Below the pieces are notes generated by a model that did no database searches, had not been told where the DNA came from, and worked only from the letters and a program-made list of their open reading frames with translations. 64,000 nucleotides of DNA from Ilumatobacteraceae bacterium (GTDB lineage Bacteria > Actinomycetota > Acidimicrobiia > Acidimicrobiales > Ilumatobacteraceae), in assembly GCA_018401375.1 (NCBI GenBank), contig JAGYKR010000007.1, positions 1-64,000 on the forward strand, in the 5' to 3' direction. Position numbers and translations under genes: made by a program. Positions 1-64,000 of this stretch are shown here, one piece after another. How positions within the stretch are numbered: position 1 is the first letter of the stretch; the number at the start of each line of letters is the position of its first letter.

Positions 1-573
1 GTGGAGAAACCGGATCTCCACTCCGAGTTCCACCTCTTCGATGGACTCGGTCTCCAACAGATAGGGCCCGACGCGCCAGTACTGCTCAGGGGGATCAATC
101 ATCTGATCATCGATCCATCCGCTCCCTGGGGTCTGTAACAGCGGATGATTTAAAAAGAACGAGAAGCGGCCACCGGGGGCCAGCACCCGAGCGACCTCAG
201 CGATCGCCCCATCGAGATCGTCAATGTGTTCAAACACCAAACAGGCCACTGCCCCATCGCAGGACCCGGTGGCCAAAGGCAAGGCGGCTGCGCCCGCCCG
301 GGCATAGCCGGGCCCACCGGCACGGTTGTGTGCCACCGAGATCTGATTCCATGTGGGGTCCACGCCCACCACCTGTGCACCCGCCTCAGCGAGCAGACGT
401 GAGATCTGCCCGTCCCCACAACCGATGTCCACAATCCTCGTGGAATCCGCCATCTCACTCAGGGCTAAGGGCAGGATCTGCTCGGTGTACTCAGGATCCG
501 CCCCATCGGTGAATCCCTGAATCCACCACTCTGCGTGGGTCTCCCAGAGGTCCTCATCAGGCTGTTCAGGCAT
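1..573 (-). CDS. SAM-dependent methyltransferase (class I), partial
   Basis: The reading frame is open from the ATG at 573 to the window edge, giving 191 residues with the C-terminus missing. It is a Rossmann-fold class I methyltransferase: motif I VDIGCGDGQ (residues 48-56) binds S-adenosylmethionine, the acidic VDP follows at 71-73, and a post-motif LAPGGR lies near 131-136. A leading segment rich in Trp and Glu resembles small-molecule methyltransferases. The substrate cannot be told. It is divergent from the F420 oxidoreductase gene with only 22 bases between the start codons, and a TAGCCT hexamer ends 6 bases before its ATG, so the mRNA is probably leaderless. Confidence 0.85.
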   Translation of the reverse strand, partial: MPEQPDEDLWETHAEWWIQGFTDGADPEYTEQILPLALSEMADSTRIVDIGCGDGQISRLLAEAGAQVVGVDPTWNQISVAHNRAGGPGYARAGAAALPLATGSCDGAVACLVFEHIDDLDGAIAEVARVLAPGGRFSFFLNHPLLQTPGSGWIDDQMIDPPEQYWRVGPYLLETESIEEVELGVEIRFLH

Positions 574-595
574 GGCCGTAGGCTACGGTCACATC
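574..595. promoter_or_regulatory. Bidirectional leaderless promoter core
   Basis: The 22 bases between two divergent ATGs contain the odd palindrome CCGTAGGCTACGG. Read on plus it gives TACGGT (584-589) followed by 6 bases and ATG (596). Read on minus it gives TAGCCT (580-585) followed by 6 bases and ATG (573). Both match the TANNNT -10 consensus at the spacing expected if transcription starts on the A of ATG. The two -10 hexamers overlap by two bases, so both promoters probably cannot be occupied at once. Confidence 0.55.
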
Positions 596-1507
596 ATGCG
601 CTTCTCGGTCTGGTCCTCTCCCACCCGCAGTATCAACGAGATCCTCGACATCGCCAAGATGGCCGACGACAACGACTGGCATGGGGTCTGGTTTGCCGAT
701 CACTACATGCCCAACACCGAGGACGGATCCATCTCCGACGGTGACACCCATGAGGCATGGGGTGTGCTCCCGGCGATTGCGGCCACCACATCCCGGGTCC
801 GGCTCGGACCGTTGGTGTCACCCACCTCGGTACATCATCCAGCGTTGTTAGCTAACCGGGCGATCACCATCGACCACATCTCCAACGGACGATTTGTACT
901 CGGTCTCGGCGCCGGATGGCAGATCAACGAGCACCGGGCCTACGGGATCGAGTTGGAGCCGCCCCGCCAGCGTGTGGACCGTTTCGCTGAAGCTTTGCAG
1001 ATCATCAAAATGATGATGGCCGAGCCGCGCACCACATTTGATGGGGATTTCTACCACATCACCGACGCCCCCTGTCAGCCCAAAGCGATTCAGGCTTCCA
1101 TCCCGATTCTGGTGGGTACCGGCGGGTCACGGATGATGCGGCTCACCGCTCGTTATGCCGACGAGTGGAACACATGGGGCAGTCCGGCCACTGTGGCGGA
1201 CCGGTTGAGCGGGTTTATGCAGTCCTGCGAGACAGTGGCCCGTGACCCCGACACCATCTGGACCTCTGCCCAGACGCTGATGTTCATTACCGATTCCAAA
1301 GAAGCCACCGAGAAAGCCCTTGCTGCTGCACCTGCGGGCCGGGCGGTAGCGGGCTCCGTGCCCGAACTCGTGGAGATCGTCGGACAGTTCGCTGACCTCG
1401 GAATTGATGAGCTGATCATTCCGGACTTCAGCCTCGGCAAAGAGCCCGCTCAACGGCGTGAGGCCTTTGAGATGATCCGGGCCGAGATCATGCCCAGTTA
1501 TCTCTGA
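596..1507 (+). CDS. LLM-class F420-dependent oxidoreductase
   Basis: A 303-residue luciferase-like (TIM-barrel) monooxygenase/oxidoreductase of the type that uses coenzyme F420 in Actinobacteria. It begins MRFSVWSSP and shows family blocks WHGVWFADHY, RVRLGPLVSP, GRFVLGLGAGW and PILVGTGGSRMMRLTARYADEWN. An upstream in-frame ATG at 572 lies inside the divergent gene, so 596 is preferred. A TACGGT hexamer sits 6 bases upstream and there is no Shine-Dalgarno sequence. The substrate is unknown. The cofactor is inferred from family membership, not from a unique motif. Confidence 0.85.
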   Translation: MRFSVWSSPTRSINEILDIAKMADDNDWHGVWFADHYMPNTEDGSISDGDTHEAWGVLPAIAATTSRVRLGPLVSPTSVHHPALLANRAITIDHISNGRFVLGLGAGWQINEHRAYGIELEPPRQRVDRFAEALQIIKMMMAEPRTTFDGDFYHITDAPCQPKAIQASIPILVGTGGSRMMRLTARYADEWNTWGSPATVADRLSGFMQSCETVARDPDTIWTSAQTLMFITDSKEATEKALAAAPAGRAVAGSVPELVEIVGQFADLGIDELIIPDFSLGKEPAQRREAFEMIRAEIMPSYL

Positions 1508-1547
1508 CCGGCAGCGGCTATCAGCAGCGGTTGTCGGGGATAACTGC

Positions 1548-3481
1548 TCAGGGATGGAACTTGGCGTGAATGGCGCGGGCCACCTGCTCTGGCAGGAACG
1601 ATAAAGCCAACAAATCCTCAAGGGTGGCCTTCTTCACGGCGTTCACCCCGCCCATCGCCTTGGTCAGTTTGAGGCGTCGGGCCTCACCGAGTCCAGGGAT
1701 CCCATCGAGCGCACTGCTGGTCATCCGTTTGGCCCGCCGTTCGCGATGGAAGGTATTTGCGAAACGGTGCGCCTCATCGCGAATACGTTGCAACATAAAC
1801 AACGCTTCGGACCCCCGCGGGATCTCCACCGGTTCGGAACGCCCCGAGACATACACCTCTTCAAATCTTTTCGCGAGGCCCACCACCGGGATCTCATCGG
1901 TGAGACCGAGCGCATCCACCACCCGTTGGGCCACCGACAACTGCCCTTTGCCGCCGTCTACCACGATGAGTTGGGGCGGGTAGGCAAACTTGCCGGGTCG
2001 CCGAACACTCTGCTGATCACTGCCCTGTTGATCAATACCCTGTTGACCTGCATCAGTGGAATCACCATCCAACGGATCACTACCTGTGGGACCAGCATCA
2101 CCGCTTTGGTCCAGATAGGCCGTGAGACGCCGGGTCAGCACCTCTTCCATCGCTGCGTAATCATCGTTGCCTTCCACAGAGTTCACTTTGAAACGGCGGT
2201 ACTCCCGGCGATTCGGTAAGCCGTCTTCGAGCACCACCATGGAGCCCACATAGTCGGTGCCCTGCAGATGCGCCATGTCATAACACTCGATCCGCAACGG
2301 AGCCTCGGCGAGACCGAGCAGGTCCTGCAGTTCCGTGAGCGCCCGACTGCGACTGTTGTGGTCACTGGCTCGTCGCAGACGATGACGCATGAACTCATCG
2401 GAGGCATTACGTGTCACCGTTTCCAGCAAGGTCTTTTTGTCGCCACGTTGGGGAACCCGGATCTGCACTCGGGTGCCGCGCTCGGCGCTCAACCATTCCT
2501 CATAGGTCGCGAGATCCGCTGGCGCAGACGGCACGAGCACCTGTTGGGGCACCCTAGAGGAGGGCGTTCGCCATAGAGATGTTCAAGGATCCGGTCCACG
2601 GTCTGACCGGCGCTCAGATCCTCCACCTTGTCCATGATGAAACCCTTGCGACCCACCACGTCCTTTGCGGACATGGAATACCTGCACCGCGGCTTCGAGC
2701 TCGTCCTCGGCCAGACCGATCAGATCCAGATCCTCATCGCGTTCGGCCACCATTTGCTGTTTTCCACTGCCCGCCGCACCGCATCCAAGCGGTCCCGAAG
2801 ACGAGCAGCCTTCTCAAAATCCAGCTCCGCCGCTGCGGCACGCATCTCGGCCTTCGAGCCGTTTCAGGATCTCGTCGGTGTCCCCGTCTAAAATTCGCAC
2901 AGTTCGGTGACCAGCTGACGGTAGGGCATCTCTTCGATCTCGCCCACACAAGGTCCGGCGCACTTTTTCGATGTGAAACAAAAGGCAGGGCCGGCCTAGG
3001 CGCTCATGCTGATTGAACTTGGCGGGCGAGCAGGTCCGGATCGGGAAACTTCGCAACAACAGATCCAAGGTTTCGCGGATCGCGTAGGCCTGCGCATACG
3101 GTCCGAAATAGCGGTACCCGCACGCTTGTGGCCGCGCATCACGGTGGCCCGGGCCATTTTTCCCCGGTGGTCACCGCCAGATACGGATAACTCTTATCGT
3201 CGCATCCGCACGTTAAAGCGAGGCCGATGCTCCTTAATTAGGGAGTATTCGAGCATCAGCGCTTCCACCTCGTTACGCACGATGGTCCATTCCACCGACG
3301 TAGCCGTGGAGACCATCTGCGCTGTGCGAGGGTGCAAGGTCCGGGGATCAGCGAAATAGTTGGAGAGCCGCTGCCGAAGATTCGCGGCCTTCCCCACATA
3401 GATCACCCGGCCTTGGGCGTCCTTAAACTGATACGAACCCGGATCCTCGGGGATTGTGCCGGTCTCAGGACGCCTCAGCAT
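1548..3481 (-). pseudogene. uvrC: UvrABC system protein C, broken by nine indels in this sequence
   Basis: UvrC makes both incisions in nucleotide excision repair. From the ATG at 3481 the N-terminal GIY-YIG nuclease is clear ([17 protein letters not shown]). Reading across frames gives the Cys-rich middle (RTCSPAKFNQHERLGRPC), the UvrB-binding UVR segment (AAAELDFEKAARLRDRLDA), the RNase H-like C-terminal nuclease and helix-hairpin-helix (LDGIPGLGEARRLKL). Frame breaks lie near 3200, 3150, 3115, 2965, 2890, 2850, 2760, 2655 and 2553. Nearly all are single-base or two-base changes in short runs, with intact protein on both sides, so sequencing error is likelier than decay. The final 334 codons (2552 down to 1548) are uninterrupted and include a low-complexity insertion with repeated DQQG/SDQQ between the nuclease blocks. 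TATCCT lies 9 bases before the ATG. Confidence 0.88.
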
Positions 3482-3490
3482 GGTGAGATC

Positions 3491-3496
3491 AGGATA
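3491..3496 (-). promoter_or_regulatory. Putative -10 hexamer of uvrC
   Basis: TATCCT on the minus strand, followed by 9 bases and the ATG at 3481. It supports this ATG over longer alternatives and fits leaderless transcription. Confidence 0.35.
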
Positions 3497-3531
3497 CGGT
3501 TGCAGGCAATGGCCGGTCGTTTCTCTTTCAA

Positions 3532-4384
3532 ATGCCTGAACGCCGTGGATATTCCACACCTTGGTTCACTCTTGGTCAGCTTGAGGTGACCACCACCGTG
3601 TTCGCCACCTTGGCTGGGGCGATCTCGATGATCATGTGGTCAATCAGCCCGCCGCTCGTTCGGGCGATGGCGCTGCTCCCGACCGGGTCACGAGAGGTGA
3701 AGTGTGGAGGCTGTTCACCTGGCCGCTCGTAACCGCCCTGACCTGTGGACGATCATCGGACTGGCGATCTTTGGTACTTCGGCCGCGAACTGGAATCGAT
3801 CACCGGACGTAACCGGTACGCATGGTTCCTCGGGATTTTGACTGTGGTGCGGCAGTGGTCGCCACGTTTTTGTCGGTGCCACAGGCCGGGTTTCGGCCGT
3901 TGCAGTTCTCAATCTTTCTCGTGTTCATCGCTCAGAATCCGATGGCCCGGTTCTTCTTTGGGATTCCGGCCTGGGCGCTCGGAGCGATGTTTTGATGCTC
4001 GAAATCCTGCAGTTAGTGGGACTCCGCCTCGGGCGCAGCATCGTGTTTTTGTTCGTCAGTCTGGCCACCGCAGCGATTGCAGCACGTAGCTACGGGCTGA
4101 TGGAACGTCTCAGCTTCATTCCCACTGTGGCCTTACCCGGTTCGGGCCCGCACCAAAAAGAGTGCTTCCTCCCCGTAAACCGGCCAAACAGCCCAAGGCC
4201 CGCAAGCGTGCCGACAAGATCGTCCAAGGACCATGGGACGCACCCACCGGATCGGGGCCTACTGATCGCAGCGTCCTCCAAAAGAGATGGACGGACTCCC
4301 GACAAAATCTCCGCTCAAGGTATGGACGCGTTGAGTCTCGATGAGAAGCGTCGGCTTAACGAACTCTCAAAGCTGTTGCGCTGA
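3532..4384 (+). pseudogene. Rhomboid-like membrane protein with C-terminal helical domain, frameshifted
   Basis: Reading across about seven small indels (near 3678, 3740, 3771, 3850, 3990, 4150 and 4285) reconstructs a protein of about 285 residues. It starts [19 protein letters not shown] and has several membrane segments with rhomboid/derlin-like features (EVWRLFTWPLV, FWYFGRELESITGRNRYA, FFFGIPAWALGAMF). A basic linker (KPAKQPKARKRADK) leads to a tail resembling the DKIS-x-G-x-x-(S/L)-x-x-x-E-(K/R)-R-x-L-x-x-L-S motif seen after many rhomboid domains. I see no GxSG motif with a partner His, so it is probably not an active protease. It is divergent from uvrC and overlaps the MFS gene end by 18 bases. 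Confidence 0.6.
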
Positions 4385-5668
4385 CTCGAGGCGCCGACGA
4401 CGGCTTTTGGCCTGCACCATCCACGCGTAGATCAACAGCACAGCCGCGAGACCGGTGGCGAGGTCTGCCAGCAGATGGAAGCCCAGCGAGGCTTTAACGA
4501 AACCCGATCCGAACGCAGCGGTTGCACCACACAAACTCATCGTGAGATCCCCGGTGCCTTGGGCGGCCACTCGGGCGTGATCAGGCACAGAAGATGTCAA
4601 GAGCGTGGTGCCCGAGATCAGGCCGATGTTCCAGCCGAGACCGAGCAGGAACAACCCGAGGAACATGAGGAACGGCACGTAACCGGCGATCACCGATACC
4701 AAGGTGCCCGAACCGAGGACCACGGCCCCGTATTGGACGGCGCGCACCGGGCCGATCCGGTCCACAAACTTTCCGACCAGCGGTGCGAGACCGAACATCC
4801 CGAGAATGTGCACGGCGATCACAAGTGCTGACAGATCCGCATGACCGTGGTCTTTCATGTGGGCGGGGGTCATCGTCATCACTGCGACCATCGCCGCTTG
4901 GGACCCGGCCATCGCCGCCAGACCGAGCACCGCCATCGGTGATGCACGGATCTCACCAAAAGACACCTTCACGGCCCGTAACGGTCGCGCCCGTTCCGCT
5001 GTGGGATCGGTGCCACCGGTGATCACGAGCGGGTCCGGGCGTAACCGGAACCACACGATCACCGCCGAAAGGGAAAACAAGCCCGCTGCCACGAGATACG
5101 GACCGATCAGATCGCGCAATCCGAGAGACTCAGCAAAGCGCTTAGCGACCGGGGTGAGCACCGGGCCAAATACGGCGCCGAGAGTTCCGATCCAGACGAT
5201 CGCCGCCACCGATTGGGCCCGATGAGAAGGCAGGGCCAGATCGGTGGCCACATAGCGGCCCTGCAAAGTCGCAGCCTGCCCGGCTCCAAACAGCACGAGC
5301 CCACCGAGGAACAGCCAGAACGCGCCGATCTGCCCACCGAGAGCGGCGGTGAGTGAACCGATCACCGCAACACCGAAAGCCACCACCAGACCGGGGCGAC
5401 GGCCACGACGTTTCATGGTGGCGGCCAATGGCACAGCGGTGATAGCGGCACCAGCGGTGAATGCCGCACCGCCAAGTCCCGCCCATCGGTCAGATCCCAA
5501 CAGGTCACTGGCCAACAAAGTAACCACGGCAACTGATCCGGCCACTGCGGCCTGACCGGGGACCTGAGAGAACCTCAACGTGGTGAGGGTGCGCCGCTGC
5601 AGACGCTCCCGTTCCGGCTCTCCTAATGCGGCAAGCCCAGCGGGAATCTCGTCTGCGGTAGTGGTCAT
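4367..5668 (-). CDS. MFS transporter
   Basis: A 433-residue, very hydrophobic protein with about twelve membrane helices in two halves separated by a charged loop near residues 213-235. The basic loop KRRGRRPG follows an early helix, as in the motif-A region between helices 2 and 3 of the major facilitator superfamily. The second half carries [15 protein letters not shown], a similar loop. It is of the multidrug/sugar-efflux-like type and the substrate is unknown. The start ATG overlaps the uvrA stop by 4 bases (ATGA), so it is co-transcribed with and translationally coupled to uvrA. It is intact although the neighbouring segment is full of indels. Confidence 0.85.
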
Positions 5669-8611
5669 GGAAGCAATGATCGCAGGAAGAACCCGGTATG
5701 GCTGCCATCGGTGGCGGCCACGGTCTCTGGGGTGCCTTCAGCGATGATCCTTCCGCCACCGGTCCCGCCTTCGGGTCCGAGGTCAATGAGCCAGTCAGCG
5801 GTCTTGATCACATCGAGGTTGTGTTCAATCACGAGCACCGTGTTGCCCTGATCAACGAGTCGTGACAGCACCGTTAACAATCGGCGCACATCTTCAAAGT
5901 GCAGACCAGTGGTCGGTTCATCGAGCAAATAGATCGTGTGGCCGGTGGAACGCTTCGCGAGTTCGGAGGCGAGTTTGACGCGCTGCGCCTCACCACCGGA
6001 CAAGGTGGGAGCCGACTGACCGAGACGCACATAGCCAAGGCCTACATCGCACAAGGTCTGCATATGACGGGCGATGGCCGGCTGGTTAGAGAAAAACTCC
6101 ACCGCATCGGCGATCGGCATGTCCAACACGTCAGAAATGTTGCGACCCTTAAACTCCACGTCCAAGGTGTCGCGGTTATAGCGAGCCCCCTTACAGACCT
6201 CACAGGGCACATACACATCCGGCAAGAAGTGCATCTCGATTTTGATGGTGCAGTCTCCCACTGCAGGCCTCGCAGCGACCACCCTTGACGTTGAAGCTGA
6301 ACCGTCCGGGCATGTAACCGCGGACCTTGGCTTCATTGGTGGAAGCGAACAGTTTGCGGATGTGATCAAACACCCCGGTGTAGGTAGCCGGGTTAGAACG
6401 CGGGGTCCGGCCGATCGGTGACTGATCCATGTCGATCACCTTGTCAAGGAACTGAATCCCCTCAATGCGGGTGTGGCGCCCGGCCGGCAGTTTGGATTTG
6501 TAGATCTGCTGCATCAAAACGGGGAGCAGAATGTCGCGAATCAAAGTGGACTTACCCGAACCCGACACGCCGGTGACCGCGACAAAACAGCCCAATGGAA
6601 CATCCACTGTGACGTTGTCCAAATTGTGTTCACGGGCCCCGATGATGCGCAGATGATCGCCTTGGGGTGTGCGGCGACTGCCGGGAACCGGGATCGAACG
6701 GGCGCCCGAAAGATACTGCCCGGTGACCGATTCTTTGACCTTGACAAGACCCGACACCGGCCCTGAGTACACCACTTCACCGCCGTGCTCACCGGCCCCT
6801 GGTCCGATGTCCACGATCCAGTCCGACTCGCGGATGGTTTCCTCATCGTGTTCCACCACGATCACGGTGTTACCGAGGTCGCGCAGGCGGGTCAACGTGT
6901 CGATGAGGCGCCGGTTATCGCGTTGGTGGAGGCCGATTGAGGGTTCGTCGAGCACGTATAAGGTACCCACCAATCCCGAGCCGATCTGGCTGGCGAGACG
7001 GATCCGCTGGGCCTCACCGCCGGCCAGCGTGCCAGCAGAACGCGCCAAGGTCAGATAGTCGAGCCCCACATCGAGCAGGAAACCCAACCGGGCATTGATT
7101 TCTTTTGTGACCCGCTCAGCGATCAAACGGTCCCGTTCGGAAAGTTCCAGACCAGCGAGGAACGTGGCTGACTCACCGATCGGCATCCCGCACACCTCAG
7201 AGATGTGCAGGCCATTGATAGTCACCGCCAGAGAGGAGGGCTTGAGCCGGGCCCCTTCGCATACCGAGCAGGGCACCTCGCGCATGTAGCCCTCAAACTG
7301 TTCGCGAGTCCAGTCACTTTCTGCGGATTCGTGACGTCGCGAGATCCATGGGATCACACCTTCGTATTCACTCGAGTAGGTCCGCACTCGGCCGTAGCGA
7401 TTCTTATAACGAACGGTCAGTTTTTCGCCGGTCCCATGCAGGATCATCTTTTGTTTCTTGGCGGTCAGCGTGTGCCAAGGCGCATCCAGATCAATGTCAT
7501 GTTCCTCGGCCACCGTTTCGAGCAGGCGAGCGAAGTACTGGGTGTGCGCGCTGCGCCACGGAGCGATCGCTCCACCGGCCAAAGACAGATCCGGGTCAGG
7601 GATGACGAGTTCGGGGTCCACCTCATAGGTGGTGCCCAAACCGTCACAGGTGGGACACGCGCCATAGGGCGAGTTAAAAGAGAAGTTCCGGGGGGCAGGC
7701 TCCTCGTAGCTCACACCGCAGACCGAGCAAGCCAGATGCTGGCTAAACGTCAAAGTGTCATTACCGATGGAGCCGCCATCAGCGGGGTCCACCGCCTCGC
7801 CGTCGGGGTCACCCGAACGCGAGACAAGTTCCACTTCGGCTACGCCATCGGCCAGTGACAGCGCTGTTTCGAGGGAGTCGGTCAGACGTCGCTCGATGCC
7901 TTCTTTGAGGACGAGGCGATCGACCACGATCTCAATCTTGTGTTGTTCATAGCGTGCGAGACGTTCGGGACGTTCCAAAAACTCATCGATCTGCACGGTC
8001 TCGCCGTCAATCCGGGCTCGCACATAGCCCTGGCCAGCAAGATCCTGCAACAACGTGTCGTATTCACCTTTGCGACCGCGCACCACCGGGGCGAGCACTT
8101 GGAACCGGGTACCTTCGGGAAGTTCGAGGATCCGGTCCACAATCTGCTGAGGGGTTTGGCGCTGAAGACGGGTCCCGTCGGTTGGGCAATGCTGCACTCC
8201 AATCCGGGCATACAACAACCGCAAATAGTCATAGACCTCAGTGATGGTGCCGACAGTGGAGCGCGGGTTCCGACTGGCGGACTTTTGGTCGATGGAGATC
8301 GCCGGAGACAAACCCTCAATCACGTCCACATCGGGCTTATCCATCTGACCGAGGAACTGGCGCGCATAGGAGCTGAGCGACTCCACATAGCGGCGCTGGC
8401 CCTCCGCGTAGATCGTGTCAAACGCGAGAGATGACTTGCCAGAACCCGACAAACCGGTAAACACAATCAGCCGATCCCGAGGAATCTCGAGGCTGACGTT
8501 CTTCAGATTGTGCTCGCGAGCACCGCGAACGATGATCTGCGGCAGGTCAGCCTGAGCCCGAGTGGAACTCGCAGCAGGCTTCTTGTTCGGGGCGGACTTC
8601 CGGGGGGCCAT
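5665..8611 (-). CDS. uvrA: UvrABC system protein A (one frameshift near 6258)
   Basis: The DNA-damage recognition ATPase of nucleotide excision repair, about 980 residues if read through. The first part has the Walker A segment [14 protein letters not shown], a zinc module (CSVC and CPTC pairs), a signature region ([22 protein letters not shown]) and [15 protein letters not shown]. The second part has [14 protein letters not shown], a C-terminal zinc module (CEAC ... CEVC) and [16 protein letters not shown]. The frame breaks at GRCEACSG: the sequence reads one extra G in a G run around 6256-6260, and one-base removal restores [20 protein letters not shown] lies 8 bases before the ATG. The gene is followed by a coupled MFS gene. 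Confidence 0.93.
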
Positions 8612-8671
8612 CGCAGCGCAGGATATCAGCGAACATATGTTCCACGGGGGTTCTGCGAGCAGATGCTGCGA

Positions 8672-10714
8672 TCACACAGCATCGCGTAGTTCCCGTTTGA
8701 GCTCGTTGATCTCATCTCGTAGACGGGCCGCATACTCAAACTTGAGATCAGTGGCCGCCTCATGCATTTCTTCTTCAAGGGTCTGAATCAGTCGGGTCAG
8801 CTCCTGCTCAGGCAAAGAGGACAACTCCCGACGCACCTTGGCCCGCTCGCGTTCGGGTTGGCGACGCCGATCCTTGCCGGGCACCGGTGATCCGGAATCC
8901 GGGCGCAGCATGGACAAGATGTCCCCCACCGCTTTGCGGATGGTCTGCGGATTGATGCCGTGCTCAAGGTTGTAGGCGATCTGAAGTTGGCGACGACGTT
9001 GGGTTTCAGAGATCGCACGCCGCATGGATTCGGTCACCCGATCCGCGTACATCACCACCTGGCCATCCACGTTGCGCGCCGCCCGACCGATCATCTGGAT
9101 CAGCGAGGTCTCCGAACGCAAAAAGCCCTCTTTGTCGGCATCGAGGATCAACACCAATGACACCTCGGGAAGATCGAGTCCCTCACGCAACAAGTTGATC
9201 CCTACGAGCACATCAAACTCACCGAGCCGCAGACCGCGCAGGATCTCGATCCGCTGGATGGTGTCAATATTGGAATGCAGGTACCTGACCCGCAGACCGC
9301 GTTCCAACAGATAGTCGGTGAGATCTTCCGCCATCTTTTTGGTCAAGGTGGTCACGAGCACCCGATCGCCGCGCAGCACTCGGTCCTGCACCATCTCCAT
9401 CAGATCATCAATCTGACCCTTCGTGGGTTTGACGATCACCTCGGGGTCCACGAGGCCGGTGGGACGCACGATCTGTTGGACTACTTGGGTAGAGATCCCG
9501 ATCTCATATTTGCTTGGGGTGGCGGACAAGAACACGCACTGATGTACCCGTTCCACCACCTCGTCAAAGGTCAGCGGACGATTCTCTCGGGCCGAAGGCA
9601 AACGGAACCCGTGCTCCACGAGCACGTTTTTGCGGCTGCGATCCCCGGCGAACTGTCCGTGTAACTGCGGGACCGCCACATGGCTCTCATCGATGACGAG
9701 CAGATAATCGTCGGGGAAGTAATCGAGCAAGGTGAATGGCGGCTCACCGATCTCACGGCCATCAATGTGCATCGAGTAGTTCTCAATCCCGTTGCAGTAT
9801 CCGATTTCAGCCATCATCTCGAGGTCATATTGGGTGCGCATCCGCAGGCGCTGACTCTCCAGAAGCTTGCCTTCTTTTTCAAACTCGGCCAGACGGCCTT
9901 GGAGTTCGGCCTCGATTCGCGTCATCGCTAACCGCATCCGCTCATCCCCGGCCACATAGTGGGTGGCAGGGAACACCACGGTGCGGCGTAGATCACTGAG
10001 GGTTTCCCCCGTGAGCGGGTCAATCATGGTGAGGCGCTCCACCGTGTCGCCAAACATCTCGATCCGCAACACCGATTCCTCGTAGGCCGGATGCACCTCA
10101 ATGGTGTCACCGCGCACCCGGAACTTGCCGCGACCGAGCGTCAGATCGTTGCGGTCATATTGAAGATCCACCAGTCGACGCAGGATTGAGCGCATGTCGT
10201 AATCAACATCCACCACAAGGTCCAATAGTTGACCGCGATATTCCTCGGGGTTACCCATGCCGTAGATGCATGACACCGAAGCAACCACGATCACATCGCG
10301 TCGGGTGAGGAGCGCCGCCGTGGTGGAGTGGCGAAGCCGGTCGATCTCATCGTTAATCGATGAGTCCTTCTCAATGAAGGTGTCGCTGGAGGGGATGTAC
10401 GCCTCTGGCTGGTAGTAGTCGTAATAGGAAACGAAATATTCCACCCGGTTATCCGGGAAGAACTCTTTCATCTCCTGGGCTAACTGGGCCGCGAGGCTTT
10501 TATTTGGGGCGAGGATCAGCGTGGGGCGCTGCACCTTTTCGATAGTCCACGCAATGGTGGCGGATTTACCCGAACCGGTAATGCCGAGCAGGGTCTGGAA
10601 CCGTTCCCCACGGTCGATCCCCGCCGAAAGCTGATCGATGGCTTCGGGCTGATCGCCGGCTGGCGCGTAATCGGCCACCACCCGAAAGGCCACAGCCTCC
10701 CCGGTGGCGCTCAT
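8672..10714 (-). CDS. uvrB: UvrABC system protein B
   Basis: The helicase-like damage-verification subunit, 680 residues, the usual length. Visible motifs are Walker A (GITGSGKS), the DNA-inserting beta-hairpin region ([15 protein letters not shown]), DEAD-type box ([13 protein letters not shown]), motif V/VI ([24 protein letters not shown]) and a C-terminal UVR helical hairpin that binds UvrC ([22 protein letters not shown]). The start overlaps the coaE stop by 3 bases. The gene order rpsA-coaE-uvrB-uvrA resembles other Actinobacteria. Confidence 0.96.
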
Positions 10715-11316
10715 GATCGGGAAGCGGCCAAAGTCACGAGTTCGGCCCAGACCTCCGCCACTCGTTCCTCTAAGGCGGCTGTGTCCCCGGAGTTATCGAT
10801 CACATGGGTGGCGATGGCCAGACGATCCTCACGGGTGGCCTGACGAGATACCCGGGCCCGAGCGTCAGCCTCATCCATTCCCCGATGGGCAACCACCCGC
10901 GAGATCGCGATCTCCGGGTCCACGTCTACGACCAAGGTGGCGTCCAGATCTGATCGCGGGTTCTCTGTAAGCAGCGGGAAATCCAAGACGACGATCCGAT
11001 CGGTCGCCGAATGCACATTGATCTGCGCTGCGATCTCGGCCTGCATGGCCGGATGAACGATCGTGTTCAAGTCTTTCAGCGCAGCGGGATCAGCGAACAC
11101 GATCTCGGCAACCGCAGAACGAATCAGACCCTGATGTTCGTCAAGGATGCCCGAGCCGAAACGCTCTGCCATGGCCAACACCACCGGCGTGCCGGGTCCT
11201 TGTAAGTCCCGGGCAATCTGATCGGCGTCGACGATGGCTGCGCCCCGTTGGGCGAGCATCGCCGACACCGTCGATTTACCAGCACCGATTCCCCCGGTCA
11301 GGCCCACGATGATCAT
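10711..11316 (-). CDS. coaE: Dephospho-CoA kinase
   Basis: Catalyses the last step of coenzyme A synthesis, ATP-dependent phosphorylation of the ribose 3'-hydroxyl of dephospho-CoA. It has 201 residues with the P-loop [12 protein letters not shown] at the N-terminus, the DAD-type acidic site ([12 protein letters not shown]), HPAMQAEI and [10 protein letters not shown], all typical. It lies 21 bases after rpsA and overlaps the uvrB start, so it is the middle gene of an rpsA-coaE-uvrB-uvrA transcription unit. Confidence 0.95.
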
Positions 11317-11337
11317 GTCAGCCGACCAGGGAAAGAG

Positions 11338-12750
11338 TCACTCGGTGATCTGCTCTGCAGGCACTTCTTCTGCAGGCACCTCTTCTATCGGGGCGCCTTC
11401 AGCAGAGCCTTCTTCAGCAGAGGCTTCTTCAGCAATGTCGAGTCCCGCAAGATCAATGGGGGCAACCACAGAGGTGTCACCGGTCGCTTCGGCGTACTCC
11501 GCCCATGCGGCCTCGACCTCGTCAGGGTTACCAGCGGCCCAGTTACCGTGCTCGTCCACCTCGAAGTGCTGACGGTATTCCTCAGCGAGCTCGCCACCTT
11601 CGGCGGCCTGCTTAATCGACAGGCTGATCCGACGACGGGGTAGGTCCAGATCGATGATCTTGACCCACAGTTCCTCACCGGGAGTAACGACCTGCTCGGG
11701 ACTGTCCACGTGGTGAGCGGACATTTCCGAGATGTGCACGAGGCCTTCAATGCCGTCGCCCACTTGGACGAACGCACCAAACTGCACGAGCTTGGTGACC
11801 CGGCCATAGACCAGCTGCCCCACGCCGTGACCTTCGGCGAACTCTTGCCACGGATCTGCTTGGGTGGCCTTGAGCGAGAGGCTGATGCGCTCCCGGCTGA
11901 AGTCCACATCGAGCACCTGCACCTTGACGTGATCGCCGATCGCCACCACCGAGCCAGGGTGATCCACATGCTTCCAGGACAACTCGCTGACATGGATCAA
12001 TCCGTCCATACCACCGAGGTCCACGAACGCACCGAAACTGACCACCGAGGACACGGTGCCCTCGCGGACCTCGCCCACCTTGAGGTTGGTGAGGAACTGA
12101 TCGCGGGTCTCTTTCTGGTTCTCCTCGAGGAAGGCCCGGCGAGACAGCACCACGTTGTTGCGGTTCTTGTCGAGTTCGATGATCTTGGCCTGCACCATGG
12201 TGCCGACGTACGGCTGCAGGTCGCGCACCCGGCGCAACTCCACCAATGAAGCCGGCAGGAAGCCGCGCAGACCGATGTCCACAATCAAGCCGCCCTTCAC
12301 CACTTCGATGACTGGGCCTTCAACAACTTCGTCATTTTCCTTCTTCTGCTCGATGGTGCCCCAGGCCCGCTCATACTGAGCGCGCTTCTTGGAGAGCACC
12401 AAACGGCCTTCCTTATCCTCTTTGGTGAGGACCAGTGCCTCCACCTGCTCGCCAAGGGAGACCACCTCGGAGGGATCCACGTCGTTGCGGATGCTCAACT
12501 CTTTGGAGGGGATGACACCTTCGGACTTGTATCCGATATCGAGAAGGACTTCGTCTTTGTCGATCTTGACCACGGTGCCGATGACCATTTGGCCATCTTC
12601 CACCTCGACGATCGTGCCGTCGATCGCCTCAGCGAACGACATGCCGAGGTCATCGGAGACAACCTGGCGAGGTGTGTAGTTGCCCTCATCATCGAACGTC
12701 CCCATTGCGGGATTGTCGGTGATGGTGGCTGTGGTAGAGGTGTCGGACAA
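11338..12750 (-). CDS. rpsA: 30S ribosomal protein S1
   Basis: An mRNA-binding ribosomal protein of 470 residues with four S1 (OB-fold) domains starting near residues 52, 137, 222 and 307. The last two show the canonical GAFVDLGG-x-DGL(I/V)HVSE and GAFVQVG-x-G-x-EGLVHISE blocks. The extreme C-terminus is an acidic repetitive tail (EEVPAEEVPAE) typical of actinobacterial S1. The first codon of the longest frame is TTG at 12750 with no good ribosome binding site. An internal ATG 15 codons later (MGTFDDEGN) is the alternative. A TATCCA hexamer further upstream suggests a short leader. Confidence 0.95.
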   Translation of the reverse strand: MSDTSTTATITDNPAMGTFDDEGNYTPRQVVSDDLGMSFAEAIDGTIVEVEDGQMVIGTVVKIDKDEVLLDIGYKSEGVIPSKELSIRNDVDPSEVVSLGEQVEALVLTKEDKEGRLVLSKKRAQYERAWGTIEQKKENDEVVEGPVIEVVKGGLIVDIGLRGFLPASLVELRRVRDLQPYVGTMVQAKIIELDKNRNNVVLSRRAFLEENQKETRDQFLTNLKVGEVREGTVSSVVSFGAFVDLGGMDGLIHVSELSWKHVDHPGSVVAIGDHVKVQVLDVDFSRERISLSLKATQADPWQEFAEGHGVGQLVYGRVTKLVQFGAFVQVGDGIEGLVHISEMSAHHVDSPEQVVTPGEELWVKIIDLDLPRRRISLSIKQAAEGGELAEEYRQHFEVDEHGNWAAGNPDEVEAAWAEYAEATGDTSVVAPIDLAGLDIAEEASAEEGSAEGAPIEEVPAEEVPAEQITE

Positions 12751-12813
12751 GGAAGAAACTGCTTTCAGAGAATGGATAGGAAAACGAATCGGAAAGATTC
12801 GCAGTGAAGCGTA

Positions 12814-13584
12814 TCAGCGGCTCCGATGCGCAACCACCAAGAACTCCGGCGACTCCACGCTGGGAGGTGACGTCCCGTACGCCCCCGGCTCCACCGAGGA
12901 GATGGAATCCACCCTGAGATTCTGAGCCGCCATCATCAAGCGCAACTCACGCGGGGTGTAACACCCGGTCCATAAATCCACTTCTACCGATTGGGCTGAC
13001 TCATTTTTGATCTCCGTGCGCTCATGAGAGATCCCATATGCCGCATCAAAGGTGGCTTCGGAGTGGTACTTCACAGCGAAGTACGCATTAAAGGCGCTCA
13101 ACGCGAGACGACCGCCGGGCCGCAGCGACCGGGCGATTCCCGACAGCACGACAACATCGTCATCAGTCTCGCCATCAGTCCCGCCATCAGTCTCGGTATG
13201 AGCCGTTCGGGTCATGAGCCCGAAGGCCCCCTGGCATAAACAAATCACCGCATCAAACCTGGCGGCAAGATCTGGTCGAGACACGAGGTCTCGGGCGTCC
13301 ATTCTCTCAAAGGTCGCACCAACAGGAGCGTTGGCCGTGGCGAGATCCACAAACCGCTGACTGATGTCGATCCCGTGGACCACCATCCCCCGTTCGGCGA
13401 GAGCGTGTGCATGACGCCCCGGACCACAACCCACGTCGAGCACCGTGTCCCCGGGATGAAGCCCCAACGCATCGATCAGGTAGGCCACTTCTTGGGCCGT
13501 ACCTTTGGTGAAGGAGTAGCGCAGGTAGGCCGAGCCGAGATGATCGGCGATCGGCTCAAACCAGTGATGTCCAGTTTCACCCAT
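12814..13584 (-). CDS. Class I SAM-dependent methyltransferase
   Basis: A 256-residue methyltransferase. SAM-binding motif I is VLDVGCGPGRHAHAL, followed by the acidic HGIDIS loop, and RSLRPGGRLALSAFN closes the core. Between them sits a repeat-rich acidic loop (TDGGTDGETDDD) from a 12-base tandem repeat near 13152-13200. GGAG lies 5 bases before the ATG, so this gene uses a Shine-Dalgarno start, unlike many neighbours. It lies 11 bases after polA in the same direction. The substrate is not recognisable. Confidence 0.8.
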   Translation of the reverse strand: MGETGHHWFEPIADHLGSAYLRYSFTKGTAQEVAYLIDALGLHPGDTVLDVGCGPGRHAHALAERGMVVHGIDISQRFVDLATANAPVGATFERMDARDLVSRPDLAARFDAVICLCQGAFGLMTRTAHTETDGGTDGETDDDVVVLSGIARSLRPGGRLALSAFNAYFAVKYHSEATFDAAYGISHERTEIKNESAQSVEVDLWTGCYTPRELRLMMAAQNLRVDSISSVEPGAYGTSPPSVESPEFLVVAHRSR

Positions 13585-13595
13585 GAGAACTCCGA

Positions 13596-16286
13596 TCAGC
13601 CTTTGGCAGCGGACCAGTTTGCGCCCCAGGCCACATTGACCTCAAGCGGCACATCTAACTCTGCGGCATCATGCATGAGACCGATGACGAGGTCCCCGAC
13701 GCGCTCTCGCTCCACAGGCGGAACCTCCACCAGCACTTCGTCATGTACCTGCAAAATCAATCTGCTGGCCACACCGGCTTCTTCAAGGGCCTGATCGATC
13801 TTCACCAGAGCCATCTTAAAAATGTCGGCGGCGAGGCCTTGGATGCCAGCGTTCATCGCTTGACGTTCACCGGCCTGGCGCACCCTGAAGTTAGGGCTCG
13901 ATAGCTCAGGGATCGGGCGGCGCCTCCCAAACAATGTTTCGGTGTACCCGCGGTCACGGGCTTCAGCAACGGTGCGATCCATGTACTCACGCACGTTGGG
14001 GAAGGCCTCGAAATACGCGTTCAGAATCCCGGAGGCCTCATCGGTGCCGATATTGAGACGTTGGGCGAGCCCGTAGGCCTCCATCCCATAGGCCAAACCG
14101 TAGGACACCATTTTTGCTTTGGAACGCTGTTCGAGGGTGACCGCCGCCGGAGCCACGGCAAACACTCGTGCCGCCGTGGCATTGTGAATGTCCACACCCG
14201 TGCGAAAGGCTTCGATCAGACCGGGATCTTGGGCGAGATGAGCGATGCAGCGCAGTTCGATCTGGTTGTAGTCAGCGACGAGCAGTTCACATCCCTCGCC
14301 CGGAATGAACGCCGTCCGGAACCGCCGGCCGGCATCGCTGCGAACCGGAATGTTGTGCAGGTTGGGTCGGTCCGAACTCAAACGCCCGGTTCGGGCCACC
14401 GTTTGATGGAAGGTGGCATGAATCCGATCATCAGGACCCACCTCTGCGATCAGGCCCTCCCCGTAGGTGCCGCGCAGTTTCTCCACCTCACGGTGACGCA
14501 AGAGTGGTTCGATGAACTCAGGCCACTGATCCCGCAACTTCTCGAGGGTGGCGGCATCGGTGGAGTAGCCGGTCTTGGTCTTCTTCAGCGGTGTCAAGCC
14601 CCGGGTCTCATAGAGCAGTTCACGCAGTTGGGTGGGAGAGTTCAGGTTTAAATCAGAACGACCAGCAACCTCGCGCAGGCGGGCTGCGAGTTGGTTCACC
14701 TCGGTGGTCAGTTCGGTATTGATCTCTCGTAAGACCCGCACATCCACAGCCACCCCGCGGTATTCCATCCGCGCCAACACCCGGACCAGTGGGTTCTCCA
14801 TTGAGGCGTACAGATCTGCGACACCGGCGGCCTGCAGACGTTCGGCGATCGGACCCGCGAGATGGTGCACAGCCAAGGCGGCCACCGCTGCGGTCTGGGA
14901 ATGGTCGGCACCGATCCCGTCCAGATCCAAGCGATCTGACGGGGCCTGAGCGGCCGGCAAACTGAGCGAGGTGAAGGACTCCACGAGATGGGCCACGGTG
15001 TAGGTGGCATCTACCGGGTCAATCAGATAGGCCGCTATCGCAGTGTCGAGTTGGAGGCCACGTAGGTCCACGCCGATCCCGAGCAGCGAACGCATCAGCG
15101 CTTTGAGGTCATGGCCCCGCACCGCTGGGTGGGATCCGAGGGCTTCGGCGATCGCCGGGTCGCGCAGCAATGCGCTTGGCACCCAGGTCACTTCTGCGGC
15201 CTCAGAACGAGTGACCAGAGCGAGGCCTAACAGTTCGCTGCGACCTGGGTCCCCGACCCAGGCTCCCGCCAGATCCAGCACCTCAAGTTTGGCGATCTGC
15301 GCTGCGAGCACCTCGGTTGCCGTGGCCGTCACCACGACCGGGTCGATGCTGACACGGTCCACCGACACGCTGGCTCCGAGAGAGGTCCCGAACACCTCGG
15401 TCATCGCCTCGTTCAAACGATCGGTCAATCCTCGGAACTCAAGGAACTCAAATAGTCGGCGCGCCTCGGTGGGTTTTGGGGTCACGGTCAAATGCTCAAG
15501 ATCGATCCCATCAAGAGGCGCGTCATCGCGCAGCAACATCAACTCGAAGTTGGCGCGGGCCCGGTCCTCATGAGCGGTCAATGATTCGCGCAGTTTCGGG
15601 GTCTGGGCATCGAGATGAGCAAAGATGCCGTCGAGGCCGCCATACGTAGTGATCAACTTGGCGGCCGTCTTCTCCCCAACCCCGGGAACACCCGGAAGGT
15701 TGTCGCTCGGATCTCCTCGCAACGCCGCATATTCGGGATACTGCGCCGGGGTAACACCGGTGCGCTCAAAGATCCCTTGCTCGTCATACAACGCGTAGTC
15801 GCTGACCCCGCGCTTGTTATAAAGCACCTTGATAAACGGATCGTGAACCAACTGATAGCTATCACGATCCCCGGTCACGATGATCGCCTCACATCCTTGG
15901 GCAGCGAGCCGGCGCGCCGCGGTGGCGATCAGGTCATCGGCTTCCCATCCAGCAGCGTCCACGGTGGGGATTCCCAACACATCGAGCACTTCGCGCACGA
16001 GCCCAACCTGCTGACGCAGGATCTCCGGTGAGGATTCTCGCTGAGCCTTATAGGCCGGTTCGCGTTCATGCCGGAAGGTCGGTTCGGAACGGTCAAAGGC
16101 CACGAGCACCCCATCGGGCCGCAGATCCTTTAATACGTAAGTCAGCATCGAGGTAAACCCAAACACTGCGTTGGTGACTTGACCACTGGCTGTGGCCATT
16201 TCCGGAGGCAGAGCAAAAAACGCCCGATAGGTCAGCGAATGACCATCGATCAGCAGATAACGACGGACCTGTGATGTGTCACTCAT
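13596..16286 (-). CDS. polA: DNA polymerase I
   Basis: Repair and Okazaki-fragment polymerase, 896 residues. The N-terminal 5'-3' exonuclease shows LLIDGHSLTYRAFFALP, GWEADDLIATAA, VTGDRDSYQLV and a helix-hairpin-helix (GVPGVGEKTAAKLI). The central 3'-5' exonuclease domain lacks the usual DxE pair (it reads VLDLAGAWVGD), as in other actinobacterial Pol I, so proofreading is probably absent. The polymerase domain has TGRLSSDRPNLHNIP, LLVADYNQIELR (motif A), KMVSYGLAYGM (O helix) and QVHDEVLVEV (motif C). The ATG at 16286 overlaps the stop of the upstream regulator (TGATG) and matches the family N-terminus better than an earlier in-frame start. Confidence 0.96.
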   Translation of the reverse strand: MSDTSQVRRYLLIDGHSLTYRAFFALPPEMATASGQVTNAVFGFTSMLTYVLKDLRPDGVLVAFDRSEPTFRHEREPAYKAQRESSPEILRQQVGLVREVLDVLGIPTVDAAGWEADDLIATAARRLAAQGCEAIIVTGDRDSYQLVHDPFIKVLYNKRGVSDYALYDEQGIFERTGVTPAQYPEYAALRGDPSDNLPGVPGVGEKTAAKLITTYGGLDGIFAHLDAQTPKLRESLTAHEDRARANFELMLLRDDAPLDGIDLEHLTVTPKPTEARRLFEFLEFRGLTDRLNEAMTEVFGTSLGASVSVDRVSIDPVVVTATATEVLAAQIAKLEVLDLAGAWVGDPGRSELLGLALVTRSEAAEVTWVPSALLRDPAIAEALGSHPAVRGHDLKALMRSLLGIGVDLRGLQLDTAIAAYLIDPVDATYTVAHLVESFTSLSLPAAQAPSDRLDLDGIGADHSQTAAVAALAVHHLAGPIAERLQAAGVADLYASMENPLVRVLARMEYRGVAVDVRVLREINTELTTEVNQLAARLREVAGRSDLNLNSPTQLRELLYETRGLTPLKKTKTGYSTDAATLEKLRDQWPEFIEPLLRHREVEKLRGTYGEGLIAEVGPDDRIHATFHQTVARTGRLSSDRPNLHNIPVRSDAGRRFRTAFIPGEGCELLVADYNQIELRCIAHLAQDPGLIEAFRTGVDIHNATAARVFAVAPAAVTLEQRSKAKMVSYGLAYGMEAYGLAQRLNIGTDEASGILNAYFEAFPNVREYMDRTVAEARDRGYTETLFGRRRPIPELSSPNFRVRQAGERQAMNAGIQGLAADIFKMALVKIDQALEEAGVASRLILQVHDEVLVEVPPVERERVGDLVIGLMHDAAELDVPLEVNVAWGANWSAAKG

Positions 16287-16861
16287 CAGGGACGCAGGCT
16301 GCCGTCGATGATCCGGTCGGCCACGTCGCGCATCCGGCATCGCTCACTCATCGCAGTGCGTTGAATGAAACTGAAGGCATCGGATTCGCGCATCTGACAA
16401 TCGTCGATCAGGATCCCTTTGGCCCGGTCCACGAGTTTGCGAGATTCGAGCTGTTCGCCGAGGGCGTCGATCTCTCCGGTCAGGTTACGTAACTCGCGGA
16501 ATCTGCCGATCGCCACCTCAATAGCGGGAATCAGATCGCTCTTTTGGAAGGGCTTCACCAAAAAGGCCAGGGCCCCCGCATCACGGGCCTGCTCGATGAT
16601 TTCACGCTGGGAGAACGCCGTCAGGACGAGCACCCCACACAACTTCTCACGACTCAACACCTCAGCGGCAGCAAGGCCGTCCATCCCCGGCATTTTCACG
16701 TCGAGGATCGCAAGGTCCGGCATCAAGGTACGGACCAGTTCCACCGCCTCATCTCCACGCCCGGTCTCCCCGACCACCTCGTAGCCCTCCTCTTCGAGGG
16801 TCTCGCGAAGGTCCATGCGGATGATGGCCTCGTCTTCGGCGATCACTACTCGGAGCGTCAC
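16286..16861 (-). CDS. pdtaR: ANTAR-domain response regulator (PdtaR-like)
   Basis: A 191-residue cytoplasmic response regulator. The receiver domain has the acidic pair in VIAEDEAIIRMDL, the phospho-acceptor in LAILDVKMPGMDG and the conserved Lys in FLVKPF. The C-terminal ANTAR domain (about residues 125-186) carries SRKLVDRAKGIL and a three-helix RNA-binding fold that in mycobacteria binds dual hexaloop RNA and prevents termination. GTG start with GAAAGGAAA upstream. It is coupled to polA by a TGATG overlap. pdtaR and polA are near neighbours in other Actinobacteria. The cognate kinase is not in the window. Confidence 0.88.
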   Translation of the reverse strand: MTLRVVIAEDEAIIRMDLRETLEEEGYEVVGETGRGDEAVELVRTLMPDLAILDVKMPGMDGLAAAEVLSREKLCGVLVLTAFSQREIIEQARDAGALAFLVKPFQKSDLIPAIEVAIGRFRELRNLTGEIDALGEQLESRKLVDRAKGILIDDCQMRESDAFSFIQRTAMSERCRMRDVADRIIDGSLRP

Positions 16862-16939
16862 AGGGGGTTTCCTTTCGCTTCAGCGGATCTCACAGATCCC
16901 GAACATCTGACATTCAAGCACCGATCTCCCCCTGCCGGT

Positions 16940-16962
16940 CCACCAGTGCCGGTCCACCAGTG
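16940..16962. repeat. Two-copy 14-base tandem repeat
   Basis: GCCGGTCCACCAGT occurs twice in tandem in the gap between the ANTAR regulator and the upstream coiled-coil gene, directly after that gene's stop codon. One of several short tandem duplications at gene ends in this window. Confidence 0.5.
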
Positions 16963-17247
16963 TCATCGGCCACGGCGATCCAGCAGTTCGTCTTGGCGCC
17001 GCTCGAGATCAGTGATCTGATCGACGAGACGGTCGCGATACTTACGCATCGCATCGGCGTGTTTACGGGTGTCGTTAGCAGCGAAGGTGGATTCAGGGGT
17101 TTCCGCCACCATCGCCCGAATCGCTTCTGATTCTGCTTCATCGGAGACCACCTCTAACTGCTCGTTCACGTACAGCAGCTCTCCACGGAGTTCCCGGAGG
17201 CGCTCAGTGGCTTGGCGCAACTGGCGATCCACTCTCCAACCCGCCAC
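16963..17247 (-). CDS. Conserved small coiled-coil protein
   Basis: A predicted 94-residue, highly charged, all-helical protein with heptad-like spacing (LRQATERLRELRGELLYVNEQL and RDRLVDQITDLERRQDEL, quoted in parts). I recall a similar conserved actinobacterial protein of unknown function. No catalytic motif is visible. The GTG at 17247 is chosen because everything further upstream in this frame runs through the tRNA gene. A GTG seven codons later is an alternative. It lies between tRNA-Leu and the ANTAR-polA unit. Confidence 0.65.
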   Translation of the reverse strand: MAGWRVDRQLRQATERLRELRGELLYVNEQLEVVSDEAESEAIRAMVAETPESTFAANDTRKHADAMRKYRDRLVDQITDLERRQDELLDRRGR

Positions 17248-17299
17248 GACTCCACCCCGATCACAATCCCCGGACCCGACTACACACATCCACAGCGAG

Positions 17300-17373
17300 T
17301 GCCCCGGGTGGGATTCGAACCCACACCGTACGGTGTTTGAGACCGCTGCCTCTGCCAGTTGGGCCACCGGGGC
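17300..17373 (-). tRNA. tRNA-Leu (anticodon CAA) with short variable loop
   Basis: 74 bases fold as a cloverleaf: acceptor GCCCCGG pairs with CCGGGGC, the D arm contains AACTGGCAGA, the anticodon stem GCGGT/ACCGT closes the loop CTCAAAC (anticodon CAA, Leu UUG), and the T arm GTGGG-TTCGAAT-CCCAC is perfect. Only 5 bases (ACGGT) lie between the anticodon and T stems. CCA is not encoded. Bacterial tRNA-Leu normally has a long class II variable arm, so the decoding identity is read from the anticodon alone. A second short tRNA-Leu(CAA)-like gene is, as I recall, known in other Actinobacteria. Confidence 0.9.
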
Positions 17374-17407
17374 TCTGCTGTGATGCCCCATGATGCTACC
17401 GCCATGA

Positions 17408-18418
17408 TCAGCGGACCAAAGGACTCTTGCCAATCGTTCCCCGCCACAACTGCTCCACCACCACCATGTGCGGCAAGGTCAAGAGGCTGACCATGACGAA
17501 CACGGCGGGCAACAGCAGTTCGGAGCGTCCGTTCATCACCGCAACCCCAGCAAAAACGATGGTCGCAACCACAGAGATCAGCGAGCGAGGCGCTGCGATC
17601 CGAACGAACTCTCGCACCCGCAAGGCCTGCTGAGACGCAGTCCTCGGACCGAGAGCATCCATCACAACGAGCAGGTGCGCCACCGAATGCCACAGCCCGA
17701 AGTACACCGCGAACCCCAGCAGCGGATCGGTCCGCCAAAACAAAACCGCCAAAACCGCCAGGCCGAGGGCCTCACGGCGCACTGTTGCCGGATGAGCGGC
17801 CCGCAACGCCACCGCTCCCCCGATCAGCAGGTGCTGTCCGATCACAAAGAGAAACCACATCCCCCCGTTATCGGCCAGCCAGGACCATGCCGCCGGCTCA
17901 CCCCCGCCGAGATTGGAGATCACTGGACTGATCGCAGCCACATGCGCGATCAGTGGGGCGCCAATGACGAAAACCCCACGCGACCATTGCACCGCCATTT
18001 GGGACACAGGCGACAGCCTCAGATAGGCGAGATCAGATTGTCCAAAATGATGGACCGCCAACAGCAGAAAGATCCCCAGAGCGAGGCCTGGCACTGCCAG
18101 CCAGACCACCCCATATGCAACCATCGCACCGAGATAGCGAACGTTGAATCCGAGAGTGCTGATCACAGCACCCCGGGCGGCTTGGGTGCGTGCTGCGACT
18201 AAGTGATCCACCGCACCGTGGGGAATCCCGAATACTGCGATCACAAAAAACAACACGAGGATTGACCACACTGATAACGACCCCGAGGCTCCTGCCTGCT
18301 GACCCCCGCTCCCGACCAGTGCCACGAGCACAGTCACAGCCACCACCGGACCAAAGATCTTGGGTTGGTGAATCCCGGCCCTCGGGGGTGACGTCAACCT
18401 CACAGAGTTCTGCGTCAT
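17408..18418 (-). CDS. blh: Beta-carotene 15,15'-dioxygenase, Brp/Blh family
   Basis: A membrane enzyme that cleaves beta-carotene symmetrically to two retinal molecules, the chromophore of microbial rhodopsins. It has 336 residues and about eight or nine membrane helices. The iron-ligand His motifs of the family are all seen: GIPHGAVDHL, VHHFGQSD, GLWHSVAHL and LTLPHMVVVE. The ATG at 18418 overlaps the crtY stop (ATGA), so the two are translationally coupled. No rhodopsin gene is in the window and it may lie elsewhere. Confidence 0.93.
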   Translation of the reverse strand: MTQNSVRLTSPPRAGIHQPKIFGPVVAVTVLVALVGSGGQQAGASGSLSVWSILVLFFVIAVFGIPHGAVDHLVAARTQAARGAVISTLGFNVRYLGAMVAYGVVWLAVPGLALGIFLLLAVHHFGQSDLAYLRLSPVSQMAVQWSRGVFVIGAPLIAHVAAISPVISNLGGGEPAAWSWLADNGGMWFLFVIGQHLLIGGAVALRAAHPATVRREALGLAVLAVLFWRTDPLLGFAVYFGLWHSVAHLLVVMDALGPRTASQQALRVREFVRIAAPRSLISVVATIVFAGVAVMNGRSELLLPAVFVMVSLLTLPHMVVVEQLWRGTIGKSPLVR

Positions 18419-19629
18419 CGGTTCCTCACCACCTGGATTTTTGTGGCTAACTTCGCCACCCATTCGTGCGCTGCCGCCCGGAGAAACGGCCACCACGGAA
18501 GCCTTGCAAACAGGCGCGCATCGCGCCGTAGCGAGGAACTCTCCTCTAAGAAGGTCAACACCGTGTCAATGGAAGAGGTCCGAAACAATTTCTCAAAGAT
18601 CGGGCGACCGAGTTCGGGATGCCGATGCAAGATGTTCAGCAAGGTCCGGTCAGCGAACCCGTACCGCCGCGGCGCAGGAGGCAACTCAAGCGGGTAGCCG
18701 TGTTCCAGCCATGTGTTCACCAGATGCTGAGTCTGGGTATGAATCCTTTGGAACGTGTAGCCAGTAGTCGGTTTCGTCCTTCCTCCCACCGTGCCGAGAT
18801 TCCAAATGTGTGCACCCGAGCGTTGGTGCAGCACCCGGTCCTCCATCGGGATCACCCCGTATTCGCGACGTTCGATTCTGATTTCCCCGCCCCCGAGGGC
18901 GGCGAGCCGGCTCTGCAGGTGCGCGTCATAAAACTCCGGTGCCTGCGGATCAAGGGAGAACACCGTGTATTCGATTAACGCCCGATTGCGGGACTCGGGC
19001 AACACATAGAAAAAAGCTGTGTCAAACTGATCACCCGAATTTTGGGCGGTGTCAAAATCCATCAGCGTTGCGATATCAGGATCAAAGATCGGAAGTTCGG
19101 TACACACCTCCCATCCCCCAAAGTGTTGGCGGAGCGGATGACGAACCGGTGCGCTGCGGTCCTGCGGTGAGAGCTGCACACTTTGGAACACGAGCGGGGA
19201 GCGAAACTCCCCAGCCGAAGTGACAACACAGCCACCATCAGGTTCATCGATCACATCGAGAATCTCGGTTTCAATGAACCGAATGTTGGGCCGGTCAGCG
19301 ATCACAGCCTGCACCGCAGCATCAAAATCTCGTTGGCGAACCCGGGCATAGACCCGGCCATCAACGCCAGGACCGCAATCACCGATGACCTGCGTGGTCT
19401 GCCAATCAGGAAATCTGACCTGCACGCTCTTCCACGTGCCGTCTGCGAGGTTCATGAACGGGGCATCCGGTGGACCCCAAAAACCCCAGGTTCGATCATC
19501 GCTTGGCTCCCTACGGCGATCGATCACGAGGATCTCGGTGCTACTCGGCGCACGTTGTGATGCGAACCACAATGCGCTCAGTCCAGCGCATCCGGCTCCG
19601 GCGATAATGAGATCAGCGTCTGGGCGCAT
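18415..19629 (-). CDS. crtY: Lycopene beta-cyclase (CrtY type)
   Basis: A flavoprotein that cyclises both ends of lycopene to beta-carotene. It has 404 residues. The N-terminal dinucleotide-binding segment is LIIAGAGCAGLSALWFA, followed by DDRTWGFW (the family D-R-T-W-x-F-W box) and, in the C-terminal half, GTVGGRTKPTTGYTFQRI. TLLNILHRHPELGRPIFEKLF is also typical of bacterial CrtY. It directly precedes blh, so the pair converts lycopene to retinal. Earlier carotenoid genes (crtE, crtB, crtI) are not in the window. Confidence 0.93.
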   Translation of the reverse strand: MRPDADLIIAGAGCAGLSALWFASQRAPSSTEILVIDRRREPSDDRTWGFWGPPDAPFMNLADGTWKSVQVRFPDWQTTQVIGDCGPGVDGRVYARVRQRDFDAAVQAVIADRPNIRFIETEILDVIDEPDGGCVVTSAGEFRSPLVFQSVQLSPQDRSAPVRHPLRQHFGGWEVCTELPIFDPDIATLMDFDTAQNSGDQFDTAFFYVLPESRNRALIEYTVFSLDPQAPEFYDAHLQSRLAALGGGEIRIERREYGVIPMEDRVLHQRSGAHIWNLGTVGGRTKPTTGYTFQRIHTQTQHLVNTWLEHGYPLELPPAPRRYGFADRTLLNILHRHPELGRPIFEKLFRTSSIDTVLTFLEESSSLRRDARLFARLPWWPFLRAAAHEWVAKLATKIQVVRNR

Positions 19630-19723
19630 GGGGTGATTTCAGGGAGGACGCCGAAGCTTCCTGCAACGGCATCCGCAAACTATCGGGATCAACGAAAGCC
19701 TGAGGGGCTGGAACACGAAGATC

Positions 19724-19764
19724 TTCACCGCGCCAATGTTCACCGCGCCAATGTTCACGGCACC
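19724..19764. repeat. 15-base tandem repeat in the crtY-fabD gap
   Basis: TTCACCGCGCCAATG occurs twice in tandem and is followed by a partial third copy (TTCACGGCACC). It lies in the 190-base divergent gap between crtY and fabD, which otherwise shows only the fabD promoter hexamer. It ends 42 bases before that hexamer, so it could lie in a regulatory position, but no function is shown. Confidence 0.5.
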
Positions 19765-19806
19765 GGTTACCACTCGGTAGTGCCAACTTCGGGGTGCCAA
19801 GCGGTC

Positions 19807-19812
19807 TAGCCT
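19807..19812 (+). promoter_or_regulatory. Putative -10 hexamer of the fab operon
   Basis: TAGCCT, 7 bases before the fabD ATG at 19820, with no ribosome binding site between them. Consistent with a leaderless fabD transcript. Confidence 0.4.
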
Positions 19813-19819
19813 CGCTCCG

Positions 19820-20992
19820 ATGCTCGCATTTACCTTCCCCGGCCAGGGGTCACAAAAGCCTGGAATGGGCGCGGCCTGGCGTGAACATGAGAGCTGGGAA
19901 CTCGTTGAGGAAGCCAGTGAACACGCTGGCCGCGATGTGGCTGAACTGCTGCTCCACGCCGATGCCGAGACCCTGCGCGACACACGCAACGCCCAACTCA
20001 CCACCTACGTGACAAGCCTGATCGTGCTCGACGCCGTGGCGCGGCTCGGCATTGAAGCTGAGGTCTGCGCTGGTCACAGCCTCGGCGAGTACACCGCTTT
20101 GTCCGCATCCGGAGCCCTCGAGTTTGGCGAAGGTGTCCGCCTCGTCAGCGAACGGGCCGCCGCCATGCACGAGGCCGGATCGGTCCGGATTGGCACCATG
20201 GCCGCCGTGCTCGGTCTGGAAGACGACCAAGTGGAAATCGCGTGTCGCCTCGCCCAATCAGAAGTGTGGGTGGCCAACATCAATGCTCCCGGTCAGATCG
20301 TGATCGCTGGTTCCCCCGAGGGTGTGGCCGCTGCCGGAGAACAAGCCAAGGCACTCGGCGCCAAAAAAGTGATGCCGCTCGCCGTCTCTGGTGCCTTCCA
20401 CACACCGTTTATGGAGCCCGCTCGGGATCGTTTGCGCGCTGCGCTTGAGGCCACCGATCTGCGTGACACCGACATCGCTGTCGTGGCCAATGTGGACTCC
20501 GAAGCCCACAGGCAAGGCGCCCAATGGTCCACACTGCTATCGGCCCAACTCACCAGCCCGGTGCGTTGGAAACAGTGCTTGTTAACCATGGCAGCAATGG
20601 GCATCACCCGGTTTGCTGAGCTCGGACCAGGTGGCGTTTTGACAGGTATGGCCAAACGAACCGTGGACGGTGCGCGCACGATTTCAGTGGCCACGCCCGA
20701 TGATCTGGACAAACTTTTGGAATGGATCGCCGAGATCCCCGCAGTGGCACCACCGAGCGTGGAAGGCGAGTTTTTGTTCGCTGTGGAACGCCTCGTGGTC
20801 AGCCCGGCCGCCGGGATCTTCACTCCGATCGGCCTCGACGACGGCACCCACATCCAAGTTGGCACCTTGATCGGTCACGTCGGAGAGGCAGAGGTCCGCT
20901 CCCCCTTCGCCGGAGTGTTGCAGAGTTATATTGCGGTGCCCACAGAACGCGTGACGCCCCGCCAGCCGATTGCGTGGTTGCGGAGCCTGTAG
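19820..20992 (+). CDS. fabD: Malonyl-CoA:ACP transacylase with C-terminal lipoyl-like domain
   Basis: FabD loads malonyl groups onto ACP for fatty acid synthesis. Residues 1 to about 300 are the transacylase: FPGQGSQ oxyanion loop, GHSLGEY with nucleophile Ser87, and SGAFHTPFM with the partner His. After a linker (PAVAPPSVEGE) residues about 318-390 form a biotinyl/lipoyl-like hammerhead: VVSPAAGIFTPIG ... DGTHIQVGTLIGHV ... VRSPFAGVLQSY. The hairpin that would carry the modified Lys reads GHVGEAEV and has no MKM, so it cannot be biotinylated or lipoylated. Stand-alone FabD is about 300 residues, so this is a fusion. First gene of the fab operon. Confidence 0.92.
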   Translation: MLAFTFPGQGSQKPGMGAAWREHESWELVEEASEHAGRDVAELLLHADAETLRDTRNAQLTTYVTSLIVLDAVARLGIEAEVCAGHSLGEYTALSASGALEFGEGVRLVSERAAAMHEAGSVRIGTMAAVLGLEDDQVEIACRLAQSEVWVANINAPGQIVIAGSPEGVAAAGEQAKALGAKKVMPLAVSGAFHTPFMEPARDRLRAALEATDLRDTDIAVVANVDSEAHRQGAQWSTLLSAQLTSPVRWKQCLLTMAAMGITRFAELGPGGVLTGMAKRTVDGARTISVATPDDLDKLLEWIAEIPAVAPPSVEGEFLFAVERLVVSPAAGIFTPIGLDDGTHIQVGTLIGHVGEAEVRSPFAGVLQSYIAVPTERVTPRQPIAWLRSL

Positions 20993-21022
20993 GCCTGCGA
21001 ATAAACGAAAAGAGGAATCACA

Positions 21023-21976
21023 ATGCCTGCAATCAGACCCGGCGCTCATGGGGCCGTCATCACTGGATGGGGATCAGCGGTTCCCGACACTGTGGTGACC
21101 AATGCCGATCTCGAAAAGACCATCGACACCAACGATGAGTGGATCACCTCTCGGACCGGTATCAAAGAGCGCCGTGTCGGTGGGACCACCGTAGGGCTCT
21201 CCGTGGAGTCTGGCCGTCAAGCCCTCGAGCGTTCCGGGGTGGACCCGGCAGCGATCGATGGCTTGATCCTGGCTACCACCACTCCTGATCGGGTCGTGCC
21301 CGCCTCCTCCCCCGTGGTCCAAGATCAACTCGGTCTCTCCTGCGGTGCCTTTGATGTCAATGCTGCGTGTTCGGGTTTTGTGTATGCGCTCGTCACCGCC
21401 CATGGACTGATCGCAATGGGCGCAGAGAAACTGCTGGTGATCGGTACCGACACCCTGGCCCGGATCACCGATTGGACCGACCGCGGTACCGCCCCGTTGT
21501 TTGCTGACGGGTCCGGCGCGGTGGTGCTCGAAGCCACCGAAGGACCCGGACAGCTGCTCGGTTGGGATCTTGACGCCGATGGTTCCGCCGAGAAATTCCT
21601 GTACTGCGATGTGGGCGGCCTGATCATGATGGACGGCAAAGAGGTGTTTCGCCGCGCCGTTCGGATCATGGTGGATTCGGCCACGAAGTCGATGCAACAT
21701 GCCGGGGTGACCGCCGAGGAGATTTCCCACGTGGTCCCTCATCAAGCCAACATCCGGATTATCTCCGCGGCCTGTGATCGTCTCGGCATTCCGTTAGAGA
21801 AGGCCTCGCTCACCATTCACCGCACCGGTAACACCTCTTCGGGATCGATCCCCCTCGCCCTCGCTGACTCATTGGATAACTCCAAGATCGCGCCGGGGGA
21901 TCTCGTGTTACTCGTCGGGTTCGGCGCGGGGATGACCGCAGCGAGTGCGATCCTGCGATGGGGTGGCGTGTCATGA
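21023..21976 (+). CDS. fabH: Beta-ketoacyl-ACP synthase III
   Basis: Condenses acyl-CoA with malonyl-ACP to start fatty acid synthesis. It has 317 residues and a full Cys-His-Asn triad: Cys116 in NAACSGF, His in VPHQAN and Asn in RTGNTSSGS. The N-terminal ITGWGSAVPDTVVTN and DEWITSRTGIKERR blocks are diagnostic. A real Shine-Dalgarno sequence (AGAGGAAT) lies before the ATG, in contrast to the leaderless fabD. Confidence 0.96.
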   Translation: MPAIRPGAHGAVITGWGSAVPDTVVTNADLEKTIDTNDEWITSRTGIKERRVGGTTVGLSVESGRQALERSGVDPAAIDGLILATTTPDRVVPASSPVVQDQLGLSCGAFDVNAACSGFVYALVTAHGLIAMGAEKLLVIGTDTLARITDWTDRGTAPLFADGSGAVVLEATEGPGQLLGWDLDADGSAEKFLYCDVGGLIMMDGKEVFRRAVRIMVDSATKSMQHAGVTAEEISHVVPHQANIRIISAACDRLGIPLEKASLTIHRTGNTSSGSIPLALADSLDNSKIAPGDLVLLVGFGAGMTAASAILRWGGVS

Positions 21977-22680
21977 GTCGCATCGTGTTGATCACCGGCG
22001 GATCCAAAGGGATCGGTTTGGCCTGCGCACGAATGTTCAGTGATCTGGGCGACAAGGTGGCGGTCACCTATAACTCGTCCCCGCCCCCCGAGGGTCTGTT
22101 CGGCGTCAAATGTGATGTCACCTCAACCGCCGAAGTAGACGCAGCCTTCAGCACCGTTGAAGAACATTTCGGTGGACCGGTGGAGATCTTGGTCTCCAAT
22201 GCGGGGGTCACCAAAGACGGCCTCCTGCTGCGGATGGGTGAAGAAGACTTCGCCTCGGTGATCGATGCCAACCTCACTGGCGCCTTCCGGGTCACTCGTC
22301 GGGCAGCATCGGGGATGGTCCGGGCTCGAGCGGGCCGCATCATATTGATGTCCTCGGTGGTCGGTCTGCTCGGCTCAGCCGGGCAGGTGAACTACGCCGC
22401 CGCTAAAGCCGGTCTCGTAGGCCTCGCCCGATCCCTAGCACGCGAACTCGGTTCGCGGGGGATCACCACAAATGTGGTCGCCCCCGGTCCGGTGGCCACC
22501 GACATGACCGCAGGGCTCGGCGAAAAACGCCTCGCCGAACTCACCGCAGCAGTCCCGCTCGGACGCATGGCCACACCCGAAGAGATCGCCGCGACGGTGG
22601 TCTTCCTCGCTTCACCCGCCGCTGGTTACATCACGGGAGCCGTGATCCCTGTGGATGGCGGCCTCGGAATGGGTCATTAA
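21973..22680 (+). CDS. fabG: 3-oxoacyl-ACP reductase
   Basis: NADPH-dependent reduction of 3-oxoacyl-ACP. It is a short-chain dehydrogenase of 235 residues with the cofactor motif TGGSKGIG, SNAG in place of the usual NNAG, catalytic Ser in LMSSVVG and YxxxK in YAAAKAG. Start by ATGA overlap with fabH. The stop TAA falls inside the first copy of a threefold 16-base repeat. Confidence 0.93.
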   Translation: MSRIVLITGGSKGIGLACARMFSDLGDKVAVTYNSSPPPEGLFGVKCDVTSTAEVDAAFSTVEEHFGGPVEILVSNAGVTKDGLLLRMGEEDFASVIDANLTGAFRVTRRAASGMVRARAGRIILMSSVVGLLGSAGQVNYAAAKAGLVGLARSLARELGSRGITTNVVAPGPVATDMTAGLGEKRLAELTAAVPLGRMATPEEIAATVVFLASPAAGYITGAVIPVDGGLGMGH

Positions 22681-22715
22681 CGGTATGGGTCATTAACGGC
22701 ATGGGTCATTAACGG
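22669..22715. repeat. Three copies of a stop-containing repeat after fabG
   Basis: ATGGGTCATTAACGG occurs at 22669, 22685 and 22701, a period of 16. The first copy encodes the last residues and stop of FabG (MGH-stop). The following copies are identical but for the spacer base. The remaining sequence to acpP at 22829 shows no other gene. Confidence 0.8.
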
Positions 22716-22828
22716 TTGTCACACCGAATGTGTTCGGGTCTACGTGGCCCGACCTGCAAGTATTGAAGAGTTCGTTTCATCACATCTGCGGCCTCTCCCC
22801 GAGGGGCCGTTCACCGAAGGAGATTCCC

Positions 22829-23065
22829 GTGAATCAAGAATTGTTTGCCCGCTTCCGCAAATGTGCCGTTGAGGTGCTGTCGGTGTCTGAGGATCAAGTG
22901 ACCCTCGAAGCCAAGTTCGGTGATGACCTCGACGCTGACTCCCTTGACCTCGTGGAACTGGTCATGGCGCTCGAAGAGGAGTTCGGGGTGGAAGTCCCCG
23001 AGGAAGAACTTGAAGACATCCAAACTGTCGGCCAGGCGTTCGAACTGGTCACCGGCAAGCTCTGA
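22829..23065 (+). CDS. acpP: Acyl carrier protein
   Basis: Carries the growing acyl chain on a phosphopantetheine arm. It is a predicted 78-residue acidic protein with attachment site [12 protein letters not shown], Ser38. The GTG at 22829 is chosen because AAGGAG lies 8 bases upstream and the length then matches the family. The earlier in-frame ATG would add a 33-residue tail unlike ACP. The stop overlaps the fabF start (TGATG). Confidence 0.95.
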
Positions 23066-24246
23066 TGGACGGCCGCCAGCGGCGCGTGGCTGTGACCGGC
23101 CTCGGGGTGGTGGCACCCTGCGGGCTTGGTCGCGAGGCCTACTGGCAAGGCCTGCTCGGAAGCGGGATCTCCGGGTCCACTTCGGCGACGATCACCGATT
23201 GGGATCCCTCGCCGTACTTCGCTAACCCCAAAGAGGCCCGACGGGCCGACCGGGTAGAACAACTGGCCTTAGCCGCTGCTGCTGAGGCGTTTGAGCAATC
23301 GGGTATGCCCTCAGGAGATCTGTCGCGCTTTGGCACCATTTTTGGCACGGGCGTTGGCGGCATCCACACACTCGAAGAACAAATTGAGGTGCGCCTCACG
23401 AAAGGTGAGCGACGGGTCTCACCGTTCCTCGTGCCGATGATGATGGCCAACGCTCCAGGGGCGGCGATCTCGATGCGTTACGGCCTGACCGGGCCCAACT
23501 GGACAGTGGTGACCACATGCGCCGCGAGCACACACTCCATTGGCTCAGCCAAACCGACTGATCGCTTGAGCGCTGTGATGCGGTGGCTACCGGCGGGGCA
23601 AGCGCAGCCACACTCACCTCAATGGCCGGTTTTGGCAACATGACGGCGCTGTCCACCACCGGTGTGAGCCGACCCTTTGACGCTGGTCGGGACGGGTTTG
23701 TGATGGGTGAAGGTGCAGCGGTTTTGATTCTTGAAGAAGAATGGGAGCGGGCGGAGGCTCGTGAAGCGACCATCCTCGGTGAGATTCTTGGAGCGGCGAG
23801 TAACGCTGACGCCCATCACATCACCACCGGCCCCTGGTGGGGTGGGCGCAATCAACTGCATTGCGCCTCGCTCTCAGTGACGCCGGGCTTGATCCCGCAC
23901 AGTCGTGCGAATCAGCGCACCTGGCACCTCCACGCCGTTAAACGACTATTGCTTTGAAGTATGCGTGCGCGCCGTATTCGGTGCAAACGCCGTACCGATC
24001 ACCTCCACCAAGGTGTGACGGGTCACGCTCTCGGTGCAGCCGGAGCACTCGGGCTGCACAGCGGTATTGCTGTCTATGCAACACCGCTTGTTGATCCCTC
24101 CCCTGCGAATACCGCAACAGTGGATCCAGACTTTGAGATCGATCTCGTTCTGGGGCACCTCTCGGGAGTGGACGCCAGGGCCGACCATTTCCAATAACTT
24201 CGGCTTCGGTGGCCACAACGGCTCCGTGATCATCGCTCCGGCGTAG
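23065..24246 (+). pseudogene. fabF: Beta-ketoacyl-ACP synthase II, frameshifted in this sequence
   Basis: Elongating condensing enzyme. The first 160 codons are intact: RVAVTGLGVVAPCG and the active-site Cys in TVVTTCAASTHSIGSA. Two single-base insertions (near 23551 and 23566) shift to VATGGASAATLTSMAGF and FVMGEGAAVLILEE. More indels follow between 23840 and 24180, where the His motifs are recovered across frames (SAHGTSTPLNDYC, then VTGHALGAAGAL). The C-terminus NNFGFGGHNGSVII is clean to the TAG at 24246. The conserved motifs argue that the errors are in the sequence, not the gene. Overlaps acpP by one base. Confidence 0.88.
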
Positions 24247-24289
24247 AAGCCGGACCCGCACCGCCGACGCGGCCTATTTCGGGCGCTAA

Positions 24290-24741
24290 TTACCACAAAA
24301 ACGGCAGGTCAGGCTCGCAGGCCACCTCCCCGTTGAGCAAGGCCGCGTCCGGTCCCCTTGCCTGCTCGCGCTGACAAGCGGCCCATTTCCACCTCGAGAA
24401 TCAGATCATCGCCAGGACCCACCTGCCGACGGAATCGGCGCGGTCAAGTCCGCCGAACAACGGCAGACGGCCAGCAAAACGCGTTCGTCAGCGAGCACGC
24501 TGAGAGCCGCCTGAGCGATCGCCTCACACATCAACACCCCAGGCAGGGTGGGCCGGCCTGAGAAGTGTCAGCAAAAAACCATTCCTCACCGGTCAGATGC
24601 CACAGCCCTCGGGCAGAGACGCCGGGTTGGATCTCAAGGATCTCATCCACAAACAAAAACGGTGGGCGGTGCGGGAGCCAGATCAGTCAGGTCCGTCCCG
24701 ACTGTAGTGAACACGCCGTATCCCCGGGCCTTTGATGACAT
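24290..24741 (-). pseudogene. fabZ: 3-hydroxyacyl-ACP dehydratase (FabZ-like), frameshifted
   Basis: Read across several one-base indels, the minus strand gives a hot-dog-fold dehydratase of about 150 residues. It begins MSSKARGYGVFTTVGTDLTD, then LPHRPPFLFVDEILEIQPG, GHFPGRPTLPGVLMCEAIAQA with the catalytic His and Glu regions of FabZ, and RFRRQVGPGDDLILEVEMGR. It would dehydrate 3-hydroxyacyl-ACP, completing the fab set opposite. The ATG shares a base with the stop of the upstream Zn-ribbon gene (TGATG). Breaks are visible near the LPHRPP block, before GHFPG, and before RFRRQ. FabZ rather than another hot-dog enzyme is inferred from these motifs and context. Confidence 0.78.
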
Positions 24742-25022
24742 CAGAATCTGAAGCGCCGTCGGGCGTGGGCGTGGTAGTGATCAGGGATTGACCGCAAGTT
24801 GTCGTCGATGTAGTGCTCGAAGCTGAATCGCTCCGCCATCACTGTTTCCAAACGAGCCCACAGGCGCTGCTTTGTAACGTCATCAGGCGCTGGATCATGA
24901 TGTCTCCACACCACCATCGGCACGAAACAGGATTCGCATTCGGCGATCCAGCATTCCTCATCGGAGTAATACCACTCGGTCAGTGGTGCTGCTTCGCAGA
25001 GTTCACAATGTGGAGCCGACAC
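24741..25022 (-). CDS. Small zinc-ribbon protein of unknown function
   Basis: 93 residues from a GTG start. Two CxxC knuckles (CELC and CESC) with a third Cys just before the second pair (CWIAECESC) suggest a bound zinc. The rest is rich in Trp, His and Arg (MVVWRHHDPAP, DHYHAHARRRFRF). No enzyme motif is recognised. It lies 6 bases after trpA and is coupled to the fabZ-like gene, so it is part of that operon. It may bind RNA, DNA or another protein, but nothing here decides. Confidence 0.7.
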   Translation of the reverse strand: MSAPHCELCEAAPLTEWYYSDEECWIAECESCFVPMVVWRHHDPAPDDVTKQRLWARLETVMAERFSFEHYIDDNLRSIPDHYHAHARRRFRF

Positions 25023-25028
25023 CGCAGA

Positions 25029-25829
25029 TCATTCAGCGTCGAGGGCCTGGCGCACTTCGGAGATGTAGGCGCCCACCGCATCGGGGCCACCCTCCATCAA
25101 TCGGCGCACCACAGAGGCGCCCATGATGACACCATCGGCTACCCGACAGGCCTCCACCGCTTGTTCGGCATTGGACACGCCCACCCCGACGAGCACCGGA
25201 ACATCGGTGATCGCCGTCAGTCGGGCAGCGAGGGCCGTGGCGGTGGCGGCCAGTTCGGAGCGCTCCCCGGTCACACCTAACAAGCCAACCGAATACACAA
25301 ACCCGCGGGTCCGCTCCACGATGCGGGGCAAACGCTCATCGGGAGCGGTGGGCGCAGCGAGCAGGATCGTCTCTAAGCCTGCAGCATCAGCGGCTTCACA
25401 CCACGGCCCGGCCTCCTCAAGGGGGAGATCGGGCAGGATGCACCCAGAGATACCCGCCGAAGCCAACCGATCAGCAAAACGGTGGACACCGTCGTGATGA
25501 ACCAGGTTGTAGTAGGTCATCACGATCAGGGGCACGCCCACCTGCAAACGGCGTACCTCGTCCAGTACCAACTGAGGGGTGACACCGTTATCGAGGGCGA
25601 GTTGCGAGGCCTGTTGGATCACAGGGCCGTCCATGACTGGATCGGAGAAGGGAATCCCGATCTCCACCGCATCAGCTCCCGCAGCGACCGCCGCCTGTAC
25701 AGCCTCTGTCCAACCCGGATACCCGCCGGTGATGTAGGGCACGAGAAGGGATCGTCCGGCTTCACGAGCGGTGCGAAACGCCGACTCGATCCGTCCGGGT
25801 GCCGGACGTGTTGCTGACTGTGCGGTCAT
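25029..25829 (-). CDS. trpA: Tryptophan synthase alpha chain
   Basis: Cleaves indole-3-glycerol phosphate to indole, which is channelled to TrpB. It has 266 residues in a TIM barrel with catalytic Glu in VEIGIPFSDPVMDGP (which also holds the catalytic Asp), YYNLV and GVGVSNAEQA for phosphate binding. The ATG at 25829, 2 bases after the trpB stop, is preferred over longer upstream starts that would overlap trpB. Confidence 0.96.
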   Translation of the reverse strand: MTAQSATRPAPGRIESAFRTAREAGRSLLVPYITGGYPGWTEAVQAAVAAGADAVEIGIPFSDPVMDGPVIQQASQLALDNGVTPQLVLDEVRRLQVGVPLIVMTYYNLVHHDGVHRFADRLASAGISGCILPDLPLEEAGPWCEAADAAGLETILLAAPTAPDERLPRIVERTRGFVYSVGLLGVTGERSELAATATALAARLTAITDVPVLVGVGVSNAEQAVEACRVADGVIMGASVVRRLMEGGPDAVGAYISEVRQALDAE

Positions 25830-25831
25830 GG

Positions 25832-27043
25832 TCACTTCAAAATGTCCATCACCTGAGCGACATCTTTGTCCCCACGTCCCGACAGGTTCATGAGCACCGT
25901 CTGGCCTTGGATGTGTGGGGCTTCGCGCACGATCCAGGCGAGCGAGTGCGCACACTCGAGCGCCGGAATGATGCCCTCTGAACGCGCCATCAATACGAAA
26001 GCTTCAAGCACTTCGGCGTCGTTAACCGTTGGGTACTCCGCACGGCCAATCGAGGCGAGATAGGAGTGCTCGGGGCCAACACCGGGGTAATCGAGACCCG
26101 CTGACACCGAATGGGCTTCTTCCACCTGCCCGTACTCATCTTGCATCAAGTAGGTGCGCATCCCGTGCACGACACCGGGCTGGGCGCGCCCCACAGCAGC
26201 ACCACCTTCGGGTTCCACACCGATCAGACGGGCTTTGGTGTCAATGAACCCCGAGAAAATGCCGATCGCATTGGATCCGCCACCCACGCACGCGGCCACC
26301 ACATCAGGATCCCCACCGTAAATCTCACGGCATTGGGTCCGAGCCTCTGACCCAATGACCCGATGGAACTGGCGCACCATAAATGGATACGGATGCGGCC
26401 CCATGACCGATCCGAGGCAGTAATGGGTGTCCCCGACGGTTGCCACCCAGTCGCGCATTGCTTCATTGACGGCATCTTTGAGGGTGCGGCTACCCGAATG
26501 CACCGCTTCGACCTCGGCTCCGAGCAGTTTCATGCGGAACACGTTTAAGGCTTGGCGTTCCACGTCTACGGCACCCATGTAGACCTTGCATTCGAGTCCG
26601 AGCAATGCCGCAGCGGTGGCCGAAGCCACCCCGTGCTGACCGGCTCCGGTCTCAGCCACGATCCGGGTCTTACCCATCCGCTTGGCCAACAACACCTGGC
26701 CGAGCACGTTATTGATTTTGTGGGAACCGGTGTGGTTCAGGTCCTCGCGCTTCAGGATCAGCCTGATCCCCAACTGGGCGCTGAGGTTATGGCATTGGGT
26801 GAGCATCGATGGCCGACCGGCATATTCGGCGAGCACCTTGTGGAGTTCGGCGCGAAACTCCGGATCCGCCCACGCTTCGTTAAAGCCCGCTTCAAGCTCA
26901 TGGCAGGCGGGTACCAAAGTCTCGGGGACGAAGCGGCCGCCGAACTCGCCGAACCGGCCGTCAGCACCAGGCACCACCATCGAATCCTGTTCGGATTCAA
27001 AATCGGTGGCCGTCGGGGGGATCTGGTTCTCAAGTGTGGTCAT
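25832..27043 (-). CDS. trpB: Tryptophan synthase beta chain
   Basis: PLP-dependent condensation of indole and serine to tryptophan. It has 403 residues. The PLP Lys lies in HTGSHKINN, the glycine-rich phosphate site in GGGSNAIG, and ETGAGQHG and [12 protein letters not shown] are family blocks. It overlaps the trpF stop by 3 bases. Confidence 0.97.
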
Positions 27044-27693
27044 TCATCTGCCCAGTCGTAAGGCAACTCATCAGGCCCCCGGTACGGGGCCGGACTCGCC
27101 GCGCGTGCATTCTCAATAAATCTTTTCACCTTCAACGCGTCTTTTCGCCCCGGGGAGCGTTCCACGCCAGATGACACGTCTACACCCCAAGGTGTCACCA
27201 CCTGAACTCCTTCGGCCACATTCTCCGGCGTCAGGCCCCCCGCCAAAATGACCCGGAGTGAACCTGGGATGTCCGCAGCCATCCCCCAATCAAAAACCTT
27301 GCCCGATCCGGGACTCGGAGCATCCACCAAGATCAGGTCCGTTCCGTAGCGGTCCGCTGTGGCCAGATCGTGGCTGCCGGCGGCCAATGCCTTGATCACC
27401 CAGCGCACCCGGGTAGATACTTCGGCTACCTGAGCAGGGGTTTCGTTGCCATGGAGCTGAACGGCTTTGACGCCGGAGCGATTCACGATGTCAATGATCC
27501 GGGCCGGATGTTCGTCACGAAACACCCCGACCGTCAAAATCTCCGGGGGCAAACGGCGGGTGATGTCATACACCACTTGAGCCGCAACCTGTCGTGGTGA
27601 AGGAGCGAACACAAATCCGATCGCGTCAGCACCCATCGCTACGGACAACAAAGCATCGTCCTCAGTAGTGACACCGCAAATCTTGATGAACAT
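27040..27693 (-). CDS. trpF: Phosphoribosylanthranilate isomerase
   Basis: Third step from anthranilate in tryptophan synthesis. It has 217 residues, starting [14 protein letters not shown] with the catalytic Cys in KICG. Other blocks are [18 protein letters not shown], and [11 protein letters not shown] with GVDVSSGVE (phosphate binding). An ATG 7 codons upstream is possible, but 27693 gives the standard N-terminus. It lies 21 bases after trpC. Confidence 0.95.
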
Positions 27694-27714
27694 GCGCAGC
27701 GAACGGTATCGCAC

Positions 27715-28494
27715 TCACCGCGCAACGCGCAGTGACCTCAGCATCGCTCCTGGATCACTCGCAGTGACCAAGGTCTCTCCCACGAGAACCGCCTGATATC
27801 CCGCCGCGAGCAGGGCGCCGGCGTCGCTGGGGCCTCGGACTCCGGACTCCGCCACTTTGACCACGGAATCGGGAATGATCGATCCCATTCTTACGGCGCG
27901 GGCGTGGTCCACCTCAAAGGTCACGAGGTCGCGTTGATTGACCCCAACGATGAGCGCGCCCGCATCGAGAGCCCGTTCGAGTTCGCGCTCGTCGTGGATT
28001 TCCACGAGCACTTCGAGACCAATCTGAAGGGCCAGATCATGGAGTTCGGTGAGTTCGCCCTGTGATAGGGCCGCTGCGATCAACAGCACACAATCCGCAC
28101 CCATCAGTCGGGCGTCGGCCACATCGTGAGCGCACACCGTGAAGTCCTTGCGGAGCACCGGCAACGCACAGGCCGCTCGGGCGGCTTGCAGATCCTCGGG
28201 CCCGCCTCCAAAGAACTCGGTGTCGGTGAGCACCGACAAACACGCCGCACCGGCCTCGGCGTAAATCTGAGCGAATACAGCAGGATCGAGACCTTCCCGC
28301 AGCACACCCTTGGAGGGTGAGCGACGTTTGATCTCGCTGATCACCGCCAGATGATCACTCGGCGCAAGCGCGTCAGCGAAGGGTCGGATCGGCGCACAGC
28401 GCATGGCCTGTTCGATGAGTTCGTCTATCGAACGAGAATCAGCTGCGGCCACCTCGCGATGCCGGGCCAAAATGCGGTCCAGATAGGTGGCCAC
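27715..28494 (-). CDS. trpC: Indole-3-glycerol phosphate synthase
   Basis: Ring closure to indole-3-glycerol phosphate. It has 259 residues with ISEIKRRSPSKG (catalytic Lys), LPVLRKDF, GADCVLLIAAAL, VGVNQRDL and VAESGV. GTG start, 6 bases after the ABM-domain gene. trpE, trpG and trpD are not in the window, so the pathway is split across the genome. Confidence 0.95.
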   Translation of the reverse strand: MATYLDRILARHREVAAADSRSIDELIEQAMRCAPIRPFADALAPSDHLAVISEIKRRSPSKGVLREGLDPAVFAQIYAEAGAACLSVLTDTEFFGGGPEDLQAARAACALPVLRKDFTVCAHDVADARLMGADCVLLIAAALSQGELTELHDLALQIGLEVLVEIHDERELERALDAGALIVGVNQRDLVTFEVDHARAVRMGSIIPDSVVKVAESGVRGPSDAGALLAAGYQAVLVGETLVTASDPGAMLRSLRVAR

Positions 28495-28500
28495 AAGTGT

Positions 28501-28806
28501 TTACAGACCTTTGCCGCCGAGCGGAGTCAAAAAGATCAGCTCGGGGCGGCCAGCGAGCTTGCCGGCGAGGCCGTGGCCGAGCTCTTTCATCGCTGAGCTT
28601 GAGCCGTGGGCATCAAATCCTGCCTGGTCTGCGTACGTCTCGTAAAACCACAGCACGTCTGCATCAGAGGCATCCCGATGCAAGATGTAGCGCAAGGTGC
28701 CGGCTTCTGATTCCACGTGGGCGAGCATCGGAGCGAGGCCTGCGACCACCTCATCGGACATTCCGGGCTGGCAGGTGAGTTTGGCGAGAACAGCAATCTG
28801 AGTCAT
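28501..28806 (-). CDS. ABM-domain (antibiotic biosynthesis monooxygenase-like) protein
   Basis: 101 residues forming a single ferredoxin-like ABM fold: VLAKLTCQPG at the first strand, SEAGTLRYILHRDASDADVLWFYETY in the middle (quoted as two short blocks: TLRYILHRD and VLWFYETYAD) and FDAHGSSSAMKEL. This family includes quinol monooxygenases such as YgiN and heme-degrading proteins. The exact reaction is not evident. TACGGT lies 6 bases before the ATG, suggesting a separate leaderless promoter here that may also drive trpC onward. Confidence 0.75.
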   Translation of the reverse strand: MTQIAVLAKLTCQPGMSDEVVAGLAPMLAHVESEAGTLRYILHRDASDADVLWFYETYADQAGFDAHGSSSAMKELGHGLAGKLAGRPELIFLTPLGGKGL

Positions 28807-28812
28807 GGTGTG

Positions 28813-28818
28813 ACCGTA
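28813..28818 (-). promoter_or_regulatory. Putative -10 hexamer before the ABM-trpCFBA genes
   Basis: TACGGT on the minus strand with 6 bases to the ATG at 28806. Same hexamer and spacing as at 584-589. Confidence 0.4.
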
Positions 28819-28832
28819 GCCTCCGGACCCGC

Positions 28833-30143
28833 TCAGAACCCGAGCCGATCGGAGATCACCGACAACAACTCGGTAATCGGCACCCGGATCTGCTCGGTGG
28901 TGTCTCGATCGCGAATCGTGACTGCCTGATCTTCGAGCGAGTCAAAGTCCACCGTGACGCACAGCGGGGTCCCGATCTCGTCTTGACGGCGATACCGACG
29001 GCCGATCGCCTGTGTCTCGTCATAGTCCACCATGTAACGATCAGCGAGCATGGCCCGCACCTCGCGAGCGAGCGGGGTCAAGGTGTCTTTCTTGGACAAT
29101 GGCAAGACCGCCACCTTGTAGGGGGCGAGGCGAGGGTGCAGCTTCAAGAGCGTCCGTGGCTCATCGTTCACCACATCCTCGTGATACGCCGCCAACAAAA
29201 ACGCTGCCATCGTCCGTGTGGCTCCGGCAGCCGGTTCGATCACATGGGGGCGGTAACGCTGATCGGTGGCCTGATCGAAGTATTCGAGTTTCTCCCCCGA
29301 ATGCGTCGAGTGCTGGGTGAGATCAAAGTCGCCCCGATTGGCGATGCCTTCGAGTTCGTCCCATCCCCACGGAAACATGAACTCAACGTCAGCGGTCCCA
29401 CTTGAATAATGGGACAGCTCGTCCTCATCGTGAGCCCGCAAACGCAACATCTCGGCCGGGATCCCGTGGCGGACGTACCAGTCGAGACGCTCAGCACACC
29501 AGTACTCGTACCACTGGGGTGCCTCCTCGGGAGGCACGAAGAACTCGAGTTCCATCTGCTCAAACTCACGGGTCCGAAAGATCCAGTTTTGTGGGGTGAT
29601 CTCGTTACGAAAACTCTTGCCCACCTGTGCGATACCAAAAGGCGGCTTTTTGCGACTGGTCTGCAGCACGGACGCGAAGTTCGTGAACATCCCCTGGGCG
29701 GTCTCTGGACGCAGGTAGGCCACGGCACCGGAATCCTCCACCGGGCCGGCATGAGTCTTAAACATCAAATTAAATTGCCGGGCCTCAGTGAACGCACCCC
29801 GGCTCCCACAACTCGGGCACTGCTCAGGATCATCGAGTTTGTCCAAACGAAACCGCTGCTTGCACGAGGTGCAGTCCACGAGCGGATCAGTGAAGTTAGC
29901 GAGATGGCCGGAGGCCTCCCAGACCTGAGGCGGCCCAAGGATCGCAGCGTCGATCAACACGACATCTTCGCGCTGTTGGACCATGGCGCGCACCCAGGCT
30001 TCTTTGACGTTGCGCAGCAGCAATGATCCCAGCGGGCCGTAATCATAAGTGGAACGAAAACCGCCATAAATCTCGGCGGACGGATACACGAACCCCCGGC
30101 GTTTGCAGAGGTTGACGATCTGTTCCAGTTCCGTGGCGGCCAT
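28833..30143 (-). CDS. glyS: Glycyl-tRNA synthetase (class II, dimeric type)
   Basis: Charges tRNA-Gly. It has 436 residues. N-terminal LCKRRGFVYPSAEIYGG and TYDYGPLG; a zinc module (CTSCKQRF ... CPSCGSRG); motif 2 in GKSFRNEITPQNWIFRTREFEQMELEFF (quoted as FRNEITPQ and REFEQMELEFF); anticodon-binding domain from VAVLPLSKKD. The ATG at 30143 is chosen because it gives the standard N-terminus. The earlier in-frame ATG lies in recO. TAACCT is 8 bases upstream. Confidence 0.95.
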   Translation of the reverse strand: MAATELEQIVNLCKRRGFVYPSAEIYGGFRSTYDYGPLGSLLLRNVKEAWVRAMVQQREDVVLIDAAILGPPQVWEASGHLANFTDPLVDCTSCKQRFRLDKLDDPEQCPSCGSRGAFTEARQFNLMFKTHAGPVEDSGAVAYLRPETAQGMFTNFASVLQTSRKKPPFGIAQVGKSFRNEITPQNWIFRTREFEQMELEFFVPPEEAPQWYEYWCAERLDWYVRHGIPAEMLRLRAHDEDELSHYSSGTADVEFMFPWGWDELEGIANRGDFDLTQHSTHSGEKLEYFDQATDQRYRPHVIEPAAGATRTMAAFLLAAYHEDVVNDEPRTLLKLHPRLAPYKVAVLPLSKKDTLTPLAREVRAMLADRYMVDYDETQAIGRRYRRQDEIGTPLCVTVDFDSLEDQAVTIRDRDTTEQIRVPITELLSVISDRLGF

Positions 30144-30162
30144 ATTTCCTAAGGTTAGGGCC

Positions 30163-30897
30163 TCAGGTCCCGTGCACCTCAAACATCGCTACCGCCCGCA
30201 GACGCCGCTCCACATGGTGCTCCAAAGATCGGGTGGCGAGCGCCGCAACCTCATGGGTCAACGGTGATTCCTCACGACTCAACGCTTCCCGCAGGCGACC
30301 TCCGAGGATCTCCTCCATCACCGTGATCGCTCCCTGGCTGATCCCCACCCCCGACCTACAGGCCCGACACACCGTGCCACCCTCATTGGTGTCAAAGGCC
30401 ACGAGGCTCACCTCGGTACCTGATTCACCGCAGTGCACGCAGGCGTCAAGTACGGGGCTCAGACCCGCCGCTGCCAACAACTTCCAATAGAACGCCGGAA
30501 TGGTCAACGCCGAGGGCTGTTCGGCAATGGACCGCAACACCCCAACCAGCATCTTGTACAAACGGGGATCCGGCTCGCCTTCGATGGACAACTGGTCCAC
30601 AGCCTCCACCGCTGCCATCCCGAGCGTGGCCCGATCCAAACTGGACAACATCGGGGTCAAAGGTTCCACCGATTCGGCTTGGCTGACAATGTCGAGTTCG
30701 CGACCGCGGTATAACAGCACGCGCACATGACTCATCGGTTCGAGACGCGCACCGAACTTTGATTTGGTCTTGCGCACCCCCTTGGCTACAGCGCGCACCT
30801 TGCCGTTTGCTTCGGTGTGGAGGACCACGATGCGATCGGCTTCACGGAGTTTGTAGGTACGCAGCACTACGCCGACGTCCCGGTACAACTCACTCAT
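30163..30897 (-). CDS. recO: DNA repair protein RecO
   Basis: Recombination mediator that displaces SSB and helps load RecA. It has 244 residues. N-terminal OB fold (VVLRTYKLREADRIVVLHTE, in part VVLRTYKLREADR) and KGVRKTKSKFGARLEP. The C-terminal half has a four-Cys zinc finger (CVHC ... CRAC). The start codon lies in the last of three copies of a 17-base repeat that spans the junction with the upstream cis-prenyltransferase homologue. There is no Shine-Dalgarno sequence, so translation probably depends on coupling. Confidence 0.93.
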   Translation of the reverse strand: MSELYRDVGVVLRTYKLREADRIVVLHTEANGKVRAVAKGVRKTKSKFGARLEPMSHVRVLLYRGRELDIVSQAESVEPLTPMLSSLDRATLGMAAVEAVDQLSIEGEPDPRLYKMLVGVLRSIAEQPSALTIPAFYWKLLAAAGLSPVLDACVHCGESGTEVSLVAFDTNEGGTVCRACRSGVGISQGAITVMEEILGGRLREALSREESPLTHEVAALATRSLEHHVERRLRAVAMFEVHGT

Positions 30898-30933
30898 CGG
30901 TACGACTCATTCATCGGTACGACTCATTCATCG
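30883..30933. repeat. Threefold 17-base repeat across a gene junction
   Basis: GTACGACTCATTCATCG at 30900 and 30917 is exact, and the copy at 30883 matches 15 of 17. On the minus strand the first copy contains the stop of the cis-prenyltransferase homologue and the last contains the recO start (ATGAGTGAGTTGTAC). The intermediate copies create extra ATGAATGAG stop/start signals. Confidence 0.8.
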
Positions 30934-31532
30934 AGGCCGCCGAAACGGCGACGACGAGCACCAAAGTCGGAGATCGCTGCCATCACATGGGAGAGTTCAA
31001 GCTGATCCCACCGCAAGGGAGTAAATACCAACTCGGCGTAGGCGAGCTCCCAGACCAGCGAGGGGGGCAGTTGGGTGTCAGGTCCGAGGATCAGCACGGC
31101 GTCGGGCTCGCAATCGGCCGGATCGTAAAGGGCCGAGGCCACCGTGGTTTCGTTGATTTCAATCGCGGGATCCAAACCGGCCATCGCATCGACGAATCGC
31201 CCACGGCCGTCAGCGCAAGGGTCCACGATCACCGTGCAGATCTGCCCGTTAGGACCCTGAACCTGCTGGGTCCAGCGTTCTAAGGACACGTCCTCGGCAC
31301 CGAGTTCGTAGGCCCGCAGCGTGAGCCACGATCCGCCCAACGAGGCCACTCCGGCCCCGAGCTCTTGGACCCTGGATTGCCAGCGCTCCTCGCTCAAGTC
31401 ACGCCAATCGGCGAAGGTCCCACCGACCACCATCATGTGCCGGAGAGCCGAGACCTCATAACGAGCGGCCACGGCGAGGTCACCGAATGCTTCATCCGAA
31501 GGCAGGACATCAGATGGGCGGAACTCAGACAT
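30924..31532 (-). CDS. Degenerate cis-prenyltransferase homologue (UppS-like partner subunit)
   Basis: 202 residues. The C-terminal third aligns without gaps to UppS: DAVLILG matches DLMIRTS, VWELAYAELVF matches LWQSAGAKIHF, and the end RRRRFGG matches the RRxRRFG of normal UppS. Near the N-terminus HMMVVGGTFADW (32-43) aligns with HVAIIMDGNGRW of the neighbouring UppS, but the catalytic Asp is Gly38 and the phosphate loop is lost. The substrate-binding Arg-x5-Arg-x-Ser is replaced by Ile148, Gln154 and Pro156. It therefore cannot be an active transferase alone. It keeps Glu167 of AYAE and the RxG motif (196-198). It sits where other Actinobacteria have uppS, next to recO. A GTG one codon upstream (31535) is also possible. 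Confidence 0.75.
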   Translation of the reverse strand: MSEFRPSDVLPSDEAFGDLAVAARYEVSALRHMMVVGGTFADWRDLSEERWQSRVQELGAGVASLGGSWLTLRAYELGAEDVSLERWTQQVQGPNGQICTVIVDPCADGRGRFVDAMAGLDPAIEINETTVASALYDPADCEPDAVLILGPDTQLPPSLVWELAYAELVFTPLRWDQLELSHVMAAISDFGARRRRFGGLDE

Positions 31533-31563
31533 CACCGTCTCATTCTCCCACGTCCCCGGTGGG

Positions 31564-31569
31564 TATCGT
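31564..31569 (+). promoter_or_regulatory. Putative -10 hexamer of uppS
   Basis: TATCGT with 8 bases to the GTG start at 31578, in the 45-base gap between the divergent cis-prenyltransferase genes. No ribosome binding site is seen, so a leaderless message is likely. Confidence 0.4.
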
Positions 31570-31577
31570 GAGCATCA

Positions 31578-32270
31578 GTGTCCACCTCGTCCCCAATCGA
31601 TCGTCAGGCCCGGCGTGCGCCGCATGTGGCAATCATCATGGACGGCAACGGACGATGGGCGGCACGGCGCGGCCTGCCCCGAACCGAAGGCCATACCGAG
31701 GGTGAAGAAAACCTGGCCCGGGTGGTGCGTGCCGCCGTGACCCGTGACATTGGGTGGTTGACGGTGTTCGGGTTCTCCACGGAGAACTGGGTCCGGCCCC
31801 GCGCCGAGGTCCGGCACATCCTCGGCCTTCACGAGAAGCTGTTCAGCCGGATCGCCGAGCTGAACGAAAACAACGTGCGGATCCGCTGGATTGGACGACC
31901 ATTTGATTCTCCGGAGGCCCGGACCCCGAAGTACGTGCAGCGGGCAATCCGCCGTGCCCTTCACGAGACCGAGTCAAATACCGGGATGGTGCTCACCGTG
32001 GCTTTCGATTACGGCGGGCGAGCCGAGCTCATGGCTGCGGTGCGTGGGACCCGCCGGGCCGGATCAGCAATCACCGCTGCGGCCATCGATCAGCATCTGT
32101 ATCTGCCTGACCTGCCCCCGGTGGATCTGATGATCCGCACCAGCGGTGAACATCGGGTGTCAAACTTTCTGCTCTGGCAATCCGCCGGTGCCAAAATCCA
32201 TTTCACCGACACTCCGTGGCCCGACTTTGATGCCACCGAACTTGACGCTGCGCTGGCATTGCTCGCATGA
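31578..32270 (+). CDS. uppS: Undecaprenyl diphosphate synthase (catalytic subunit, lacks C-terminal RxG)
   Basis: A cis-prenyltransferase that builds the lipid carrier for cell wall synthesis by adding isopentenyl units. It has 230 residues from a GTG start. Catalytic Asp22 lies in IIMDGNGRWAARRG, FGFSTENWVRP follows at 64-74, AFDYGGRAEL at 142-151 and RTSGEHRVSNFLLW with Arg187, Arg193, Ser195 for pyrophosphate binding. Two oddities: the usual AYAE reads AGAK (Lys206), and the protein stops at LDAALALLA, about 15-20 residues short, without RxRRFG. The other two frames after this point do not encode that motif, and the stop overlaps the dinG ATG, so the truncation looks real. Confidence 0.92.
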   Translation: MSTSSPIDRQARRAPHVAIIMDGNGRWAARRGLPRTEGHTEGEENLARVVRAAVTRDIGWLTVFGFSTENWVRPRAEVRHILGLHEKLFSRIAELNENNVRIRWIGRPFDSPEARTPKYVQRAIRRALHETESNTGMVLTVAFDYGGRAELMAAVRGTRRAGSAITAAAIDQHLYLPDLPPVDLMIRTSGEHRVSNFLLWQSAGAKIHFTDTPWPDFDATELDAALALLA

Positions 32271-34228
32271 GCGACCCTGAAATCAGCCCGGCGCCAGTCA
32301 CGGAGACGAACAACGTCGCCGCTTCAGCGCTACTCGAGGCTGTGACCCTTGGGCTACCCGCCGGAGAGGATCGTCCCGGGCAACGCCAGATGGCTGCAGC
32401 GATCGCTACTGCGATTTCCTCGGAGCGACATCTTGTGGTGGCCGCCGGCACCGGAACGGGTAAGACCTTGGCGTATCTGGTCCCAGTGATCGAGGCGGGG
32501 GTCACCACGGTGGTGGTGACAGCCACGATGGCGCTCCAAGACCAACTCGCCGGTAAGGACCTTCCGGCGGTGGCGGCAACCTACGCCGAGATGGGCGGTG
32601 GGGATCTGGATTATGCGGTACTCAAAGGTCGCAGCAACTACATCTGTCAGCAACGCATCGCTGAACTCTCCGAATCAGCAGCACCAGCAGCCAAGACTGC
32701 TGCCGCACAAAGCCTCGATCTGCAACTGAATGCTCCACTCGGCCCGGTAGCTACCGCCGAGGTGCATCGGCTGACCGAATGGGCTCAAAGTTCCCTGACC
32801 GGCGAATTGGCCGAGTTGGATTGGAGTCCCTCCGATCAGGTGTGGCGGGCAGTCAGCGTCGGCAGCGATGAATGTCCGGGGGCCGAACGCTGCCCCAAAG
32901 GTGAGATCTGCTTCGCCGAGCGGGCCCGGCACCGGGCCTCCGCCTCCGACATCATCGTGGTCAATACTCATCTCTACGGGATGCACATCAGGAGTGGAGG
33001 GGCGTTGTTGCCGCCCCATGAGGTGGTGATTTTTGATGAGGCCCATGTGCTCGAAGATGTCATCAGCGACACCATCGGGGTAGACCTTGCACCGGGCCGA
33101 TTCCTCGCATTAGCCGGGGTGGTCGGGACGGTCCTCGCCGATCAGGTGTTGATAAAACGGCTGACCGATTCGGCCGACACCTTGAAGTTCGCGTTTGGTG
33201 AACTGGCCGGGCAACGCCTGACCTCTGGCCTACCCGACTCCATCCGTGACCCTTTGGCTGAAACCCGTGTCCTGCTCGGTCGGATCTCAGAAGTCTTGAT
33301 CAGTCTCGCCCCCGGTGTTGAGGCGATCGCCCAAAAGTTGTTGCGTGCCCAGACCATGCTCGCCCGGATCGTGGAATCAGTAGACATCGCTCTCGGAAAT
33401 CTCAACGGGTCGGTGGCGTTCATCTCAGGACGCCCCGACTCCCCCCGGCTTGAGATCGCACCCCTCGACGTAGGGCCAGCTCTCGCGGAGCAGGTGTGGG
33501 GCCAGCGCACCGCCATTTTGACCAGCGCCACCATCCCCGCAGCTCTGGAGCGGCGCCTCGGACTCCCCCCTGACTCCACCGATGCCCTGCAGGTGGACAG
33601 CCCCTTTGATTATCCGAATAACTCGTTGTTGTACTGCGCACTGCATCTGCCCGATCCCCGCGATCCGGGCTACCGGGCCGGAGTGCAAGCCGAACTGATT
33701 GAACTGATCACCGCCGCCGGGGGGCGCACCCTCGCATTGTTCACAAGTTGGGCGGCGATGACCGAGGCGGCTGATGCGGTGCGCACCAAGATCCCTTTTA
33801 AGGTGCTCACCCAACGCGATCTCCCCAAGCCGGCCTTAATCACCGAGTTCATGGCCGATGAATCCACCTGTTTGTTTGCGACCGCCGGATTTTTCCAAGG
33901 GGTGGACATCCCGGGCCGTTCGCTATCGCTCGTGACCATTGATCGTCTGCCCTTCCCGCGTCCTGATGACCCACTGCTGTCGGCACGACGCGATCTGCTC
34001 GGCCCGGCAGCATTTGCCCAGATTGATCTCCCCCGGGCTTCAATGATGTTGGCTCAGGCCGCTGGACGCCTGATCCGCACCGCACACGACAAAGGGGTCG
34101 TGGCGGTGTTTGACAAACGACTCGGTACCGCTCGCTATCGCTGGGAGATCATCTCTGCGCTTCCACCGATGCGACGCACTCGGGAGCGGTCAGACGCGGT
34201 TGACTTCCTTCGTCTCATCACCGAGTAA
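32267..34228 (+). CDS. dinG: DinG-family Fe-S helicase
   Basis: ATP-dependent 5'-3' DNA helicase of the XPD/DinG superfamily 2 group, 653 residues. Walker A AAGTGTGKTLAYLVP, VVTATMALQDQLAGKDLP, the iron-sulphur Cys cluster (CPGAERCPKGEICF plus an earlier YICQQR Cys), DEAH box (IFDEAHVLED), then FATAGFFQGVDIPGRSL and QAAGRLIRT in the second RecA-like domain. The start is coupled to uppS (ATGA). Confidence 0.9.
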   Translation: MSDPEISPAPVTETNNVAASALLEAVTLGLPAGEDRPGQRQMAAAIATAISSERHLVVAAGTGTGKTLAYLVPVIEAGVTTVVVTATMALQDQLAGKDLPAVAATYAEMGGGDLDYAVLKGRSNYICQQRIAELSESAAPAAKTAAAQSLDLQLNAPLGPVATAEVHRLTEWAQSSLTGELAELDWSPSDQVWRAVSVGSDECPGAERCPKGEICFAERARHRASASDIIVVNTHLYGMHIRSGGALLPPHEVVIFDEAHVLEDVISDTIGVDLAPGRFLALAGVVGTVLADQVLIKRLTDSADTLKFAFGELAGQRLTSGLPDSIRDPLAETRVLLGRISEVLISLAPGVEAIAQKLLRAQTMLARIVESVDIALGNLNGSVAFISGRPDSPRLEIAPLDVGPALAEQVWGQRTAILTSATIPAALERRLGLPPDSTDALQVDSPFDYPNNSLLYCALHLPDPRDPGYRAGVQAELIELITAAGGRTLALFTSWAAMTEAADAVRTKIPFKVLTQRDLPKPALITEFMADESTCLFATAGFFQGVDIPGRSLSLVTIDRLPFPRPDDPLLSARRDLLGPAAFAQIDLPRASMMLAQAAGRLIRTAHDKGVVAVFDKRLGTARYRWEIISALPPMRRTRERSDAVDFLRLITE

Positions 34229-34233
34229 ACGAC

Positions 34234-34239
34234 TACCGT
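34234..34239 (+). promoter_or_regulatory. Putative -10 hexamer of the enoyl-CoA hydratase operon
   Basis: TACCGT with 7 bases to the ATG at 34247, directly after the dinG stop. It marks a likely promoter for the 34.2-41.7 kb catabolic genes. Confidence 0.4.
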
Positions 34240-34246
34240 CGCTGTG

Positions 34247-35029
34247 ATGTCGAGTCCAGACACACAGCAGGCCTCCCGAGTTGTTCATTATGAGATCACC
34301 GATGGGGTGGCCACGATCACCCTCGACTCTCAAGCGAACCGCAATGCGCTATCGCGCCAACTCCTCAGCGAACTGCACGCCGCCCTTGACGCCGCCGAAA
34401 CCGCTGACGCCCGAGCAATCGTGCTGACCCATCGCGGCCCAGCTTTTTGTGCAGGAGCGGACCTCAGCGAACGCCGGGAAGGCCCACCTGATTCCTCCCC
34501 CTTCGTGTCGGTGCTCGAACGGCTGATGGACACGCCGCGACCCACCATCGCCAAGGTGGATGGCGCAGCCCGCGCCGGCGGTATCGGGCTCATGGCCGCC
34601 TGCGATCTTGTGGTCATCGCTCCTACAGTCAACTTTGCGTTGACTGAGGTCCGCATCGGTGTGGCGGCTGCGATCATCTCCGTGCCGATCCTGCGTCGGG
34701 TCCCACCCGGACGAATCGCTGCAGCGATGCTGACAGGGGAACCTTTCGACGCCCGCTACGCACTCGAGATCGGTCTCGTCACCCATGTGGCCGAGGACAC
34801 CGACCTCGTGGTCGGCCAACTGTGCGCCGGGGTCAAGGCCGGAGCACCCGGGGCGGTAGCAGAGACCAAAAAGATGATGCAGATCGTCCCCAGTCTTGAT
34901 CGTGACCAAGCGTTCGCGCAGATGCGAGCGCTGTCGGATCGATTGTTCCAAGGCCCCGACGCCCAAGAGGGCATGGCCGCATTTAAAGAAAAACGTACGC
35001 CGCGCTGGGCGCAGACAGGAAACGAGTAA
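34247..35029 (+). CDS. Enoyl-CoA hydratase/isomerase family protein
   Basis: A 260-residue crotonase. GVATITLDSQANRNALS, GPAFCAGADLSE (first oxyanion-hole segment) and KVDGAARAGGIGLMAACDLVV (in part ARAGGIGLMAACD; second oxyanion hole) are clear. The helix that normally carries the two hydratase Glu residues reads LTEVRIGVAAAIISVPI; one Glu is in the usual EVRIG but the second region is atypical. In context it may act as a methylglutaconyl-CoA-like hydratase with the carboxylase downstream (inference). The GTG three bases earlier is an alternative start. Confidence 0.85.
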   Translation: MSSPDTQQASRVVHYEITDGVATITLDSQANRNALSRQLLSELHAALDAAETADARAIVLTHRGPAFCAGADLSERREGPPDSSPFVSVLERLMDTPRPTIAKVDGAARAGGIGLMAACDLVVIAPTVNFALTEVRIGVAAAIISVPILRRVPPGRIAAAMLTGEPFDARYALEIGLVTHVAEDTDLVVGQLCAGVKAGAPGAVAETKKMMQIVPSLDRDQAFAQMRALSDRLFQGPDAQEGMAAFKEKRTPRWAQTGNE

Positions 35030-35032
35030 GCG

Positions 35033-36637
35033 ATGCCCATCCTCAGTGATCAGATCGATCCGCGCTCAGCGGCCTACCAAGCTAACGCTGCGCACATGCT
35101 GGAGTTATTGGCCGAACACGATCGTCAACTCGCCATCGCCAACGCCGGTGGTGGCGAAAAGTATGTGGCCCGTCATCGTCAACGCGGCAAGTTACTGATC
35201 CGCGAACGCATCCAACTGCTGATCGATCCGGATTCGGCCTTCCTTGAACTCTCCCCGCTTGCGGCCTGGGGTACGGACTTCCCGGTGGGTGCCGGCACGG
35301 TCACCGGGATCGGTGTGATCGAAGGCGTGGAATGCATGATTACCGGCAATGATTCCACGGTGCGCGGTGGCACCAGCGGGCTCGCCGGTGTTCGCAAATC
35401 TCTTCGGGCACTCGAGATCGCGATCGAGAATCGTTTGCCGTTTATCTCGCTCACTGAGTCAGGCGGGGCCGACCTGCCACACCAGAGCGACATTTTTATC
35501 CCGGGCGGCAAAACCTTCCATGACATCACCACCTTGTCGGCCATGGGTGTACCCACCATGTCGATCGTGTTCGGATCCTCCACCGCCGGTGGGGCGTATC
35601 AGCCGGGGATGAGCGATTACGTGGTGATGATCGACAAACGATCCAAGGTGTTCCTCGGTGGGCCACCGCTCGTCAAAATGGCTACCGGAGAAGAAAGCGA
35701 CGATGAGAGCCTCGGCGGGGCCGAGATGCACGCCAGGGTCAGCGGTCTTGCCGACTATTTCGCCACCGACGAGTTTGATGCGATCCGAATCGGTCGCCAG
35801 ATCATGCGCCGGATCAACCATCGCAAACTCGGTCCCGGCCCGCGCGGTGCTGGCCGTGCCCCGCACTACAGCCCTGAGCAGTTGCTCGGAATCCCCTCCG
35901 CTGACCTCAAGGTGCCGTTCGATCCTCGAGATGTGATCGCTCGCATCGTCGATGAGAGCGATTTTGATGAGTTCAAGCCGCTGTATGGCTCCTCGCTGGT
36001 GACCGGCTACGCCGAAATCCACGGCTACAACGTGGGCATCTTGGCGAACCACCGTGGGGTGCTCTTTAACGAGGAATCCCAAAAGGCCGCTCAGTTCATC
36101 CAGCTCGCGAACCAGACCGACACCCCTTTGGTGTTCTTACAAAACACCACCGGCTACATGGTGGGTAAACAGTACGAGCAGCGCGGGATCGTCAAAGACG
36201 GATCGAAGATGATCAACGCGGTCTCCAACTCCTCTGTTCCGCATCTCACGATCAACATGGGCGCGTCATACGGCGCCGGTAACTACGGCATGTGTGGACG
36301 CCCGTTTGGGCCACGGCTGCTATTCACCTGGCCGCATGCCAAGACTGCGGTGATGGGCCCTCAACAACTCGCCGGCGTGTTGTCCATCGTGGCTCGTCAG
36401 TCTGCCGAGTCCATGGGGCGGCCCTTTGATGAAGAGGCCGATGCCCAGATGCGCGCCGCCGTGGAAGCACAGATTGAGCGTGAATCACTCGCCCCATTTA
36501 TGACGGGCAAACTGTATGACGACGGGATCATTGATCCCCGAGATACCCGCACCGTGCTCGGAATCGCGTTGTCGGTAGTCCATAACAATGTGATTCGGGG
36601 CCGTCACGGTGACGGCTTCGGAGTCTTCCGAATGTGA
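35033..36637 (+). CDS. Acyl-CoA carboxylase carboxyltransferase subunit (methylcrotonyl/geranyl-CoA type)
   Basis: A 534-residue biotin-dependent carboxyltransferase. N-terminal carboxyltransferase half: RHRQRGKLLIRERI, PFISLTESGGADLPHQ, GSSTAGGAYQPGMSDY, VFLGGPPLVKMATGEE. C-terminal half: FLQNTTGYMVGKQYE, NMGASYGAGNYGMCGRPFGPR and the AVMGPQQLAGVL block, which is typical of beta subunits of methylcrotonyl-CoA and geranyl-CoA carboxylases rather than propionyl-CoA carboxylase. It lies 3 bases after the hydratase and is paired with the biotin carboxylase at 37982. Confidence 0.9.
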   Translation: MPILSDQIDPRSAAYQANAAHMLELLAEHDRQLAIANAGGGEKYVARHRQRGKLLIRERIQLLIDPDSAFLELSPLAAWGTDFPVGAGTVTGIGVIEGVECMITGNDSTVRGGTSGLAGVRKSLRALEIAIENRLPFISLTESGGADLPHQSDIFIPGGKTFHDITTLSAMGVPTMSIVFGSSTAGGAYQPGMSDYVVMIDKRSKVFLGGPPLVKMATGEESDDESLGGAEMHARVSGLADYFATDEFDAIRIGRQIMRRINHRKLGPGPRGAGRAPHYSPEQLLGIPSADLKVPFDPRDVIARIVDESDFDEFKPLYGSSLVTGYAEIHGYNVGILANHRGVLFNEESQKAAQFIQLANQTDTPLVFLQNTTGYMVGKQYEQRGIVKDGSKMINAVSNSSVPHLTINMGASYGAGNYGMCGRPFGPRLLFTWPHAKTAVMGPQQLAGVLSIVARQSAESMGRPFDEEADAQMRAAVEAQIERESLAPFMTGKLYDDGIIDPRDTRTVLGIALSVVHNNVIRGRHGDGFGVFRM

Positions 36638-36664
36638 GATCTCATCCGATGAAGGGGGCGCAGT

Positions 36665-37936
36665 ATGAGTACCGATCACGCATCTAAAGATCCCGAACTG
36701 ATTGAAGGCAGGCCGGATGAACACAGGCCGGTGAGCGACTGGGCCACCGACTTCGATCACACCGATCCCCAATGGGCGACTAACCCGTTCCCGATCTGGG
36801 AGGACCTGCGCGCCTCATGTCCGCTCAGCCGTACCGAACGCTTCGGTGGGGCCTGGCTGCCCGTCACCCAAGAACTCGTCTCCACCATCGCCTATGACAC
36901 CGAGAACTACACCTCGCGAGCGGTCGTGGTCTCTGAAACCCGTCCCGGGCCCGATGATCTGCCCGCTCCGATCGGATTGGCTCCCCCAATCACTTCAGAT
37001 CCGCCCTTTCATCACATGGCCCGTCGTCTGTTGCTCCCCGCTTTCGCGCCGAAAAAGATTGAGGCGCTCACCGACTCCACGATTGCGATCTGCGAGGAAC
37101 TCCTCGACGAGATCGCCCACATGGACGCACCCGATGCCGCCCTGCATTACAGCCAGCACATCCCGGTGCGCGTGATCGCCCACATGCTCGGATTCCCCGC
37201 CTCTGATGCGGATATTTTCCGCCACATCATCCATGTGGTCATCGAAGAAGGTGTCCGGTCGGAGGCCGACGATGAGGGGCGGATCGCGGAGACGCTTGCG
37301 ATCGACGCATATTTCGACGCACAGATCGCTGACCATGTGGCCAATCCACGCGATGACCTGACCAACTTCTTGCTGGATGCACGACTCGATGGTCAACCCC
37401 TCGCCCACGAGCACGTGCGCGGCACGATGCTCCTGCTCCTCGTGGCCGGCATCGACACCACCTGGTCCGCAATCGGCGCAGCCCTGTGGCATCTTGGCCA
37501 GCGCCCCGACCATCGGCACCAACTCGTGGAGCAGCCAGAGATCTGGCCGTTCGCAATCGAGGAGTTCCTCCGCGCTTACGCCCCGGTCACGATGGGTCGC
37601 CTCGTTGCTAAGGACCACGTCTTACACGGCCAGAATCTGAGCGAGGGCGATTGGGTGTTGTTACCGTTCCCGGCAGCAAACCGAGACCCCGAGTTCTTGG
37701 CCGATGCCGATCAGGTGGTGTTGGATCGCCCAGAAAATCGGCACTCCGCCTTTGGACTGGGGATCCATCGCTGCATCGGATCCAACCTCGCCCGGATGGA
37801 AATGACCGTCGCCCTCCAACAGTGGATGGCCCGCTACCCCGATTTTTCCTTATCGGATCCCGGTGCCGTCACGTGGTCTGCCGGCCAAGTGCGTGGACCA
37901 CGCTCCATCCCTGTCCACCTCAGCCCCACAGCCTAA
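36665..37936 (+). CDS. Cytochrome P450
   Basis: A soluble bacterial P450 of 423 residues. I-helix oxygen-binding segment LLLLVAGIDTTWSAIGAALW; K-helix ExxR in IEEFLRAYAPV; heme-binding loop FGLGIHRCIGSNLARMEM with the Cys ligand. It needs a ferredoxin and reductase, which are not adjacent. Its place between the two carboxylase subunits suggests it hydroxylates a substrate of the same pathway, possibly a terpenoid or branched chain. The specificity is inference. Confidence 0.93.
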   Translation: MSTDHASKDPELIEGRPDEHRPVSDWATDFDHTDPQWATNPFPIWEDLRASCPLSRTERFGGAWLPVTQELVSTIAYDTENYTSRAVVVSETRPGPDDLPAPIGLAPPITSDPPFHHMARRLLLPAFAPKKIEALTDSTIAICEELLDEIAHMDAPDAALHYSQHIPVRVIAHMLGFPASDADIFRHIIHVVIEEGVRSEADDEGRIAETLAIDAYFDAQIADHVANPRDDLTNFLLDARLDGQPLAHEHVRGTMLLLLVAGIDTTWSAIGAALWHLGQRPDHRHQLVEQPEIWPFAIEEFLRAYAPVTMGRLVAKDHVLHGQNLSEGDWVLLPFPAANRDPEFLADADQVVLDRPENRHSAFGLGIHRCIGSNLARMEMTVALQQWMARYPDFSLSDPGAVTWSAGQVRGPRSIPVHLSPTA

Positions 37937-37981
37937 GCACCTCCCCTTTTCAGATTCAGAAACAGCCCACACGGAGACGAC

Positions 37982-39991
37982 ATGACTTTGATTCGATCCC
38001 TTTTGATCGCGAACCGTGGCGAAATCGCCTGTCGGATCGCGCGCACCGCCCGGGATCTCGGCATCCGCACCATCGCGATCCATAGCGACGCTGACGCGGA
38101 TGCCCTCCATGTCAGCACCTGCGATCAGGCCGTGGCCTTACCCGGAGACGCCCCAGCCGATACGTATCTGCGCACCGACCTCATCATCGCAGCGGCCCGA
38201 CGCACCGGTGCCGAGGCTATTCATCCGGGTTACGGGTTTCTTGCTGAGAACGCTGCTTTTGCTCAGGCAGTGATCGATGCCGGCTTGATCTGGATCGGAC
38301 CGCCTCCCACAGCGATTGCCGCGATGGGATCCAAGGTGGAAGCCAAGGCCGCCATGCGAACCGCCGGCGTTCCGGTGTTGCCAGATTCCTCAGTAGAGGG
38401 GATCGACCAGATCGGCATGCCATTGTTGATAAAGGCCTCTGCCGGCGGTGGTGGACGCGGAATGCGCATCGTGCGCGACTCCGCCCAACTAGCCGAGTCG
38501 CTGGAGATCGCGACCCGTGAGGCAGTGTCTGCTTTTGGGGATGGGACCGTGTTTTGTGAGCGCTATGTGGAGCGCAGCCGCCACATAGAGATCCAAGTGA
38601 TGGCCGACCATCACGGCAATACCGTGGCCTTATTCGAACGCGAATGCTCGATCCAGCGGCGACACCAAAAGATTGTCGAAGAAGCCCCCTCCCCCGCTGT
38701 CACCCCCGAACTACGGTCCCGGCTGTGTGAGGCCGCAGTGACCGCTGCCCGCAACGTCGGCTACATCGGGGCGGGCACCGTGGAATTCTTAATGGACCCG
38801 GCCGGCGAGTTCTACTTCTTAGAAATGAACACCCGTTTGCAGGTGGAGCATCCCGTCACCGAAATGATCACCGGGCTCGATCTCGTGGCCTTACAGATCC
38901 GTATCGCCGAAGGCCACCCGTTGCCAGCGGAGGCTCTGCACCCAACGATCACCGGGCATTCGATCGAGGTCAGACTGACCGCCGAGGACCCAGCCCAGAA
39001 CTACATGCCGATGACCGGAACATTCCATCGGTTTGAACTGCCGCACACCGCCGGCATCCGAGTGGATACCGGGATCTCCTCGGGATCGGTCATCAGCCCG
39101 CACTACGACTCGATGGTGGCCAAGGTGATCGCTCACGGAACCGACCGTCTCGATGCGATCCGACGCCTCCACCGTGCCCTGACTGAATCCAAAGTGCATG
39201 GCCCGACCACCAATCTGGACCAGTTACGTCAGATTCTCCTCGACCCCCGATTCCAAAGTGGGGACATGCACACCGGGTTCCTTGAAGATGATCCGTGCAT
39301 CACCCCCACCGCCACCTCTGACCTAGAGTTCGTTGCAGTGGCCCTCACCATGCAGGCCCGCCATCGGGCTTCGGCTACTGCTTGGGCATTCACTCCCTCT
39401 GGTTGGAGGAACAATGCAGCCGTTGCACACGCGGTCACGATCCTTGACGGTGACCGAGAAGTTGAGGTCCGCTACGTGCTCGGCCGAACGTTGACCGTGG
39501 AGATCACCGACATTGATCAAGCAGATCCAGCAGATCCAACTGGCAGTCCCAACATCCGTCAGGTCCCCATCTCTCAGTGGGAGGCCGACACCGCAGGGGT
39601 GTCCCTCAGCGTGGATGGGCTGAGCGCCTGTTATGAGGTGGATCTCGTCACCGATATGAATCGGACTGTGGCCTATGTACACAGTCCAGATGGGTCGCGA
39701 CGGCTGTTCGTTCAGCCGCGATTCCCGGCCGTGAATCTCGCCGGTACGGCGGGTTCGCTGACAGCGCCGATGCCCGGTGCGATCCGTCGGGTCTATGTGA
39801 GCGTGGGGGAACTGGTAACCGCCGGAACCCCACTTCTCGCCTTGGAGGCGATGAAAATGGAACATCAGGTCCTCGCTCCAGCGGACGGGATCGTGGCCGA
39901 GGTCATGATCGGTGTCGGCGATCAGGTGGACACCGGCCAAACCCTGTTGCGCTTAGAGGACGCCAACGAAGATCAAGGAGAAACATCATGA
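37982..39991 (+). CDS. Acyl-CoA carboxylase biotin carboxylase/BCCP subunit
   Basis: 669 residues. Biotin carboxylase: LLIANRGEIACRIARTARDLG, IHPGYGFLAENAAFA, ATP-grasp glycine loop KASAGGGGRGMRIV, VLFE-like catalytic blocks (ECSIQRRHQKIVEEAP, EFYFLEMNTRLQVEHPVTE, each within length limits in part). A C-terminal biotin carrier domain has AMKMEHQV with the biotinylated Lys. It pairs with the carboxyltransferase at 35033 to carboxylate a 3-methyl-enoyl-CoA. GGAG lies 7 bases before the ATG. Confidence 0.92.
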   Translation: MTLIRSLLIANRGEIACRIARTARDLGIRTIAIHSDADADALHVSTCDQAVALPGDAPADTYLRTDLIIAAARRTGAEAIHPGYGFLAENAAFAQAVIDAGLIWIGPPPTAIAAMGSKVEAKAAMRTAGVPVLPDSSVEGIDQIGMPLLIKASAGGGGRGMRIVRDSAQLAESLEIATREAVSAFGDGTVFCERYVERSRHIEIQVMADHHGNTVALFERECSIQRRHQKIVEEAPSPAVTPELRSRLCEAAVTAARNVGYIGAGTVEFLMDPAGEFYFLEMNTRLQVEHPVTEMITGLDLVALQIRIAEGHPLPAEALHPTITGHSIEVRLTAEDPAQNYMPMTGTFHRFELPHTAGIRVDTGISSGSVISPHYDSMVAKVIAHGTDRLDAIRRLHRALTESKVHGPTTNLDQLRQILLDPRFQSGDMHTGFLEDDPCITPTATSDLEFVAVALTMQARHRASATAWAFTPSGWRNNAAVAHAVTILDGDREVEVRYVLGRTLTVEITDIDQADPADPTGSPNIRQVPISQWEADTAGVSLSVDGLSACYEVDLVTDMNRTVAYVHSPDGSRRLFVQPRFPAVNLAGTAGSLTAPMPGAIRRVYVSVGELVTAGTPLLALEAMKMEHQVLAPADGIVAEVMIGVGDQVDTGQTLLRLEDANEDQGETS

Positions 39992-41745
39992 GTGCCGATC
40001 AGGGAACTCGTCCCATCCGGATCGCAAACTGCTCGGGCTTCTTCGGGGACCGGATCAGCGCCGCCGCCGAAATGGTGAACGGCGGACCGATCGATGTGCT
40101 CACCGGAGACTGGTTGGCGGAGCTGACCATGTTGATCCTGTGGAAGCAGAAAGCCCGCAACTCTGAGGCCGGCTATGCCTCCACATTTTTGACCCAAATG
40201 GAACAGGTGCTCGGAACCTGCGCCGATCGAGGGATCAAAGTGGTGGCCAATGCGGGCGGACTGAATCCAGCGGGTTGCGCCGAAAAGGTCCGTGAGATCG
40301 CTGAGCGGCTCGGGGTCACCGTGTCGGTGGCTCATGTTGAGGGCGATGATCTGATGGACCGGATCGAAGAGCTCCGGCCGCAACTGGCCAATCTCGATAC
40401 CGGCGCCCCACTTGAAGTCAATCCGGTCTCGGCGAACGCCTACCTCGGGGCATGGGGTATCGAACGGGCTCTATCCGAGGGCGCAGACGTGGTGGTCACC
40501 GGACGCGTCACCGATGCTTCGGTGGTGGTCGGGCCGGCCGCCTGGTGGTGGAACTGGCAGCGGTCTGATTGGGATGCCTTAGCCGGAGCCGTGGCCGCAG
40601 GCCACATCATCGAATGTGGGGCCCAGACCACCGGTGGGAACTATTCATTCTTTTCTGAAATCCCCAACAGGCATCTCCCGCCCGGGTTCCCGATCGCTGA
40701 GATCGCTCGGGACGGCTCCACGGTGATCACCAAACATCCCGGCACCGGGGGTCTGGTGTCAGTGGGGACAGTCACCGCCCAACTGCTCTATGAAATCGGT
40801 GCCCCCGCCTACCCGAACCCCGATGTGGTGGCCCGATTTGACACGGTGAATCTCTCCCAAATCGGAGCCGATCGAGTGGAGATATCTGGTGTGCGCGGCG
40901 AACCTGCGCCACCTACCACCAAGGTGTCCATCAACTATGAGGGTGGCTATCGAAACAAGATGAGCTTTGTGCTGACCGGCCTCGATCAACGCGAGAAAGC
41001 CGACTGGGTGTCAGAAAGTTTGATCTCCCGACTCGGTGGAGCGGACCGGCTCGCGGCCGCTCAGGTGACCACCGACATCCGTTTTGTGCCTGCACCTCCG
41101 GGAGCAACCGACGGTCAAGAATCGGCTTCCGCGAAACTGCATGTGACGATGAAAGCCCCTGATGAACGACTCGTCGGTAGAGCCTTCTCCTCAGCTGCTG
41201 TGGAACTCGCGCTCGCTAACTACCCCGGATTTTTCACCACCTCGGCTCCCGGACCCGCCCAGTCCTTCGGGATCTATTGGCCGGCCCTCGTGGACGCGAC
41301 TGCGGTGGATCACCAGGTGATCCTGGCCACCGGCCAAAGATTCGCGATCGCACCGACCCCACCTACCGCGCTCGCAGAAGCAATCCCAGCCCCCCAGACA
41401 CCGATCACCGAACCATCGGTACTGGAAGTTGGCCAGCCACTCGGCAGATGGTTCGGTGCCCGCTCCGGTGACAAAGGTGGTAACGCAAACGTGGGTGTCT
41501 GGGCCCGTTCCGCTGCTGATTACGCATGGTTGCACGCCCACCTGACCGATCAACGTCTCCGATCACTGCTCCCTGAAGCCCGTGACTGTGAGGTCCGACG
41601 TTATGAGTTTGCGAACCTGTGGGCCTTGAACTTCGTGATCGTCGGTTATCTCGGTGAAGGAGTGGCTTCCTCCACGGCCTTTGACACCCAAGCCAAAGGG
41701 CTCGGCGAATATCTACGGTCGCGGCCGGTGTGGGCCACTAGTTAG
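39988..41745 (+). CDS. AtuA-family acyclic terpene utilisation protein (DUF1446)
   Basis: 585 residues. The N-terminal DUF1446 core begins IRIANCSGFFGDRISAAAEMVNGG and contains VVANAGGLNPAGCAEKVRE, VVTGRVTDASVVVGPAAW and AAGHIIECGAQTTGGNYSFF (quoted in part: IIECGAQTTGGNYSFF). The C-terminal ~105 residues, after LEVGQPLGRWFGARSGDKGGNANVGVWAR (in part RSGDKGGNANVGVWAR), form the AtuA-like ferredoxin-fold domain. AtuA is needed for growth on citronellol/geraniol in Pseudomonas but its reaction is unclear. The start overlaps the biotin carboxylase stop by 4 bases, so it is the last gene of the operon. Confidence 0.9.
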   Translation: MSADQGTRPIRIANCSGFFGDRISAAAEMVNGGPIDVLTGDWLAELTMLILWKQKARNSEAGYASTFLTQMEQVLGTCADRGIKVVANAGGLNPAGCAEKVREIAERLGVTVSVAHVEGDDLMDRIEELRPQLANLDTGAPLEVNPVSANAYLGAWGIERALSEGADVVVTGRVTDASVVVGPAAWWWNWQRSDWDALAGAVAAGHIIECGAQTTGGNYSFFSEIPNRHLPPGFPIAEIARDGSTVITKHPGTGGLVSVGTVTAQLLYEIGAPAYPNPDVVARFDTVNLSQIGADRVEISGVRGEPAPPTTKVSINYEGGYRNKMSFVLTGLDQREKADWVSESLISRLGGADRLAAAQVTTDIRFVPAPPGATDGQESASAKLHVTMKAPDERLVGRAFSSAAVELALANYPGFFTTSAPGPAQSFGIYWPALVDATAVDHQVILATGQRFAIAPTPPTALAEAIPAPQTPITEPSVLEVGQPLGRWFGARSGDKGGNANVGVWARSAADYAWLHAHLTDQRLRSLLPEARDCEVRRYEFANLWALNFVIVGYLGEGVASSTAFDTQAKGLGEYLRSRPVWATS

Positions 41746-42424
41746 CGAGCAGGCGATACCCGATGCCGCGCACCGTCACGATCAGTTTCGGGTCATCAGC
41801 AGAATCTTCGATCTTGAGTCGCAGCCGCCGAACGTGAGCGTCCACCAAGCGCGAGTCACCGAGATACTCATAGCCCCACACCCGTTCCAGCAACTGGTCT
41901 CGGCTCAACACCGCTCCGGCGTGATCAGCGAACTCGCACAACAATCGAAACTCGGTCTTGGTCAGGCTGATCTCCACATCGCCTTTGAGCACCACCCCTT
42001 GTTCGCGACGCAGTTCCACATCTTTGAACCGGATCGCCCGTGGAATCGTGGAGGCCTCCTGGAGTTGCACCCGGCGCATCAACGCCCTGATTCGTGCCGC
42101 TAACTGTTTGGGGACCACCGGCTTGGTGACATAGTCATCGGCCCCCGCTTCCAGACCGGCCACCATGTCGTAGGTGTCGGTCTGAGCGGTGATGATGATG
42201 ATCGGCACGATGGAATGCCCACGCAATGCCCGACAGACCTCAAAGCCGCTCATATCGGGCAGGCGAAGATCCAGCAGGACCAGATCTACTTCACGGGACG
42301 CAAACATCGCGAGACCATCTGCACCATCGGCGGCTTGCAGCACCTCATAGCCCTCATCCTCGAGGGCCATAGACAAGGCGAGACGGATCCCATCATCATC
42401 TTCGATGAACAAAAGCGAGTACAC
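41738..42424 (-). CDS. OmpR/PhoB-family response regulator (MtrA-like)
   Basis: 228 residues. Receiver: LLFIEDDDGIRLALSMALEDEGYEV (in part FIEDDDGIRLAL), phospho-Asp in LVLLDLRLPDMSG, Thr/Lys switch in IIITAQ and VTKPV. C-terminal winged helix: SLTKTEFRLL, DQLLERVWGYEYLGDSRLVDAHVRRLRLKI (in part DSRLVDAHVRRLR) and TVRGIGYRLL. The GTG at 42424 is preferred (GAAGG 5 bases upstream and match to family N-terminus); an ATG 15 codons earlier is possible. It is divergent from its likely kinase partner. The 3' end overlaps the AtuA gene by 8 bases. Confidence 0.9.
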   Translation of the reverse strand: MYSLLFIEDDDGIRLALSMALEDEGYEVLQAADGADGLAMFASREVDLVLLDLRLPDMSGFEVCRALRGHSIVPIIIITAQTDTYDMVAGLEAGADDYVTKPVVPKQLAARIRALMRRVQLQEASTIPRAIRFKDVELRREQGVVLKGDVEISLTKTEFRLLCEFADHAGAVLSRDQLLERVWGYEYLGDSRLVDAHVRRLRLKIEDSADDPKLIVTVRGIGYRLLAN

Positions 42425-42673
42425 GGCACCTTCAGTCTGCCCGGATCTCACGAAGATTGGAGCCGGCAAAAATTGGATCTGGCGAAACTGTTACAGAAAT
42501 CGCACACAAGGGTGGGCGTGCTGTCACAACTCGCCGCCATCATGACAACTGTTCACGCTGCTCAGGTGGGGTACCTTCCTCCCCCTGGTACCTCACCGGC
42601 AGCGGTGAAACCTCTGGCCGATCCGGCCGACGGAAACGCTCCCCGTCCCGTTGATGATGGCACACTTGTGAAC
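42425..42673. promoter_or_regulatory. Divergent regulatory region between response regulator and sensor kinase
   Basis: 249 bases without a convincing gene. It contains CTGTTACAG (an odd palindrome), two related direct repeats TGTCACAACT and ATGACAACTG about 18 bases apart, and an inverted GGTACC pair flanking a C/T-rich stretch. These could be response-regulator sites, but no known consensus is matched with confidence. Confidence 0.35.
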
Positions 42674-44053
42674 ATGCCCGTTCGTCGCTCCCTGCGCCTG
42701 AGCACCCGAGTGACATTGTCATTTGGGATCGTGGCCTTGTTCGCCGGGATCGGTCTGGCGACGTTGACCTACTTCATCTCCCAAACCTCGCTGCTCGATC
42801 AGCGGATCAAGGCCGCGCAGGTCCAAGCCTTTAGTAATGCCCGCGATCTTTTATTGAGCGGTGATGACGCTCGCCAAATGAGCGAGGTATTTCTCCGGCT
42901 CCCGATTGAAACCGAAGGATTCGCCCATCTGACCGATCCCCGCTTGAACTTTCGGGTGGGTTTTGGGATCGACAGGTTCCCCACCGAACTGCGTAACTCG
43001 GTATCCAACGGGGTCACCGCCCAGCAGCGATTTGAGATCGATGGTAAGTCGTATCTCGGGATCGGAATCCACATCGCCGCTGCCGAAGCCGGCTACTTCG
43101 AAGCGTTCCCGCTTGAAGAAACCGAGGCCACCCTCAACACGATCTTGTCTGCTCTCGTGATCGGTGCGGTGGTGACGACCATGTTTGCGACCTTCTCGGG
43201 CTGGTCCACCTCACGACGTCTGCTGCGTCCGTTGCGCGATGTGGCCGATGCCGCCGGGGAGATCGGCGAAGGCGCCCTCGACGCCCGCTTAGATCCGGCA
43301 GAAGACCCCGACCTCGACCGGTTGGTGGGATCGTTTAATGAGATGGCCGATGCCGTTCAAGCCCGGATCGAACGCGAGGGGCGATTCGCTTCTGATGTCA
43401 GCCACGAACTGCGTTCCCCGATCACTGCATTGACCGCAGCGGTAGAGGTACTGAACGCTCGCCGCGAGGATCTGCCCGAACGCACCCAACAAGCCCTCGA
43501 TGTGGTGGTCTCACAGGTTCGTCGTTTCGATGACATGGTGATTGACCTTTTGGAACTCGCCCGTATCGACGCCGGAGCCACCGAACTGAACGGGGAAGTC
43601 GTGGATCTCGCTGACCTGTGCCATCGGATTGCCGGCGGTTTTGGCTTCCCCGATCTGAGCGTGGAGGTCCACCGACGGGTGGAAGCAACGGCCTTTGTGG
43701 ACAAGGTCCGCTTTGAACGGATCCTTGGAAACCTGCTGGAAAATGCCTCCCATCACGGTGGTGGTCCAGATCGGATCTCTATCGAACCTGGCGGCCGGTC
43801 CTCGGTGCTCATGGCCGTGGAAGACTCCGGCCCGGGAGTGGCCATCGGCGAGCGCAAACGGATCTTCGAGCGCTTTGCACGCGGTTCGGCGGCCCGCCAT
43901 CGCATCGGCACCGGCCTCGGCTTGGCCTTAGTAGCTGAACATGCCCGAGCTTTAGATGGGGAAGCATGGGTGGAGGATCGTCCCGGCGGCGGAGCGCGAT
44001 TTGTGGTGCGTTTACCCACCGAGGCCACCCAGATGACCGGAGGGCACCGATGA
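42674..44053 (+). CDS. Sensor histidine kinase (MtrB-like)
   Basis: A membrane sensor of 459 residues. Two membrane helices (about 16-40 and 158-180) enclose an extracytoplasmic sensor loop of roughly 115 residues. HAMP follows (SRRLLRPLRDVADAAGEI), then HisKA with phospho-acceptor His in FASDVSHELRSPITAL, and HATPase with NLLENASHHGG (N box), EDSGPGV (G1) and GTGLGLALV (G2). The ATG at 42674 is chosen because it directly precedes the first membrane helix with a basic N-terminus (MPVRRSLRLSTR). It is coupled to the lipoprotein gene. Confidence 0.9.
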   Translation: MPVRRSLRLSTRVTLSFGIVALFAGIGLATLTYFISQTSLLDQRIKAAQVQAFSNARDLLLSGDDARQMSEVFLRLPIETEGFAHLTDPRLNFRVGFGIDRFPTELRNSVSNGVTAQQRFEIDGKSYLGIGIHIAAAEAGYFEAFPLEETEATLNTILSALVIGAVVTTMFATFSGWSTSRRLLRPLRDVADAAGEIGEGALDARLDPAEDPDLDRLVGSFNEMADAVQARIEREGRFASDVSHELRSPITALTAAVEVLNARREDLPERTQQALDVVVSQVRRFDDMVIDLLELARIDAGATELNGEVVDLADLCHRIAGGFGFPDLSVEVHRRVEATAFVDKVRFERILGNLLENASHHGGGPDRISIEPGGRSSVLMAVEDSGPGVAIGERKRIFERFARGSAARHRIGTGLGLALVAEHARALDGEAWVEDRPGGGARFVVRLPTEATQMTGGHR

Positions 44054-44832
44054 ATCACCGACCGGGGGTGGAGAACACCAGATCACCGCTCCGGGTGACG
44101 CTGATTGCGATCACAGCCCTTGGACTCCTCGCCGGGTGCGGGGTCAGCGCCGGGGAAAGTTTCGAGACCATCGCACCCCAAGAGATCCCCTTCGGCCTTG
44201 ACCAACCGCTTTCCACCGCAGCGTCCACCACGACCACCACCGAACCACCCGAGGGGCCAGATGGGGCCACACCCACGACCTCGCCGGTACAAACCGAACC
44301 AGTCAACGTGTATTTCGTGTTGGGTCTCGATCGGCTCCAACGCCTCACCGTGCAGTTCGCTTCACCGGTGGAGTTACTGCAAGTGCTCGCCTTATTAGTT
44401 GATGGTCCACCGAGTGAGCAGTCGATCGGCTTGCGCAGCGCTGTGCGCTCTGGACTCGTGGTAGATCTGTTCAGCGAGCGTGGGGTGGCCCAAGTAGATC
44501 TCCGGGGATCGGTCTTAAATCAGCTCGCTCCGCGAGATCAACGCCTTGCGATCGCTCAAATCGTGCTCAGTGTGCTCGGTTCAGCTCGTGGCGTAGGCCA
44601 AGTCAGTTTCACTATCGATGGCGAGCCCGCCGAGATCGGGATTCCCCCGGACTACACATTGAGTCGGCCCGGACAGCCGTTAACTTTCGCTGACTTTGAC
44701 TCACTTCTCAGCGGACGACCTGGGGAGACGTTGCCAATCGCTGAACCCGAGGTCACCGGTGAAACCGAATCCGGTGAAACCGGGTCCGAAACCGAATCCG
44801 GTGAATCCGAATCTGCTGAAGATGCCGACTGA
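44050..44832 (+). CDS. GerMN-domain lipoprotein (LpqB-like, short)
   Basis: 260 residues. A signal peptide ends in a lipobox LLAGC (residues about 26-30), so it is exported and lipid-anchored. A Thr/Pro-rich linker (STTTTTEPPEGPDG) leads to a GerMN domain (VNVYFVLGLDRLQRLTVQF in part, with LLQVLALLVDGPPSEQSIGLRSAV in part), and the C-terminus is an acidic repeat (GETESGETGSETESGESE). In other Actinobacteria mtrA-mtrB-lpqB are linked, and LpqB continues with a beta-propeller that is absent here. The start overlaps the kinase stop (ATGA). Confidence 0.82.
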   Translation: MNHRPGVENTRSPLRVTLIAITALGLLAGCGVSAGESFETIAPQEIPFGLDQPLSTAASTTTTTEPPEGPDGATPTTSPVQTEPVNVYFVLGLDRLQRLTVQFASPVELLQVLALLVDGPPSEQSIGLRSAVRSGLVVDLFSERGVAQVDLRGSVLNQLAPRDQRLAIAQIVLSVLGSARGVGQVSFTIDGEPAEIGIPPDYTLSRPGQPLTFADFDSLLSGRPGETLPIAEPEVTGETESGETGSETESGESESAEDAD

Positions 44833-45765
44833 TCAGTAGCCGAGCCGGGTCACACGATCAGCGCGGTGTTGCCAGTTCTTGTCCACCTTGACACGCAGTT
44901 CGAGGTGGGTTCCTCGAGGGAGCTGGGCTCGAGCCCGTTCCCCGACCTGTTTGAGGATCAGACCACCCTTACCGATGACCATTCCTTTTTGGCTATCGCG
45001 TTCCACCAAAATGTCCACCCGGATCCGTGAGCCTTCCCATTCCACCACCTCAGTAGCAATGGAATACGGCAGTTCGTCACGGGTGACCTCAAGGAGTTGT
45101 TCACGCACCAGTTCGGCCACCCAGCGTTCTTCGGGAAGATCGCTGAACTCCTCAAGCGGGAAATACATCGGCCCCTCGGGGAGCCGGGAACTGAGATATT
45201 CCACGAGGGCCTGTGTCCCCTCACCGGTCCGAGCCGACACCGGGAAATACGCCTCGGCCTCGAGCGCCCCGGCCGCAGCCAACATCACCATGATCTCATC
45301 TCGCGTGGCAATGTCAGTCTTGTTGACGATGACCACGGCCTTGGACATGTCGAGGCGCTCGGCCACCCAACGATCACCACCGCCAAAAGGTTTGGTGGCG
45401 TCGAGGACCAGACATTGCACGTCCACGTCCTGGCTGGAGTCAAGCGCCGTGGCATTCACCCGCTCACCGAGTGCGGTCACCGCCTTGTGTAACCCGGGGG
45501 TGTCCACAAAGATCAACTGCACACCGGGACGATTAATAACACCCATGATCCGATGGCGCGTGGTCTGGGGTTTATCCGACACGATCGAGATTTTCTGACC
45601 GCACAACTGATTGACGAGCGAGGACTTACCGACATTCGGTCTTCCTAAGAAGGCCACGAACCCGGACCGAAACCCTTCAGCTACTGCAGGCACCTCGCTA
45701 CGACCAGCGTGATCGCCCACGTGCTCGTCAGGCTGGTTCTCAAGATGATCAGAGGTTGGTGCCAT
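44833..45765 (-). CDS. era: GTPase Era
   Basis: An essential GTPase for 16S rRNA maturation and 30S assembly, 310 residues. G1 LGRPNVGKSSLVN, switch I with QTTRHRIMG, G3 VDTPGLH, G4 VNKTDIA, and a C-terminal KH domain with VERDSQKGMVIGKGGLILKQ (in part GMVIGKGGLILK). It begins with a 35-residue non-conserved acidic leader; ATG 45765 is used. It overlaps the AMP-ligase stop by 17 bases and abuts the lipoprotein stop on the other strand. Confidence 0.95.
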   Translation of the reverse strand: MAPTSDHLENQPDEHVGDHAGRSEVPAVAEGFRSGFVAFLGRPNVGKSSLVNQLCGQKISIVSDKPQTTRHRIMGVINRPGVQLIFVDTPGLHKAVTALGERVNATALDSSQDVDVQCLVLDATKPFGGGDRWVAERLDMSKAVVIVNKTDIATRDEIMVMLAAAGALEAEAYFPVSARTGEGTQALVEYLSSRLPEGPMYFPLEEFSDLPEERWVAELVREQLLEVTRDELPYSIATEVVEWEGSRIRVDILVERDSQKGMVIGKGGLILKQVGERARAQLPRGTHLELRVKVDKNWQHRADRVTRLGY

Positions 45766-47305
45766 GTCCTTGCCAGTATGGCTGGCGCAGTTCACGTTTG
45801 AGGACCTTGCCTGAACCGGTTTTGGGAAGCTCGTCACGCCAGGCGAAAGACCGCGGCAACTTATAACTCGCCAGATGGGCCCGAGCGTGGGCCGAAAGAT
45901 CCTCTTCGGTGAGGAGGCCGCCACTCACGAGTACCACTTCGGCGTGCACGATCTCACCCCAGTCTTCGCTCGGAATCCCAAACACTGCGGCTTCTACCAC
46001 CAGCGGGTGGGCTTCAAGAACGGCTTCGATTTCCGCAGGATAAATGTTCATTCCCCCGGAAATGATCATGTCTTTTTTGCGGTCGCAGATGTAGATGAAG
46101 CCTTCGTCATCGAGATAGGCGATGTCCCCGACGGTCTGGAACCCGTCCCGATGATCCTCCTCAAACTTGTCGTGCTGTTTGTAGTAATCCGAGAACACCG
46201 ATGGGCTCCGCACGAACAACTCGCCGGTGGCATCGGGTCCGGTGGCCGTCACCACATAGCCGTCCACGTCATAAAGGCGCACCTCCACCATCGGCGCCGG
46301 CTTTCCGCAGGATCCTGGTTTGCGCATCTGATCCTCAGGCCGCAGCACCGTATTCACACCGAGTTCGGTGGATCCATACACCTCAAACAGGGAGTCGGGC
46401 GGGAAGTCCTCCACATACCGTTGTTTGAGGGCGAAACTCCACGGGGCCGCATTGGCGATCATCACCCGCATCGATGAGGTGTCGTATCGATCCTTGGTTT
46501 CACCTGGCAGGTTCGTGATCATCCGGATCGGAGTCGGAGCCGAAAACGTGGATGTACACCGGTAGGTCTCCAGCAAACGCAACCAGTCCTCAGGGTCAAA
46601 CTTGCGTTGCAGCACCACAGTTTGGCCCATGGCCATTGCGATGTTCATGAACCCGCCGGGCCCCGAGTGATAGAGCGGACCCGTGGTCAGATAAATGTCA
46701 TCGGGCTGGTAGCCGATGTGGGCGAGCAAGGCCGCCACCTGTTCGGGACTTCCCGCTGACTTGCGTAACGCGCCTTTGGGCTTACCGGTGGTCCCTGATG
46801 TGTAAATCATCGTGGCGCCAGCTTCTTCGGTGGCCTCGAGGACCGGCGGTTCCACAGAAGCCGTCATCATCAGATCGTCCACCGACACCATCCCGAGTGG
46901 GGCGGGGCCATCGAACACGAGGATCGTGGTCACCTTGGGGATCTCGGAGCGAATCCGCTGGAACAGATCAGCGAACTCGGCATCCACATAGACCACCTCA
47001 GTATCGGAATGGTCAGTCACATATGCGGCTTCGTCATCGCTGAGGCGATAGTTCAAAGGCACTGCTGTGGCGCCGATCTTGCGAGCCGCATTGACCATGG
47101 TGACGATTCCGAGCGAGTTCTGCCCGCACCACACCACTTTGGTACCCGATCGCACCCCGAGCCCGGCCAACACATTGGCCAAACGATTAGCGGATTGTTC
47201 GAGCTCGCTATAGGACTGGATCCGGATGTCGGTTCCCCGGCGGTCGTCCACCACCGCGATCTTGTCGGGCTGATTGAGGGCGTGCACTGTCAACAGGTCT
47301 GCCAT
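45749..47305 (-). CDS. Class I adenylate-forming acyl-CoA synthetase
   Basis: 518 residues. It activates a carboxylic acid as acyl-AMP, then transfers it to CoA. P-loop IYTSGTTGKPKGALR, A5 motif FEVYGSTELG, A7/A8 TVGDIAYLDDEGFIYICDRKKDMIISGG (in part VGDIAYLDDEGFIYICDR), and A10 Lys in PKTGSGKVLKREL. The ATG at 47305 gives the family N-terminus. It is divergent from the MaoC gene. The chain-length specificity is unknown. Confidence 0.9.
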   Translation of the reverse strand: MADLLTVHALNQPDKIAVVDDRRGTDIRIQSYSELEQSANRLANVLAGLGVRSGTKVVWCGQNSLGIVTMVNAARKIGATAVPLNYRLSDDEAAYVTDHSDTEVVYVDAEFADLFQRIRSEIPKVTTILVFDGPAPLGMVSVDDLMMTASVEPPVLEATEEAGATMIYTSGTTGKPKGALRKSAGSPEQVAALLAHIGYQPDDIYLTTGPLYHSGPGGFMNIAMAMGQTVVLQRKFDPEDWLRLLETYRCTSTFSAPTPIRMITNLPGETKDRYDTSSMRVMIANAAPWSFALKQRYVEDFPPDSLFEVYGSTELGVNTVLRPEDQMRKPGSCGKPAPMVEVRLYDVDGYVVTATGPDATGELFVRSPSVFSDYYKQHDKFEEDHRDGFQTVGDIAYLDDEGFIYICDRKKDMIISGGMNIYPAEIEAVLEAHPLVVEAAVFGIPSEDWGEIVHAEVVLVSGGLLTEEDLSAHARAHLASYKLPRSFAWRDELPKTGSGKVLKRELRQPYWQGHGTNL

Positions 47306-47349
47306 CTCGCATTCGTAGCAGGTCCACAGGCTCTGACATGCTGGCGGAC

Positions 47350-47808
47350 ATGTCAGTACGCACAATTAACGGAATCGAAGAACTCAAGTCCCTCGTGGGT
47401 GAGCACCTCGGCTACAGCCCCTACGTGGCCGTCACCCAAGAGCAGGTAAATACTTTTGCTGATGCCACCGGTGATCATCAGTGGATTCATATCGATGTGG
47501 AGCGCGCCACGGCCGGTCCTTTCGGAGCACCGATCGCCCACGGCTATTTGACCTTGTCCATGGGACCGATGTTGTCCCCACAGATCTTTAACGTCTCAGG
47601 GATTTCAATGGGCGTGAACTACGGCTGCGCAAAGGTGCGCTTCCCCTCTCCTGTACCGGTGGGATCCAACCTACGTCTCGGCGCCAAACTGCTAGAGGTC
47701 ACCGATGTGGCTGGTGGCGTGCAAGTAATGATGGAGTTCACCTTTGAGGTGGAGGGTTCATCCAAGCCTTCCTGCGTGGCCGAAGTCATCTTCCGTTACT
47801 ACATCTGA
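47350..47808 (+). CDS. MaoC-like dehydratase
   Basis: 152 residues, a single hot-dog domain. R-specific enoyl-CoA hydratase motif: FADATGDHQWIHIDVERA (catalytic Asp and His in DATGDHQWIH), then FGAPIAHGYLTLS and RFPSPVPVGSNLRL. It hydrates enoyl-CoA, here possibly with the adjacent acyl-CoA ligase. An ATG four codons earlier (47338) is also possible. The stop TGA lies in the first unit of a fivefold 15-base repeat. Confidence 0.88.
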   Translation: MSVRTINGIEELKSLVGEHLGYSPYVAVTQEQVNTFADATGDHQWIHIDVERATAGPFGAPIAHGYLTLSMGPMLSPQIFNVSGISMGVNYGCAKVRFPSPVPVGSNLRLGAKLLEVTDVAGGVQVMMEFTFEVEGSSKPSCVAEVIFRYYI

Positions 47809-47876
47809 CTTTTTGGGTCTGACTTTTTTGGATCTGACTTCTTTGGATCTGACTTCTTTGGGTCTGACTTTTCAGT
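47804..47876. repeat. Five-unit 15-base tandem repeat between convergent genes
   Basis: Units of TCTGACTTYTTTGGR begin at 47804, 47818, 47833, 47848 and 47863 (the first is 14 bases, the last partial). The first unit holds the MaoC stop. The array fills the whole gap to the stop of the convergent oxidoreductase at 47878. Confidence 0.85.
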
Positions 47877-47877
47877 T

Positions 47878-48846
47878 TCAGCGGAACTGCGGGATGACCT
47901 CGGTTGCGAAGCGTTCCAAGGTCTCGGTGTCGGGGTAGTCCGCACACCACGGGATAAATCCCCGGCACCCGAGATCGATGTAGCTCTGCATCTTTTCGGC
48001 TACCTGTTCAGGGGTACCCACCAAGTTGTTCGCTCGCCATGATTCGGCGGAATCCCCCCACAGGCTGCGCGAGCCCTCAGCCAAGACCTCGGCTTCGCTG
48101 CCGCGGATCATGATCTCAGGTGACCACGTCATTCCGATCTCCGAGGGATCGCGGCCGAATGTCGCACAGTGGCCATGCAATATGTCCCGTTTGTGCGCCC
48201 ACTGCTCAAGTTGACCTCCGAAGTTGGAGTAATCCGCGAGCCGGGCCACCACCCGCAATGTCAGCTGTTCCCCTCCGCCACCGATCCAAATCGGCGGTCG
48301 GGGGCTTTGCAACGGCTTAGGGTCGCAGTTAGCCCGAGTCACCTCGTAGTACTTACCTCGGTAGGTGGTTTCGGGTTGAGTCCACATCGAGGTGACGATC
48401 TCTACCGATTCGCGCAGCATCCCAATCCGATCCTTCGGGGTCGGGAACTCGTATCCGTATCCCCGGTACTCGTTCTCGTACCAGCCGGCCCCAATCCCCC
48501 AGTCGAGGCGTCCACCCGAGATCACATCCACCGTGGAGGTGATCTTGGCTAAGAGCGCCGGATTGCGATAGCTGTTGCATCCCACCATCTGACCGAGACG
48601 GATCCGAGAGGTACGTTGACTGAGCGCTGCGACCGTCGTCCAACATTCAAACACCGCCTCATGGGAGGGTCGGGGCACGTTGTGAACGTGGTCGTACACC
48701 CAGATCGAGTCATACCCGAGCTCCTCGGCGAGCATTGCGATCTCCATCGCCCGCTCCCACTTGGCACTCGCCCCGTCGATTGCGGACAGTTCCATTTTCC
48801 AGCCCTGAGGCATGAACACGCCGAACACGATCTTGTGATCACTCAT
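47878..48846 (-). CDS. LLM-class F420-dependent oxidoreductase
   Basis: 322 residues, luciferase-like TIM barrel. IVFGVFMPQGWKMEL at the N-terminus, then YDSIWVYDHVHNVP, RIRLGQMVGCNSYRNPALLAKI (in part VGCNSYRNPALL), GRLDWGIGAGWYENEY and PPIWIGGGGEQLTLRVVARLAD (in part IWIGGGGEQLTLR). It is not close to the copy at 596. TATGTT lies 6 bases before the ATG, suggesting a leaderless message. The substrate is unknown. Confidence 0.88.
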   Translation of the reverse strand: MSDHKIVFGVFMPQGWKMELSAIDGASAKWERAMEIAMLAEELGYDSIWVYDHVHNVPRPSHEAVFECWTTVAALSQRTSRIRLGQMVGCNSYRNPALLAKITSTVDVISGGRLDWGIGAGWYENEYRGYGYEFPTPKDRIGMLRESVEIVTSMWTQPETTYRGKYYEVTRANCDPKPLQSPRPPIWIGGGGEQLTLRVVARLADYSNFGGQLEQWAHKRDILHGHCATFGRDPSEIGMTWSPEIMIRGSEAEVLAEGSRSLWGDSAESWRANNLVGTPEQVAEKMQSYIDLGCRGFIPWCADYPDTETLERFATEVIPQFR

Positions 48847-48852
48847 AGCGCC

Positions 48853-48858
48853 AACATA
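48853..48858 (-). promoter_or_regulatory. Putative -10 hexamer of the F420 oxidoreductase gene
   Basis: TATGTT on the minus strand with 6 bases to the ATG at 48846; no ribosome binding site. Confidence 0.35.
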
Positions 48859-48961
48859 GGTCGCCGAGAGTCACGGCAGTGGACCCTGATGTACTCATGG
48901 TTCGATCCGCCCGGTTCCGATTCGTGGGGATGACCCGAAGCTCATCTAGGTTGCCGTACTT

Positions 48962-50632
48962 ATGGAGAGTGTCGATCGTTCCTCCACACAGCTCGGTCTT
49001 GCAGAGGTCCATGAAGCCATCGCCGCTTCGCGACCGGATCAGGAATGTCTTGTGTTTAGGGACCGTCGACTGACATGGTCCGAGGTCACCGATCGGACAC
49101 GTCAGCTTGCTAACTACTTGCTCTCCGAAGGGCTCGGGTGCCACATCGAACGCGCCGAACGTGCCGGTCATGAATCTGGACAAGATCACTTAGCGATCTA
49201 CCTTCATAACGGCAACGAATATCTCGAAGCCATGTTGGGGGCCATCAAAGCCCGGGTCGTTCCGTTCAATGTCAACTACCGCTACGTGGCCGAAGAACTG
49301 CGCTACCTGCTCAACGATGCCGGGGCCACCGCCGTGGTGGTGCACTCTCAGTTTGTTCCCGTTCTCGCTGAAGTGTTGCCGGATCTCCCTGCGCTGCGAG
49401 TCATCATCCAAGTCCCCGATCAGTCCGGCCATGATCTGTTGCCGGGCGCCATCTGGTACGAGGACGCCCTAGCGGGTGCGTCCGCCGAGCGACCAGCGGT
49501 CACATGGAGCGCTGACGATCTCTACATCTTGTACACCGGTGGTACCACCGGAATGCCCAAAGGTGTCATGTGGCGTAACGGCGATGCGATGGTGGAATGC
49601 TTTGGCGGGTCAAAGACTGCTGTCACCCTTGATGATTGGGTGGCCGAAGCAAATGTCGGGTTACGGGCGGTACTCGCCCCGCCGTTCATGCACGGCGCCG
49701 GGCATTGGGTCAGCTTTCGGACGTGGCTGGGCGGAGGAACCGTGTTCGTCCAATCGATCCCCGAGCGCCTCGAGCCCACCGACATCTGGGGTCTGGTGGA
49801 ACGCGAGGACGTGAACTTCTTGTTGATCGTCGGGGATGCTTTCGCCCGCCCATTGATCGACGAACTCGATCGCACCGGTAGCGAGAAGTCAAGCACTCAT
49901 CCGTCTGGATACGACCTGTCCAGCCTGACGGTGATCCTGTCCGGCGGTGCTGCACTATCCGCCAATCTGAAAGATGAGTTCCTCGCCCACCTACCAACTT
50001 TGATGATCGTGGACGGGCTCGGTTCATCCGAAGCCGGAGGGCAGATCTCGCACGTGTCCACATCGGGTGGAGCAAGTACGGGCACTTTTGATCTGACTCC
50101 AGGCAATCATGTGTTGTCGGCTGATCTGGACCGCGTCCTCGAGCCTGGTGACCCCGAAATCGGATGGCTCGCCAAATCAGGCCGTCTGGCTCTCGGCTAC
50201 CTCGGCGATCCGGTCAAGACCGCCAAGACCTATCCGGTGGTGAATGGACAACGCTACGCAGTCCCCGGCGATCGGGCCCGCCTGCGCGCCGACAACGTGG
50301 TGGAACTGCACGGCCGCGATTCGGTCACCATCAACTCTGGCGGAGAAAAGATCTTTGCCGAAGAGGTAGAGGCTGCGATCAAAGCCCACCCTGCGATCTA
50401 TGACTGTGTGGTGGCGGGCCGTCCGAGCGAACGCTGGGGTAATGAGGTTGTGGCCGTTGTCAGGATCCGTGAGGGCTACAGCGTGACTGATGAGGAACTG
50501 CGCGCCGAGGCCGAGCGCCATATCGCGCGTTACAAACTGCCCAAAGCCATTCTGCGGGTGGCGGAGATCCAACGCTCGCCTTCAGGTAAAGCCGATTATC
50601 GCTGGGCCTCAGGCATCGCCCGAGACGCTTAA
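48962..50632 (+). CDS. Acyl-CoA synthetase (AMP-forming)
   Basis: 556 residues. P-loop LYTGGTTGMPKGVMWRNGD, with TGG instead of TSG as in a steroid/fatty acyl-CoA synthetase subgroup; PPFMHGAGHWVSFRTW; DGLGSSEAGGQ; GGEKIFAEEVEAAIKAHPA; and the A10 Lys in RSPSGKADYRW. This subgroup (FadD-like) is common in Actinobacteria that degrade lipids and sterols. TAGGTT is 9 bases before the ATG. It is divergent from the F420 oxidoreductase. Confidence 0.9.
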   Translation: MESVDRSSTQLGLAEVHEAIAASRPDQECLVFRDRRLTWSEVTDRTRQLANYLLSEGLGCHIERAERAGHESGQDHLAIYLHNGNEYLEAMLGAIKARVVPFNVNYRYVAEELRYLLNDAGATAVVVHSQFVPVLAEVLPDLPALRVIIQVPDQSGHDLLPGAIWYEDALAGASAERPAVTWSADDLYILYTGGTTGMPKGVMWRNGDAMVECFGGSKTAVTLDDWVAEANVGLRAVLAPPFMHGAGHWVSFRTWLGGGTVFVQSIPERLEPTDIWGLVEREDVNFLLIVGDAFARPLIDELDRTGSEKSSTHPSGYDLSSLTVILSGGAALSANLKDEFLAHLPTLMIVDGLGSSEAGGQISHVSTSGGASTGTFDLTPGNHVLSADLDRVLEPGDPEIGWLAKSGRLALGYLGDPVKTAKTYPVVNGQRYAVPGDRARLRADNVVELHGRDSVTINSGGEKIFAEEVEAAIKAHPAIYDCVVAGRPSERWGNEVVAVVRIREGYSVTDEELRAEAERHIARYKLPKAILRVAEIQRSPSGKADYRWASGIARDA

Positions 50633-50657
50633 TCTGGCGACGTCACACTGCGCCGGT

Positions 50658-51878
50658 TCAGACTGGAAGATTCCCGGTGGCCACTTTGGTGGTGCCGAAA
50701 TCCTTGAAGGCGGCGATGGTGCGCTGCGCGATTCGCATCTGATGGATCTCATCGGCCCCGTCAGCAAACCGTGCCCAGCGGGCTTGTTGGAGCATGTGGG
50801 CGAGCGGAGTGTCCGTGGAATAGCCGAGCGCCCCGTGGACCTGGATGGCTCGGTCAATGATTCGCCACAAACTGTTGGCCACGAAATGCTTCGCCATCGA
50901 CACCACCGAGGTGAACTCCATGCCGTTTTCGATCTGATACGCGGCGTGCAGCACCATCAGTTTGCACTGGTACATCTCCATCGCCGAGTCCGCAATCAGC
51001 CACTGGATACCTTGTTTCTCTGCGAGCAATGACCCGTGGGAGTACCTCTCGAGTGAGCGTTCCACCATCATGTCGAGCGCGATCTCGGCTTGGCCGATCC
51101 ACCGCATGCAGTGTGCAAGGCGGGCCGGACCGAGCCGGTATTGGCCGAGCAGATGCCCTTGGCCTTGGCCGCCGAGCATGTTTGAGGCCGGGACCCGCAA
51201 GTCCTCGATCAAGATCTCGCAATGGTTGTGACCGCCCGACATGGTGTGGACGTCGCGGACCACGTTCCAGCCCTCAGAGGGAAGATCCACAATGAAACAC
51301 GAGTTTGCCGCCTGTGGGACCTCGGGATCTTCTTCGGTGCGGGCCACCAGCAGCGCAAACATTGCGCCGCGCGCCCCCGAAATGAACCATTTGTGGCCAT
51401 TAATCACCCATTCATCGCCATCGCGATACGCGAAGGTCTTGATCAAGGTGGGATCGGATCCGGCCACCTCTGGCTCGGTCATCGCAAAGCAGGATCGTGC
51501 CGTGCCGTCACATAGGGGGCGTAAGTACTTCTCTTTCTGCTCATCGGTTCCCCAATGCAACAAGGTGTGCTGGTTACCTTCATCGGGTGCTTGAGCGTTG
51601 ATCACAAACGGTCCAATGGACACCTTGGCGGCCTCAGCGGACACCGCAGCCATCGCTGTTGGGCCTAGTCCCATCCCACCCCATTCAGCGGGCATATGTG
51701 GGAGCCACAGGCCTTGTTCACCGCGGGCTTCGCCCCGCAATTTCACAATGGTTGCAATCACCGCAGAGCGATCAGCCTGATCAGTGGCCTCCCATGCCGG
51801 TCGCACCCGTTCGTCCATAAACGCCCGAACCTTGAGCCGCACATCTTCCACCTCAGGCGGAAAGGAAAAGTCGATCAT
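50658..51878 (-). CDS. Acyl-CoA dehydrogenase
   Basis: 406 residues, FAD-dependent. LPHMPAEWGGMGLGP, CFAMTEPEVAGSDPT (FAD/substrate strand), WVINGHKWFISGARGA, and the C-terminal VHGALGYSTDTPLA. The position near HGSLLAEKQGIQWLIADSAMEMY (in part KQGIQWLIADSAM) matches FadE-type enzymes for long or branched chains. GGGAG lies 8 bases before the ATG. It is convergent with the acyl-CoA synthetase gene. Confidence 0.92.
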   Translation of the reverse strand: MIDFSFPPEVEDVRLKVRAFMDERVRPAWEATDQADRSAVIATIVKLRGEARGEQGLWLPHMPAEWGGMGLGPTAMAAVSAEAAKVSIGPFVINAQAPDEGNQHTLLHWGTDEQKEKYLRPLCDGTARSCFAMTEPEVAGSDPTLIKTFAYRDGDEWVINGHKWFISGARGAMFALLVARTEEDPEVPQAANSCFIVDLPSEGWNVVRDVHTMSGGHNHCEILIEDLRVPASNMLGGQGQGHLLGQYRLGPARLAHCMRWIGQAEIALDMMVERSLERYSHGSLLAEKQGIQWLIADSAMEMYQCKLMVLHAAYQIENGMEFTSVVSMAKHFVANSLWRIIDRAIQVHGALGYSTDTPLAHMLQQARWARFADGADEIHQMRIAQRTIAAFKDFGTTKVATGNLPV

Positions 51879-51980
51879 CGCATCACTCCCTACATGAATG
51901 TTCTGGTCCGAATGTTCTGGCTGTGACCATCATCGCCGGTGATCACCGAGCAGGGCGAGGCGAATCTGTGACCCGCGCCG

Positions 51981-51986
51981 TAACCT
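51981..51986 (+). promoter_or_regulatory. Putative -10 hexamer of menG-menF
   Basis: TAACCT with 7 bases to the ATG at 51994 and no ribosome binding site. Confidence 0.4.
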
Positions 51987-51993
51987 CACAACG

Positions 51994-52764
51994 ATGACGC
52001 AGCACAACGATGCCATCGGGGCCAGTTCGGATGTGGCAGAGCATTCCCGAGCGAACTCCTGGGATCGCGAAACCTTGCCCGAAGGCACCGAGAAGGTCAC
52101 TGCGGTCCGCGACATGTTTGATGCGATCGCTCCGCGCTATGACCTCGTGAACCGGATCATGACCTTTCGTCTCGACACCCGGTGGCGACGTAAGGCGGTG
52201 CGCACTTTGGATCTGCCCGCCGGATCCCGGGTCCTCGATTTAGCTTCAGGGACCGGAGATTTGTGCCGCGACCTGAAACGCGTTGGACTGCGGCCGGTGT
52301 CGGTGGATTTGTCCTATGGCATGTTGGCTGCAGATCGCTCGGGGGCACCACGAGCCCAGGCGGACATTCTCCGACTCCCCATGCCCGACGCCAGTGTTGA
52401 CGGGGTGACCTGTGGGTTTGCGTTACGCAACCTCGTGGATCTCGACGCGTTCTTCACCGAGTTAGCTCGGGTGGTGCGGCCCGGTGGACGCATTGCATTG
52501 CTCGATGTGGGGGTACCGCGCAACCGGTTGATTCGTTTCGGTAACGGCATCTATTTCGGCAAGGTGGTCCCCAAAATCGGCGGCCTGCTCTCTGACCCGG
52601 CTGCCTACCGCTATCTCCCCCGCAGCGTCGCGTATCTGCCAGCACCATCGGTGATGGTGGCCTCTTTACGCAGAGTCGGGTTTGGCGATGCACGTCATCA
52701 TCATCTCTCAGGCGGGATCACCCAACTCTTAGATGCCACTCGCGACGCATCTCAGATTTCATGA
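51994..52764 (+). CDS. menG: Demethylmenaquinone methyltransferase
   Basis: Last step of menaquinone synthesis, C-methylation of demethylmenaquinone. It has 256 residues of the UbiE/MenG family: VRDMFDAIAPRYDLVNRIMTF (in part FDAIAPRYDLVNRIMTF), VLDLASGTGDLCRDL (SAM motif I), DGVTCGFALRNLVD and ARVVRPGGRIALLDVG. UbiE and MenG share these motifs, and the surrounding men genes decide for MenG. The stop overlaps the menF start. Confidence 0.93.
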   Translation: MTQHNDAIGASSDVAEHSRANSWDRETLPEGTEKVTAVRDMFDAIAPRYDLVNRIMTFRLDTRWRRKAVRTLDLPAGSRVLDLASGTGDLCRDLKRVGLRPVSVDLSYGMLAADRSGAPRAQADILRLPMPDASVDGVTCGFALRNLVDLDAFFTELARVVRPGGRIALLDVGVPRNRLIRFGNGIYFGKVVPKIGGLLSDPAAYRYLPRSVAYLPAPSVMVASLRRVGFGDARHHHLSGGITQLLDATRDASQIS

Positions 52765-53954
52765 ACACACCGCAGTCCCGATTGATTGCAGTCACCACTC
52801 CATATGAGGGGACCGCGTCTCTCGAACAGATCGCTGGGTCAACGGGCGTGTTGTTTGTGCGCAATGGATGCGGATTTGCCGGGCAGGGCGAGATCGCTCG
52901 CGTCACCGCGAACGCAGCAGTCGCAACCCTTGGATCTGTTGAGCACATCGACCACACCGGTTATGCGGTGGGCCCCATTGCGATTGGAACAGTCCCGTTC
53001 CTGCCCGGCTCCCCCGGCGAGATGATCATCCCGGCTGTTGTTGTCGGTGCTGACGCCAAGGGGCGTTCGTGGATCACGCGCATCAATGATCACGATCTCC
53101 TCCTGCGCGACTCGACTCCTCCGTTAGTTGGTGGGTTTCAGATCACCCAAGAAAACCCTGTTGATCACTATCTGCGTGCGGTCACCACCGCTCGTGATGC
53201 CGTGCGAGATCAGGGTCTCACCAAAGCGGTGATCGCTCGGGCGATACGGGTACACAGCGATCATCCGATGGATATCGCAGCAATCCTGCAACGTCTGCGT
53301 ACCTCGTTTGGATCCAGTTACCGCTTCAGCGTGGACGGCCTCGTCGGGGCCTCACCGGAATTACTGGTGGAGATCGAGGGTGAAACGGTGCGGTCACATC
53401 CTTTGGCGGGGACCACCACCCGCACCGGGGATCCGGCCACCGATGAACGTTTGGCCGCCGAACTGATCGCGAGCGTCAAGAATCAGGTGGAACACCGGAT
53501 CGTGATCGATGTGGTGCACGACACCTTGTTGCCGTATGTGTCCTATCTCGATTGGGAGCCTGAGCCCTCCATTGTCCCGGTGGCCAATGTGCAACACCTC
53601 GGCAGCGCCGTTGAAGGTCGTCTCTCCCAACCTCAGCCATCGGTGATCACCCTCGTGCGGGCGCTGTCACCCACGCCGGCTCTCGGCGGGCACCCCCGAG
53701 CGGCAGCTTTAGACCTGATCGGCGAGGTGGAGGGTTGTGAGCGTGGCCGCTACGGCGGAGCGGTGGGCTGGGTCAACGCGACAGGTCACGGCACATGGGC
53801 GGTGACGATCAGATGCGCCGAGTTCAGTGATGATCGCCGGTCGGCCCGACTCATGGCGGGCGGCGGCATCGTTGCCGAAAGCGACCCGCTCGCCGAACTT
53901 GCAGAAACTCAAGCAAAGTTTCAAGCGATGCTGTCGGCTCTGATCCGGGCCTAA
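52761..53954 (+). CDS. menF: Isochorismate synthase
   Basis: Converts chorismate to isochorismate, the first committed step to menaquinone. It has 397 residues of the chorismate-binding family: KAVIARAIRV, SYRFSVDGLVGASPELLVE, SHPLAGTTTRTGD, RIVIDVVHDTL, VQHLGSAVEGRL, LSPTPALGGHPRAAALDLI and ERGRYGGAVGW. ATGA overlap with menG. Entry enzymes for siderophores are similar, but the context favours MenF. Confidence 0.9.
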   Translation: MNTPQSRLIAVTTPYEGTASLEQIAGSTGVLFVRNGCGFAGQGEIARVTANAAVATLGSVEHIDHTGYAVGPIAIGTVPFLPGSPGEMIIPAVVVGADAKGRSWITRINDHDLLLRDSTPPLVGGFQITQENPVDHYLRAVTTARDAVRDQGLTKAVIARAIRVHSDHPMDIAAILQRLRTSFGSSYRFSVDGLVGASPELLVEIEGETVRSHPLAGTTTRTGDPATDERLAAELIASVKNQVEHRIVIDVVHDTLLPYVSYLDWEPEPSIVPVANVQHLGSAVEGRLSQPQPSVITLVRALSPTPALGGHPRAAALDLIGEVEGCERGRYGGAVGWVNATGHGTWAVTIRCAEFSDDRRSARLMAGGGIVAESDPLAELAETQAKFQAMLSALIRA

Positions 53955-53955
53955 G

Positions 53956-55680
53956 TCACACACCTCTGAGGTCGGCGGAGATTTCGCGGACCACCGCATC
54001 GGTGATCGCCGCATGGACCGCTGTGTTTGCCACCCGGTCAGTACGTACCCGAATCACCTGAGGCCCCGGTTCGTGGAGGGCTGCGATCAGCTCGCCGGCG
54101 TCTTCCACGGTGCAGGCTCTGATCCCGAATCCTTGGGCGAGTGCCACGAGGTCAGCACCGTGCGGAGTGCCAAAATATTGCTCAAAGGTGGCGGTATCGA
54201 GATGACCGGCCTGAGGTAGGAACGAAAAGATTCCGCCCCCGTCATTGTCCACGACCACAATCCTCAGATCGATCTCTGACACTCCATCACCGTGGTGCAC
54301 CTTCCGCCGGGTCACCCTCACCAGTGCATTGAGGTCGTGAATAAACGCCAAATCCCCGAGCAACACTGCGGTGCGCGCACCGCTACATGCGAGCCCCACC
54401 GCCGTAGACAACGTGCCGTCAATCCCATTGGCACCGCGATTCGCATGGGCTCGAGCCTGCGGTCCGCCAAACCATTCGAGATCTCGAATCGGCATGGACG
54501 AGGCCACTACCACCTCATCGATCCGGGTGTCCTCTTGAATATCAATCCCGTAGGCAAACATCCGTGCCACCGCCGGTTCGGTGAGTGTGTCGTATGCACC
54601 GAGCACCTCATCGATCCAGGTCTGCGCAATCGCTTCGGCCCGCATCCACATCTCCCACCAGGCCGGATCAGGGCTGAACTCCCAGTTCACGGCGAGCACA
54701 TCAGAGATCTGACAGCGAGCCGCCACCCGATGATCCGGATCAATGACGCCCGGCCCACCTATCTGGATCACCACCGCCTGTGATCCGGCCACCCATTGTG
54801 CGAGCACCTTGGACGCGCTCGGACGTCCAATCCTGATGATGACCTCGGGTACGGCGCGTTCAGTGAAATCGGGAGTCCGCAGGATCTGATCGGCTGCGCA
54901 GATCGCACCAGGTATCTGGCGGGCCTCCGATAACGGATCAGCAATGATCGGCCATCCGGTGCGCGCTGCGAGTTCGCGGATCTCTGTCACCGACACCCCT
55001 GATCGTCCCCCCGCGAGGATCACCCCGCAAGCACTATGCGCACTCGAGGGCACCGGATCGCTATGTGACTGACCCGGCATCATCGCCGCACGGACGCGGG
55101 GGGCTGTTTCAATGACTGGCGACTGCGCCAGCGGTGCGGGAAGTTCTGCTGGTTCAGCCACGAGGGGTTCACGAAACGGAAAGTTGAGGTGTACCGGACC
55201 GGTACGGCTTGCAGTGAGGGCCCGGCGTGCCAGCGAGCGCCAGGTGTGACTGGCTGCAAGATCGGCCACACCCGGATCGTGGAACCATCGCACCGAGCGT
55301 CCAAACAGATGGGTTTGATCCACTGTTTGGGCTGCCCCGACATCACGCAGTTCGGGGGGCCGGTCAGCGGTCAGCACCAGCATCGGCACGTCAGATAACC
55401 CGGCTTCCACGACTGCTGGGGCGAAGTTCGCGGCCGCAGTACCCGAAGTACATACGAGCAGTGCGGGCACGCCGCGCAGCCCCATCCCGAGGGCCATGAA
55501 TCCGGCGACGCGCTCGTCTTGAGCGACCTGCACCTCCATCTCTCCTGATGCAGCTCGCGCGGCGAGTGCGAGCACGATCGGAGTGGACCGCGATCCGGGC
55601 GCCACAACGGCATGACGGATCCCGCATCGGATCCATTCGTCGATCACCGTCGCGCACATCGTGGCCGCTGCTACAGACAT
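53956..55680 (-). CDS. menD: SEPHCHC synthase
   Basis: ThDP-dependent addition of 2-oxoglutarate to isochorismate. It has 574 residues. CGIRHAVVAPGSRSTPIVLAL (in part VVAPGSRSTPIVLA), VAQDERVAGFMALGMG with the ThDP Glu, LTADRPPELRDVGAAQTVDQ (in part TADRPPELRDVGA), RGANGIDGTLSTAVGLA and the ThDP/Mg motif GDLAFIHDLNAL. The ATG at 55680 is preferred because TATCGT lies 7 bases upstream; ATG 55686 is the alternative. It is convergent with menF, with stops one base apart. Confidence 0.94.
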   Translation of the reverse strand: MSVAAATMCATVIDEWIRCGIRHAVVAPGSRSTPIVLALAARAASGEMEVQVAQDERVAGFMALGMGLRGVPALLVCTSGTAAANFAPAVVEAGLSDVPMLVLTADRPPELRDVGAAQTVDQTHLFGRSVRWFHDPGVADLAASHTWRSLARRALTASRTGPVHLNFPFREPLVAEPAELPAPLAQSPVIETAPRVRAAMMPGQSHSDPVPSSAHSACGVILAGGRSGVSVTEIRELAARTGWPIIADPLSEARQIPGAICAADQILRTPDFTERAVPEVIIRIGRPSASKVLAQWVAGSQAVVIQIGGPGVIDPDHRVAARCQISDVLAVNWEFSPDPAWWEMWMRAEAIAQTWIDEVLGAYDTLTEPAVARMFAYGIDIQEDTRIDEVVVASSMPIRDLEWFGGPQARAHANRGANGIDGTLSTAVGLACSGARTAVLLGDLAFIHDLNALVRVTRRKVHHGDGVSEIDLRIVVVDNDGGGIFSFLPQAGHLDTATFEQYFGTPHGADLVALAQGFGIRACTVEDAGELIAALHEPGPQVIRVRTDRVANTAVHAAITDAVVREISADLRGV

Positions 55681-55687
55681 GGGCATC

Positions 55688-55708
55688 ACGATATGGCCGG
55701 ATTAGGGT
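55688..55708. promoter_or_regulatory. Divergent leaderless promoter pair, menD and frnE
   Basis: Minus-strand TATCGT (55688-55693) is 7 bases before the menD ATG. Plus-strand TAGGGT (55703-55708) is 6 bases before the frnE ATG. The two starts are 34 bases apart, so the -10 sites are separate but close. Confidence 0.45.
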
Positions 55709-55714
55709 GCGGGC

Positions 55715-56383
55715 ATGGATGGGGTCGTGAATGTCGACATCTGGTCAGATGTGATTTGCCCGTGGTGTTACATCGGTAAACGCCGTTTCGATCGAGCGGT
55801 CGCCGAACTTGAGGCTGACCCCGAGTGTGCCGGACGGATCGCGATCACGTATCGCCCCTACCAACTTGACCCTCGCGCCCCTCAGGATCAGGCCACCCCC
55901 GCAGTCGATGCGTACGCGAAGAAGTTCGGTGGACAGGCTCAAGCAGAAGCAATCATCGCCAAAGTCACCTCTGTGGCCGCCGGCGATGGCTTGGAGTTCC
56001 GGATGGATCGGGCGCTACGTGCCAACACTTTGGCGTCACATCGCCTGATCTGGCTTGCCGATCAGCCCGATAACGATCTGGTGCAAGCCGAGATGAAAGA
56101 ACGCTTGTTGCAGGCCTATTTCATTGACGGTCTGAATCTCGGCGACACCGACACGTTGATTGCGTGTGCGAGCGATGTCGGGGCTGACCCGGACATGATC
56201 GCAGAGTTCCTCGCGAGCGACCGCGGCATGGACGAACTCACTGCCCAACTGAACTCGGCGGCAGAACTTGGGATCACCGGTGTCCCGGCCTATGTGATCG
56301 ACGGGCAATGGTCCATACCCGGAGCCCAAGACACCGATGTCTTTGTGCAGATTTTGCGCAAACTCATCGATCGTCGCCGATGA
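55715..56383 (+). CDS. DsbA-family oxidoreductase (FrnE-like)
   Basis: 222 residues. Thioredoxin fold with a helical insert. Redox-active CPWC in DIWSDVICPWCYIGKRRF (residues about 15-18) and cis-Pro loop GITGVPAYVIDG. No signal peptide, so it is cytoplasmic, as for FrnE disulphide isomerases. It is coupled to menH by ATGA, but a role in menaquinone synthesis is not evident. Confidence 0.9.
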   Translation: MDGVVNVDIWSDVICPWCYIGKRRFDRAVAELEADPECAGRIAITYRPYQLDPRAPQDQATPAVDAYAKKFGGQAQAEAIIAKVTSVAAGDGLEFRMDRALRANTLASHRLIWLADQPDNDLVQAEMKERLLQAYFIDGLNLGDTDTLIACASDVGADPDMIAEFLASDRGMDELTAQLNSAAELGITGVPAYVIDGQWSIPGAQDTDVFVQILRKLIDRRR

Positions 56384-57126
56384 AAGCGATCTGTGTCCAC
56401 GGGTTCACCCAGACCTCTCAGAGTTGGTCACAGGTCGCACCCTTGCTCGTGGATGCACCATCAGGAGCGCTCACTAACTCCGGATTTAACGAGGTGGTGG
56501 CCCTTGACGCACCTGGCCACGGGACCGAGCAATCCCGACAGTTCTCCTTGACCGACGGGGCGATTGATCTGGGGAGCCGCGGTGGGTCAGGGGTTTATAT
56601 CGGTTACAGCATGGGTGCGCGACTCGGTTTGCATCTGGCTCTCCACTCCCCCGAACTCGTGCACGGACTCGTGATGATCGGCGGAACGGCGGGCATTGAT
56701 GACCCCGCAGAACGCGCCGCTCGCCGAGTTGCCGATGAAGCCCTCGGGGAACGGATCATCGACATCGGGGTGGAAGCATTCCTCGATGAATGGCTGCGAC
56801 AACCGTTGTTTGCGACGTTGCCTCCCGATCATGCCGGTGCCGCCGAACGCCGTCTCAACTCCGCTGAAGCACTGGCGGGCAGTCTGCGCACGGCGGGGAC
56901 CGGCACTCAAGAACCGCTCTGGGACAAACTCGACAAACTTTCGATGCCGGTGCTGGTGATCACCGGGGAGTTAGACCACAAGTTCACCGAGATCGCCCAA
57001 AGGTTCGTGGCTTGCATCACTGATTGCGAGCATCTTGTGATCCCCGCAGTTGGTCACGCCGTTCATCTTGAAGCACCAGCAGCTACCGCGTCGGCCATTG
57101 TCTCATGGTGGAATCGCGTCAGCTGA
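56380..57126 (+). CDS. menH: SHCHC synthase, alpha/beta hydrolase
   Basis: Removes pyruvate from SEPHCHC. It has 248 residues. Nucleophile elbow GYSMGARL (catalytic Ser), LDAPGHG near the N-terminus, ITGELDHKF with the Asp region, and VGHAVHLE with the catalytic His. The assignment to MenH rather than another hydrolase rests on GYSMGARL, VHGFTQ and the men context. Confidence 0.82.
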   Translation: MKAICVHGFTQTSQSWSQVAPLLVDAPSGALTNSGFNEVVALDAPGHGTEQSRQFSLTDGAIDLGSRGGSGVYIGYSMGARLGLHLALHSPELVHGLVMIGGTAGIDDPAERAARRVADEALGERIIDIGVEAFLDEWLRQPLFATLPPDHAGAAERRLNSAEALAGSLRTAGTGTQEPLWDKLDKLSMPVLVITGELDHKFTEIAQRFVACITDCEHLVIPAVGHAVHLEAPAATASAIVSWWNRVS

Positions 57127-57170
57127 CAAGCCGTTTACGACGCCACAAGATGCTGGTAACGACCCGACGG

Positions 57171-57416
57171 TCAGTCGCAGAATGCAAACGCTGCCTCTCG
57201 AGCACCGTCGGAGAGGTCCGTCACGACGGCTTTACGCTCGGGGACGTCGTCACCAACGATAAGGACGTACGTGCCCACACATAAGCCCTCTCGCTCATCG
57301 CTTAAGAGCGCAGTGCGGAAGGACTTAGCTTTCCCGATTCGGTTGTAATCAACCACGATCGTACGCAACGTTGTCACCTCCTGATGAGATGGTGCCGGGC
57401 GGGCGGGTGACGACAC
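57171..57416 (-). CDS. Small protein of unknown function with strong ribosome binding sites
   Basis: 81 residues from GTG 57416, or 65 from TTG 57368. The first start has GAGGAGGAAG 4 bases upstream. The second has AGGAGGTGA, which matches the 16S anti-Shine-Dalgarno over nine bases, 5 bases upstream. The conserved-looking part is RTIVVDYNRIGKAKSFRTA, then VGTYVLIVGDDVPERKAVV, a likely small beta-rich fold. The N-terminal extension (SSPARPAPSHQ) is low complexity, which slightly favours the TTG start. No family is recognised. It lies downstream of menA. Confidence 0.55.
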   Translation of the reverse strand: MSSPARPAPSHQEVTTLRTIVVDYNRIGKAKSFRTALLSDEREGLCVGTYVLIVGDDVPERKAVVTDLSDGAREAAFAFCD

Positions 57417-57417
57417 G

Positions 57418-57519
57418 TTACTTCCTCCTCCTCGGCGCGAACAGTTCAAGTACTGCCGTCACCGGCCCTACGAGTTCGAGCCGCAGTTCACTGAGTTCCG
57501 GCGGGGTGAGGTCAACCAC
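57418..57519 (-). CDS. Possible 33-residue small ORF after menA
   Basis: From GTG 57517-57519 it encodes VDLTPPELSELRLELVG then PVTAVLELFAPRRRK, with GGAAGAG 8 bases upstream. The stop TAA is one base before the GTG of the next small gene, a coupling arrangement. The frame is open further upstream (TGWTLPVDGRASHV) with no start. It could be a small protein or a leader that sets translation of the next gene. Low confidence. Confidence 0.3.
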   Translation of the reverse strand: MVDLTPPELSELRLELVGPVTAVLELFAPRRRK

Positions 57520-57569
57520 GTGGCTAGCTCTTCCGTCAACCGGCAGAGTCCACCCTGTGAGGTGACCTG

Positions 57570-58448
57570 TTAGGCGACGGCCACAGCGATTGCGATTCCG
57601 CTCGCCAATAACACCCCGTACACGAGTTGGAACTTACCGGTGGCGCCGAGGACCGCTATCAACTCTTGGCCCTGGGCCCCGGCGCGAACCGGCCGGATCG
57701 CCATCCACCCCAAAGGTGCGGCACCGAGGCCGAGCAATGTGAACGGGCCGGCCACCACCGCCAACACAATGGTGACCACACCGGCGAGCAGGATCAAGAA
57801 CACGTAGAACCACCGGGTCGCAGCCTCCCCCATCCGGACCGCCAAGGTGCGTTTCCCCACTTGGGCGTCACGCGGTAGATCGCGCAAATTGTTGATCACG
57901 AGCAGGGCGCACGCCACTGCGCCCACACCGACCCCGGCAATGATCGACACCGCAGTGATCTCGGTGATCGCCACATAGGTGGTGCCGACCGTTGCCACTA
58001 ACCCGAAGAACACAAATACGAACACTTCGCCGAGGCCCATATATCCATAGGGCCGCGGACCACCGGTGTAGAACCACCCGGCCGCTAACGCCGCCGCGCC
58101 GACGCCAAGGATCCACCAGTTCGTGGTAGCCGCCAAACTCAAACCGATCACTGCAGCGAGCCCGAATGCTGCGAGCGCCGCCTTTTTCACCGCTGCCGGG
58201 GTCGCTGCACCTGATCCGACCAGACGCATGGGACCCACCCGCACCGCATCGGTACCGCGCACTCCATCGGAGTAGTCGTTTGCGTAGTTCACACCCACTT
58301 GCAGTGCGAGGCTGACCGCCAAAGCGGCAACAACTTTCCACCAGGTGATCGCTGATGCATCACCAAATGCGGAGGCCGCACCCACAAGCACCGGGACTAC
58401 GGCTGCGGGCAGGGTCCGTGGCCGGGCGCCTTGAAGCCAGATATTCAT
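57570..58448 (-). CDS. menA: 1,4-dihydroxy-2-naphthoate polyprenyltransferase
   Basis: Attaches the prenyl chain to DHNA. It has 292 residues of the UbiA family with about nine membrane helices. The first acidic motif is NDYSDGVRGTD, the second NNLRDLPRDAQVGKRTLAVRMG (in part NNLRDLPRDAQVGKRTLA). ARPRTLPAAVVPVLVG at the N-terminus is typical of MenA. ATG 58448 with GAGAGGG upstream. It is divergent from the amidase. Confidence 0.95.
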   Translation of the reverse strand: MNIWLQGARPRTLPAAVVPVLVGAASAFGDASAITWWKVVAALAVSLALQVGVNYANDYSDGVRGTDAVRVGPMRLVGSGAATPAAVKKAALAAFGLAAVIGLSLAATTNWWILGVGAAALAAGWFYTGGPRPYGYMGLGEVFVFVFFGLVATVGTTYVAITEITAVSIIAGVGVGAVACALLVINNLRDLPRDAQVGKRTLAVRMGEAATRWFYVFLILLAGVVTIVLAVVAGPFTLLGLGAAPLGWMAIRPVRAGAQGQELIAVLGATGKFQLVYGVLLASGIAIAVAVA

Positions 58449-58544
58449 CGGGTCCCTCTCAAATACACATCGATAGCAATCTGCACGACTGCGCACCTTA
58501 GGCCCGGATCACACCCGGATCGATCTTTAGGCAATGATGGTGTG

Positions 58545-59960
58545 ATGACCACAGAACTTTGGCAGCGCGGAGCACTTGAACTCGCAGCGATGATCGCCGA
58601 TGGCTCCACCACCTCCGTTGAGGTACTCAATGCCCACCTCGTACGGGTAGATGAGGTCAACGGGCATCTCAATGCGGTGGTGCGTCTGCTGACCGATGAG
58701 GCCCGCACCGCCGCCGAAGCCGCCGACGCCGCAGTGGCTGCTGGCGCACAACTTGGGCCGTTCCACGGGGTACCGATCTCGGTCAAAGAAAACATCGATC
58801 TGACCGGCACCCCCACCACGCAGGGACTTACGTTTCTTGCTGATGCGATAGCCGATCGTGATGCGCCGGTAGTGGAGCGGATGCGTGCTGCAGGAGCGAT
58901 CCCGTTTGCCCGCACCAACCTGCCCGATCTCGGCCTGCGGATCCACACCGATTCCCAACTGCACGGCCTGACCCGTAACCCATGGAATCCTGGCGTCACC
59001 GCGGGTGGTTCCTCGGGTGGTGAAGCCTCTGCGCTTGCGTCGGGAATGTCTCCATTTGGGATTGGCAACGACATCGGTGGATCCCTGCGGAACCCCGCGC
59101 ATTGCTGCGGTGTGGCCTCGATCAAACCGACCACCGGTGTGGTGCCGATGGCCACGGTCATCCCTCCGCTCGATCGGATGCTGTCTTCCCAACTGATGCT
59201 CGCCGAGGGTCCGATGGCCCGCCGAGTGGCCGATGTGCGCGCAGGTCTCGAGATTATGGCCGGTATGGATCCCCGCGATCCGAACAGCCTCCCGGTCAGT
59301 TTGCGCACCCCGACCCTCGACCGACCGTTGCGCATTGCGGTGCTCGCTGATCCCCCTGGCGGTACCACTGATCCAGGGATCGCTGCGGTGATCCGCTCGG
59401 CTGGGGAACATCTCGCTTCGGCAGGCCATCAGGTCACCGAGGCCACCCCTCCCCAATATGAGGAATCCTTGCAGGTGTGGGCGGCGCTGCTCATGGCGGA
59501 TCTGCGCACCCAACGTGAACTTCTCGACATGGTGCTCGGTGAACCAGGCCGACTGATCCTCGACAACTTAGAAACTCAAGTCCCACCTATGGACGCCGCC
59601 GCAGTCTTAAGCATCCATCCGATGCGCTTTGCGATCATGCGGGCCTGGTCAGAGTTCTTTAGCGAGTTTGATCTCGTGATCTCCCCCACTTGGGCTCATC
59701 GGGCTTTCGCTCACGGAGCCGATCTCGATCCAACCTTTGCCGACATGCTGCTTGAGACATTCCGGCCGGTACTCCCTGCAAACCTGCTCGGCCTTCCCGC
59801 CGCTGTCGTGCCTGGCGGTGTGGTGGACGGTCTGCCCGTAGGCGTGCAAGTGATCGGTGAACGCTTCAACGATTTTATTTGCCTGCAAGCCGCCGAACTC
59901 ATCGAAGCCGCCGTTGGGACGATCACTCCGATCAACCCCGTTCTGATCACCCCTGCCTAA
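58545..59960 (+). CDS. Amidase signature family protein
   Basis: 471 residues. Ser-cisSer-Lys triad: Lys in PISVKENIDL, cis-Ser in TAGGSSGGEASAL and nucleophile Ser in GNDIGGSLRNPAH. It hydrolyses an amide; the substrate is unknown. It is not GatA, which pairs with GatB/GatC. It is inserted between menA and menE and is not an obvious pathway member. The stop TAA is in a tandem repeat. Confidence 0.88.
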   Translation: MTTELWQRGALELAAMIADGSTTSVEVLNAHLVRVDEVNGHLNAVVRLLTDEARTAAEAADAAVAAGAQLGPFHGVPISVKENIDLTGTPTTQGLTFLADAIADRDAPVVERMRAAGAIPFARTNLPDLGLRIHTDSQLHGLTRNPWNPGVTAGGSSGGEASALASGMSPFGIGNDIGGSLRNPAHCCGVASIKPTTGVVPMATVIPPLDRMLSSQLMLAEGPMARRVADVRAGLEIMAGMDPRDPNSLPVSLRTPTLDRPLRIAVLADPPGGTTDPGIAAVIRSAGEHLASAGHQVTEATPPQYEESLQVWAALLMADLRTQRELLDMVLGEPGRLILDNLETQVPPMDAAAVLSIHPMRFAIMRAWSEFFSEFDLVISPTWAHRAFAHGADLDPTFADMLLETFRPVLPANLLGLPAAVVPGGVVDGLPVGVQVIGERFNDFICLQAAELIEAAVGTITPINPVLITPA

Positions 59961-59979
59961 TCACCCCTGTCTGATCGTT
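59944..59979. repeat. 14-base tandem repeat over the amidase stop codon
   Basis: TGATCACCCCTGCC (59944-59957) and TAATCACCCCTGTC (59958-59971) are followed by a diverged third unit TGATCGTTCCT that runs to the menE ATG at 59983. The second unit starts with the amidase stop. Confidence 0.65.
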
Positions 59980-59982
59980 CCT

Positions 59983-61125
59983 ATGCCCAATCTGATCGCT
60001 TTGGATATGCCCGGCGGACCAGAATTTCTGGTTGCGCTGACCACGATCTGGGAGCGCGGCGATGCGGCGTTCTGTGTGGACCAACGACTCCCAACGCCCG
60101 CACGTCACGCAGTGTTGGCGGCGATCGCCCCCACCCACGTCCGCTCGGTTGATGGCTCCGAGATCCCGTGGCCAGGCGGCCGTGGGGTGGAGGAAGGCGA
60201 TGCATTGGTCTTGGCCTCAAGCGGGACCACCGGCGCCCCCAAAGGAATCGTGTTAACCCATGACGCAGTCGCCGCCTCTGCGCAGGCTTCAAGTGCGCGC
60301 CTCGGGGTCACCACATCAGATCACTGGTTGGCCTGTCTACCGCTGTCACATGTGGGCGGCCTGTCGGTGGTCACGCGGGCTCTTCACACCGGCACCAGAC
60401 TCACCGTGCATCCAGGCTTTGATCCCGACGCGGTGATGGCCTCTGAAGCCACATTGGTGTCCCTCGTTGCAACCGCTTTGAGGCGGATCGATCCGGCCCG
60501 ATTCCGCGTCATTCTGCTCGGAGGGGCAGCGCCTCCCGAGCATCTCCCACCCAACGCTGTCACCACCTACGGCATGACCGAGACCGGCAGCGGTGTGGTC
60601 TACGACGGGATACCTCTCGACGGTGTGGAGATTGAGATCCGACCCCACGGCCCGGAGTCGCGCACCGATCCAGGCGAAATCTGGGTGCGGGCGCCGATGC
60701 TCTTGCGTTGTTATCGCAGCGGTCCTGACGCACGTACCGATCGCGATCCCCGTGACCGTAACGGATGGTTCCCGACCGGGGACCTCGGCCGCTTTGGCAC
60801 CGATGGGCGACTCAGTGTGCACGGCCGTGCCGGAGATCTGATTATCACGGGCGGAGAAAACGTATGGCCCGAGCAGGTGGAACGTGTGCTGGCCACCCAT
60901 CCCGACGTCGCCGATGTCGCTGTAGCCGGACAGCCTGACCCCGAATGGGGGCACAAGGTGGTGGCGTACGTGGTCCCGGGCCCACAGGCACCGGATCTTC
61001 AAGCTCTCAGAGATCACGTGCGCGCCGAGTTACCGGCCTATTGCGCGCCGCGCGAACTGGTACTCCTGACCGAGATTCCTCGCACAGCGCTCGGCAAAAT
61101 CACTCGACATCGACTAACCGGCTGA
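59983..61125 (+). CDS. menE: o-Succinylbenzoate-CoA ligase
   Basis: Activates OSB for naphthoate ring closure by MenB. It has 380 residues, short like actinobacterial MenE (it lacks part of the usual N-terminal domain). P-loop LASSGTTGAPKGIVLTH, LPLSHVGGLSVVTRAL, TYGMTETGSGVVYDG, PTGDLGRFG and GENVWPEQVE; A10 Lys in TALGKITRHRL. menC and menB are not in the window. Confidence 0.9.
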   Translation: MPNLIALDMPGGPEFLVALTTIWERGDAAFCVDQRLPTPARHAVLAAIAPTHVRSVDGSEIPWPGGRGVEEGDALVLASSGTTGAPKGIVLTHDAVAASAQASSARLGVTTSDHWLACLPLSHVGGLSVVTRALHTGTRLTVHPGFDPDAVMASEATLVSLVATALRRIDPARFRVILLGGAAPPEHLPPNAVTTYGMTETGSGVVYDGIPLDGVEIEIRPHGPESRTDPGEIWVRAPMLLRCYRSGPDARTDRDPRDRNGWFPTGDLGRFGTDGRLSVHGRAGDLIITGGENVWPEQVERVLATHPDVADVAVAGQPDPEWGHKVVAYVVPGPQAPDLQALRDHVRAELPAYCAPRELVLLTEIPRTALGKITRHRLTG

Positions 61126-61126
61126 A

Positions 61127-61164
61127 CCGCCCAGCGATGTCCCAGCGATGTCCCCGACGATGTC
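61127..61164. repeat. Short repeat at the menE/SDR junction
   Basis: CAGCGATGTCC occurs twice and a related CGACGATGTCT once in the gap between the two convergent genes. Nothing else is seen in this gap. Confidence 0.45.
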
Positions 61165-61914
61165 TCAGCCGTTCGCTCCTGCGACCCCGGCACCACCGTC
61201 AATCACATAGGTCTCACCGGTGATCCACGAGGCGAGATCTGATGCGAGGAAGGTGGCGAGATGGGCGATGTCTTCTGGCTCACCGAGGCGCTTCATCGGC
61301 AGACGCTTGGCCAAGGTGTCACCAAAGTTCTCCACGAGAAAAGCGGCAAAATCGGTTTGTACGAGTCCAGGAGCAATGCCGACCACCCGGGTCGGGCCGA
61401 TTTCTCCGGCGAGTTGACGGGTCAGATGGATCAACGCAGCTTTGGTCAAGTTGTAGACACCGAGACCGTTCTCTGTCCGTAGCCCACCCACCGACGCGAT
61501 GTTGATGATCACACCGGGGTCCTTAGCAAAAGCTTGACGGTGCGCAGCCTGGCTCCAAAACACTGGGCCCCGAAGGTTCACTTGGAAGGTCTTATCAAAC
61601 CGGCCCGGATCCACTTCCATCGTTGGTCCGAAGTATGGGTTAGTGGCGGCGTTATTCACCAAAATGTCCAGACGACCGAACTTCTCAATGGTGGCTGCCA
61701 CGCAGGCCTCAGCTGATTCGATATCGCCGGCGTTCGCAGCAAACACTGCGGTCTCGCCCACCATTTCGGCGGCAGCCGCTTCAAGTTGGTCCTGCTTACG
61801 CGAGGTCAACATCACTGTGGCACCGGCAGCAGACATCTCCGCTGCGATCGCCCGACCGATTCCTTTTGAGGCTCCGGTAACGAGCGCAACCTTGTTCTGA
61901 AGTGAGATCTGCAT
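61165..61914 (-). CDS. Short-chain dehydrogenase/reductase
   Basis: 249 residues. Cofactor motif TGASKGIG, NNAATN, catalytic Ser in INIASVGGL, and YNLTKAAL (YxxxK). The C-terminus FLASDLASWITGETYVIDGG is typical of classical SDRs. TACGGT is 7 bases before the ATG. The substrate is unknown; it is not part of fabG or men context. Confidence 0.9.
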   Translation of the reverse strand: MQISLQNKVALVTGASKGIGRAIAAEMSAAGATVMLTSRKQDQLEAAAAEMVGETAVFAANAGDIESAEACVAATIEKFGRLDILVNNAATNPYFGPTMEVDPGRFDKTFQVNLRGPVFWSQAAHRQAFAKDPGVIINIASVGGLRTENGLGVYNLTKAALIHLTRQLAGEIGPTRVVGIAPGLVQTDFAAFLVENFGDTLAKRLPMKRLGEPEDIAHLATFLASDLASWITGETYVIDGGAGVAGANG

Positions 61915-61921
61915 GGCGCTA

Positions 61922-61927
61922 ACCGTA
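61922..61927 (-). promoter_or_regulatory. Putative -10 hexamer of the SDR gene
   Basis: TACGGT on the minus strand, 7 bases from the ATG at 61914; the same hexamer as before three other genes here. Confidence 0.4.
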
Positions 61928-61979
61928 GTAGCCGAGGTCACCTCCGGCCGAAGTGATGGCGCGGACCAAGTGAACTGCG

Positions 61980-62498
61980 TCAGATTGACGAGTCGTCGGC
62001 GTGCACCTGTGAGAAGCCCACAGGTGCAGGGCCCTTCCAGTGGCAGGCTTCAAGCAGTTCACGCTCACGCGCCCGCATCAATGAGGTCCGAGGCTCAGCG
62101 TCATGGTCATGGCCGAGCACATGCAAGATCCCGTGGACCAGTAACAAAGCAATCTCATCTGTGAACGTACCGGCATGATCGGTGGCGGCCCGCTCAGCCA
62201 CCGTCGGACAGATCACCACATCACCCAACATGATCGGCATCCCCGGTACCGCATATTCACTGCCGTCCGCGTCAGCATCAGCGTCGAGGGGGAAAGACAA
62301 CACGTCGGTGGGGCCTTCATGTCCCATGAACTCAAGGTTGAGTTCTGCCATCTCGATGTCATCTACGAAGGTCACGGTGAGTTCGCCACGTCGGCCTTCG
62401 GCGAGCAGCACCTCTTCGGCCAGGCTCCGCCACCGATCGAGATCCATGTCGTGTGCGTCCTGCTCATCGGAGCAGTGCACGATGATCACAGCAGACAT
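61980..62498 (-). CDS. ybeY: Endoribonuclease YbeY
   Basis: A metal-dependent RNase in 16S rRNA maturation and ribosome quality control. It has 172 residues with the zinc motif HGILHVLGHDHD (HxxxHxxGHxH), PTDVLSFPLD and LGDVVICP. The ATG overlaps the phoH stop (TGATG). It sits with phoH as in most Actinobacteria (era, also nearby in many, is at 44.8 kb here). Confidence 0.96.
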   Translation of the reverse strand: MSAVIIVHCSDEQDAHDMDLDRWRSLAEEVLLAEGRRGELTVTFVDDIEMAELNLEFMGHEGPTDVLSFPLDADADADGSEYAVPGMPIMLGDVVICPTVAERAATDHAGTFTDEIALLLVHGILHVLGHDHDAEPRTSLMRARERELLEACHWKGPAPVGFSQVHADDSSI

Positions 62499-63487
62499 CA
62501 CTTCACCGCAGCGGTGCGCTCGTATGCGGCGACGATGTCGGCCACGATTCGGTGTCGCACCACATCGGAAACGTCAAGATGCACAAAGGCCAACTGATCG
62601 ATTCCTTCAAGAATCTTTTCTAAGCCGAAGAGGCCGCTGCGATTATCTGGCACATCCACTTGGGTGCGGTCCCCGGTGATCACCACCTTGGATCCGAAAC
62701 CGATCCGAGTCAGAAACATTTTCATCTGCTCGGGGGTGGTGTTTTGGGCCTCATCCAAAATGATGAAGCTGTTGTTAAGGGTGCGGCCACGCATGAAAGC
62801 GAGCGGTGCCACCTCAACGGTTTGGCGTTCTAGGAGTTTCTGGGCACCTTCGGGATCCACCATGTCGTAGAGAGCGTCATAGAGCGGACGCAGATACGGA
62901 TCCACTTTGGCCATCAGATCACCGGGCAGGAAACCAAGCCGTTCCCCCGCCTCCACTGCTGGTCGAGTCAAAATGATGCGCTGTACCTGCTTGGCTTGTA
63001 GGGCCTGCACTGCCATCGCAACTGCGAGCCATGACTTACCGGTGCCAGCCGGACCGATCCCAAACGTGATGATGTTTGATGCGATCGCATCCACATAACG
63101 CTTTTGCCCAGCGGTCTTTGGGCGCACCTGCCGGCCTTTGGCTCCGCGCAGCACCTGATGGGTCAGCACCTCGGTGGGCCGTTCGTCGGCTTTGACCATG
63201 GAGATCACCCGCTCGAGGCTGGCAGGATCGAGTTGGTGGCCACGCTCGAGTAAGGCGATGAGATCACCGATCAACGACTGCACAAGGGTCACGTTTGGGC
63301 CCATGATGCTGATCTGATTACCCCGTGCGGTGATCCGCGTATCAGGGAAGCTCTTCTCAATGAACCGCAGGTGCGAATCGCGCGGACCGAGCAGAGCCGA
63401 CATCATGTGTACCCCGGGCACTTCCACCGTGGCGAGCAGATCCTCTCCGAGGCCGGGCACCGCCGCAGAAGATTCAGTTGATGCCAT
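62498..63487 (-). CDS. phoH: PhoH-like ATPase
   Basis: 329 residues. P-loop FGIGPAGTGKSWLAVAM, ILTRPAVEAGERLGFLPGD, LNNSFIILDEAQNTTPEQMKMFLTRIG (in part ILDEAQNTTPEQMKMFL) and VVITGDRTQVD. The N-terminus has a KH-like RNA-binding segment. It is probably RNA-linked, together with YbeY. The first good start is ATG 63487. Confidence 0.95.
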   Translation of the reverse strand: MASTESSAAVPGLGEDLLATVEVPGVHMMSALLGPRDSHLRFIEKSFPDTRITARGNQISIMGPNVTLVQSLIGDLIALLERGHQLDPASLERVISMVKADERPTEVLTHQVLRGAKGRQVRPKTAGQKRYVDAIASNIITFGIGPAGTGKSWLAVAMAVQALQAKQVQRIILTRPAVEAGERLGFLPGDLMAKVDPYLRPLYDALYDMVDPEGAQKLLERQTVEVAPLAFMRGRTLNNSFIILDEAQNTTPEQMKMFLTRIGFGSKVVITGDRTQVDVPDNRSGLFGLEKILEGIDQLAFVHLDVSDVVRHRIVADIVAAYERTAAVK

Positions 63488-63564
63488 CAGGGCCACAAAA
63501 TGCGAGGTTTCTCACTGGTCACAGGGTAGCGCCGATGCCCCATTCACTCGCATCGAGGTGCATC

Positions 63565-64000
63565 TCAGGTGGAGGTAAGTCGTTTGCGCAGTTCGTTCTT
63601 TGAAATTTTTTCCAAGGTAGAACGCGGCAGTTCATCCACCACAAACACTTCCCGGGGCACTTTGAAATCCGCGAGATCTGCAGCGCAGGCCGCAATGATC
63701 TGTGCGGCGATGTCACCGGAGACACCGGGCGTAGGGATCACGAATGCCACCGGCACCTCATCGAGCATCGGGTGCGGCTTACCCACCACTGCACATTCAT
63801 AGGCGAGGCCTGAGGCCAAGATCACGGTTTCGATCTCTGAGGCGGCGACGTTCTCTGCACCCACTTTCAACATGTCTTTCAGACGGTCACCGAAATACAA
63901 GTTGCCTTCGGCATCGGTGATGATCGAGTCCCCGGTCGCGAACCATCCGTCGGCATCAAATGCTGCAGCGGTGGCCTCAGGGTTACCGAAATACTCTTTG
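63565..64000 (-). CDS. AMP-dependent synthetase/ligase, C-terminal fragment
   Basis: 145 residues run to the window edge without a start. DGWFATGDSIITDAEGNLYFGDR (in part GWFATGDSII and YFGDRLKDMLKVGAENV) and TLEKISKNELRKRL with the catalytic A10 Lys identify the C-terminal domain of an acyl-CoA synthetase. The specificity is not visible. Confidence 0.85.
   Translation of the reverse strand, partial: KEYFGNPEATAAAFDADGWFATGDSIITDAEGNLYFGDRLKDMLKVGAENVAASEIETVILASGLAYECAVVGKPHPMLDEVPVAFVIPTPGVSGDIAAQIIAACAADLADFKVPREVFVVDELPRSTLEKISKNELRKRLTST

Follow-up and report, generated by a model that had tools for sequence, protein, structure and literature searches.

A conserved domain of predicted biotinyl/lipoyl fold that lacks the attachment lysine is encoded with FabD in Acidimicrobiia and other Actinomycetota

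Results

The fabD reading frame and its neighbourhood

The window analysed here is a stretch of 64,000 nucleotides from a genome of the family Ilumatobacteraceae. On its forward strand, where all features lie unless stated otherwise, a 390-residue open reading frame (19820..20992) encodes a predicted malonyl-CoA:ACP transacylase, FabD (the enzyme that supplies fatty-acid synthesis with malonyl units), with a C-terminal biotinyl-like domain, as judged from its translation, Pfam and the comparison of a model with solved FabD. The acyltransferase domain (residues 4-291; 19829..20692) was matched by Pfam Acyl_transf_1 (PF00698) at 8.4e-33, and its FPGQG, GHSLGE and AFH motifs, which we take to hold the active site, were located. 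A full-length model aligned with solved FabD at a Z of about 30, the matched part being residues 1-309 only. Given this acyltransferase fold and the GHSLG and AFH motifs, the protein can be assigned to FabD, with transacylase activity predicted. It shares its catalytic domain and motifs with single-domain FabD, but is roughly 80 residues longer and carries an extra domain.

The catalytic domain is followed by a variable linker at about residues 302-313 (20723..20758), of low identity among relatives and low pLDDT, and then by a tail of about 76 residues in two similar halves. This tail (residues 314-390; 20759..20989) was assigned from profiles, an isolated model and fold matches as a lysine-less domain of the biotinyl/lipoyl fold (barrel-sandwich hybrid, BSH). 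Counted on the translation, SPAAGIFTPIG begins at residue 328, GHVGEAEV at 352 and SPFAGVLQSY at 361. Ahead of the canonical biotinyl strands, column conservation marks a family-specific segment, EGEFLFAVER (residues 315-324; 20762..20791), whilst GHVGEAEV (residues 352-359; 20873..20896) forms a shortened hairpin at the EAMKM place of carriers, located by alignment with three EAMKM domains from the same genome. Mean identity to the window protein across 49 relatives (L002-L051 minus L050, which is cut) was 68% in the domain, 72% in the catalytic domain and 30% in the linker (here residues 299-313). Judged against the linker, the conservation of the domain appears to be more than chance. In the full-length model, built on 12 alignment rows, pLDDT fell below 50 at residues 310-322; it also showed the strands of the tail, where pLDDT averaged 64 to 91 per block (residues 321-390).

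Downstream lie fabH, the usual next gene (21023..21976; Pfam ACP_syn_III and ACP_syn_III_C, and neighbourhood), fabG (21958..22680) and an acyl carrier protein gene (22829..23065), both named by sequence, and fabF (23065..23957), which is open only in two pieces that overlap and differ in frame, each with a Pfam ketoacyl-synt match. These pieces match successive parts of the profile, pointing either to an error in sequencing or to a disrupted gene. On the other side of fabD, a beta-carotene 15,15'-dioxygenase (PF15461) adjoins a lycopene cyclase (PF05834) on the reverse strand (17408-19629), a pair that could make retinal.

Among the loci collected from other genomes, the usual order was fabD, domain, fabH, fabG, acp and fabF, with the domain mostly between fabD and fabH. 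In several loci fabH was not found beside the domain (e.g., L055, L058, L069 and L247), and four f91/f98 loci read domain-fabH-acp-fabF-accD, without fabD. Two genomes, G012 (L248) and G006 (L250), hold stand-alone copies of the domain with no fab or acc genes in the fetched flanks; these copies adjoin open reading frames that resemble pyrimidine genes (named by sequence).

Fold and homology of the tail

Searches with the window domain alone gave little: Pfam Biotin_lipoyl stayed below its gathering score (E 0.021, 15.1 bits vs 22.1), the best phmmer match among PDB sequences reached only E 1.6, and an NCBIfam search returned weak, non-specific matches only. Pfam and PDB searches with one sequence being too weak to decide, the fold was settled by profiles and the isolated model. 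Pfam Biotin_lipoyl matched 13 of 18 relatives' domains at E ≤ 1 (best 4.5e-6), some of which may pass the gathering score. A profile of the 18 relatives found a solved biotinyl domain at 2.7e-8, and one of 51 relatives gave three best rows at 9.6e-13 to 5.4e-9, the first of these being an E2 chain of several domains in which no one stretch passed by itself. The biotin_lipoyl domain search proposed by an earlier, sequence-only reading of this DNA thus fails on the single sequence, where the match is below threshold, and succeeds with profiles of relatives, which do find biotinyl domains.

Because the fold match of the full-length model spanned residues 1-309 only, the tail was also predicted in isolation. 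With 51 alignment rows, AlphaFold2 returned a mean pLDDT of 94.9, lowest in the first ten residues (mean 76). The best VIA-align row was the E. coli biotin carboxyl carrier protein (BCCP, 4hr7_G; Z 11.0, rmsd 1.1 Å over 66 residues), with adaptors about tied, and Foldseek placed the efflux adaptor BesA first (2.5e-6) and BCCP near it (9.0e-6). The tail is therefore predicted to adopt the biotinyl/lipoyl fold, a two-fold hammerhead beta barrel. The sequence-only reading had claimed two hammerhead-like halves at about residues 318-390, and the confident model and the BCCP match bear this out; the structural dissimilarity to biotinyl/lipoyl domains that would have spoken against it was not seen in the predicted structure.

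The domain resembles BCCP (Pfam Biotin_lipoyl) in fold, in its two hammerhead-like halves and by profile homology. It differs in having no attachment lysine, the hairpin being shortened or mostly glycine there, in the extra conserved segment, and in being fused to or encoded beside FabD. Within that segment, GExLxxxER, conservation over 157 distinct sequences was 89% for G, 93% and 90% for the two E and 94% for R. The BSH domains of the efflux adaptors BesA, MacA and MexA and of CphZ and EutE share the fold and are among the best structural matches, but belong to periplasmic adaptors or hydrolases.

The attachment lysine is missing throughout the family

The attachment column was set by alignment with the three EAMKM domains of the window genome. 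In 157 distinct copies this column held no lysine, a gap in 90 copies (the shortened hairpin), glycine in 48 and other residues in 19; this set omits L162-L166 (the window genome's own regular carriers), any hit above 1e-5 or split across more than 150 residues, and later-fetched loci. A recount with the later loci added and only copies close behind FabD kept (170 distinct copies, the window's included) again gave no lysine, with 90 gaps, 53 glycines and 27 others. Lysine in neighbouring columns accounted for five cells in the first set (1, 1 and 3) and four in the second (1, 1 and 2). Lysine-bearing relatives, the form expected of an ancestral carrier, were sought among both sets of copies and none was found. 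Lysine was also scarce overall, making up 0.6% of residues in the 157 distinct domains vs 2.0% in the FabD domains of 216 loci, although the two sets differ.

The earlier description of the domain as lysine-less thus holds across both sets. It had also proposed that GHVGEAEV replaces the EAMKM hairpin: the place and the missing lysine agree, whereas a residue-for-residue swap does not, as the hairpin of the fused type is about four residues shorter than that of EAMKM carriers. An equal-length swap occurs instead in stand-alone relatives, which have an EGPGT-type hairpin with glycine in place of the lysine. By the lysine at the hairpin tip that marks a carrier, the tail would not be classed as one.

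Elsewhere in the window genome there are five regular Biotin_lipoyl matches, and thus no shortage of carriers. One regular EAMKM domain lies in the window itself (39758-39955, +) within a 684-residue open frame, a few kilobases after a carboxyltransferase homologue (35204-36571, +). On contig C2 of the same genome, a 625-residue open reading frame (L329:2679-4553, +) combines an ESMKL-type biotinyl domain with a carboxyltransferase homologue, an order that is unusual for a carboxylase. In the acc operon at locus L233 (genome G580), a fused carboxyltransferase is accompanied by an AccB-like open reading frame whose biotinyl domain lacks the lysine and by the start of a biotin carboxylase. This AccB-like frame was considered as a second lysine-less example and rejected, since none of the nine other genomes tried matched it and its middle looks out of frame.

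Distribution as a fusion or as a separate gene

We sampled 395 genomes of the window's class and 396 of its phylum. In the window's family, the FabD match reached residue 389 or 390 in all 30 sampled genomes (L001-L030, the window's own included). The survey of Acidimicrobiia suggested by the sequence-only reading was made with a tail profile at E ≤ 1e-12, a limit of our choosing, and by hand count found the tail in 30/30 genomes of the family, 87/121 of the rest of the order and 43/244 of the rest of the class. The tail is accordingly not absent from close relatives, an outcome that would have counted against it. At 1e-9, 63 of the 396 genomes of the phylum sample matched, 43 of them outside the class.

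The domain is fused to FabD throughout the family sample and in a large part of the order. In other members of the class and phylum it usually forms a small gene of its own immediately downstream of fabD, a state that the sequence-only reading could not have seen. Across 110 loci (L052-L161), picked for a FabD match or the domain and with some genomes present twice, it was fused in 65, a separate open reading frame after fabD in 41 and lacking in two, with no FabD found in the remaining two. Outside the class, it lay next to FabD in 33 of 40 loci, drawn from 38 of the 43 matching genomes, and four of these were fusions (L184-L186 and L195). All 234 loci with FabD, near-copies and repeats included, comprised 127 fused, 76 separate and 31 with neither. 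FabD is of the ordinary kind in lineages that lack the domain, and in twelve domain-less loci of the class, from eight family codes, fabH directly follows fabD.

The domain makes up a conserved family of its own, joined to FabD in one chain in some genomes and encoded by a small gene accompanying fabD in others, and its status as a family is new here; among the papers available to a literature search, none linked FabD to a domain of this kind. On a FabD tree of 147 rows, made by a quick method with SH-aLRT support only and uncertain for long rows such as L195, the fused label required six changes in the best tree; when supported branches only are counted, the minimum was two. Fusion to FabD, or separation from it, thus seems to have happened repeatedly.

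Association with accD

Downstream of fabF, accD, which encodes the carboxyltransferase of an acyl-CoA carboxylase, was present in 39 stand-alone loci and absent from one with room for it (L238), with 29 too short to score. Presence was counted at any length and absence only where more than 900 bases followed fabF, and with this unequal rule 39/40 overstates the link. Sixteen of the 29 short loci were extended (2 with accD, 14 without), leaving 13 unscored; extension of stand-alone loci overall revealed accD in three more (G009, G166 and G403) and 14 without. Extended loci without accD after fabF made up 12/13 outside the class and 2/4 inside it. Amongst fused loci, accD occurred in 0/13 with room, in 1/20 extended (a different paralogue) and in 0/3 more. 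Of 20 extended loci taken as domain-less, one had accD (G417), two were too short and five showed no fabF (L310, L317, L319, L323 and L324). Domain-less status was checked at the fabD locus for 14 of these and for G417, whose operon holds accD but no such domain in the fabD-fabH gap, and by genome-level searches only for G038, G129, G005, G429 and G402.

An independent-pairs test of the link yielded three pairs and no significance, and scored G328 as accD-positive although its accD is another paralogue. The counts are dominated by related lineages. Our first view, that accD strongly supports a carboxylase link, was dropped after the extended loci and the scoring bias were considered: the association holds in some lineages only, follows phylogeny and proves nothing by itself. 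The sequence-only reading had suggested that the extra domain could hold FabD near ACP or the acyl-CoA carboxylase, and the gene neighbourhood gives modest, phylogenetically confounded support for the carboxylase side.

In both G162 (L134) and G649 (L196), accD is the gene immediately downstream of the domain gene, and the fetched stretches of 6.5 and 7.3 kb contain none of fabD, fabH, acp and fabF. This placement is more telling than the operon counts, but amounts to two cases only. Compared with six homologues of the window genome, 9/10 accD genes from the class (taken from operons and from G162) matched the copy on contig C34 best (45-58% identity), whilst accD from outside the class, that of G649 included, was closest to the copy on C43; the two accD-only cases therefore involve different paralogues. 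In mycobacteria, fabD and accD6 are kept in one operon.

Discussion

The most likely account of these observations is that a conserved non-carrier domain, fused to FabD or encoded next to it, binds FabD or FabD's supplier. We infer the binding, its partner and its effect. The domain would be a docking module and not a carrier, derived from a carrier-type ancestor whose lysine was lost whilst a face for contact with other proteins was retained. It would probably tether FabD to the acyl-CoA carboxylase that makes malonyl-CoA. Contact would likely be made by the conserved segment that precedes the fold (GExLxxxER) and by the AWLR end. Malonyl-CoA could then be made beside the enzyme using it, or the assembly of the carboxylase could be tuned, as with plant BADC. 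To our knowledge, no BADC is fused to FabD. Plant BADC proteins are BCCP-like, are without a biotinylation motif, help to assemble the carboxylase and are tied to malonyl-CoA synthesis; an inhibitory role has also been proposed (PMC11926652). The likeness to our domain is one of anatomy only, namely a BCCP-like domain without the biotinylation motif, and BADC differ in being plastid proteins that act on BC-BCCP. By this analogy, a non-carrier docking module that links FabD with malonyl-CoA supply is our main reading, held tentatively at a probability of roughly 0.4.

The fused or adjacent distribution and the BADC precedent lead us to prefer this docking role, with a structural role next. As the main rival, the domain, whether fused or bound as a small subunit, would stabilise FabD, set its oligomeric state or shield its active site without any carboxylase link. 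FabD is indeed the commonest neighbour or fusion partner, and the same fold occurs inside other enzymes, CphZ and EutE being among the fold matches; we know of no cofactor on the fold domains of either. We nevertheless consider a purely structural role rather unlikely, given that other lineages' FabD does without the domain and that its gene lies away from fabD in some genomes: before accD in G162 and G649, before fabH in the four f91/f98 loci, and near neither in the fetched flanks of G006 and G012. Docking of FabD to ACP or to FabH/FabF, to organise the elongation enzymes, would also suit the gene order, since most loci place the domain between fabD and fabH and those same four have it beside fabH but lack fabD. 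This is improbable in our estimation, as fabH was not found beside the domain in several loci, the two accD-only loci show none of these genes, and nothing in the gene neighbourhood was specific to ACP.

Strong conservation extending to residues ahead of the fold core could instead point to a regulatory domain that binds a small ligand, e.g., acyl-CoA or a nucleotide, yet neither sequence nor fold searches gave a pointer to a ligand, and we regard this as distinctly improbable. The fold alone favours a working carrier modified at another residue, which we judge least probable by far given the lysine-free attachment column and the scarcity of lysine overall.

The docking reading has a more specific and somewhat doubtful form, in which the family would be a bacterial counterpart of BADC. 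Descended from a biotinyl domain but not biotinylated, it would couple the acyl-CoA carboxylase and FabD of Actinomycetota in a complex for handing over malonyl-CoA, and would have undergone fusion to FabD on at least two branches. What began as an odd tail on one protein is now a family with a clear association signal, fused or adjacent to FabD across much of the phylum sample. With this family one can test directly whether the making of malonyl-CoA and the transfer of its malonyl group, both steps of a central pathway, are physically coupled in bacteria.
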